Below are positions 1-34,019 of a stretch of DNA of 34,019 bases, one piece after another. Origin of the DNA: Bacteroidota bacterium (GTDB lineage: Bacteria; Bacteroidota; Bacteroidia; Palsa-948); contig JAHEYJ010000019.1 in NCBI GenBank assembly GCA_023251675.1, positions 1-34,019 of the forward strand. The letters are read 5' to 3'. The notes under the pieces were generated by a model. That model ran no database searches. It saw nothing but the letters and a program-made list of their open reading frames with translations, and was not told where the DNA came from. Both the position numbers and the translations under genes were made by a program. Within the stretch, counting starts at the first letter, position 1. Each line of letters begins with the position of its first letter.

Positions 1-2
1 AC

Positions 3-104
3 TATAGACCTCATCAATCACTTAATGGACAAACACCAATAGAATACAAAAAACAAAATCAATTAAAAATCAATCAAATCACTAACTTTGAATTGGCACT
101 ATAA
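3..104 (+). CDS. Transposase, C-terminal end (partial, runs off left edge)
   Basis: The reading frame is open from the window edge to a TAA at 102-104 and gives 33 residues beginning YRPHQSLNGQTPIEYKK. The RPHQSLNGxTPxE pattern is the usual C-terminal end of the rve integrase core in IS3-family (orfB/IS150-like) transposases, which perform cut-and-paste or copy-out transposition of insertion sequences. Only the tail is present, so catalytic residues cannot be checked. The frame ends 14 bp before an attC-like half site whose partner arm is missing, so the insertion sequence probably landed inside that site. It is on the plus strand, opposite to all cassette genes. Confidence 0.7.
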   Translation, partial: YRPHQSLNGQTPIEYKKQNQLKINQITNFELAL

Positions 105-117
105 AAAGGGATGCTTA

Positions 118-147
118 CCGCGGCAATAGCGCAAAATTGCTGTTAAC
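118..147 (-). repeat. attC-like site A, right half only
   Basis: This is the same right arm as in sites B and C: GCAATAGCGCAAAATTGCTG followed by GTTAAC at 142-147. The matching left arm (GYTAACG..TGCAA) is not found upstream; the end of a transposase lies there instead. It would be the recombination site of the cassette carrying the coiled-coil gene at 289-792, interrupted by an insertion sequence. Confidence 0.6.
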
Positions 148-187
148 TGCAGGCGGATTTATTTTCTGTTGTCTGTCCAAAGAGTTG

Positions 188-260
188 TCTGCCGATGATT
201 AAGCACAAATGTCCGAAGAGTTTTTGTCTGTCTGCAACACGCGCGTTACTGTCTGCTGGC
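188..260 (-). repeat. Cassette 3'-tail module, copy 1
   Basis: A block between the stop of the coiled-coil gene and half site A matches a block at 3309-3405 between the stop of the RelA/SpoT gene and site C. Shared words in the same order are GTCTGCCG, AAGCACAAA, TGTCCG, TTGTCTGTCTGCAACACG and CGTTACTGTCTGCTGGCA. The two copies differ mainly by a short length change in the middle. The module therefore belongs to the cassette end rather than to either gene. Its role is unknown; a 3'-UTR, an extension of the recombination site or a decayed element are all possible. Confidence 0.6.
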
Positions 261-288
261 ACAAAGATTGAAAAATAGTTGGTTTATC

Positions 289-792
289 TTATCTTCTTTT
301 TCTCACCGTCATCAGCAGAGAAATCTGTCCTCTGAGATTTAGGTTGTCTTTATTTAGCTTTGCTATTTCATTGCACTTATTTTGTATGTCCTTGTTTAAA
401 TCTGTTATTTTTTTATTGGCTTCGGAAATGGTTTCCTGAATTTTTAGAATATGTTCTTTCTGGTGTTGAGTCTTAACTTCCAGTTCGTGCTTTGTATTTC
501 TTGCAAGGTTTTCCAATGAAGCAATAATGCTGTCTTTAGAGGTAATAAGTTCATTCAGTTGTTTGATTTGTTTTTCCTGCTCGGTGGTTATTTCTTCCAA
601 GTGATCTATTTGCTTTGAAGTGCTGTAATCATTGGTTTCAACAAATTTTATTTTAACTTTCAGGTAGGGTTTATTGTCAATATAAATTACCTCGTTTTCT
701 TCAAGGTCTTTAATAAATTTTTCCTGCAATGGTGATTCAGGCAGATTATCTTTTTTGAATTTTATTTTTTTAATAAACTCTTTGAACTTCAT
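289..792 (-). CDS. Hypothetical coiled-coil protein (cassette 4)
   Basis: A 167-residue protein starting at ATG (790-792). Residues 1-20 are rich in Lys and Phe and residues 35-55 look like a small beta-rich segment. From about residue 60 to 155 there is a nearly continuous heptad pattern rich in Glu, Lys, Gln and Leu, which predicts a long coiled coil. It ends in a basic VRKRR tail. There is no signal peptide or membrane segment. I do not recognise the family. It is the only gene between attC-like site B and half site A, on the same strand as the other cassette genes. Its 5' leader is about 170 bp, long for a cassette gene. Confidence 0.7.
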   Translation of the reverse strand: MKFKEFIKKIKFKKDNLPESPLQEKFIKDLEENEVIYIDNKPYLKVKIKFVETNDYSTSKQIDHLEEITTEQEKQIKQLNELITSKDSIIASLENLARNTKHELEVKTQHQKEHILKIQETISEANKKITDLNKDIQNKCNEIAKLNKDNLNLRGQISLLMTVRKRR

Positions 793-963
793 GATGAAAA
801 CAAATTGTGCAGGATTTGTCTGCTGTCAGTGAAATGCGAAACTGTCCTACGAAGGTGCGAAATTATAGCATGTATTTGTCCTTTATTTTTCTGTCCGATT
901 ACGAGATTGTCTACCGAAAAATTGTCTTGTTGCTGTCGGGCTGTTTGGTTTTTGCCGCTTGCA

Positions 964-1095
964 GTTAACGTTTTGCAAATTGGCGATGTTGCCGATTTAC
1001 GGAGCGAAAAATTGTCTACCGAAACCGAAACAAAGATATGAAAACGGTGTTCAATGCAAGTACGTAAGCGGCAATAGCGCCAAATTGCTGTTAGC
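964..1095 (-). repeat. attC-like recombination site B (132 bp)
   Basis: The left arm starts GTTAACGTTTTGCAAATTGG (964-983) and the right arm ends GCGCCAAATTGCTGTTAGC at 1095. The right arm read in reverse (GCTAACAGCAATTTGGCGCT) pairs with the left over about 30 bp, except that the left arm has four or so extra bases after AAC. This asymmetric imperfect inverted repeat with AAC/GTT ends is the layout of integron attC sites. The centre holds TATCTTTG on the minus strand (1031-1038), a match to the Bacteroidetes -7 element, with CTTG 18 nt upstream (1057-1060). The site starts 8 bp after the stop codon of the 1103-1930 gene. Confidence 0.72.
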
Positions 1096-1102
1096 GGCTG
1101 CC

Positions 1103-1930
1103 TTACTTTGTTTCCTGTTCATCATTTTTTCTCCTCAAAAGTTGTCGCACAAAATTTAAAGAAAACTCTGCTTGCTGTCTTGTGTGTTGTGCGTCTGAAT
1201 GAGCAGCTGCATTTCTCATGCCTTTAAGATCATTGATTGCAGACAAGTCATCTTGGTTGATGATTTTTTCTTTTAATGCAATTTGAATGATGTCATTTAT
1301 TTTGTGTCTGGGAACACGAACATCCTTTGCGGTTATTTTTTTATATAAATGGGTTTCTAATACTTTGAATGTTTCTAAAACAGAATGGGAATAATAGCCG
1401 TCTGCAAAAAGTTTGGTAGCATTGTCAAGTTCTTTGATTTCTTGTTCTTCAATTTCTTCTTGTGCTTTCTTCTTCCTTTCTCTAAGGAGTCTGCTTGATG
1501 TCAGTATGGATGATATTATAGCAAGAATAACTGAAATGGCACCTACCACTTTATTGACAATCTCTAAAGTATTTTCGATTTCTTTATGATTTTTTGCTAC
1601 TGCTACATATGCTTTAAAGATTAAAATGTTTGTAACAACGAGAAGTGGAGTAATAAGAATAAAAACAAAAAGGAAGTAAGCAAAATTAAGCGTATAGTTA
1701 AATAATTTCCATTTCCCAAATTTTGTATCTCGCGCAAAATTTTCTGTCACGTAAAAGTACATGCAAATAGAAAGTCCATAAACAACCCAAAGGAAATAGT
1801 CAGCTAATGTTATAGATGTATACCCTAACTCCAATGTGACTTTTGACAATTCATCCTTAAAAGCACTTAATGAAATGATTAATGTTGCAAATCCTAAAAT
1901 CACTTCGAATTTATTTTTGATTTTATCCAT
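1103..1930 (-). CDS. Membrane-anchored HEPN-like protein (cassette 3)
   Basis: A 275-residue protein; I use the ATG at 1928-1930 rather than the TTG just before it. Four likely membrane segments lie at about residues 8-23, 41-62, 82-105 and 124-144, followed by a charged helix (145-170) and a soluble helical domain. The domain contains KGMRNAAAHS, that is R239-x4-H244, the Rx4-6H signature of HEPN domains, which are often RNases in toxin-antitoxin and defence systems. The stretch LFADGYYSHSVLETFKVLE before it also fits HEPN/DUF4145-like helices. The RNase role is inferred from one motif. The stop codon touches attC-like site B, as expected for a cassette gene, and the 176-aa gene lies 47 bp upstream. 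Confidence 0.75.
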   Translation of the reverse strand: MDKIKNKFEVILGFATLIISLSAFKDELSKVTLELGYTSITLADYFLWVVYGLSICMYFYVTENFARDTKFGKWKLFNYTLNFAYFLFVFILITPLLVVTNILIFKAYVAVAKNHKEIENTLEIVNKVVGAISVILAIISSILTSSRLLRERKKKAQEEIEEQEIKELDNATKLFADGYYSHSVLETFKVLETHLYKKITAKDVRVPRHKINDIIQIALKEKIINQDDLSAINDLKGMRNAAAHSDAQHTRQQAEFSLNFVRQLLRRKNDEQETK

Positions 1931-1977
1931 CAATGTTTATATATGGGTTGTTTTAAGTTTGTTGTTCATGCGATGTG

Positions 1978-2508
1978 TTATCGGCTTCCTTTTTTATCTT
2001 TAATTAGTGTCAATAGTCGAACAATATTTCCATCTGCTAAGTCCGTCAGTCCTAAATTGTAAACCGAATTTATTTTGTTCAATGTTTCGCTGTCGTCTTT
2101 GCCAAAACTTCCTAAATCGCTGTCGTCTGAAATAAAACATTCGTAGTAATTGAGGTTTAAAATTTTCTCAAAGAAGTCAACTGCGATGTCTTCTAATTTG
2201 TCAGCCCGTGAGGTGTCTGCGAATTGTAAGGGAGTTGCCGTCCCAGGTCGTGGAGGATTGTTCAGCTGTCTGTAACTGTCAAAATTATTTTTTAGCATTT
2301 GATATGCCTCTTCTTTTGTGTCGCCAAGTCCAGTCATTGTCCACCAATTGATAATTTGAACAACCCAAGGTTTAAGTTCACCAACATTATATTGCCCCGG
2401 AGTGCCTGTCTGTTTCTTGAAACGCAAAGGATAGTCGTCCAAATCCCAAGTTGTCTTGGTGTATGAAAGCAATTCTTTCCAAGTCGCTTTGATATTGTCT
2501 GTCACCAT
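1978..2508 (-). CDS. Hypothetical protein, 176 aa (cassette 3)
   Basis: The start is ATG at 2506-2508, only about 23 bp inside the cassette boundary at 2532, a spacing typical of cassette genes. The protein is soluble and acidic at the C-terminus, with no signal peptide. Residues 44-80 (ending TGLGDTKEEAYQMLKNNFDS) resemble the HicB-type antitoxin pattern of a glycine turn followed by a DTKEEA helix, and PRPGT follows. This is only a weak resemblance, and no HicA-like partner is present. It is co-oriented with the HEPN-like membrane protein, 47 bp upstream of it, so the two may form a pair in which this protein controls the other. The function is unknown. Confidence 0.7.
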   Translation of the reverse strand: MVTDNIKATWKELLSYTKTTWDLDDYPLRFKKQTGTPGQYNVGELKPWVVQIINWWTMTGLGDTKEEAYQMLKNNFDSYRQLNNPPRPGTATPLQFADTSRADKLEDIAVDFFEKILNLNYYECFISDDSDLGSFGKDDSETLNKINSVYNLGLTDLADGNIVRLLTLIKDKKGSR

Positions 2509-2531
2509 TATAATTTGTCTGCAAGGTTGCC

Positions 2532-2661
2532 GCTAACGTTTTGCAAGCAGCCCACGTGCCGGAGTAAGAACATGTCCACTGCTTTACAATAATCAAAGAT
2601 AATTAAAAACGGGAATTATTTTTTCACTAAAAAGCCGGGATGGGGGCTGATTGCTGTTAGC
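2532..2661 (-). repeat. attC-like recombination site E (130 bp)
   Basis: The left arm begins GCTAACGTTTTGCAAGCAGC at 2532; the right arm ends GGGGGCTGATTGCTGTTAGC at 2661. The arms pair (GCTAAC..GCAA..CAGCCC..CCGG) although the inner sequence (GCAGCCC) differs from sites B and C (AATTTGCG). Such covariation keeps structure rather than sequence and is characteristic of attC sites. The minus strand carries TATCTTTG at 2594-2601 in the centre. It separates cassette 3 from cassette 2. Confidence 0.72.
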
Positions 2662-2888
2662 AAATGCTGCGGATTTCTGTATTTATTATTATTTCGTCCG
2701 GTGCACAGACGGATTTGTCTACCCGCTGCAAACATAGAAGTCTACTGCTGTCCAGGCAGAACTATTGCGTTCTACGCTTTTAAGCTGTGATCTGGCACGC
2801 GAAGACCTATAAAAGTTTTGCAACTGTCGGTATAATCGGAAGACGTGCGGCGCTAACGAAGTAAAAGAGCAACACGAAGGGCAAATTG

Positions 2889-2936
2889 GTACCGCAAACC
2901 ATAAAAACTATCTACCTTGAAAATAGTTTGCGGTAC
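2889..2936. repeat. Hairpin in gene-less cassette
   Basis: GTACCGCAAAC (2889-2899) is the exact reverse complement of GTTTGCGGTAC (2926-2936), with a 26-nt loop. An alternative inner pairing AACTAT/ATAGTT overlaps the stem. No T-run follows on either strand, so it does not look like an intrinsic terminator. Confidence 0.6.
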
Positions 2937-2977
2937 GGATTTGACCTGAGAAGAGAAGCATTAAAGAATTGTTATTC

Positions 2978-3034
2978 CGGTTTGCGTTTTAGCGCGCGCA
3001 GGGACGAGCACGGTAAAATGCAAATCCGGCACGT
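2978..3034. repeat. GC-rich module shared with 5882-5966, copy 1
   Basis: It shares GGTTTGC, GCGCGCAGGG, ACGAGCACGG and ATGCAAA..CCG in order with the leader region next to the recombinase gene. The other copy has about 30 extra bases after GCGCGCAGGG. Confidence 0.45.
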
Positions 3035-3149
3035 GATGTGTATTTGTCGTTCTTCATTTAGTCAACCTGTCTGGCAAAAAAAGAAATGGCGATCTGGCAA
3101 TAGAGGCGGAGAGTTTGCAACGGTCTGTCTTTCGGCTGCTGCAGTTTTT

Positions 3150-3279
3150 GCTAACGCCTCGCAAATTTGCGATGTGCGGGATTTTGAAATACAAAATTGT
3201 CTGCCATTACAAACATAAACCGAAGATACAATTTTTCAAACTTAAACGTCTGCCCGCATAGCGCAAAATTGCTGTTAAC
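3150..3279 (-). repeat. attC-like recombination site C (130 bp)
   Basis: The left arm starts GCTAACGCCTCGCAAATTTG (3150-3169); the right arm ends GCGCAAAATTGCTGTTAAC at 3279. The reversed right arm (GTTAACAGCAATTTTGCGCT) pairs with the left through GCGGG/CCCGC, again with about four extra bases after AAC on the left only. The centre resembles that of site B (ATTGTCTRCC then AAACCGAA then AGATA) and contains a full promoter match on the minus strand. It is the downstream site of cassette 1. Confidence 0.75.
3210..3240 (-). promoter_or_regulatory. Bacteroidetes-type promoter inside attC-like site C
   Basis: On the minus strand TTTG (3237-3240) is followed after exactly 19 nt by TATGTTTG (3210-3217). 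This is a full match to the Bacteroidetes primary-sigma consensus. It would transcribe into cassette 2 and the cassettes beyond. Activity is inferred. Confidence 0.5.
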
Positions 3280-3308
3280 CACATGGGCGCACCCCCTGCT
3301 GTCGTCTG

Positions 3309-3405
3309 CGTTGTGTCTGCCGGGAACGAAGCACAAAGCTGTCCGGTGAGGTTTTTTCTCTTTTTGTATTTGTCTGTCTGCAACACGTGCGTTACTGTCT
3401 GCTGG
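3309..3405 (-). repeat. Cassette 3'-tail module, copy 2
   Basis: This is the second copy of the block at 188-260 (shared words GTCTGCCG, GAAGCACAAA, TGTCCG, TTGTCTGTCTGCAACACG, CGTTACTGTCTGCTGGCA). It lies between the stop of the RelA/SpoT-type gene (3473) and site C, in the same relative position as copy 1. With the two copies behind unrelated genes, this points to a modular cassette tail. Confidence 0.6.
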
Positions 3406-3472
3406 CAGAGGGATAATGAAATGGCAATATGGCTTGGTAGAAGTGCGTGTAAATTTAAAGAATGAAAAATAA

Positions 3473-4159
3473 TTAGTTCCCCCTTTTTTTATGCTCTTGA
3501 TGACTCGCAAAAATGGAATCAGCTAACCTTGTGCCTGCATTCACTAATTTTGCTAATACTTTTATTTGTTCCTTGCAAGCTATACTATCCGTTTTATGAG
3601 GATAGTTAATTGCATGATCGATTTCACCCCAAACCTCTTCAAATAATGTTCTTACTTGAATTTCGCAAGTCACAAAACTTTCTGGATTGGGTTTTATAAC
3701 ATAATGAATGCTTGTATAATTTGAATCCTTCGTATGAACTTCTATATCTAAATCTCTATAAACCGTTTCCTTTTCTTTATCCCATATATAAGCCTTAGGT
3801 TTTTCGAATAGCGCCCACTCATGATATTTATTTACATTACTCATTATTTCATTATGAATTTTAGGAAATTGATCAAGGTGCAGATGAAGAACTCTAACTC
3901 CAGCAAAATCGGTTATTTCCGTAAATAAATTTTCAGTAGTTACCTCTATCCCATCGTTCCATCTTCTATTTAATTTGTCTTCTAAATGTTTTTTGTCCTT
4001 AACTCTTGATTTGAGAGAATGCAAGATAGGTAGTGGAGTTAAATTGAGTGCATTATTTTCTTGAAAGAAAATTTTTACCTGTTCTGAAAACATTGTAAAT
4101 CTTTCTTCTTCTTTTTCAAAAAGCTGAAGGCAGTTTGCAATATGTTCTTCTCTGGTCAT
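3473..4159 (-). CDS. RelA/SpoT-domain nucleotide (pp)pGpp synthetase-like protein (cassette 1)
   Basis: A 228-residue protein from the ATG at 4157-4159 (a TTG lies just before it). It carries the synthetase fold of the RelA/SpoT family, which moves pyrophosphate from ATP to a nucleotide or, in some toxins, to tRNA. Visible motifs: SRVKDKKHLEDKLNRR (substrate-binding basic helix), ITDFAGVRV with the metal-binding Asp, YTSIHYVI in the G-loop region, and CEIQVRTLFEEVWGEIDHA with the catalytic Glu of EIQVRT. There is no HD hydrolase, TGS or ACT domain, so it is a small synthetase or toxSAS-like enzyme. It is the third gene of a co-oriented trio, 58 bp after the ParA-like gene, and is followed by a conserved tail and site C. 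A defence or toxin role is inferred from context. Confidence 0.85.
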   Translation of the reverse strand: MTREEHIANCLQLFEKEEERFTMFSEQVKIFFQENNALNLTPLPILHSLKSRVKDKKHLEDKLNRRWNDGIEVTTENLFTEITDFAGVRVLHLHLDQFPKIHNEIMSNVNKYHEWALFEKPKAYIWDKEKETVYRDLDIEVHTKDSNYTSIHYVIKPNPESFVTCEIQVRTLFEEVWGEIDHAINYPHKTDSIACKEQIKVLAKLVNAGTRLADSIFASHQEHKKRGN

Positions 4160-4217
4160 CAATATTCAATCACATAAATTATTGAAAATAATAGATAGAA
4201 GTTATCTTCTTATTGGT

Positions 4218-5228
4218 TTAGGATTCCTTCTTTGTTAGTGCGATAATGTTGTTTGCAATAGAGATAAAATCTCCTTTTGCTTCTTCTTTTTGATAAGCTT
4301 GTCCTCCATCAACATTGAAGAAAGCTTTCCCCTGTTTTTGAGCTAATAAGGCAAGAGTGCTGAAATCTTTAACTTGTCCTAATTTATTTTGACTCATTGT
4401 TCCTTTTGCTAAATCACTATCAATCTTGCGAAGTACCGTGACTATTTCACTATGAATATTTTTTTCTAGTGTAGCGGCAAAAGAAGAAAACTCAGAAGCT
4501 ATAGCACCTCCGTACATTCTAAATCTTTGCAGAATGTAACCGAGAAATTTTGGACTACCAGGTAATAATGATGTTCCATCTGGTGCAAGTGCAGAAATTA
4601 CCCGCCAGTCACGAATCCATGAATGTATGGTATGACCTAGAGTTTTTAATGCACGAACAGAAAAAAGGTCACAGGCAGCCGGAACAATAAAATAATCACA
4701 GTCTAAAAGTATAATTCTATTTAATGGGCCTATATTGGGTCCTATGTCGTAGAAAACAAAATCAATATTCTCTTTTTGTGCAATGTTGTTTGCTATTTCA
4801 CTTATCGCATATGCTCCTTTAAATCCATGAATTTTTCTTTGGAAGCACTCAATCCAAACTTGACTTAAATCTTCTTCGAATGTAGATAAGCGAATATCTC
4901 CCGGTAACAGAAACACGCCTTCTATGCTACTTTCATTTGCCTTAATGTTTTTTATTTCTCCGGTACCTTCACTAAATGGCTTTAGTGCTGACCAGATCGT
5001 CTGTCCATTTTCGGAGTCAGATTTATCGAGCCAATCATCTACAACATCAGCTGCAACAAGATATGAAGTTAAATTGCATTGTGGATCAGCATCTACGAGT
5101 AATACTTTTTTTCCTAATGAAGCAAGTGCTGCAGCTACATTAATCATTAAGGTGGTTTTGCCAACCCCACCTTTATGGTTATATAGAGTCAGTCTAACTG
5201 CTGGGTGGCGCTTAGATAATTTTGGCAC
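4218..5228 (-). CDS. ParA/Soj-family ATPase (cassette 1)
   Basis: A 336-residue protein with a GTG start (5226-5228). A deviant Walker A motif with signature lysine is seen as HKGGVGKTT (K19, K24), Walker A' as VDADPQCN (D46, D48), and Walker B as FVFYDIGP (D161). These mark the MinD/ParA group of ATP-switch dimers. ParA proteins normally position DNA or proteins, but there is no ParB gene or parS-like repeat here, and the gene is sandwiched between a small protein (12 bp upstream) and a RelA/SpoT-type synthetase. A plasmid-partition role is therefore unlikely; a regulator or sensor in a three-gene defence or toxin module is more plausible but inferred. The C-terminal 100 residues are helical and not recognised. 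Confidence 0.85.
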   Translation of the reverse strand: MPKLSKRHPAVRLTLYNHKGGVGKTTLMINVAAALASLGKKVLLVDADPQCNLTSYLVAADVVDDWLDKSDSENGQTIWSALKPFSEGTGEIKNIKANESSIEGVFLLPGDIRLSTFEEDLSQVWIECFQRKIHGFKGAYAISEIANNIAQKENIDFVFYDIGPNIGPLNRIILLDCDYFIVPAACDLFSVRALKTLGHTIHSWIRDWRVISALAPDGTSLLPGSPKFLGYILQRFRMYGGAIASEFSSFAATLEKNIHSEIVTVLRKIDSDLAKGTMSQNKLGQVKDFSTLALLAQKQGKAFFNVDGGQAYQKEEAKGDFISIANNIIALTKKES

Positions 5229-5240
5229 GTTTTCAATATT

Positions 5241-5792
5241 TTAGTCATCGTTTTTTGAAGTGGCTTTTTTATTCCGTTTTCTTACGCGCATGTTTTTTAC
5301 TTTTTCTCTAGCGGATTCTCGGTCAGGCAATGCTTGCACAAATACTTCTCCTGCAGCACTTAGCTGGCTAGCACCTTTACTTGCCTGAACAATTAATCCT
5401 GCTCTTGCGGTATTGCTAACTGCAACGGCTGCATTTGAAAATTTTGGTTGCGCAGCTTCTGTATTTAATGTACTTAAGTCAAGTGTTTTAAAAAACTGTA
5501 TTCCCTTGTAATGAGTAATATAGTATGCTAAGCATGCAACACGTTCCACGTCAGTTTTGGGTAATTTTTCTTTTAAAAATTCTTTCGCGGACATATCTCG
5601 ATTTTGCGAGAATGATACTTCGCTGTGGTTACTTGATGTTTCATTAGATTTTGATAATGAAGATTGTGGAGTCCAATCAAGATTAAGAAATGTAATCACA
5701 CTTTGAAGCGTCCTTTTTTTAGCTTCAGCGTCTAGCCCATTAAGAGCATTGACAATCGTGTTGAAAATCTCAAGGTTATTATTTTCTTCCAT
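5241..5792 (-). CDS. Hypothetical protein, first gene of the ParA - RelA/SpoT cassette
   Basis: A 183-residue protein with an ATG at 5790-5792, about 25 bp inside the proposed cassette boundary at 5817. The N-terminal 35 residues form a helical segment; residues 40-65 are a Ser/Asn-rich linker. Residues 68-155 form a compact region with TDVERVACLAYYITHY, then FSNAAVAVSNTARAGLIV, ending in a helix with ALPDRESAREKVKNM. This looks like a winged-helix or other small nucleic-acid-binding fold, but I do not recognise the family firmly. The tail is strongly basic (VRKRNKKATSK). The 12-bp gap to the ParA-like gene suggests co-translation. It may be the DNA- or partner-recognition subunit of the module. 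Confidence 0.75.
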   Translation of the reverse strand: MEENNNLEIFNTIVNALNGLDAEAKKRTLQSVITFLNLDWTPQSSLSKSNETSSNHSEVSFSQNRDMSAKEFLKEKLPKTDVERVACLAYYITHYKGIQFFKTLDLSTLNTEAAQPKFSNAAVAVSNTARAGLIVQASKGASQLSAAGEVFVQALPDRESAREKVKNMRVRKRNKKATSKNDD

Positions 5793-5816
5793 TTTATAAA
5801 AAGATTTATTTGCGAA

Positions 5817-5884
5817 GATAACAATATTAAACTTTGTATATGACTGTGTATTTTTTGGCGCGGTTTTAACATTGGCTGTTGGGT
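5817..5884 (-). repeat. Degenerate attC/attI-like site D (68 bp)
   Basis: On the plus strand GATAACAATATTAAAC (5817-5832) faces TTTTAACATTGGCTGTTGGG ending in GTTGGGT at 5878-5884. The reversed right side (CCCAACAGCCAATGTTAAAA) aligns with the left except for three bases after AAC, the same one-sided length difference as in sites B, C and E. It is half their size and its left end (GATAAC) departs from GYTAAC. It could be the junction between the first cassette and the insertion site, or a decayed attC. Confidence 0.4.
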
Positions 5885-5966
5885 TTGCTCTTTGCCGCGC
5901 GCAGGGGAAAAGCTGTCGGTTTTATTTGAACATTAACGAGCACGGCAATGTGCAAACCGTGCAGAA
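5882..5966. repeat. GC-rich module shared with 2978-3034, copy 2
   Basis: It shares GGTTTGC, GCGCGCAGGG, ACGAGCACGG and ATGTGCAAACCG in order with cassette 2. Within it GCACGG (5940-5945) and CCGTGC (5957-5962) form a perfect 6-bp stem with an 11-nt loop. Confidence 0.45.
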
Positions 5967-6051
5967 GTTCAATAGCGACAAAAAATTGTGCAGGAGCTGT
6001 CTTGTTACCTTTTAAGTATGCGGTGAGTGTATTGTCTGCTGTCGGGTTACT

Positions 6052-6157
6052 GCGTATATGTCTACGGAGCGTGGAGTTGGTCACCTACTTTTTTGTCTCC
6101 TGTTGGAATTATGTCCTATACCTGCGTGCATGTCCACGAAGCGTGAGATTGTCACCT
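6052..6157. repeat. Pair of ~35-bp imperfect direct repeats between recombinase and cassettes
   Basis: The copies at 6052-6086 and 6124-6157 share GCGTryATGTCyACGrAGCG, then TGrG, then GTCACCT, and are 72 bp apart. Direct repeats beside the insertion core are known as accessory integrase-binding sites in integron attI sites. The rest of the 5793-6258 gap holds site D, the GC-rich module and a GTTAAC half site; no credible gene is seen in it. Confidence 0.5.
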
Positions 6158-6210
6158 GTTTGAGCGCAGAAAAGTTCAAATGTCAACCGAAAAGCTGTCC
6201 GAAAAAGATG

Positions 6211-6231
6211 TATTTGCGCCTTGTGGTTAAC
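6211..6231. repeat. Half site resembling an attC right arm, candidate insertion core
   Basis: TGCGCCTTGTGGTTAAC ending at 6231 resembles the right arm of site B (GCGCCAAATTGCTGTTAGC) with a short deletion. No left arm is found within 130 bp. It lies 28 bp past the recombinase stop codon, where an attI-like site would be expected if the recombinase inserts cassettes downstream of its own gene. Confidence 0.35.
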
Positions 6232-6258
6232 TAGTTATAGGCACACCAAAGATACTGA

Positions 6259-7515
6259 TTATCCGTTATTTTCCCCGGACAGGCGCACCTCGGGTAGTTC
6301 TTTTCTGTCAGGTTTTCCAGCGCCTAAAAATAACCCTCTTGTCTCTTCATTTATTGATTGTTCGCTCATATCTGCTGTATTTGCCAATATAACATCCAGC
6401 GGACTTCTTATGCTCGTCAGCTTCTTCTTCGTTACATGCGTGTAGATCATGGTGGTCTCTGGCCTGCTATGGCCAAGTAATTCCTGCACATATCTCAGAT
6501 CAACCCCCTGCTCAAGCATATGCGTGGCATACGAATGTCTCAGTACATGTGGCGTTACCTTTTTGTTGATACCGGCTTTATCGCATGCATTCTTAAGGAT
6601 CTTTCTCACACTCGTTGGCGAATATTTCCCGCCATCCTCCCCGTTAAATAAATAGTCAACGGGCTTGTATCCCTCTGCATACCGCTTCAATATAATAAGG
6701 AACATCTTGGAAAGCCCTACCACCCGGTCCTTGTTTCCCTTTCCTCTCACTACCCGGATCTGCATCCGCTCCACGTCAATATCCGGTATCCGCAAATTCA
6801 AAAGCTCACTGATCCGCAGGCCCGATGAATACAGACAGGCTAGAATGGATTTATGTTTGATGTTCGGCGTGAACTTTAATATACTCATCACTTCCTCCTC
6901 GCTCAGCACTGTAGGCAGCCGGAAACTTCTCCGTGGCCTTTCCAGGTCTTCAATTTTCAACTGGCAATCCGGTACACGTTCATAAAAAAGTTTTAACGCC
7001 GAAACTACCTGCCTCTGGTAACTCACTGAATAATTGTTCTTCAGTATATGCTCGTAGTTGAATCGCTCCACATCGGCAACCGTGATCTCTTCGATCTTTT
7101 TGGGAGAACAGAATCCCAGGAACGATCTCACCATGTCAACATAAATTTCTGCAGTCTGGTCTGAATACCGAATGCCCGTAAGATAATTACCGAACTCTTT
7201 TATCCGCGCTGAAGCTTCGCCTGACAACTTGCTGAAGTTCTTCTGCGCAGCCCGGGTTTTCTGAAGAATGGTTTTCGGAAATAATTCCTGGCGCGCTTTC
7301 AGCTTTGTGATGTCCACCCATGCTTTTTCTTTGAATACAGAAAATAATTTTTGAAGGTTCTCTGCGGTGTTCTCCACATAAAAGCACCGGTTCGTTTGGC
7401 TCCATTTGGCCCCGGATGCTTTGGCGCATTGAATTAATTGATCATCGAAACGGAAATCGATTCGTATGTTCTGCATGCCTCTGTGTCGTAAATGATCGAG
7501 CGAAACCGATTTCAT
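6259..7515 (-). CDS. Tyrosine recombinase/integrase with N-terminal extra domain
   Basis: I choose the ATG at 7513-7515 (MKSVSLDHLR, 418 aa); an in-frame TTG lies 18 bp upstream. Order: a compact N-terminal domain (residues about 10-70, RIDFRFDD..AKWSQTNRCFYVE), a SAM-like core-binding domain (about 100-190), and the catalytic domain (200-375). Catalytic residues are R234 (SSGLR), K259 (GKGNKDR), H323 and R326 (HVLRHSY), H349 (LLGHS) and Y358 (MIYTHV). From memory, the Lys-to-His distance is about 106 residues in IntI1 and 72 in XerD; here it is 64, so the IntI-specific insertion is absent. RSPLD after the tyrosine recalls IntI and other Bacteroidetes recombinases. About 40 low-complexity residues follow. 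The gene reads toward the cassette array on the same strand. Confidence 0.93.
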   Translation of the reverse strand: MKSVSLDHLRHRGMQNIRIDFRFDDQLIQCAKASGAKWSQTNRCFYVENTAENLQKLFSVFKEKAWVDITKLKARQELFPKTILQKTRAAQKNFSKLSGEASARIKEFGNYLTGIRYSDQTAEIYVDMVRSFLGFCSPKKIEEITVADVERFNYEHILKNNYSVSYQRQVVSALKLFYERVPDCQLKIEDLERPRRSFRLPTVLSEEEVMSILKFTPNIKHKSILACLYSSGLRISELLNLRIPDIDVERMQIRVVRGKGNKDRVVGLSKMFLIILKRYAEGYKPVDYLFNGEDGGKYSPTSVRKILKNACDKAGINKKVTPHVLRHSYATHMLEQGVDLRYVQELLGHSRPETTMIYTHVTKKKLTSIRSPLDVILANTADMSEQSINEETRGLFLGAGKPDRKELPEVRLSGENNG

Positions 7516-7558
7516 CCGACAAAAATAATTCAATAATAGCCAGGGAACAAATTATAAA

Positions 7559-7933
7559 TTATAACTTGGTTGGGGTTTGATGGTTGATGATGTACTCCGC
7601 TTCATTCAGCAGCTCAACAATGTTATCGGAAGAAGTCACCAGCTGGTTATACAGATTTTCCGCTTCATCGGCTTTCCCCTTGGATCTTAATTGCTGAATG
7701 GATTTTACAATGTTGTGAAGTTTTTCATGCTCCTCTTCAAAATTCTTCATGCACGTCATCTGGCCGTACTTACTCTTGCCTTCTTCATAATACCATTTTC
7801 CCAGGTCGCAATGTTTGTGGGATACCGCCTGTTCTTCTGAAAGCGTTTCCTTGCCGTCTAAATAATTTCTGATCTTGAACTTCCAGTTCAGGTGCATGAA
7901 ACGTGCGTGTGAGAAATCAACTGTTTGGGTCAT
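7559..7933 (-). CDS. Stand-alone CZB (chemoreceptor zinc-binding) domain protein
   Basis: A 124-residue soluble protein made of one domain. SHARFMHLNWKFKIRNYLDG, SHKHCDLGKWYYEEG and FEEEHEKLHNIV match the CZB pattern, in which one Cys and three His bind a zinc ion. In chemoreceptors and diguanylate cyclases this domain senses zinc or hypochlorous acid through the zinc-bound cysteine. Here no signalling domain is attached, and no chemotaxis gene is nearby. It lies 43 bp upstream of the recombinase start on the same strand, so read-through is possible, but I see no functional link. The domain call is firm; the role in this cell is unknown. Confidence 0.85.
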   Translation of the reverse strand: MTQTVDFSHARFMHLNWKFKIRNYLDGKETLSEEQAVSHKHCDLGKWYYEEGKSKYGQMTCMKNFEEEHEKLHNIVKSIQQLRSKGKADEAENLYNQLVTSSDNIVELLNEAEYIINHQTPTKL

Positions 7934-8006
7934 GCCAGTTTCTCAAAAGATTTTTTTCAATAGCCGAAAATAGAAAACCTTTTTCTTTAATACCATGTGC
8001 TTTATC

Positions 8007-8087
8007 ATGAGAAAACATGATAGAAAAAAGATGGATCAGTCATTCGATGAGCAACTCAACGAAGACCCCGAAAAAAGAAAAAAATAA
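8007..8087 (+). CDS. Possible 26-aa small ORF
   Basis: ATG at 8007 to TAA at 8085-8087 encodes a very charged peptide (starts MRKHDRKKMDQSFDEQLNED). It sits alone between two minus-strand genes and no promoter match was found. It is listed because it is the only frame in the 212-bp gap; it may well be chance. Confidence 0.15.
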   Translation: MRKHDRKKMDQSFDEQLNEDPEKRKK

Positions 8088-8094
8088 AGGTTCG

Positions 8095-8110
8095 AACTTG
8101 CCGGCAAGTT
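8095..8110. repeat. Perfect 16-bp palindrome
   Basis: AACTTGCCGGCAAGTT reads the same on both strands. It lies 36 bp past the stop of the COG2509 gene. On the minus strand a T-rich run follows after CGAACC, so a weak terminator is possible. Confidence 0.35.
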
Positions 8111-8145
8111 ATCCCGGTATATATTCATCTCGTGTTAGGCGTTTA

Positions 8146-9756
8146 TTAAGCTAATATATAGTTACCTGCCGCTTCCGCACACCGCTCTCCGTCCATGGCG
8201 GCGCTTACAATTCCCCCTGCATAGCCGGCCCCTTCAGCGCAGGGAAACAATCCGCTCAGCTCTGTATGCATCAGGGTTGCCGCATCTCTCGGTATTCGCA
8301 CCGGCGAAGAAGTGCGCGATTCGGTTGCCACCAGTACGGCTTCGTTGGTAAAGTATCCTTTCCCGCCATGGCGGGCAGGCATTTTTTTTCCGAAATCTTT
8401 TAAAGCGGACTGAAGTGGAAGGGAGATCTCTTTTGGAAGAACGGAGAAAAGATCGGCAGACACAATGCCGGGAATGTAAGAACAGGAGGGAAGGGAGGAG
8501 GAAATTTTTTTATTTACAAAATCGGCCATGCGCTGGGCCGGCGCTTTCAGGTCTCCTCCTCCGGCAAGAAAAGATTTCTTTTCGATCTCCTGCTGGTAGC
8601 GGAGTGCAGCCAGTTCGCCGTGTTTTGAGAAACGTAAGAAATCGTTCCCGTCCACACTCACAACAACTCCTGAATTGGCGTAAGGATTGTTTCGTTTTGA
8701 GGGTGACCATCCGTTCACCACCAGTTCTCCCGGAGCCGTAGCTGCCGGGGCAATGATCCCGCCCGGGCACATGCAGAAGGAATAAACGCCCCTGTTGTTC
8801 TGCTGGCTCACCAGCGCGTAAGAAGCAGGCGGAAGGAATTCATTCCGGGCAGTTTGATGGTATTGTGCGGCATCAATAATGCTTTGCGGATGTTCTATTC
8901 GTATGCCCAGCGCAAATGATTTCGCTTCTATTTTAAATTTATTCTGATGGAAATATTCAAATATATCGCGGGCTGAATGCCCGGTAGCCAGGATCACTGC
9001 TTTTGTTTTAACAGACGTTTCGGTTCCGTTGGAAAGCGATCTTGTTTTTATTCCTTTGATCTTATTTCCTTCCAGTTCGAACGAAATAAATTTTGTATTG
9101 AAATGAATTTCGCCGCCGCATTCAAGAATGGCGTTGCGCATGTTCTCAATGATGCGCGGCAGTTTGTTGGTTCCGATATGCGGATGGGCATCTACGGCAA
9201 TATCTCCATTCGCTCCGAATTGAATGAAAGTTTCCAGCACCTTTTGAATATTGCCTCGCTTTCCCGACCGCGTATATAGTTTTCCGTCTGAAAAAGTTCC
9301 TGCTCCTCCTTCTCCGAAACAGTAATTGGAATCCGGGTTTACAATGCCCTTCCGGTTGATCTCGGCAATATCCCTTCTCCGGCCTTTTACATTTTTCCCG
9401 CGTTCAATAATAATGGGTTTATATCCGAGTTCGATCAGCCGCAAGGCGGCGAACAGGCCGGCCGGCCCGCACCCGATCACCGCCACGGGTTCTTTTGCAG
9501 AAATATTTTGCAAATGCCTTGGCTCGGTTTCTTTTTTGGGTAATTCTTCATTCACCGCAACAGAAACAAGCAAACGCACTTTCACATCCCGTGAACGCGC
9601 ATCGATCGATCGTTTGTTGATAGAAAATTTGACGGTGTCAGATGATGAAAGCTGTAGTTGCCTTCGAATAATTGCAGATATCCTTTTTTCGCTGGCGGCC
9701 TCTTCGGGCGGCAAAGCGAGCTCAATGGTTTTCAACGGATTAACGATTTTTAACAA
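8146..9756 (-). CDS. FAD-dependent dehydrogenase, COG2509 family
   Basis: A 536-residue flavoprotein. The N-terminal 80 residues are a small alpha/beta domain (KTIELALPPEEAASEKRI). A Rossmann motif GCGPAGLFAALRLIELG follows with E at the end of the second strand (IIIERG) to bind FAD ribose. Then come the family stretches CFGEGGAGTFSDGKLYTR, ILATGHSARDIF and CMCPGG..APAATAPGELVVNG. The family is conserved in bacteria but its substrate is not known to me. The start is a TTG (9754-9756); no ATG is available nearby. A palindromic repeat is read in frame near the C-terminus (MPARHGGKG). It is divergent from the 9844 gene, with about 90 bp between them. Confidence 0.88.
   Translation of the reverse strand: MLKIVNPLKTIELALPPEEAASEKRISAIIRRQLQLSSSDTVKFSINKRSIDARSRDVKVRLLVSVAVNEELPKKETEPRHLQNISAKEPVAVIGCGPAGLFAALRLIELGYKPIIIERGKNVKGRRRDIAEINRKGIVNPDSNYCFGEGGAGTFSDGKLYTRSGKRGNIQKVLETFIQFGANGDIAVDAHPHIGTNKLPRIIENMRNAILECGGEIHFNTKFISFELEGNKIKGIKTRSLSNGTETSVKTKAVILATGHSARDIFEYFHQNKFKIEAKSFALGIRIEHPQSIIDAAQYHQTARNEFLPPASYALVSQQNNRGVYSFCMCPGGIIAPAATAPGELVVNGWSPSKRNNPYANSGVVVSVDGNDFLRFSKHGELAALRYQQEIEKKSFLAGGGDLKAPAQRMADFVNKKISSSLPSCSYIPGIVSADLFSVLPKEISLPLQSALKDFGKKMPARHGGKGYFTNEAVLVATESRTSSPVRIPRDAATLMHTELSGLFPCAEGAGYAGGIVSAAMDGERCAEAAGNYILA
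8362..8375. repeat. In-frame palindromic repeat in the COG2509 gene
   Basis: CCCGCCATGGCGGG is a perfect 14-bp palindrome followed by CAGGC. It encodes PARHGG within MPARHGGKGYF. The same kind of element occurs in two other conserved genes of the window. Confidence 0.55.
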
Positions 9757-9796
9757 AAGTAGGACATATATTTTTAATCGGCTCAGCGTATTTCAT

Positions 9797-9804
9797 TATC
9801 TTTG
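9797..9804 (+). promoter_or_regulatory. Promoter -7 element of the 9844 gene
   Basis: TATCTTTG is a full match to TAnnTTTG. The -33 position (19 nt upstream) reads TTAA inside a T-rich run, so that box is weak. The expected start of transcription is about 33 nt before the ATG. Confidence 0.55.
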
Positions 9805-9843
9805 AAAAAGAAAATCAAACACTAACAAATAATCAATTATACT

Positions 9844-10140
9844 ATGAAAAAATTATTCCTGGCATTTGTGCTCACCGGCCTGGTCGGTTCTGCATCGGTA
9901 ACAACCGTTTGCGCTATGTCTCATTCCAAAGTGGTGCTGACCGGCGGTGAAGAGGACAAAGACAAAAAGAAGGACAAGAAGAAATGCAAGAAGGATGGCA
10001 AGTGCTGTTCTAAAGAAGGCACGGCTTCAACATCCGGCGAAAAGAAATCATGTGAAATGAAATCATCAGGCGGATGCAATCACGGCGCTGCTAAAACCAC
10101 CGAGACAAAAACAGATTCAAAGCCGGCTGAAACGAAGTAA
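9844..10140 (+). CDS. Small secreted Cys/Lys-rich protein, probably metal-binding
   Basis: A 98-residue protein with a clear signal peptide (MKKLFLAFVLTGLVGSASVTTVCA). The mature part is very rich in Lys, Asp and Glu with short cysteine groups: KKCKKDGKCCSKEG, SCEMKSSGGCNHG. It ends in a Thr/Lys/Glu tail. Five cysteines and a histidine in flexible charged sequence suggest binding of soft metal ions in the periplasm, but this is inferred, and I know no named family. It has its own promoter and a strong terminator, so it is a single-gene unit. Confidence 0.8.
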   Translation: MKKLFLAFVLTGLVGSASVTTVCAMSHSKVVLTGGEEDKDKKKDKKKCKKDGKCCSKEGTASTSGEKKSCEMKSSGGCNHGAAKTTETKTDSKPAETK

Positions 10141-10163
10141 TACTTCAAATTGAAAAACAAAAA

Positions 10164-10198
10164 GCCCGTTTCCGCCAGCTGACGGAGCGGGTTTTTTT
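10164..10198. terminator. Bidirectional intrinsic terminator
   Basis: CCCGTTTCCG pairs imperfectly with CGGAGCGGG around a CCAGCTGA loop. Seven T follow on the plus strand, and AAAAAG precedes, giving a T-run on the minus strand. It ends both the 9844 gene and the convergent 10197-10682 gene; the T-run overlaps the stop codon of the latter. Confidence 0.8.
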
Positions 10199-10682
10199 AT
10201 TGGGGAATGTACTGTGAAAGTTTAATGTACTGTGCGGTCAGGTTCAGCACGGTTGACCAAAAAAGAATAAATACGATCAATGCCAGGATATTTCTGCCTC
10301 TCCTCCTGTAAAAACGATGTATGAGAAAGGTTCCTACCGGAATTGAAATTACGGAAGGAGTGATCAGCGCCACGCCGATCAAACCGAAGCGCATTTTTGT
10401 TTTAATGATGAAACGGGTGGACCATTTGAACTTCTTCAGTGGTTTATCCTTATCCCTTCTTCTGTAGAAAATATTTTTGATCTTTCTCCATCCGAAAGCA
10501 ATGGCATGGCCCATATAGGTAAATACAAAAACACCGAATATTCCTCCGGCAGTGGTGATGAGAAATGATTCCCTGAAATTAAATCCGTAACGTTCCGCTT
10601 CAAAAGGGGATATGGCAAATTTCACACTGGCGATCAGTCCAACTTCAAGAACTTTGAGGAGGTAAATGACGTGTTCATCCAT
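10197..10682 (-). CDS. Hypothetical integral membrane protein
   Basis: A 161-residue protein with about four membrane segments (roughly residues 8-24, 40-62, 97-120 and 130-150). Between the second and third lies a highly basic loop (WRKIKNIFYRRRDKDKPLKK). The segment FGLIGVALITPSVISIPVGTF, with spaced Gly and Pro, recalls small transporter-like families such as the putative small multidrug export proteins, but I cannot assign it. Its ATG is 3 bp after the upp stop codon, so the two are probably co-transcribed; a functional link is not evident. Confidence 0.75.
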   Translation of the reverse strand: MDEHVIYLLKVLEVGLIASVKFAISPFEAERYGFNFRESFLITTAGGIFGVFVFTYMGHAIAFGWRKIKNIFYRRRDKDKPLKKFKWSTRFIIKTKMRFGLIGVALITPSVISIPVGTFLIHRFYRRRGRNILALIVFILFWSTVLNLTAQYIKLSQYIPQ

Positions 10683-10685
10683 ACA

Positions 10686-11333
10686 TCAGAGTTTTTCTCC
10701 ATAGGCAAGATCGCCGGCATCGCCAAGGCCCGGTACAATGTAGGCCTGCCCGGTGAGTTCTTCGTCAATGGCGCATGCCCAGATCGTAACATTGTTCGGA
10801 ACATGTTTTTGTAAATACTCAATGCCAATAGTGGAAGCGATCACCGAAACAACATGTACATTTTTCGGGCGGCCGTTCCGGAGCATGGCCTTGTAAACAA
10901 GCTCAATAGACTGGCCTGAGGCCAGCATCGGGTCGCCGAGGATCAGCGTTTTTCCGTTCAGGTCGGGGCAGGCCATGTATTCCACTTCCACTTCAAAACT
11001 TCCGTCTTTGTGGTGCTTGCGGTAGGCAGAGATAAACGCATTTTCCGCCCTGTCAAAATAATTGAGCATGCCCTGGTGAAAAGGCAACCCGGCCCGTATG
11101 ATCGTTGCAATGACGGGTTGTTCTTTCAAAACATTCATGATTGAAACGCCCAGCGGTGTGGTGATCTCTTTTTTCTCCCATTGTAATTTTTTGCTGATCT
11201 CGTAAGCGCATATTTCTCCAACACGCTGAATATTCTTTCTAAAGCGCATGCTGTCTTTCTGTATTTCAATATCGCGCATCTCCGAAATGAACTGGTTTAG
11301 CAGCGAATTTTCTTTTCCTAATTCAATGACCAT
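10686..11333 (-). CDS. upp: Uracil phosphoribosyltransferase
   Basis: A 215-residue enzyme that converts uracil and PRPP to UMP in pyrimidine salvage. The PRPP-binding loop is LILGDPMLASGQS (residues 131-142) and the C-terminal uracil-binding stretch is YIVPGLGDAGDLAYG, both diagnostic. TIIRAGLPFHQGML matches the family's RAG segment. The length is normal. The start is ATG at 11331-11333. It follows the GNAT/FemAB-like gene by 40 bp on the same strand and precedes a small membrane protein by 3 bp. Confidence 0.95.
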   Translation of the reverse strand: MVIELGKENSLLNQFISEMRDIEIQKDSMRFRKNIQRVGEICAYEISKKLQWEKKEITTPLGVSIMNVLKEQPVIATIIRAGLPFHQGMLNYFDRAENAFISAYRKHHKDGSFEVEVEYMACPDLNGKTLILGDPMLASGQSIELVYKAMLRNGRPKNVHVVSVIASTIGIEYLQKHVPNNVTIWACAIDEELTGQAYIVPGLGDAGDLAYGEKL

Positions 11334-11373
11334 AGGATTTTATTTTTTTACATAAGGAACACCGATGAAAAAC

Positions 11374-12294
11374 TTAACTCTTTAATTCCTTTATCCATTT
11401 AATTATACCCGGAAGATTATTTTTTCTTACCTGTAAATATACAGTTTCCTTTGAGCCGAAACCTTTGTAAAATCGTGCAAGCCCGGGAAGATTGGAGCCT
11501 TCGAAATCCAGGATCATGTCTTTCCTGGAATGTTTTTTAATAAACTCATTTATGAGGAAAGGCATGGCTCCTGTTCTCTTGGCGGTTGGATCGGTGGCGG
11601 AGAATAAAAATAGGGCTCTTTTGTTTTTGATCACCCAGATCACGCCGGCACATAATTTATCATTTGCAAGTGCGCCCCAGGCTTCAGCGTATCCTTTATC
11701 GATGCAGGTATTGATCAGATGCAAAAGGGTTTTGTAATTCTTTTCCGTAAGGTTGGTTATGTTTTTTCCTGTATTTTTTCTGAATATGGAAATGATGGCT
11801 GAAGGAGAAATGTTTTTCTTCAGAGCAACTCCATTCTTATTTGCCTTTTTTATATTTCGTTTAATGTCTTCAGAGAATCTTTTGTGAAGTGTCTCGTGCG
11901 CCGCGTCCAGCGGAAGTTCAATATTTATATTCTTTTTTACCTGGTACCCCGGGAATTCAAAAGTGTTCTGTGTGTTCAGATGGATCTCGATGAATTTGTA
12001 GTGATCGGGAATTGCTTTCAGGAATTCATCTGCTTTCTGATTTGAAATTTTCTCTTTTGAAAAGAGGCCGAGCTGCTGGGCAAAATAAGGAGGATACAGA
12101 TAGTGCGTTCCGTATTTTTTCCCGGCGGTTAGCGGCATCACGGAGATATAATCGTCTTCCACCATCGCGTTCCATCCCGGGCAAACAATATCCAAATACC
12201 AGGAGTTGGCATAAATAAGATCGTTCACAGAATGGTCAATGCAAGCATCCCATTTCTTTTTATCGATCTCGTTATGTTGCAGCCACCGGATCAT
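11374..12294 (-). CDS. GNAT/FemAB-like acyltransferase
   Basis: A 306-residue protein with the double-GNAT outline of FemAB-type enzymes. The first half holds conserved aromatic positions (YANSWYLDIVCPGWNAMV, PPYFAQQLGLFS). The second half has the acetyltransferase core (DKLCAGVIWVIKNKRALFLFSATDP, then DFEGSNLPGLARFYKGFGS). SEDIKRNIKKANKNG is the typical basic helix joining the two halves. Such proteins transfer amino acids or acyl groups to cell-wall or polysaccharide precursors. Its start is 3 bp after the stop of the deacetylase-like gene and it lies in a cluster with wecB, so a role in surface polysaccharide modification is plausible but inferred. Confidence 0.75.
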   Translation of the reverse strand: MIRWLQHNEIDKKKWDACIDHSVNDLIYANSWYLDIVCPGWNAMVEDDYISVMPLTAGKKYGTHYLYPPYFAQQLGLFSKEKISNQKADEFLKAIPDHYKFIEIHLNTQNTFEFPGYQVKKNINIELPLDAAHETLHKRFSEDIKRNIKKANKNGVALKKNISPSAIISIFRKNTGKNITNLTEKNYKTLLHLINTCIDKGYAEAWGALANDKLCAGVIWVIKNKRALFLFSATDPTAKRTGAMPFLINEFIKKHSRKDMILDFEGSNLPGLARFYKGFGSKETVYLQVRKNNLPGIIKWIKELKS

Positions 12295-12297
12295 CTT

Positions 12298-13560
12298 CTA
12301 TATGGATACTTGTAATACTCTTTCATAAACCTTTTCCCATCCTTCCCATTCTCTCCAGCCGCTCAGCGTTTCATTGTGCCAGATGGTGATGAACTCTCCT
12401 TTCACATTTTTAATTTCCGCTGCGATCTTTTTTGCTTTTTCAACGGCTTCATCCGGTGAAAGTTTCAGGTAATTATTCAGTGTGCCATCCATTACGGCAA
12501 AAGGATGAAGCGTAAGATGGGTCTCTTCTTCTTTTTCAAGGTCATAAAATTTAAAAGCAGAACAGGTTCCTGCCCTAAACCCGATCTCGTCGGCAAAGCC
12601 CATCGTATAGTCATCGGTAATTCCTGCAGCGAGGAGGTTTCGGTAGGTTTGCGGAAATTTCAGCAGGAGAAAGTGCTGGCGGCTTCTTGATATTTTATTT
12701 CCTGAAACTTCACTTAATCTTTTCTTTTCCGTTTCTATTTTCCCGGGTCTTTGATTGGAAGCAAAAGAAGGATGGATGCCGGTTCGGGCGACAGCTGATA
12801 TTTTTTTTATCAGCGCCTGCATCAAGGGGTTGGTATAAGGCAGGTTCTTATCATTGGGCGCCCAATCGCCAAGCAGGAAAAAATATACCGGGTTGAGATT
12901 GTATTTTTTATGAACGGAGAGCTGAAATTCATAGGTGTCAAAAGGATCTTTTGCTTTTCCTGACAAAACATTTTTTCTCAATGCAAAGTCGTTCTTATCT
13001 GATCGTGCAAAAGCCCTGGCGTATCCGCCCATGGTCCGGAAAAAACTTTTTCCAAGGAATGCGTAGGCATTGTCAATGTCGATGGTGGGCGTGAAGGAAT
13101 ATTTTTTCTGCGGGAAGCTCAAGGCGGGATACCGTTCAGCGATCTTATTCCGGATCTCAGCAGCGAACAGATCGATCGTTGGTTTTTGCAGCAAATTGTT
13201 TTGATAAGCGAATGACTCTTTTGCGGAGAATCGTCCGTATTTGCCTCCTGTAAATGGAAGATATTCTTCATAACGCGTTGCTAAGAAAAAAGACAGCGCA
13301 AATGGATCGGATGGAAGTTGAGCGATCTTTTTTATTCCGGTTTCAAACAGCAGATCGCTGCTTTGAAAGAACAATTCATCGCCAACCGGTTTTTTTGTAT
13401 AACTGATCTTTGCGCCAGAATGCTTTCTGAACTTTTCTGCATCATCCGTTAGTTCAATATCGACCTGCAGAACAGAGGTAAAAATGAGTTTAAACGTATA
13501 CCTGATACGATTGGTGATTTTGTGTGAATAGATGAATAGCATAGAGCGATAGAAATTCAT
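12298..13560 (-). CDS. Polysaccharide deacetylase-like protein (DUF7033 type)
   Basis: A 420-residue protein. The N-terminal 150 residues contain FALSFFLATRYEEYLPF, typical of the domain preceding deacetylase domains in Bacteroidetes. The second half has a NodB-like outline: FTPTIDIDNAYAF with the metal-site Asp pair, ARTGIHPSFAS with the His motif, and late segments IGFRAGTCSAFKFYDL and LTLHPFAVMDGT. A C-terminal ITIWHNETLSG could supply the last catalytic His. It would remove acetyl groups from N-acetylated sugars of envelope polysaccharide. It is downstream of wecB (108 bp) and 3 bp upstream of the FemAB-like gene. Confidence 0.85.
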   Translation of the reverse strand: MNFYRSMLFIYSHKITNRIRYTFKLIFTSVLQVDIELTDDAEKFRKHSGAKISYTKKPVGDELFFQSSDLLFETGIKKIAQLPSDPFALSFFLATRYEEYLPFTGGKYGRFSAKESFAYQNNLLQKPTIDLFAAEIRNKIAERYPALSFPQKKYSFTPTIDIDNAYAFLGKSFFRTMGGYARAFARSDKNDFALRKNVLSGKAKDPFDTYEFQLSVHKKYNLNPVYFFLLGDWAPNDKNLPYTNPLMQALIKKISAVARTGIHPSFASNQRPGKIETEKKRLSEVSGNKISRSRQHFLLLKFPQTYRNLLAAGITDDYTMGFADEIGFRAGTCSAFKFYDLEKEEETHLTLHPFAVMDGTLNNYLKLSPDEAVEKAKKIAAEIKNVKGEFITIWHNETLSGWREWEGWEKVYERVLQVSI

Positions 13561-13646
13561 TAACGAGGCAAAATTCGGCTTAGTATGAAATCAGTACGAA
13601 TGTACAAATGAAAAATACATTATGATTAAAATGTGATCAAAGTCCT

Positions 13647-13662
13647 TCCGCCAACTGGCGGA
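13647..13662. repeat. Palindromic repeat at the 3' end of wecB
   Basis: TCCGCCA and TGGCGGA flank AC (13647-13662). The following GAGGATTTAGGTGGGG, which I have seen attached to this repeat in other Bacteroidetes, supplies the stop codon and last residues of wecB. A related word (TTCCGCCAGCTGACGGAG) forms the terminator at 10164. Confidence 0.5.
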
Positions 13663-13668
13663 GAGGAT

Positions 13669-14823
13669 TTAGGTGGGGCTAAAATTCTTAACGATCTCTT
13701 CGCAAATAAATTCGGCAGCACGACCGTTTCCGAAGACAGGAGGAAAGACCATGTTCTTTTTATTCCTGAATTGGGAGAATGCATAAATGATCTTCTTCTC
13801 ATCCGCATCCGTAAGGACGGCGGTACCACTCTCTACCAGTTCCACCCATTCCGTCTCAGGACGAAAAATAATGCAGGGTTTTTTGAAGAAGAAGGCTTCT
13901 TTCTGCACGCCTCCGGAATCCGTGCATACCAGCATGCAGTTTTTTTCCAACACGATCATCTCAAGAAAAGAAGCCGGAGGCATGAGCACAAAGTTCGGAT
14001 TCGCCTTCATGGCATCGTACACGTCCTTACGAAGGTTATTTTGCAATGCCTTTGATGTACGGGGATGAATAGGAAGGGCGATCTTTAATTTATTCTCTGT
14101 AGAAATTTTATTTAATGCGCTGAAAATAGACGCAAATCGTTCCGGATCGTCGGTATTGTTGTCACGATGAATTGTGGCGAGAACAAAAGCGCCGGTACTG
14201 AGATTGTATTTTGTCAGGATGTCCGATTTCTTTTCGGCTAGCTGAGAAAAATATAAAGCGTTGTCGTACATGATGTCGCCGCAGTGATAGATCTTCGGGT
14301 TGTCCGGTGTGAAAGGCCGCTGATTGAACTCCGGAAATCCTTCGCGGAGCAGGTTTGTATACCCTTTTTTTGTCGGGGAAAACAAAAGCGTAGAACAGTG
14401 GTCGCATACGATGCGGTTGATCTCTTCCGGCATTGATTTGTTGAACGAGCGCAGCCCGGCTTCAATATGCACAACGGGCACATGGATCTTTGATGCAGCA
14501 ACGGCCCCGGCAAGTGTTGAATTGGTATCGCCGTACAGTACCATGCAATCGGGTTTTTCTTTCAGCAGCAGTTCTTCGATTCCGGAGATCATGGCCGCCG
14601 TCTGTTTCCCGTGCGAGGAAGACCCAACACGGAGGTTATAATCTTCTTTGGGGATTTCCATTTCATCAAAAAACACACGCGACATGTTATCATCATAATG
14701 CTGGCCGGTATGCACGATCACTTCTTTTATCTTTTCAGAAAATTTATTGCGGATGGCACGGCTCAGTGCAGCCGCTTTTATGAATTGCGGACGGGCGCCA
14801 ATGACTGTAAGTATCTTGATCAC
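13669..14823 (-). CDS. wecB: UDP-N-acetylglucosamine 2-epimerase (non-hydrolysing)
   Basis: A 384-residue enzyme that interconverts UDP-GlcNAc and UDP-ManNAc for surface polysaccharide synthesis. Motifs in order: GARPQFIKAAALSRAI, HTGQHYDDNMSRVFF, YGDTNSTLAGAVAASK, HIEAGLRSFNKSMPEEINR, LATIHRDNNTDDPER, and CTDSGGVQKEAFFFKKP followed by RPETEWVELVESG. These include the catalytic Asp, Glu and His of the family. Length is standard. The start is GTG (14821-14823). A palindromic repeat overlaps its last codons. It heads a minus-strand cluster with a deacetylase-like and a FemAB-like protein. Confidence 0.94.
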   Translation of the reverse strand: MIKILTVIGARPQFIKAAALSRAIRNKFSEKIKEVIVHTGQHYDDNMSRVFFDEMEIPKEDYNLRVGSSSHGKQTAAMISGIEELLLKEKPDCMVLYGDTNSTLAGAVAASKIHVPVVHIEAGLRSFNKSMPEEINRIVCDHCSTLLFSPTKKGYTNLLREGFPEFNQRPFTPDNPKIYHCGDIMYDNALYFSQLAEKKSDILTKYNLSTGAFVLATIHRDNNTDDPERFASIFSALNKISTENKLKIALPIHPRTSKALQNNLRKDVYDAMKANPNFVLMPPASFLEMIVLEKNCMLVCTDSGGVQKEAFFFKKPCIIFRPETEWVELVESGTAVLTDADEKKIIYAFSQFRNKKNMVFPPVFGNGRAAEFICEEIVKNFSPT

Positions 14824-14908
14824 GTTAAGAAATAGGATTTGAGTACGAATATACTAAGGAAATAGATTCTTGCTCTTCCGTTTTTAGGATTCGTACTTTC
14901 GTAATGTT

Positions 14909-14921
14909 TTCGTTATTCGTA
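14909..14921 (+). repeat. Intergenic TTCGTTATTCGTA repeat
   Basis: The word TTCGTTATTCGTA here is the exact reverse complement of TACGAATAACGAA at 15999-16011. Related ATTCGTA words occur nearby at about 14842 and 14890 and in the gaps at 13584 and 23105-23227. They are confined to spaces between genes. Confidence 0.5.
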
Positions 14922-14923
14922 GG

Positions 14924-15622
14924 CTACATCAGGCCTTCATCTGCAAAACTGAAATAACCGGTATCTGAAAAAATAATATGGTCAAGGACCGGTATTTCCA
15001 GAAAAGCCCCCGCTTCTTTTATTTTTTTTGTGAGTGAAATGTCTTCCTGGCTGGGTTTCAGGTTCCCGGATGGATGATTATGGCAAAGAATGATGGAACT
15101 GGCAAGATGCTCCAGCGCGATCTTGAATATGATCTTCGGATCCACGGTTGTTCCCGCAACGCCACCCCTGCTTACAAACTCTTTTCGAATGACCGCGTTG
15201 GAGCGGTTCAGCAGCAGCAAGTGAAATTCTTCGTGCGGCAGGTCCATCATCTGGGGACGGAAGATCTCAAAAATATCCTTGCTGCTGGCGATCTTGTCCC
15301 GCTTGACGACCTCCGTTGCTTTTCTTCTGCGGCCGAGTTCGAGCGCAGCAATGATCGATATGGCTTTGGCTTCACCGATGCCTTTGAACTTCTGCAGATC
15401 CGTAACAGAAAGTTTGGCCAGCTCATTCAGGTTGTTTCCGAAATAAGAAAGGATTCTTTTCGACAATTCTACGGCTGATTCTTTTTTAGACCCCGATCCG
15501 ATCAGGATGGCTACCAGTTCGGCATCGGTAAGTACATGGCGGCCCTTTGCAAGAAACTTTTCCCGCGGGCGGTCTTCCTCCGCCCAGCTTTTTATGGTTA
15601 AGGTTTTTTCAGGATCCTCCAT
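14924..15622 (-). CDS. radC: RadC/JAB-domain protein (UPF0758)
   Basis: I use the ATG at 15620-15622 (MEDPEKTLTIKSW, 232 aa). A longer frame would begin inside the rpsT terminator. The N-terminal half has the helix-hairpin-helix region (LAKLSVTDLQKFKGIGEAKA); the C-terminal half is the JAB/MPN metalloprotease fold with EEFHLLLLNRSN, then CHNHPSGNLKPSQED (HxH and Asp zinc ligands) and LDHIIFSDTGYFSFAD. The name radC is traditional; a direct role in DNA repair is not established. It follows rpsT after a terminator and so has its own promoter or depends on read-through. Confidence 0.92.
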   Translation of the reverse strand: MEDPEKTLTIKSWAEEDRPREKFLAKGRHVLTDAELVAILIGSGSKKESAVELSKRILSYFGNNLNELAKLSVTDLQKFKGIGEAKAISIIAALELGRRRKATEVVKRDKIASSKDIFEIFRPQMMDLPHEEFHLLLLNRSNAVIRKEFVSRGGVAGTTVDPKIIFKIALEHLASSIILCHNHPSGNLKPSQEDISLTKKIKEAGAFLEIPVLDHIIFSDTGYFSFADEGLM

Positions 15623-15640
15623 GCAAAAACGAATGTAAAC

Positions 15641-15670
15641 AAAAATCCCCCTCCGATAATGCGGAGAGGG
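15641..15670 (-). terminator. Intrinsic terminator of rpsT
   Basis: On the minus strand CCCTCTCCG (15670-15662) pairs with CGGAGGGGG (15655-15647) around a 6-nt loop and is followed by ATTTTTG. It lies 26 bp after the rpsT stop codon and before radC. Confidence 0.8.
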
Positions 15671-15695
15671 ATTCATAATAATTTATAACCAGAAG

Positions 15696-15950
15696 TTATT
15701 TCAACGCATTCACATGCCGGGTAAGCTTTGATTTCAGGTTTGCCGCTTTGTTCTTGTGAATGATCTTGCTTTTTGCAAGTTTATCAAGAAGCGAAGCGAT
15801 CTTCACGAGGTCTTCTGAAGCGCTTTTTTTGTCCTGACTAAGACGAATTTTCTTTACAATAGTTTTTACCGCGTTCTTGCGGATGCGGTTGCGTGCGCGT
15901 TTAGCTTCGCTGGCACGGTTACGTTTTTCTGCTGACTTGTGATTTGCCAT
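15696..15950 (-). CDS. rpsT: 30S ribosomal protein S20
   Basis: An 84-residue, very basic protein beginning MANHKSAEKRNRASEAKRAR, the standard S20 N-terminus, and ending KAANLKSKLTRHVNALK. It binds 16S rRNA early in 30S assembly. Length is normal for the family. A TATCTTTG promoter element lies 26 bp upstream of the ATG and an intrinsic terminator lies just downstream, so it is a single-gene transcript. Confidence 0.97.
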   Translation of the reverse strand: MANHKSAEKRNRASEAKRARNRIRKNAVKTIVKKIRLSQDKKSASEDLVKIASLLDKLAKSKIIHKNKAANLKSKLTRHVNALK

Positions 15951-15975
15951 TTTTTTACTTTGTTAATAAGGATGG

Positions 15976-15983
15976 CAAAGATA
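15976..15983 (-). promoter_or_regulatory. Promoter -7 element of rpsT
   Basis: The minus strand reads TATCTTTG, a full TAnnTTTG match. No clear TTTG is seen 19 nt upstream. The 5' UTR would be about 20 nt. Confidence 0.55.
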
Positions 15984-15998
15984 GAAACATTTCCATAG

Positions 15999-16011
15999 TA
16001 CGAATAACGAA
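15999..16011 (-). repeat. Intergenic TACGAATAACGAA repeat
   Basis: It is the exact inverted copy of 14909-14921. It lies in the 105-bp gap between rpsT and mqnE, which otherwise holds only the rpsT promoter. Confidence 0.5.
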
Positions 16012-16055
16012 TCATAACGAAGATGGAATGAAAAAAATGCCCGTATACCCATACC

Positions 16056-17189
16056 CTATACCTCTTCCCTCTCGTAAGTACGGATTATATTATATAAGGT
16101 ATCCCGCTCCGCAGGAGTTCTGCCTGCCTGTTTGATCAGGTCAACAAGTTGTTCGGTGCTCAGAGAAGGGTTTTGGTCTTCTGCCCCCGCCATGGAATAG
16201 ATCTTTGTTGAGTCATTGATGGTGCCGTCAAGATCATCCACTCCAAACTGAAGTGAAAGCTGGGCGGTATTTTTCCCGATCATCGGCCAGTAGGCTTTTA
16301 GGTGAGGAAAATTATCAAGGTAAATTCGCGAAATGGCATAATTCCTAAGGTCTTCAATAGTGCTTACCTCTGCAATAGCTGACATCTGGTTATTGGAGTT
16401 CCTGAATTTAAGAGGGATGAAACAGTTGAATCCACCGGTCTGGTCCTGCAGCTTTCTTAATTTTTCCATATGATCGATCCGGTGTTCGAAAGATTCGATG
16501 TGCCCGTACAGAATAGTAGCATTCGATTGGATACCGATCTCATGGGCTGACTGATGAATGCTCAGCCATTCTTCGGCGGTGCATTTATCTTCACAGATCT
16601 TTTTGCGTATTTCGCTGTCAAAAATTTCGGCGCCTCCTCCCGGTATGGAGTCAAGCCCGTGGTCTTTCAGTATCTTTAACCCTGCCACATACGATACTTT
16701 TGCTTTTCGGCTCATGTAATCTATTTCAACTGCTGTAAATGCTTTTATGTGAAGGTCGGGCCGGAATGATTTAATCTGTTTTAGCAGAGCGGCAAAATAA
16801 TACAGGTCCATTTTGGGATGAACACCACCTACAATATGGACTTCCGTTATGTTCTGGTTGTGATTTTTAACGGCTTCAAGCATCTGCACATCGGTCATTT
16901 CCCAGGCGTCGGAATCCGTTTTTTGTTTCAGCATCCTTGAGTAGGAACAGAATTTGCAGTCAAACACACAAAGATTGGTAGGTTCTATATGAACATTCCG
17001 GTTGAAATAAGCGTAGTTGCCGTTCTTTTTCTCCCTTACATGATTTGCAAGAATGCCCAGAAATCCCAGTTCACCTTCTTTATATAAAAGCAGGCCTTCC
17101 TCTTCCGAAATCCTATTGCCATCAAATACTTTTTCTGCAATGGAGCGAAGCGGTCTGGGTGCTTTTTCCAGTAGGGAAAGTTCTTTCAT
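16056..17189 (-). CDS. mqnE: Aminodeoxyfutalosine synthase (radical SAM)
   Basis: A 377-residue radical SAM enzyme of the futalosine menaquinone pathway. It joins SAM-derived adenosine to 3-[(1-carboxyvinyl)oxy]benzoate to give aminodeoxyfutalosine. The [4Fe-4S] motif is C74-x3-C78-x2-C81 in NLCVFDCKFCSYS. Later stretches EVHIVGGVHPKMDLYYF, SIPGGGAEIFDSEIR and GGFNCFIPLKFRNSNNQM are typical of MqnE within the CofH/MqnC group. Length is normal; the start is ATG (17187-17189). No other menaquinone gene is in the window. Confidence 0.94.
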   Translation of the reverse strand: MKELSLLEKAPRPLRSIAEKVFDGNRISEEEGLLLYKEGELGFLGILANHVREKKNGNYAYFNRNVHIEPTNLCVFDCKFCSYSRMLKQKTDSDAWEMTDVQMLEAVKNHNQNITEVHIVGGVHPKMDLYYFAALLKQIKSFRPDLHIKAFTAVEIDYMSRKAKVSYVAGLKILKDHGLDSIPGGGAEIFDSEIRKKICEDKCTAEEWLSIHQSAHEIGIQSNATILYGHIESFEHRIDHMEKLRKLQDQTGGFNCFIPLKFRNSNNQMSAIAEVSTIEDLRNYAISRIYLDNFPHLKAYWPMIGKNTAQLSLQFGVDDLDGTINDSTKIYSMAGAEDQNPSLSTEQLVDLIKQAGRTPAERDTLYNIIRTYEREEV

Positions 17190-17257
17190 AAAAAATGCGT
17201 TTCTTGTTTTTCCGGAGCAACTGGTTACGTTAATTTTAATCGGCCCAAAGTTAAAAT

Positions 17258-17289
17258 AAAAACCCCCTCCGGTAAAGGAGAGGGTTTTT
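17258..17289 (-). terminator. Intrinsic terminator of the metalloprotease gene
   Basis: On the minus strand ACCCTCTCC pairs with GGAGGGGGT around a short loop and runs into a T-run. A-runs on the other side allow action in both directions. It lies about 20 bp after the stop at 17309. Confidence 0.8.
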
Positions 17290-17308
17290 GCTTTTCAGGC
17301 AGAACTTT

Positions 17309-18592
17309 CTATTTGCTTATAATAACCTTTTTAGTAACGGAACCTTCCGTAGTAGCGATCTTAACAAAATAGATTCCTTCCGGCCTGTTTCTCAGATCTA
17401 ATTTTGTCTCCATGTTTGTCGGCACGCTGTTCTTGGAGATAACTGTTTCTCCCAAAGAGTTGAACACCGTTACATCTGCAGAAGAAATAATCGGAATGTT
17501 AATGTTCAGCGTAACCTCTCCTGAAGAAGGATTAGGATATAAAGAAATACTTTCATTGTAATTAAGATATTCTACTGCTGTCAAAGGCGTACAGCCATTA
17601 GAAGTTTTTAATGCCACTCTGGGCCCGTTCATCGTAGCAACCAGTTTAGCTTTCTGCCCGGCTGTAAACATATACATGCACGCATCATCCGTATAGTCCA
17701 TATAATTCATCCACATGGTACCCGGTGAAGAAGCAGAGCAAGCATCAGTTTGTACGCTGCCCGCAGTAAAACAACCGTAATGTTCAGGACCTTGCATGGG
17801 CGTATCCGTTACACCATCATCAGCAGCGCAAGCAGACTCATCGCCCCAAATATGATATAATCCAAAACAGTGGCCAAGCTCATGTGTGGCTGTTCTTCCT
17901 AAATTATAAGGAGACGTTCCGCAGCCAGCAGATCCAACCATGTAATTGTATGCAATGACCAGCCCATCAGTTGCCGCAGCTCCCCCAGGAAATTGCGCGT
18001 ATCCTAAAATTCCACCACCGATATCGCAAACCCAAATGTTAAAGTATTTATCCCTGTTCCAAACATCACAACCTCCTGTAGAAGCTTTTTTAACGGAATT
18101 GTTTGTGCCGAATCCAGCTACGGTAGTTGAAGTACGTGTAATTCCGTTAGTAGGTGCATTATTGGGATCACGAACAGCCATGCAGAACTGAATTTCGCAG
18201 TCTGCCACTAAGGCGGACCATCCGGTCTGGGTAACTTTTGTCCAATCGGTATTTAGTTTTCTGTAATCGTCATTAATGACTTTCAATTGTGCAGCTATAC
18301 AGGCATCGCTCACGTTTTGAGCTGTCCCTTTATATACAATATGGAAAACAACCGGAATAGTAATAACCGCATGCGTAGCAGGGGTTGTTTTGTTGCTTTC
18401 AATGTATTCCTTCATTTGATTTTCAATAAGGGCTCTGTTTACCTTAATTGAAGGATCTTGTTGTTCTTCCCATTGCCTGTATTCCATGGAAGCACAGCGT
18501 TTGATGGGGGCTGCGCTTTCTTGCGCGAAAACATTCTGGCAGAAAGAAAAAACAAGTCCTGCTGAAACGATAGAAAGTAGACTTTTTCTCAT
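17309..18592 (-). CDS. Secreted M43-type zinc metalloprotease with T9SS sorting domain
   Basis: A 427-residue exported protease. Residues 1-23 form a signal peptide ending in VFAQ. The zinc site is H237-E-L-G-H241-C-F-G-L-Y-H247, the extended HExxHxxGxxH motif of metzincins, and MNYMDY downstream fits the Met-turn. Many cysteines around it (for example DESACAADDG, CMYMF) resemble pappalysin-like M43B enzymes of Bacteroidetes. Residues from about 352 (SLYPNPSSGEVTL) to 427 (IYFVKIATTEGSVTKKVIISK) are a type A T9SS C-terminal sorting domain, so it is secreted across the outer membrane. It is monocistronic, with its own promoter and terminator. Confidence 0.93.
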   Translation of the reverse strand: MRKSLLSIVSAGLVFSFCQNVFAQESAAPIKRCASMEYRQWEEQQDPSIKVNRALIENQMKEYIESNKTTPATHAVITIPVVFHIVYKGTAQNVSDACIAAQLKVINDDYRKLNTDWTKVTQTGWSALVADCEIQFCMAVRDPNNAPTNGITRTSTTVAGFGTNNSVKKASTGGCDVWNRDKYFNIWVCDIGGGILGYAQFPGGAAATDGLVIAYNYMVGSAGCGTSPYNLGRTATHELGHCFGLYHIWGDESACAADDGVTDTPMQGPEHYGCFTAGSVQTDACSASSPGTMWMNYMDYTDDACMYMFTAGQKAKLVATMNGPRVALKTSNGCTPLTAVEYLNYNESISLYPNPSSGEVTLNINIPIISSADVTVFNSLGETVISKNSVPTNMETKLDLRNRPEGIYFVKIATTEGSVTKKVIISK

Positions 18593-18632
18593 AATTTATA
18601 AGATTTGGGTTAGTACTGTAGTTTGGTTAGGG

Positions 18633-18663
18633 TAAAGGTAAAAATTTAAAAATAATATCAAAA
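18633..18663 (-). promoter_or_regulatory. Putative promoter of the metalloprotease gene
   Basis: On the minus strand TTTTG (18663-18659) is followed after 18 nt by TACCTTTA (18640-18633), one mismatch from TAnnTTTG. The expected 5' UTR is about 35 nt. Confidence 0.4.
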
Positions 18664-18970
18664 TAATATTGAGGTTTTATTATAAGACCTAAATGAAGCG
18701 AATAATGTATAATCTATTGATAAACAGTTGGTTTATTTGTTTGAAAAATATTTTCTAGAATTTCGACTTGAATCACAAGACGATACTATCTGAGTAACAG
18801 GTTCTCTTAATAATAATATGGAATTATTAATTAAAGGATTTTTCTTTTTTGGTCAGGCTTTTACCTGTAAACAAATTTTGAATTTATCTTTTACTGAAGA
18901 AAGAGCAGCCCGGATGATTTCAACACAGATTAATTTTATCAACACTGTTCAATTTAAAATCATACTTACT
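18664..18970. other. AT-rich intergenic region upstream of dnaE
   Basis: The gap between the divergent metalloprotease and dnaE genes (18593-19005) is AT-rich. A 63-codon plus-strand frame at 18818-19009 overlaps the dnaE start and looks like chance. Apart from the two promoters listed, I see no repeat or RNA gene here. Confidence 0.4.
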
Positions 18971-18978
18971 TATCTTCG
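18971..18978 (+). promoter_or_regulatory. Putative -7 element of dnaE
   Basis: TATCTTCG differs from TAnnTTTG at one position and lies 27 bp before the ATG. The -33 box is not clear. Confidence 0.4.
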
Positions 18979-19005
18979 CGTCCCTTCTCACATCTTACTT
19001 ACAAA

Positions 19006-22000
19006 ATGAAGTTCAGCCACCTCCACGTTCACACGCAGTATTCCCTGCTGGACGGAGCGGCTGATATTTCTTCCTTATATAAGAAAGCGGTTGCTGATGA
19101 AATGCCCGCCATCGCCATTACCGACCACGGAAATATGTTTGGTGTTTTCAGTTTTGTTGCAGAAGCTTCAAAACACAATACGCCTGAAAACCCAAATAAG
19201 ATCAAACCCATTGTAGGATGCGAATTCTACGTAGTGGAGAACCGGCTTAAGCGACAGTTCACAAAAGAGGATAAAGACGTGCGGTATCATCAGCTGATGC
19301 TTGCCAAAAATCCCGAAGGATATAAAAACCTGGTTAAGCTCTGTTCGCTCGGCTATATTGAAGGAGGGTATGGAAAATATCCGCGGATCGACAAAGAATT
19401 GATCCTTAAATATCATAAAGGGCTGATCGCCACCACCTGTTGCCTGGGCGCCGAAGTGCCGCGCACCATTCTTAGAAAAGGAGAAGCGGAAGGAGAAAAG
19501 GTTTTTAAATGGTGGCTTGATCTTTTTGGAGAGGATTATTATGTGGAAATACAGCGGCACAGCATTCCCGAACAGAACAAAGTGAACGAAGTGCTGCTGC
19601 GGCTTGCGAAAAAATACAAGGTGAAAACGATCGCCTCAAACGATTCACATTATGTTGACGTGGAGGATTACAATGCGCATGATATCCTTCTTTGCATCAA
19701 CACCGGCGAAAAGCAAAGCACCCCTTCCGCAAAAGATTTTGCTGATGATGATTCGGCCAGCATGAAAGGGAAGCGGTTTGCTTTTTTCAACAACCAGTTT
19801 TATTTTAAGTCGACACGGGAAATGACAGAACTTTTCAGCGACCTGCCCGAAGCCGTTGATAACACCAATGAGATCGTATCCAAGATCGAAATGCTGAAAC
19901 TCAAGCAGGACATCCTGCTTCCTAATTTCCCTGTACCGCCCAAATTCCAGGTACATACTAAAGAAGAAGTGATCAATAAATCGGTACTTACTCCTGACAC
20001 ACTTAATCAGTGGGAATACCTGAAACACATGGCCTACGAGGGAGCCAAAAAGAGATACAAAGAAATATCACAGGAGATCGAAGAGCGGCTGAACTTTGAG
20101 CTCTTTACCATTAAAACAATGGGCTTCGCCGGCTACTTTCTGATCGTTGCTGATTTTATTAAAGCAGGAAGGGATCTCGGCGTTTTTGTCGGGCCGGGAA
20201 GGGGAAGTGCGGCCGGTTCCGTCGTTGCGTATTGCACAGGCATCACGAACATTGATCCGATAAAATACAATCTGCTGTTCGAACGGTTCCTGAATCCCGA
20301 CCGGAAATCAATGCCCGATATCGATACGGATTTTGATGATGAAGGAAGAGAAAAGGTCTTGAATTATGTAGTGGAGAAATACGGAAAGAACCAGGTGGCG
20401 CAGATCATCACCTACGGAACCATGGCGGCAAAGACCAGCATCAAGGATGTGGCGCGCGTGATGGATCTGCCGCTTAACGAGGCGAACATGCTCACCAAGC
20501 TGGTACCGGAACGGCCGGGTATTGAACTAGACCGTGTATTGAACGCACCGATCAGCGGGCCGGGCGGACTGACGGATAAGGAAAAGGAAAATCTTGGATC
20601 GGATGACATGGATGGGATCCGGAGGTTGCGGGAGATATTCAAAACAGATTCTGCACAATCTAGAATTCTTAAAGAAGCACTGGTGTTGGAAGGTTCTGTC
20701 AGAAACACCGGTGTGCATGCAGCGGGAATCATCATTGCACCGAAAGATCTTACGGATATTATGCCGGTTGCTACCGCCAAGGACAGTGAGCTGTATGTTA
20801 CACAGTACGAAGGAACCATGGTGGAAGATGCCGGCGTTATCAAAATGGATTTTCTCGGGCTCCGAACACTTACCATCATACGGGATTCGCTCATCCTTAT
20901 CAAAGAAAATCACGGCGTTGAAATAGATATCGATAACATTCCGCTGGAGGATAAGAAGACATTTGAACTGTATCAGCGCGGAGAAACGAACGGCACGTTC
21001 CAGTTTGAATCGGCAGGAATGCAGAAACATCTGAAAGATCTGCGGCCCGATAAGTTCGATGATCTTATCGCAATGAATGCATTGTATCGCCCGGGACCCA
21101 TGGCGTATATTTCGAATTATATAGCAAGAAAATACGGGCGTGAGAAGATCGCTTACGATGTTCCGGAAATGGAAGGGATCCTGAAGGAAACCTATGGCAT
21201 AACGGTTTACCAGGAACAGGTGATGCTTCTCTCCCAGAAACTGGCCGGATTCACCAAAGGCGATGCGGATACGCTCCGCAAGGCGATGGGCAAGAAGCAA
21301 CGGGCGGTACTGGATAAAATGAAAAACAAGTTCATCGAAGGCGGAACTAAAAATAATCTTACGCTTCCCAAACTGGATAAGATATGGACGGACTGGGAAG
21401 CATTTGCCCAGTATGCATTCAATAAATCGCATTCCACCTGCTATGCGATGGTGGCGTTCCAGACCGCTTATCTGAAGGCGCACTACCCGGCAGAATACAT
21501 GTCGGCGGTTCTTACGCACCATCTCAGCAACATCGACAAGATCACTTTCTTCATGGAAGAATCAAGACGGATGGGGATTCCGGTGCTGGGTCCCGATGTA
21601 AATGAATCACAATACAAGTTTGCCGTAAATAAGAACGGAGAGATCCGTTTCGGTTTGGGCGCGGTGAAAGGAGTGGGAGAAGCGGCGGTGGCTTCCATCG
21701 TAGAAGAAAGAAAAAAGGGCGGGCCGTTCCGGAATATTTTTGATTTTGTGGAACGGGTGAATCTTCGTTCGGCAAATAAAAAAACATTTGAAAGCCTTAA
21801 TTATGCAGGGGCCTTTGATTCTTTCGGCTTAACCCGAAGCGCCTATATGGCCCCCGACAAAGACAGGGTTACTTTTCTTGAAACGCTTCTCAAATGGGGC
21901 GCACGGACGCAGGAATCAAAAGCGGGGTCCCACGCTTCGCTTTTTGGCGATTCAGCGGATGCGCAGATTCCTGAACCCCTTGTGCCGGCGGTTGAGTCGT

Positions 22001-22665
22001 GGGGAAACCTGGAACAGTTGAAGTTTGAACGGGAGGTGATCGGGTTTTATTTATCGGGCCATCCGCTGGATAATTATAAGATCGAGATGGAAACTTTCTG
22101 CAGGAACAAACTTTCTGATCTGCAGAACATGGAAAAAATGATCAACAAGGAATTTTCATTCGGCGGCATGATCTCCATGGTGAACCACCGCATTTCAAAA
22201 ACCGGTAAGCCGTTTGGCAACTTTACACTGGAAGATTATACAGGCGCGCATGAGTTCGTGTTGTTCGGAGAGGATTATGTGAAGAACAAACTGCACATGA
22301 CCATCGGCTATTTTGTGAACGTACGCGGAAAAGTGATCGAGAACCGGTGGAATGAAACGGTCAGGATCGAATTCAAGATAAACGCCATGCAGTTGCTTTC
22401 CGAGCTCCGCGAGAAGATGCTGAAGTCCATCACGCTTAATGTTCCGCTGAAAGATATTTCCGATAAATTCATCCAGTACCTTGAATCGCTGGTGAAGGAA
22501 AACACAAAAGAAAAAGACGGAACCTGTTACCTGAAAATAAATGTGATGGATGCGGAAGATGGTATTCAGCTTACACTGCCCTCACGCAAAGTTAGGGTGA
22601 ATCCTGACAACGCTTTTCTGAACACCATTCAGAATATGCCGAATGTGACTTATAAATTAAATTAA
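19006..22665 (+). CDS. dnaE: DNA polymerase III subunit alpha
   Basis: A 1219-residue replicative polymerase. The N-terminal PHP domain begins FSHLHVHTQYSLLDGAADI and retains HxH and ITDHGNMFG metal-ligand motifs. The polymerase core has GPGRGSAAGSVVAYCTGI and the catalytic PDIDTDFDDEGR. The stretch YRPGPMAYISNYIARKYG and the finger segment with GITVYQEQVMLLSQKLAGF follow. Near residues 860-960 is the tandem helix-hairpin-helix region (GLGAVKGVGEAAVASI), and the C-terminal third has the OB fold (SFGGMISMVNHRISKTGKPFG, VNVRGKVIENRW). No intein or frameshift is seen. Downstream, trxA has its own promoter. Confidence 0.97.
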   Translation: MKFSHLHVHTQYSLLDGAADISSLYKKAVADEMPAIAITDHGNMFGVFSFVAEASKHNTPENPNKIKPIVGCEFYVVENRLKRQFTKEDKDVRYHQLMLAKNPEGYKNLVKLCSLGYIEGGYGKYPRIDKELILKYHKGLIATTCCLGAEVPRTILRKGEAEGEKVFKWWLDLFGEDYYVEIQRHSIPEQNKVNEVLLRLAKKYKVKTIASNDSHYVDVEDYNAHDILLCINTGEKQSTPSAKDFADDDSASMKGKRFAFFNNQFYFKSTREMTELFSDLPEAVDNTNEIVSKIEMLKLKQDILLPNFPVPPKFQVHTKEEVINKSVLTPDTLNQWEYLKHMAYEGAKKRYKEISQEIEERLNFELFTIKTMGFAGYFLIVADFIKAGRDLGVFVGPGRGSAAGSVVAYCTGITNIDPIKYNLLFERFLNPDRKSMPDIDTDFDDEGREKVLNYVVEKYGKNQVAQIITYGTMAAKTSIKDVARVMDLPLNEANMLTKLVPERPGIELDRVLNAPISGPGGLTDKEKENLGSDDMDGIRRLREIFKTDSAQSRILKEALVLEGSVRNTGVHAAGIIIAPKDLTDIMPVATAKDSELYVTQYEGTMVEDAGVIKMDFLGLRTLTIIRDSLILIKENHGVEIDIDNIPLEDKKTFELYQRGETNGTFQFESAGMQKHLKDLRPDKFDDLIAMNALYRPGPMAYISNYIARKYGREKIAYDVPEMEGILKETYGITVYQEQVMLLSQKLAGFTKGDADTLRKAMGKKQRAVLDKMKNKFIEGGTKNNLTLPKLDKIWTDWEAFAQYAFNKSHSTCYAMVAFQTAYLKAHYPAEYMSAVLTHHLSNIDKITFFMEESRRMGIPVLGPDVNESQYKFAVNKNGEIRFGLGAVKGVGEAAVASIVEERKKGGPFRNIFDFVERVNLRSANKKTFESLNYAGAFDSFGLTRSAYMAPDKDRVTFLETLLKWGARTQESKAGSHASLFGDSADAQIPEPLVPAVESWGNLEQLKFEREVIGFYLSGHPLDNYKIEMETFCRNKLSDLQNMEKMINKEFSFGGMISMVNHRISKTGKPFGNFTLEDYTGAHEFVLFGEDYVKNKLHMTIGYFVNVRGKVIENRWNETVRIEFKINAMQLLSELREKMLKSITLNVPLKDISDKFIQYLESLVKENTKEKDGTCYLKINVMDAEDGIQLTLPSRKVRVNPDNAFLNTIQNMPNVTYKLN

Positions 22666-22703
22666 CCTGACACCCTGTCTCGGAAAAGATAACGGCAAAA
22701 TTC

Positions 22704-22733
22704 TTGAACACTAATTTAGAAATGGTAAATTTG
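22704..22733 (+). promoter_or_regulatory. Promoter of trxA
   Basis: TTG (22704-22706), 19 nt, then TAAATTTG (22726-22733) fits the Bacteroidetes consensus. The transcript would carry the CTAATAT tandem repeat in its 5' UTR. Confidence 0.6.
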
Positions 22734-22756
22734 TATTGAAATCTAAAATCTCACTT

Positions 22757-22784
22757 CTAATATCTAATATCTAATATCTAATTT
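22757..22784. repeat. CTAATAT tandem repeat in the trxA leader
   Basis: Three perfect CTAATAT units and a fourth CTAATTT run head to tail and end 2 bp before the trxA ATG. Unit number could vary and change leader length or start-codon accessibility. Confidence 0.7.
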
Positions 22785-22786
22785 AT

Positions 22787-23104
22787 ATGGCAATCGAAAT
22801 CACAGACGCAAACTTCGAAGAGTTGGTTACCAATTCCGCAAAACCTGTCCTGGTTGACTTTTGGGCTGAATGGTGCGGGCCCTGCCGTCAGGTTGGCCCG
22901 GTGGTAGAAGAACTTTCAAAAGAATATGACGGAAAAGCCGTCGTCGGCAAACTGAATGTTGACCACAACCCGGGAGTAGCTACAAAATTCGGCATACGAA
23001 GCATTCCTACCATATTATTCTTCAAAGGCGGGCAGATGGTGGATCGCCAGGTGGGCGCTGTGCCTAAATCTGTGCTGGAAGGAAAATTGAAAGCACAACT
23101 TTAA
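22787..23104 (+). CDS. trxA: Thioredoxin
   Basis: A 105-residue thiol-disulfide carrier in the cytoplasm. The active site is WAEWCGPCRQ (C30, C33). The buried Asp is in VLVDFWAEW and the cis-Pro in RSIPTILFFKGG. Length and sequence are fully standard. It follows dnaE by 121 bp with its own promoter; a 7-bp tandem repeat occupies the leader. Confidence 0.96.
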   Translation: MAIEITDANFEELVTNSAKPVLVDFWAEWCGPCRQVGPVVEELSKEYDGKAVVGKLNVDHNPGVATKFGIRSIPTILFFKGGQMVDRQVGAVPKSVLEGKLKAQL

Positions 23105-23126
23105 CTCTACGAATTACGAATAGTTC

Positions 23127-23213
23127 CGAATTACGTATGAGGGCACAATGTTTTTGTTGCTTTTACGTAATTCGTACATTCGTCTTCATTCGCTCCGAAG
23201 GAGTTCCTTCGGA
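23127..23213. repeat. Nested inverted repeats in the trxA - DUF58 gap
   Basis: CGAATTACGTA (23127-23137) is the exact reverse complement of TACGTAATTCG (23164-23174). Downstream TCCGAAGGA (23194-23202) pairs perfectly with TCCTTCGGA (23205-23213) across a 2-nt loop. The words belong to the ATTCGTA repeat family found in other gaps here. There is no T-run, so termination is uncertain. Confidence 0.6.
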
Positions 23214-23227
23214 ATAATTCGTAGCAG

Positions 23228-24172
23228 ATGGCTTTAGACCAACAGCGGCTCCAATCCTTATCTCACCTCGAACTTCTTGCCAAGCAGGTGGTGGAAGGAT
23301 TTATCACAGGACTGCATAAAAGCCCGTTCCATGGATTTTCGGTGGAGTTTGCCGAACACCGCATTTACAATACCGGCGAACCCACCCGACATATCGACTG
23401 GAAACTTTTTGGCAAGACCGATAAGCTTTTTGTAAAACGTTACGAAGAGGAAACCAATCTTCGTTGCCAGATCGTGATCGACGATTCTTCTTCGATGAAC
23501 TTTCCGGCTGTTCTTCCCCCTTCGAAGGGGGGCAGGGGGGATGTAAATAAAATCACCTTCTCCGTTTACTGCGCCGCTGCACTTTCTTACCTGCTGAAAA
23601 AACAGCGTGATGCCGTAGGCCTTTCTGTTTTTTCCGATAAAGTGGAATTGCATACACAGGCAAAATCTTCGTACGCACATCAGAAGATGATCTTTTCAGA
23701 ACTGGAGAAACTTCTTTTGCCTGTCTCTGAAGAGGCGAATAAAAAGACATTTGCAACAAATGCTCTTCATGAGATAGCAGAAGCAATTCATAAAAGATCT
23801 TTAGTCATCCTATTCAGCGATATGATGGAATCTTCCTCCCCATCAGGCACCGGGGCCTTGTTCTCCGCGCTCCAGCATTTGCGCCATAACAAACACGAAG
23901 TAATTTTATTTCATGTAGTGGACAAAAGCAAAGAACTGGATTTTGATTTTGAGAACCGCCCGTATAATTTCATCGACATGGAAACCGGCGAGCGCGTGAA
24001 GGTCAATCCTGCCGAGATCAAGGAAACATATGTCCGTTCAATGGCGGAATACAAAAAGGAACTCATGCTTCACTGCGCTCAGTACCGGATCGATTTTGTG
24101 GAAGCAGATATTAAGGAAGGATTTCAACAGGTGCTGATGCCTTACCTGATCAAGCGCTCTAAAATGCAATGA
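23228..24172 (+). CDS. DUF58 domain protein
   Basis: A 314-residue protein. The DUF58 signature is GEPTRHIDWKLFGKTDKLFVKRYEEE (residues about 51-76), followed by a von Willebrand A-like fold starting IVIDDSSSMNF, in which DxSxS is a metal-ion-binding motif. Members are usually next to MoxR AAA+ ATPases and Bat genes, where they act in chaperone or stress systems; no MoxR gene is beside this one. Between SSSMNF and KITFS the protein holds an extra LPPSKGGRGD segment that comes from a palindromic repeat. It is convergent with nfeD. Confidence 0.9.
   Translation: MALDQQRLQSLSHLELLAKQVVEGFITGLHKSPFHGFSVEFAEHRIYNTGEPTRHIDWKLFGKTDKLFVKRYEEETNLRCQIVIDDSSSMNFPAVLPPSKGGRGDVNKITFSVYCAAALSYLLKKQRDAVGLSVFSDKVELHTQAKSSYAHQKMIFSELEKLLLPVSEEANKKTFATNALHEIAEAIHKRSLVILFSDMMESSSPSGTGALFSALQHLRHNKHEVILFHVVDKSKELDFDFENRPYNFIDMETGERVKVNPAEIKETYVRSMAEYKKELMLHCAQYRIDFVEADIKEGFQQVLMPYLIKRSKMQ
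23514..23540. repeat. In-frame palindromic repeat in the DUF58 gene
   Basis: CCCCTTCGAAGGGG is a perfect palindrome followed by GGCAGGGGGG. It encodes about ten residues (LPPSKGGRGD) just after the DxSxS motif, where most relatives are expected to have a short loop. The reading frame is kept. Confidence 0.6.
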
Positions 24173-24227
24173 TAAGTTTACGGTTTACAGTTAAACCACA
24201 AAACCGGAAACTGTAGACTGAAAACCT

Positions 24228-25604
24228 TCATGCTTTTCTTACAAAAAGCTGGTTGGTTTCAAACCGGATCACCACAATTTTTTCTCCTTTGTCAATGTAT
24301 CCTGTTTCGGCGGTGGCATCGTAAATGTCTCCGTTAATTTCCACTTTTCCGGATGGTCGGAGGATAGTAAAAGCAGTTCCTGATTTTCCTACAAGATTCT
24401 GAGAAGTCATGTCAACTCCGACGTATCCTTCTTTATTGGAAATTTTTGACTGTACTGAAACCCGGCTGAAAGCGGATGATTTTATAAATTTTCCGAAGAA
24501 ATAGAATGAAAGCCCAATGGAAACGACCATAGCCGCAAGTACAATGAAAAGTGCTTTGACAAATGCATTGCCTTCAGGAAGATTTACCGGGAAGTCCGTT
24601 GTAGGAACACTTTTTATCAGCGAAAGTGTCAGTCCGATCACGATGAATAAAATTCCCAGCACGCCGGCGACACCGAATCCGGGTATCACGAAGATTTCCA
24701 GTGCGAGAAGAACGACGCCGGCGATGAAAACAAGGATCTCCCAGTTCTCAGCAAGCCCTTGCAAATAGTGAGGAGCGAAGTAGAGGAGTGCTGCAAGAAT
24801 GGATGCTGCAATAGGAAAAATAGTGCCGGGCGCCTGGAACTCGTAATAGATCCCGGCAATGATGATCATGATCAGAAATCCGCTGATGACCGGGTTGATG
24901 AGCCAGTCGATGATGGTTCCAACACTTGAAACTTCATAGGTGACTATTTCGTAATTCTCAACATGCGCAAGTTTCAAAACTTCCGCAACGGATTTAGCTT
25001 CTCCTTCGCAATAATGATTCTTGATGGCTTCGCTCGTGGTGAACGTCAGTACTTTTCCCGAATCATTCACACCCGGGATGTAAGCGCGCGAGTCGTTCAT
25101 GGCTTCAGCGATCTTCGGATCGCGTTTGCTTTGTTCCGCGGTGGAACGAAGCATGGAACGCATGTAGCTTTGGTATTTTTCAGGCGCGGGTGCGCCGTCC
25201 TGGCCGACAACCGTTGCTGCACCGATATTTGCACCCGGAACCATGTAGATGCTGTCGCAGGAAATAGCGATGAGGGCTCCTGCGGACGCTGCGTTATTGT
25301 CAATGAATGCAAATACCGGGATCTTGCTTTTCAGAATGGCGGTGCGCATATCATCCGCATCGTTCACCGTTCCGCCATAGGTGTTCAGATGAAGAATGAT
25401 GTAATCCGCATTTGCTTTTTCTGCCTGTGTAAATCCGTCTTTAATATGCCGTGCTGATGCAGGACCGATCTCTTCCTTGATAGGAAGGACGAATACAATG
25501 GGTTTGGGATTTTTCGGTTTTAACGTATCGCCGGCAAACAGTAAATTGGCAGTTGACAAAAAGCAGTAGGTAATAAATAGTAAATATCTGAAATGATTTT
25601 TCAT
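24228..25604 (-). CDS. NfeD-family membrane-bound serine protease
   Basis: A 458-residue protein. A signal sequence (residues 1-24) is followed by a ClpP-like serine protease domain with LNTYGGTVNDADDM and DNNAASAGALIAISCD (Ser107). Four or so membrane segments lie at about 235-365, and the C-terminal 80 residues form the NfeD OB-fold (NKEGYVGVDMTSQNLVGKSGTAF, VEINGDIYDA). Long NfeD proteins are linked to membrane proteins of the stomatin/flotillin group. Here no stomatin gene is adjacent. It is the last gene of the probable mtaB - Lgt-like - IMPase - nfeD operon, 29 bp after the IMPase gene. Confidence 0.92.
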   Translation of the reverse strand: MKNHFRYLLFITYCFLSTANLLFAGDTLKPKNPKPIVFVLPIKEEIGPASARHIKDGFTQAEKANADYIILHLNTYGGTVNDADDMRTAILKSKIPVFAFIDNNAASAGALIAISCDSIYMVPGANIGAATVVGQDGAPAPEKYQSYMRSMLRSTAEQSKRDPKIAEAMNDSRAYIPGVNDSGKVLTFTTSEAIKNHYCEGEAKSVAEVLKLAHVENYEIVTYEVSSVGTIIDWLINPVISGFLIMIIIAGIYYEFQAPGTIFPIAASILAALLYFAPHYLQGLAENWEILVFIAGVVLLALEIFVIPGFGVAGVLGILFIVIGLTLSLIKSVPTTDFPVNLPEGNAFVKALFIVLAAMVVSIGLSFYFFGKFIKSSAFSRVSVQSKISNKEGYVGVDMTSQNLVGKSGTAFTILRPSGKVEINGDIYDATAETGYIDKGEKIVVIRFETNQLFVRKA

Positions 25605-25633
25605 CGGTGTTGTTCTAAGCGATTGTGGCTAAG

Positions 25634-26503
25634 TTACCTAAAAAATTTCTTAACCGGCCGAAGCATCTCCTTATGTATTTTCCGGTTGGATGCAATAATT
25701 TCTTTTCCAAATAAAAAATCATTTCCACCGCTGAAGTCCGTAACTTTTCCTCCGGCTTCTTTCACGATCAGCGCGCCGGCTGCTACATCCCAGGGACTTA
25801 AACTGTATTCATAAAAGGCATCGAACCGGCCGCAGGCGGTATAGGCCAGATCAACGGCAGCTGAACCCATTCTTCTCAAACCGCGCGTTCGCCGCATGAA
25901 CCAGGAAAAAAGATTTAAGTATTGTTTCATGCGTGAAAGATCATACGTAGGAAATCCGGTCACTACAAGCGAATGCTGAAGTTTGGAACATGTGGTTACA
26001 GAAATCCGTTTTCCATTCATGAAAGCGCCGCCTCCTTTTACGGCTGAGAACATCTCGTCAAGGTTGGGTTCGTAAATGACGCCTAAAATTATTTCACCAT
26101 CATTCCTCCCCCCTGCCTTGCCGCCCGCCTGCCGCGAGGCATGGGCAGGCAGGCTGCCCCCTCCGGAGGGGGACAAATACAAACCGATGCTGATGCAATA
26201 GCACGGAACGCCGTGAATGAAATTGGTAGTACCATCCAGCGGATCAATGATCCAGGTGTATTTTTTTCTTTCGTTGGCGATGGTTTTTTCTTCGGTAATG
26301 AATCCTGCTTCGGGAAGAATTTTTTTCAATCCTTTGACCAGCCGCTTTTCGGATTCTTTGTCAACGTACGTGACAAAGCTGTTCATGCTTTTTATTTCTA
26401 TATGAGAAGAAGTGATCTTGCCCCGCTGATTTTGAAGGAATGCGCCGGTTTCTTCTGCGAGGGAACAAACTTGTTTGCAGATCCGGTCAAGTGGAAGCCC
26501 CAT
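25634..26503 (-). CDS. Inositol monophosphatase family protein
   Basis: A 289-residue Mg-dependent phosphatase. Metal-binding motifs are GFITEEKT (E71/E72), WIIDPLDGTTNFIHG (D87, D90) and SPWDVAAGALIVKEAGG, as in SuhB/IMPase enzymes that hydrolyse inositol or similar sugar monophosphates. Between the conserved strand SIGLYL and LGVIYEPN the protein has about 25 extra residues (110-134) rich in Gly, Ala and Ser, encoded by palindromic repeats; relatives have a short turn here. The frame and the later motifs remain intact. The first 17 bp of the gene overlap the end of the Lgt-like gene, which suggests coupled translation. Confidence 0.92.
   Translation of the reverse strand: MGLPLDRICKQVCSLAEETGAFLQNQRGKITSSHIEIKSMNSFVTYVDKESEKRLVKGLKKILPEAGFITEEKTIANERKKYTWIIDPLDGTTNFIHGVPCYCISIGLYLSPSGGGSLPAHASRQAGGKAGGRNDGEIILGVIYEPNLDEMFSAVKGGGAFMNGKRISVTTCSKLQHSLVVTGFPTYDLSRMKQYLNLFSWFMRRTRGLRRMGSAAVDLAYTACGRFDAFYEYSLSPWDVAAGALIVKEAGGKVTDFSGGNDFLFGKEIIASNRKIHKEMLRPVKKFFR
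26106..26173. repeat. Compound palindromic repeat inside the IMPase gene
   Basis: Two elements are joined: one with GCCCGCCTGCCGCGAGGC and GGGCAGGCAGGC as imperfect inverted halves, and CCCCCTCCGGAGGGGG (26157-26172), a perfect palindrome. Together they add about 23-25 codons without a stop. Confidence 0.65.
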
Positions 26504-27653
26504 TTTTCTTTTGAATTTTTCTGAAGTAAATTATTCCTGCAGTACCCAGCAGGAAAAGAAGTGTTGAAATAATTTCCGCCTGTGTAATGTGCCTGCCAAA
26601 GATATCGTAAGTAGTATTGATCCGGATCTTCTCTATGAAAAACCGTTCCACTCCGTTCAGAACAAGATAGAGAGAGAACATAACACCCGGTGTTGTGATT
26701 TTTTTTCTTACCGCCCATAAAACAAAAAATAAAACAATGCAAATAATTGCTTCCCATAAAGGAGTGGGGAACACCGGGTTTTCCAAAACAGCACAAAATT
26801 TTCCGGTGCAGTTTTCCATCAGCACGCCCATGTTGTTCACGTTGTGTGGATAGTTATACGACCACACCCAATCGGGGAAAATAAACCAGGAAGGCTTGGG
26901 CGCAAGGTTATCAATTCCCCAGTCACCATCTCCCGCCAGTTGGCAGCCGATGCGTCCGACTCCGTAAGCAAGCATCAGCGCGGGAGCGCAGGCATCGATG
27001 AGATGGGTTGTGGTGATCCCGTTCTTTCTGGCGTAATAGACCACGGAAAAACCCGCAACGATCAGCCCGCCGTACATGGTCAGTCCGCTGAAAGAGAAAA
27101 TACTTCCGATCGGATCTTTCATGAAATCCCCTAAGTTTTCCAGGTTGTGAAATATTTTTGCGCCCAGGATCCCGGCGATGGCGGCAATGAGTGTCATGTT
27201 CGGAACGTGCTGGTAAGGGTGCAGTTTTTCGGTCACCCATTCCGGTTTTGGCAATTGTTCCTTTTTCTTTTCGCGCCAGCGCATCCATCCGAATAAGGCG
27301 GCGCCTGCAATTCCACCGATGAGATTTCCTTTTGTTGAAAGAATGAATCCCTGCGTATCCTGGGTGAAAGCTGAAAAGTGCAGAACAATCTCAACGAGTT
27401 TGAAAAAAATAATGAAACCCATCAGGGAGGAAAAAACAATTTCCTGGGTTTTGGGAGCTTCTCCTTTCAGGAATTTCTTTTCAGTGGAATGTACCAGGCC
27501 TTCTTTCTCTTTCCGCTGAAGTTCTTTGGAGAAGAAATAGGCGGCGCATAAAAACGACACAGCCACCATCACCCCGAAGCTCTGGAATATCTGCAGGAAG
27601 TTCAGTTCGATCCCGAAAAGGTCTTTTATTAAATAGTAGAGGTTGGGATACAT
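26487..27653 (-). CDS. Prolipoprotein diacylglyceryl transferase (Lgt)-like protein
   Basis: A 388-residue membrane protein with seven or so hydrophobic segments. Lgt moves diacylglycerol from phosphatidylglycerol to the lipobox cysteine of prolipoproteins. The signature region is AYGVGRIGCQLAGDGDWG; E. coli Lgt has GRIGNFINGELWG, so the Arg and Gly are kept but the Asn after GRIG is Cys. Other family features are SGLTMYGGLIVAGF and NGVERFFIEKIRIN. Residues 50-70 and 120-150 form long hydrophilic loops that make it larger than classical Lgt. It starts 2 bp after mtaB. Confidence 0.85.
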   Translation of the reverse strand: MYPNLYYLIKDLFGIELNFLQIFQSFGVMVAVSFLCAAYFFSKELQRKEKEGLVHSTEKKFLKGEAPKTQEIVFSSLMGFIIFFKLVEIVLHFSAFTQDTQGFILSTKGNLIGGIAGAALFGWMRWREKKKEQLPKPEWVTEKLHPYQHVPNMTLIAAIAGILGAKIFHNLENLGDFMKDPIGSIFSFSGLTMYGGLIVAGFSVVYYARKNGITTTHLIDACAPALMLAYGVGRIGCQLAGDGDWGIDNLAPKPSWFIFPDWVWSYNYPHNVNNMGVLMENCTGKFCAVLENPVFPTPLWEAIICIVLFFVLWAVRKKITTPGVMFSLYLVLNGVERFFIEKIRINTTYDIFGRHITQAEIISTLLFLLGTAGIIYFRKIQKKNGAST

Positions 27654-27655
27654 GG

Positions 27656-29038
27656 TTAAATCGCGGGTTGCGGTTTTAAGGTTGGGGATTGAATTTCAGA
27701 ACCCGGTATAAGAAAAGTTCCGGTATTGTCTGTTTGTAGTAACCTGACTTCAGAGATCTGATTTATTAATTCGGTGTTGAAGGTAGTTTTTACTTTAATA
27801 TAGTTATCAGTAAATCCGAACATAGAACCATCTTTATTTTCTATCTCGAATAGAACTTTTCTTGTTGTTCCGGTATTATCGGAATAGAATTTTAGCTGCT
27901 TTGAGGCAGAGAGGTTTCTCAGTACTTTGTTCCGCTTTCTTCTTTCCTCAATCGGAACAACCGGCTTGAATTGAACAGCTTCCGTATTGTCTCGTTCCGA
28001 ATAGGTGAAAACATGCAGGTACGACACATCGAGTGAGCTGATGAAATTATAAGTATCAAGAAAATCTTCTTCCGTTTCCCCTGGAAACCCGACGATCACA
28101 TCGGCGCCGATACAGGCATGCGGCAGCAGTGATTTTATTTTCTGAACGCGCTCCGAATAAAGTTCGCGTTTGTATCTTCTCCGCATCAGGCCGAGAATTT
28201 TATCCGATCCCGATTGCAGCGGAATATGAAAATGCGGAACGAATTTTTCGGATCCTGAAACAAAGTCAATGATCTCATCGGAAAGGAGATTCGGCTCAAT
28301 GGAAGAGATCCGGAAACGGGAAATACCGGCTACTTTTTCTAACGCAGAAATAAGATCAATGAATTTTTCCTGATTCCCGGTTCCTGATACCTGATTCCCG
28401 CTTTGAAAATCCCCGATATTCACTCCCGTCAATACGATCTCTTTGATTCCCTGTTCAGCTATTTTTTCTGCGTTGCGCACCGCATTTGCAATTGAATCTG
28501 ACCGGCTGGCTCCTCTTGCCATCGGGATGGTGCAATACGAGCAATTATAATCGCATCCGTCCTGCACTTTCAAAAAGGCTCTCGTCCGGTCTGCCGAACC
28601 GGAATGATTACGATGCGGTAAAGAATAGCTTCCGATAAATGAATTCACCTCTTCGATCTGGCAGGAATGGATTTCTGCCCTTTCTTTTTTACGGCCTTCG
28701 TCCAGGAATTTCAGGATATTGAATTTCTCCTGTGCGCCCAGTACCAGGTCGACGCCCTTGATGCCGGCAATTTCTTCCGGCTTTAGCTGCGCGTAACAGC
28801 CGGTAACAATGACAAAGGCATCCGGGGAATTTCTCAACGCATTCCGGACGATCCTTCTGCATTCCCGGTTGGCATCTTCGGTGACGGAACAGGTATTAAT
28901 GACATACACATCGGCCCCGTTTTCGAAATCGGTTTTGAAATATCCGTTCTGCTCCAGCTGCCGGGCAACCGTCGAAGTCTCTGCAAAGTTCAGCTTGCAG
29001 CCCAGGGTATGAAAGGCCACGGTTTTTTGAAAGTTCAT
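27656..29038 (-). CDS. mtaB: tRNA t6A37 methylthiotransferase
   Basis: A 460-residue radical SAM enzyme that adds a methylthio group to t6A at position 37 of tRNAs. I use the ATG at 29036-29038; a TTG four codons upstream falls within the -7 promoter element. The N-terminal UPF0004 domain has Cys14 (HTLGCKLN), Cys50 (INTCSVTE) and Cys81 (TGCYAQ) for the second cluster. The radical SAM motif is C162-x3-C166-x2-C169 (DGCDYNCSYCTIP). The C-terminal region is TRAM-like. It heads the operon with the Lgt-like, IMPase and nfeD genes. Confidence 0.93.
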   Translation of the reverse strand: MNFQKTVAFHTLGCKLNFAETSTVARQLEQNGYFKTDFENGADVYVINTCSVTEDANRECRRIVRNALRNSPDAFVIVTGCYAQLKPEEIAGIKGVDLVLGAQEKFNILKFLDEGRKKERAEIHSCQIEEVNSFIGSYSLPHRNHSGSADRTRAFLKVQDGCDYNCSYCTIPMARGASRSDSIANAVRNAEKIAEQGIKEIVLTGVNIGDFQSGNQVSGTGNQEKFIDLISALEKVAGISRFRISSIEPNLLSDEIIDFVSGSEKFVPHFHIPLQSGSDKILGLMRRRYKRELYSERVQKIKSLLPHACIGADVIVGFPGETEEDFLDTYNFISSLDVSYLHVFTYSERDNTEAVQFKPVVPIEERRKRNKVLRNLSASKQLKFYSDNTGTTRKVLFEIENKDGSMFGFTDNYIKVKTTFNTELINQISEVRLLQTDNTGTFLIPGSEIQSPTLKPQPAI

Positions 29039-29047
29039 AAAGGGACG

Positions 29048-29055
29048 CAAAGATA
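29048..29055 (-). promoter_or_regulatory. Promoter -7 element of the mtaB operon
   Basis: The minus strand reads TATCTTTG, 9 bp before the mtaB ATG. With a start of transcription about 7 nt after the element, the leader would be only a few nucleotides. The -33 region reads TAAA. Confidence 0.5.
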
Positions 29056-29145
29056 ATATATGTTGATAAACTTGTTTATGAATTAATAGGGGCCCATCCG
29101 GAGTTTACTTATTGTTTCCCTAACATTGCTTTTCAAATAAACCGA

Positions 29146-30828
29146 ATGAAATTCCATCGCTCCTTCTGCCTTCCTGCCCGACTTCATTTAATATTCATGT
29201 TGGCAGGCGGGTTGCCTTTTGCCTTCTGCCTTCTGCTTTTTTCCTGCGGCGCTCCACCGGAGAATACAGAGAAAAAATTCTTCCGTTACAATGAGTCGGG
29301 CGATATCACGTCACTGGATCCTGCTTCCGCCAAACGCACTGAAAATATATGGGCCGTGAACCAGATGTTCAACGGCCTGGTTCAGCTGAACGACAACCTG
29401 GATGTGGTTCCCTGTATTGCGAAGAGTTGGGAAATTTCCGACAGCGGAAGGGTGTACACGTTTCATTTACGGAACGATGTATTCTTTCACGACCACCCGC
29501 TTTTTGCAAATGGCAAGGGCAGAAAAGTAGTGGCGCAGGATTTTGTGCTTTCGTTTTTCCGGCTCATGGACATGGATGAGGAGCAATCGGCAAAGTACCT
29601 GTTCTCGAATATTGCCCGCGATGACCGCAGCGACAACCTGGGTTTTACCGCTCCGGATGATTCTACGTTTGTCATTTACCTGCAGAACCCCTTCCCCCCT
29701 TTTCTTAACATACTTACCATGCAGTATTGTTCCGTGATCCCGAATGAAATTGTTGAGAATTACGGATCGGACTTCCGCAGGAATCCCGTTGGAACCGGAC
29801 CCTTCATGTTCAAAGCATGGGAAGAAGGCGTTAAACTGGTGCTGGCGAAGAACGAGAACTATTTTGAGAAAGACGGAGATAATAAATTGCCTTATCTCGA
29901 TGGCATCACCGTCAATTTCATCAAAGACAAACAGAATGCATTCATCGACTTTGAAAAAGGAGATGCCGATATGCTTTCGGGCGCCGACATGGTGAATATT
30001 GACCTGATCATTGACAAAGAAGGAAAACTAAAGCCTGAATACACCGGCAAATTTAAAATGCAGACGGGCTCTTATTTGAAAACAGATTACCTGGGATTCC
30101 TGGTGGACATGGATTCATCCATTGTAAAAAAATCACCTTTACGGATCAAGGAAGTGCGCGAAGCGATCGGTTACGCCATTGATCGTGAAAAGATCGTGAA
30201 GCATTTGCGGAACAGCATTGGCAATGCGGCAACACAGGGATTTATTCCGAAAGGCATGCCTTCGTTTGATGGATCATTGAAGGGATTCACTTATGATCCG
30301 GATAAATCACGGGAGTTGTTGAGAAAAGCAGGTTATCCGGGCGGAAAAGGAATTGAAGAAATTACATTGAACATTACCGAACAATATCTTGAACTCAGCC
30401 AGTTCATTGAACATCAGCTGGAAGAAGTCGGGATCCCGGTAAAGATCTACCTGAACCGGACCATTGTTCAAACGGAGATCATTGCAAACGCGCAGGTGAA
30501 TTTCTTTCGTAAGTCATGGGTGGCGGATTATGCGGATGCGGAGAATTTCTTTGCCTGTTTCTACAGCAAGAACCTGTCTCCCAAAGGGCCCAACTATACG
30601 CACTTTAAGAATAAAAAATTTGACGCGCTATTTGAAAAATCGCTGAATGAGTCGGATAATGCAAAACGCTTTGAGATCTACAACGAGTTGGATCAGATCC
30701 TGATCGACGAAGCGCCTGTGGTTCCGTTGTTCTACGACCAGGTATTTCGCCTGGTGAGCAACAAGATCGAAAACTTTACGCTCAACCCGATGAACCTGCT
30801 GAACCTGAAGCGGGTGAAGAAAAAATAA
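29146..30828 (+). CDS. Peptide/nickel-type ABC transporter substrate-binding lipoprotein
   Basis: A 560-residue solute-binding protein of family 5 (OppA/DppA type). A hydrophobic signal ends in LLLFSC (Cys34), a lipobox. The mature part has the family's opening (DITSLDPASAKRTENIWAVNQMFNGLVQ), AKSWEISDSGRVYTFHLRNDVFFHD, NPVGTGPFMFKAWEEGVKLVLAKNENYF and the late IDEAPVVPLFYDQVFRLV. It would deliver peptides to an ABC permease, but no permease or ATPase gene is next to it. The signal region contains CTGCCTT words and an imperfect repeat (CCTGCCCGAC, GTTGGCAGGCGGG), so the N-terminus may be lengthened by repeat sequence; Met18 is an alternative start. Confidence 0.92.
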   Translation: MKFHRSFCLPARLHLIFMLAGGLPFAFCLLLFSCGAPPENTEKKFFRYNESGDITSLDPASAKRTENIWAVNQMFNGLVQLNDNLDVVPCIAKSWEISDSGRVYTFHLRNDVFFHDHPLFANGKGRKVVAQDFVLSFFRLMDMDEEQSAKYLFSNIARDDRSDNLGFTAPDDSTFVIYLQNPFPPFLNILTMQYCSVIPNEIVENYGSDFRRNPVGTGPFMFKAWEEGVKLVLAKNENYFEKDGDNKLPYLDGITVNFIKDKQNAFIDFEKGDADMLSGADMVNIDLIIDKEGKLKPEYTGKFKMQTGSYLKTDYLGFLVDMDSSIVKKSPLRIKEVREAIGYAIDREKIVKHLRNSIGNAATQGFIPKGMPSFDGSLKGFTYDPDKSRELLRKAGYPGGKGIEEITLNITEQYLELSQFIEHQLEEVGIPVKIYLNRTIVQTEIIANAQVNFFRKSWVADYADAENFFACFYSKNLSPKGPNYTHFKNKKFDALFEKSLNESDNAKRFEIYNELDQILIDEAPVVPLFYDQVFRLVSNKIENFTLNPMNLLNLKRVKKK

Positions 30829-30830
30829 AT

Positions 30831-31952
30831 TTATTTCTGTTTATTGTTTGCCGGCTTTAACTGACAGGTTATAGGAAAATGATCTGACAATTCATCAGGC
30901 AGCGTTTTATATCCGGAAGAAATGAATTGTGAAGAGTGAAATATATAATCGATCCTGTAGGAAGGCATGATTCCAATGTAGGTGTTGCCGATACCGCTGC
31001 CGCTTTCCATGAATGCATCTTCGTATGTATCGGCAAAGACGTTATATGTATAGGAGAACGGCGTATCATTGAAATCACCGCAGATGATGACCGGGTACCT
31101 GCAGGCATTGATGTGCGCAATTATTTTTTCTGCCTGTGTCGTGCGTTTGATAAAAGCCCGCTTGATCCGCCTTAGAATGTTCTTTGAAGATATCTCAATA
31201 TCTTCCACATCCAGTGTGTCATTATTTTCTTTCAGCGCTTCAATGAACCGGTAATCGGCATAACCGAAACTGATGGATTGAAGATGCATGTTATAAACGC
31301 GCACGGTATCATTTCCGATCTTCATGTCAGAGAAAATACAGATGTTGTTGCTTTTATATTTGAACGGGATTTTCCCTTTGAATACGATCGGGTATTTGCT
31401 GAAGGTGGCAATTCCCCAATGGTCTTTTTTCCTTCGGGTCATGGTGTACTTCACATGATCGTCCAATGCTTTTGTTACGGCAATTACACTGTCTAATGTC
31501 TCAAAATAGCCGCTGTCTCCCTGGAAGAATTCCTGCAGGCAGACGATATCAGCCGATTCTCTTTTCAGCAGCGAAAAAATAGTATTGCGCGTTTCTTTGT
31601 TGTGCGTCCAGTTGTAAAGATCAAAATTGCGCACGTTGTAAGAAAGAATTTTAATGCCGGGGCTTTTGACAGGATCATTTCCTCCAAAATGAAACAAGTG
31701 CCGCATGTTGTTCCAGCCGATCAGAATGATCATGAGCGACAGCCAGTATAATTTTTTCCACCGGATGATCCACCAGATCAGGAAAAGAATATTCAGCAAC
31801 AAGAGCCAGGGATAGGCTAACCCGAAGAAAGCGAAAAACCAAAATGATTTTGGATTTGCATAAGGAGCTATATAAGAAAGGAGTAATGAAAGCAGGGAAA
31901 TAAAAAAAGCAGTGCGGATAAAATAGGAGGCTATTAATTGAAGTCTTTTCAT
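30831..31952 (-). CDS. Membrane-anchored endonuclease/exonuclease/phosphatase family protein
   Basis: A 373-residue protein. Residues 1-100 hold three membrane segments, and the rest is an EEP (DNase I-like) domain with ILSYNVRNFDLYNW, DIVCLQEFFQGDSGYF (catalytic Glu), RVYNMHLQS, PVIICGDFNDTPFSYTYN (Asp/Asn pair) and LSDHFPITCQL (final His). All key catalytic positions are present. Substrates of this branch are not known to me; the domain would face the periplasm or cytoplasm next to the membrane. Its stop codon is 2 bp from that of the convergent lipoprotein gene. It is 41 bp after the rhomboid gene, so the two are likely co-transcribed. Confidence 0.9.
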   Translation of the reverse strand: MKRLQLIASYFIRTAFFISLLSLLLSYIAPYANPKSFWFFAFFGLAYPWLLLLNILFLIWWIIRWKKLYWLSLMIILIGWNNMRHLFHFGGNDPVKSPGIKILSYNVRNFDLYNWTHNKETRNTIFSLLKRESADIVCLQEFFQGDSGYFETLDSVIAVTKALDDHVKYTMTRRKKDHWGIATFSKYPIVFKGKIPFKYKSNNICIFSDMKIGNDTVRVYNMHLQSISFGYADYRFIEALKENNDTLDVEDIEISSKNILRRIKRAFIKRTTQAEKIIAHINACRYPVIICGDFNDTPFSYTYNVFADTYEDAFMESGSGIGNTYIGIMPSYRIDYIFHSSQFISSGYKTLPDELSDHFPITCQLKPANNKQK

Positions 31953-31993
31953 AGAAGGGTCGAAAGCCGGAGCCTGATTTTGGAAGGATCTTT

Positions 31994-32866
31994 TTAATTA
32001 GAATTTTTACTGCTTTTAAATAAAAAATCTTTTTCATCTTTTGTCAGCGCTTCGTAACCTGATTTTGAGATTTTATCAAGGATTTCATCTATCCTCGCTT
32101 GTTTTGCTTTTTGATTCCGGTTGTAATCGTCATCGGAAACAGTTTTACGGTAACTCACTTTGAATTTTGGTTTTCCGGAAAGAAGCGATTGCGCCCATTC
32201 AAGAAAATTTGTAATAGGTTTGGTAAGGTCCCTCCCGCTTTTATACTGGAGCATGAACAGCATGCCAAACAATGCGCCTCCGATATGCGCAATTTTTCCG
32301 CCTGTATTCTGTGATAGGTCAAGCAGCGAAGTAAGTATAAATGAAATAAGCGCCAGGTATTTCAATCGTACCGGCCCGAAGAACAGCAGCTGAATCACAT
32401 AATCAGGAAGCAGGACCGCGGTAGCCACCACCACGGCCATCACGCCGGCAGAAGCACCCAATAAAAATGTATTGTAGAAATAGAACGGAGCAAGCATAGA
32501 AACCAGCAAAAACAAAATGCCCCCGCTTAATCCCCCCAGCAGGTAAACACCGACCAATCGTTTACTGCCGGCATATTCAACAAAAATTTTCCCGATCCAA
32601 TACAACCATAACATGTTGAAGAGAATATGCATGAGGCCCTCATGAAGGAACATGTAGGTGAGGAGTGTCCAGGGGTGTGTTAAAGCAAGCGGAACATTTC
32701 CCGGCATGGCCAGCCAGTAGGTTATAGTGGAACCGTTACCGTTGAAACGAACCAGTGCATCCATCAGGTTGACAATAATGAATACAATAACATTTATGAG
32801 AATAATTCTCGACAGCCCGTTCCCGGAGCGATTGAAAACATTTTTGAGATCATCAGTGAAGGACAT
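31994..32866 (-). CDS. Rhomboid family intramembrane serine protease
   Basis: A 290-residue membrane protease. Six core membrane segments occupy residues 20-215. The catalytic Ser139 is in LLGASAGVMA and His194 in KIAHIGGALFG; HEGLMHILFNMLWLYWIG matches the conserved second segment. The C-terminal 75 residues are cytoplasmic and charged, ending IDEILDKISKSGYEALTKDE, a tail found in many Bacteroidetes rhomboids. It would cleave membrane proteins within the bilayer. It heads a two-gene unit with the EEP protein. Confidence 0.94.
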   Translation of the reverse strand: MSFTDDLKNVFNRSGNGLSRIILINVIVFIIVNLMDALVRFNGNGSTITYWLAMPGNVPLALTHPWTLLTYMFLHEGLMHILFNMLWLYWIGKIFVEYAGSKRLVGVYLLGGLSGGILFLLVSMLAPFYFYNTFLLGASAGVMAVVVATAVLLPDYVIQLLFFGPVRLKYLALISFILTSLLDLSQNTGGKIAHIGGALFGMLFMLQYKSGRDLTKPITNFLEWAQSLLSGKPKFKVSYRKTVSDDDYNRNQKAKQARIDEILDKISKSGYEALTKDEKDFLFKSSKNSN

Positions 32867-32890
32867 GTTTTTTATTTACTGCATTTCAGA

Positions 32891-32898
32891 CAAATATA
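32891..32898 (-). promoter_or_regulatory. Promoter -7 element of the rhomboid gene
   Basis: The minus strand reads TATATTTG, a full TAnnTTTG match, 25 bp before the ATG. No clear TTTG lies 19 nt upstream. Confidence 0.45.
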
Positions 32899-32940
32899 GA
32901 TTTTTCTTAGAAAATTTATATGACAGGGAATGTTACGTGA

Positions 32941-34019
32941 CTATTTTATAATGTTTATTCGTTTTAACTGAAATTTATCAATCTCTGCATCTGCATTTAA
33001 AGGAATAATAATGATGGCGTGTGCCTGGTTGTTAAGATGGATCAAAGAAACGGAGGCATTGTCCGGCTGGATCGTATATGGCTTCCATTTGTTTTCTGAA
33101 ATATTTTTTATTGTACACAGCTCTTTTTCATCCAGTAAGATCCGAAAACCGGTTTTAGCACCCTTGCTCCTTGCATTTAGCTCAAGAGAATAGGAGGAAG
33201 AAGAGTCGCGCGGGGTGAAAAAATATTTTAATCCTTCCGGCATTGATCCATTGCCTGCAAAAGAAACATAGCTTGTGAAGTTTGTGAAATTATTTGCACT
33301 TGCATCGGCCGGAATCTCCGTTTTGATAGAACCGCTGTTGCCTGTATTGTCAAAGAGTTCAGCTTCAAAAATAAAATCGCAGTTCCATCGGGAGGGATGG
33401 CTTGCTTCATGCCATCCATCCAATTGGTAAAACACCGGGTGCAGTGGATCTTCATTATTGAAAATATAAGTACTTCCTTGTCTGCGCACTTCAAATTTCA
33501 TTTTAACGCCGTCTAATTTAATTTCGGCGATTGCTTTCAAAGGCGTTGCGTTTTTCTTGTTGGAAGAATTCTGAATGGTTCCGGTTATTGCATAGATCTT
33601 TTTGCCTTTGATCTTTTTTGCAAGCACAATGATCCGGTTGTCGCCGGAAGGAATTACAAATTCCGGCAGATTTATTATCTCGCCGTGCCGAAATATATTC
33701 TCATAACGGCTGGTAACGGCTTGCGCGTAAGCCGGCATTACAGCCTGCCAGATATAAGTGGCCGGATCAGCAAATGGCTGGTGTTCGTTGAAAAACCCGG
33801 TGTAATAAAATTCGGCTCCTGACATAGCCAGCAGTTTGAGAAGTCCTAACCATTGAGCAGGGCAAATATTTTTTGTAGGGTCATTGTCCCATCCGGCCGC
33901 TACAAAAGGAGAAAAAAGAGAATCGCCAGCGGCCAACTCATTCGGGCGGGATTCAAAAATCCAGGATAGACCATGCCAGGGCCCGTTCCAGTTTCGCCAG
34001 TTCCAGGGGTACCTCGGAT
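32941..34019 (-). CDS. Large protein, 3' part (partial, runs off right edge); possible glycoside hydrolase
   Basis: The frame is open from the right edge of the window to a stop at 32941, giving about 358 residues. An internal TTG at 33934-33936 is not a believable start. The N-terminal visible part is Trp-rich (NWRNWNGPWHGLSWIFES) and continues with AQWLGLLKLLAMSGAEFYYTGFF and YIWQAVMPAYAQAVTSRYENIF, which looks like the end of a TIM-barrel glycoside hydrolase. From about residue 120 there are beta-rich segments like carbohydrate-binding or Ig-like domains. No T9SS sorting domain is seen at the end. The enzyme class is inferred only from general features. Confidence 0.65.
   Translation of the reverse strand, partial: PRYPWNWRNWNGPWHGLSWIFESRPNELAAGDSLFSPFVAAGWDNDPTKNICPAQWLGLLKLLAMSGAEFYYTGFFNEHQPFADPATYIWQAVMPAYAQAVTSRYENIFRHGEIINLPEFVIPSGDNRIIVLAKKIKGKKIYAITGTIQNSSNKKNATPLKAIAEIKLDGVKMKFEVRRQGSTYIFNNEDPLHPVFYQLDGWHEASHPSRWNCDFIFEAELFDNTGNSGSIKTEIPADASANNFTNFTSYVSFAGNGSMPEGLKYFFTPRDSSSSYSLELNARSKGAKTGFRILLDEKELCTIKNISENKWKPYTIQPDNASVSLIHLNNQAHAIIIIPLNADAEIDKFQLKRINIIK

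Follow-up and report, generated by a model that had tools for sequence, protein, structure and literature searches.

Sedentary chromosomal integrons are arrays of gene cassettes with attC sites beside a tyrosine recombinase. The attC site is an imperfect palindrome lying on the axis of the gene, and its stem is broken by a mismatch-pair-mismatch triple (ATG/TAG in the genus studied here). Integron research is not known to have settled how genes acquire attC and become cassettes. Among Bacteroidetes, one complete integron, that of Salinibacter ruber M1, is named in the part of the IntegronFinder 2.0 paper available to us (PMC9024848). Cassettes need not contain a gene: integron cassettes of Vibrio and Treponema that are bounded by attC, geneless and provided with a promoter-like sequence in the gene direction are described in the available part of another report (PMC11014356). 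Short extragenic repeated palindromes of a different kind, the REP elements, comprise GTAG and CGTC families, and the accessible text reports CGTC-tagged REPs in some Bacteroidetes (PMC3733652).

In this study, we analysed a window of 34,019 nt from a Bacteroidota bacterium, which contains an integron-like cassette array and, within it, a cassette of 488 nt (2662–3149) that lacks a gene. The cassette resembles those of Vibrio and Treponema as far as these are described in the source at hand, but it contains two hairpins, A and B, of an apparently phylum-wide boundary type, and its promoter is a candidate only. Boundary hairpins of this type share with attC the palindromic form, the alignment with the gene axis and the mismatch-pair-mismatch break; they differ from attC in having variable stems, in adjoining attC-like sites and, by eye, in carrying no GTTA/TAAC cores. 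From the REP families, as described in the portion of that report seen, they are set apart by the absence of a conserved stem and by their tie to cassette ends and orientation. We consider the cassette to be, on balance, a gene cassette that was emptied or never filled, with A and B as its diverged boundary hairpins.

The cassette array and its recombinase

A tyrosine recombinase of the XerA type is encoded on the minus strand at 6259–7533 (251 bits against XerA; cut-off 220). Against TIGR02249 it scores 215.2 bits, under the cut-off of 265 and thus short of the score for an IntI, and no match above that cut-off was obtained in any of seven genomes from the order. Its alignment to IntI4 (2A3V) splits at chain positions 213/244, about 30 residues of IntI4 being without a counterpart; the same split match is given by four relatives (G001:C24, G004:C14, G002:C86 and G002:C350). 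In its score and its gap the enzyme differs from the recombinases of sedentary chromosomal integrons, and the array, judged by sequence, is integron-like rather than an integron proper as far as the recombinase is concerned. Genes of the cassette region include one that matches RelA/SpoT (3473–4162) and one of the ParA type (4218–5228).

Three attC-like sites on the plus strand were compared, all with one common fold layout. Two of them, 2532–2661 (GCTAACG...GTTAGC, cores at 2534 and 2651) and 3150–3279 (GCTAACG...GTTAAC), are separated by the 488 nt of the cassette, and the third, at about 965–1095, lies between neighbouring cassettes. The left site, which would be the 3′ attC of the cassette in the gene direction, is the weaker: its arm complementarity score of 12 is reached by two of 500 shuffles, and the attC finder, the threshold of which is 13, missed the site. 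The right site scores 14 and the third site 16.5, values reached by 0/500 shuffles in either case, and the finder matched both. On cores and fold, the cassette, which reads on the minus strand, is therefore bounded by putative sites of attC type, as an integron gene cassette is. The gene with a stop codon abutting the attC side that such a cassette would have is lacking, since 2662–3149 holds no credible gene. The sole ORF of at least 80 aa overlapping it (2886–3218, plus strand, TTG start) runs antisense to the array and enters the right site, and no Pfam or NCBIfam match to it was found at E 0.1. The original prediction of a 488-nt cassette between two sites, with no plausible protein gene, was thus confirmed, with the qualification that its left site is the weaker one. 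Plasmid and phage sequence searches with the cassette gave no match.

Hairpins A and B of the gene-less cassette

Hairpin A (2876–2947, plus strand) contains the predicted perfect hairpin with a 26-nt loop: GTACCGCAAAC at 2889–2899 and GTTTGCGGTAC at 2926–2936 pair at 11/11 positions around a loop at 2900–2925. The arms extend to 25 nt each (2878–2902/2923–2947) at 84% complementarity. No 25-nt arm in the cassette exceeds 21 matches, a value reached by 0/200 dinucleotide shuffles, and the RNA fold has an energy of −28.1 kcal/mol (z −6.2; 0/200 shuffles equal). The genome (3.4 Mb, 250 contigs) was searched for further copies. The whole of A, B and the linker between them recurs on contig C177 (C177:35789–35911, 120 nt, 84% identity), and a third copy of A, with a near-identical loop and a different stem by eye, lies on contig C59 (L007 7897–7968). 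A search of the same genome for the loop of A with three mismatches returned 63 hits against 95 for the backward pattern, which is noise beyond the best copies.

The three copies align without gaps over 72 nt, each with a 26-nt loop and with column k pairing with column 75 − k. Of their cells, 95.2% are paired and 14 of the 21 pairs are altered on both sides (0/500 shuffles), while sliding the partner by one to three columns lowers the pairing to 28–41%. Compensatory changes in the stem, which had been proposed as a check, are thus present, and so is a conserved copy elsewhere, the lack of which had been named as evidence against the prediction. A covariance model of the three copies gave 14 hits in four of the seven genomes of the order, namely the three training copies and 11 new ones; in six of the 14, picked for looking alike and aligned with their flanks, the hairpin is preceded by a shared spacer and attC-like site.

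Strong folding, covariation and a second copy in the same genome would also suit a dedicated non-coding RNA gene, as originally suggested for this cassette. Nearly the same loop and frame, however, occur in the gene-bearing cassette on C59, 21 nt from the stop codon, and we regard an RNA gene as highly improbable. The broader suggestion of an RNA or regulatory unit fares unevenly: a dedicated unit is unsupported because similar hairpins end ordinary gene cassettes and because G·T and A·C pairs are unfavoured on either strand, and a promoter-like sequence, described below, leaves room for a regulatory role.

Hairpin A is followed by a linker of 29 nt (2948–2976), similar in the C177 copy, in which the gene would be expected, and by hairpin B (2977–3029, plus strand). 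The similarity of B to a module at 5882–5957 (plus strand), which had been assigned to the leader of the recombinase, is real (84% between 2979–3003 and 5882–5906; 79% between 3004–3031 and 5936–5963). The assignment is wrong, because the module lies downstream of the stop codon of the recombinase and 94 nt upstream of the cassette gene 5241–5792, of which it is the 5′ hairpin, one with the TCT/TGT loop described below. A further relative of B (L007 7451–7491) is located 111 nt upstream of a gene start. From such positions we infer that A belongs to the 3′ class and B to the 5′ class of boundary hairpins, the tie of B to its type being its similarity to the 5882 module and to C59 only.

The tandem did not arise from one deletion in the window array alone, because the same tandem with a similar linker stands on C177. 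No attC-like sites were detected around A and B there. By eye, an inverted repeat, GGGAGCTA/TAGCTCCC, flanks the C177 tandem (L006 4701–4713 and 5049–5063). Also by eye, the window begins (1–60) with an element end whose sequence reappears, inverted, at the end of the C59 contig (L007 8620–8674), so that these contigs may adjoin each other.

The C177 copy also bears on the word GCTAACG, which was thought to be a relic attC arm. It is present at 2852–2858, but C177 has no such arm. A relic attC is not supported by the finder's call at 2853–2975 either, its score coming from hairpin A between GCTAACG and TGTTA and its arm being missing in C177.

TCT/TGT hairpins and shared end pieces in the phylum

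In this hairpin type the outer stem is separated from the inner stem, which carries the loop, by an internal loop, T·T/C-G/T·T, with TCT facing TGT; the stem sequence varies and its complementarity is kept. Among mismatch-pair-mismatch triples in 13 loci of the genus (352,912 nt, both strands; most picked for model or BLAST hits), TCT/TGT occurs 18 times, six of these being hits of the A model, the attC-type ATG/TAG ten times and every other triple at most four times. For the phylum, hairpins were selected by an exact pattern, GCTCTTTTGC-N12-42-GCAAATGTGC, with a 20-nt core. At least 120 stretches match it in a scan of prokaryote species genomes; among the 80 matches listed, 78 are Bacteroidota by name, and the others are a Firmicutes-named MAG (L100) and a member of the Ignavibacteriales (L084). 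The Bacteroidota include cultivable strains, such as Draconibacterium orientale and a Flavobacterium. In 395 genomes of the phylum the pattern has 28 exact matches in 18 genomes, the present one counted, and the backward pattern has none. Hairpins A and B of the window are without an exact TCT/TGT and absent from the TCT/TGT hits in the genus loci and from those of the looser detector described below, and the C59 copy in the same genome is among them. Window A is tied to the wider type because this copy combines nearly the loop of A with the exact core (21 nt from a stop codon, in a gene-bearing cassette).

We oriented 112 elements with TCT on the left, 84 from the prokaryote-wide exact-core scan and 28 from the scan of 395 genomes. 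Positions 1–6 of the outer stem are paired in 108, 103, 88, 88, 96 and 81 of them, compared with 54, 46, 27, 39, 44 and 43 after shuffling of partners. Complementarity is thus preserved across the type, with which a separate alignment agrees; its 22 rows count six elements twice (once per strand) and include one attC site and one B-type hairpin. The loops differ, reading CATAAAAACTATCTACC... in the genus group and GGTCTGTGCGTTGGC... in the rest of the phylum, so that the type has no common loop. When applied to the 80 listed loci (553,914 nt, E up to 1), the A model gave 24 hits, 23 on 20 distinct hairpins and one elsewhere (L083). Only five of the 23 have the TCT-left orientation, the other 18 being reversed; the model therefore senses stem and size rather than the loop, and its use as proof of common descent with the phylum hairpins was rejected. 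In titles and abstract openings of the open PMC literature we found no description of such Bacteroidota cassettes or hairpins, and the papers listed for sequence strings look unrelated by title.

The position of the hairpins is related to genes. The right-neighbour ORF is on the minus strand for 95 of the 100 elements that have a neighbour (12 of the 112 have none). It lies within 60 nt in 54 cases, 35 of them at 16–22 nt, and an ORF of at least 90 aa runs across 27 of the 112 elements. A looser detector applied to both strands of 1.63 Mb found 151 hairpins (146 distinct, 104 of which belong to the pattern-chosen set) compared with ten in reversed sequence; the recall of the detector is limited. 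By class, 57 are of 3′ type, 46 of 5′ type, seven of both and 41 of neither. Within 600 nt of the 3′-type hairpins an attC-like site is found on the left in 35/64 and on the right in 0/64, and for the 5′ type on the right in 23/46 and on the left in 4/46; reversed controls gave 0/64 and 0/46, with one among the 41 unclassified. In both types, therefore, the attC-like sites sit on the gene-distal side of the hairpin. A Bacteroidota −7 box (TAnnTTTG) stands between the 5′ hairpin and the start codon in 25/42 (reversed 1, antisense 0), and beyond these hairpins, towards attC, in 2/42. Read with the gene, a cassette thus usually runs from attC through the 5′ hairpin, promoter, gene and stop codon to the 3′ hairpin, often 16–22 nt past the stop, and on to the next attC. 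Both hairpins were detected for one gene, only the 3′ hairpin for 43, only the 5′ hairpin for 46 and neither for 356. The notion that every gene carries both was rejected on these counts; with both detected for a single gene, the paired frame is a composite of the two classes that is rarely observed complete.

This regularity bears on whether the cassette received a REP-like or MITE-like palindrome by chance insertion. The palindrome is indeed repeated across many genomes, its C177 copy lies outside a detected array, and for 41 of the 151 hairpins of the looser detector no gene end was assigned. The stems vary while their pairing is kept, however, and the hairpins are tied to gene ends and attC, so that a chance insertion appears very improbable.

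The same regularity lends itself to a reading of the hairpins as insulators at the RNA level, in which the mRNA would be ended or protected by the 3′ hairpin and read-through stopped before the promoter by the 5′ hairpin. The frequent spacing of 16–22 nt past the stop codon suits it, as do the placement of the 5′ hairpin upstream of the promoter box in the 25 of 42 cases above and the constant orientation of hairpin to gene; around the 112 hairpins, all 76 occurrences of the word GCGTTGGC are on one and the same strand. RNA hairpins of this kind fit less well with the sequence itself, in which no T run follows the hairpins by eye. Among 130 mispairs at 1120 stem positions, 20 are G·T and 14 are A·C, together 34 against 43 expected as the share of four of the 12 mispair types, and G·A accounts for 58, largely from related copies, with neither strand favoured. 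Nor does any Rfam family reach its gathering score over the hairpins in 18 loci; Rfam on window 1–9000 gave just two matches, below gathering score and outside the cassette. We judge insulation at the RNA level to be possible but on the unlikely side. That wobble pairs are unenriched on either strand speaks mildly against RNA and would be consistent with selection on DNA. Instead of working as RNA the hairpins may, with less certainty, act as folded DNA beside attC, either helping recombination or marking a boundary when cassettes are assembled.

Several other elements were noted at these loci. Group II intron matches are present at L130 19–136, L094 1797–1872 and L143 1–131; by eye the L130 region is near the right arm of an attC-like site, and some 215 nt separate the L094 match from a hairpin. 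A frame that by eye resembles a shortened tyrosine recombinase (L109 331–999) lies beside a hairpin in a Cytophagaceae MAG, in the same order as in the window.

The hairpins are shared between genes together with their flanks. We defined the 3′ end piece as the hairpin and up to 250 nt on its attC side (n = 63) and compared it with 42 5′ pieces. Among the 63, an identity of 75% or more over 100 nt or more is shown by 157 pairs, and in 153 of these the genes show no protein match (E 1e-3, last 400 aa compared), with four related; one pair reaches 93.7% identity over 316 nt. Among the 42 5′ pieces, 30 pairs show 75% identity or more over 80 nt or more, six with related and 24 with unrelated proteins. 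In 12 pairs hand-picked from the top of the list, mean identity is 0.96 at 25–30 nt and 0.89 at 13–24 nt before the stop codon, 0.72–0.79 in the last 12 nt before it and 0.50–0.65 past it. The shared stretch, as judged by eye, runs out in a word resembling TGCGTTGGC that coincides with the stop codon or lies close to it. The hairpin and its attC-side spacer, which holds short words, thus form with attC standard end pieces joined to unrelated genes. Three plasmid records match one 3′ end piece in part. In the array of the window (1–6258), TGTCTG occurs 19 times on the plus strand and once on the minus strand, and in the remaining 27.8 kb two and three times. A 49-nt direct repeat (90%) at 220–268 and 3366–3414 accompanies two cassette genes on their 3′ side and has no TCT/TGT hairpin.

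A candidate empty frame

Read in the gene direction, 2662–3149 would consist of an attC-like site, the 5′ hairpin B, 29 nt, the 3′ hairpin A and the next attC-like site, that is, of two end pieces, one 5′ and one 3′, that enclose no gene; no ORF here matched a protein family. The 3′ piece would normally join unrelated genes directly past the stop codon and the 5′ piece would stand upstream of a promoter, so that what appears to be missing is the promoter and gene usually found between such hairpins. Because only 29 nt separate the 3′-type A from the 5′-type B, the gene slot appears to be empty. The cassette may once have had a gene, or could receive one. A fusion of two cassettes, as first proposed, agrees with the juxtaposition of a 5′ and a 3′ end piece, but a missing gene fits better. 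When 395 genomes were searched for two hairpins in tandem with the exact pattern, 12 matches in nine genomes were obtained, none of them a clear empty frame by eye. The tandem matches L222–L231 are, again by eye, mostly single hairpins in inverted nesting, with TGT on the left and TCT on the right.

The promoter consensus of Bacteroidota is TTTG-N16-23-TAnnTTTG. A sequence that departs from it by one mismatch, TCTG-N20-TATGTTTG, runs from 2760 to 2729 on the minus strand, the sense strand of the array, and points at the attC-like site and the gene at 1978–2508. The cassette may accordingly have been kept as a promoter for that gene, which has 23 nt from attC to start and no −7 box in 2509–2530. 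A sense −7 box is found within 150 nt on the attC side of 11 of 54 3′ pieces (reversed 1, antisense 1), and gene-less Vibrio cassettes act as promoters according to the available part of the report (PMC11014356). Nevertheless, the mismatch falls in the −33 box, one exact −7 box per 488 nt on two strands is unremarkable, and the hairpins are left unexplained; maintenance for this promoter seems to us unlikely. It is compatible with the cassette being an emptied or never-filled one, as the two readings are not exclusive.

A gene cassette without its gene would show that the frame can exist on its own. More speculatively, Bacteroidota may possess a scarcely noticed integron-like system in which two universal end pieces (5′ and 3′), each a TCT/TGT hairpin with attC, are attached to unrelated units of promoter and gene, the junctions being marked by fixed words, and in which empty frames such as 2662–3149 are intermediates or acceptors when new cassettes form. 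End pieces that are common to unrelated genes across the phylum and have a sharp junction at the stop codon make cassette boundaries mappable, and the boundary hairpins provide a signature for finding Bacteroidota cassettes. If empty frames are indeed intermediates or acceptors, the origin of cassettes would become testable.
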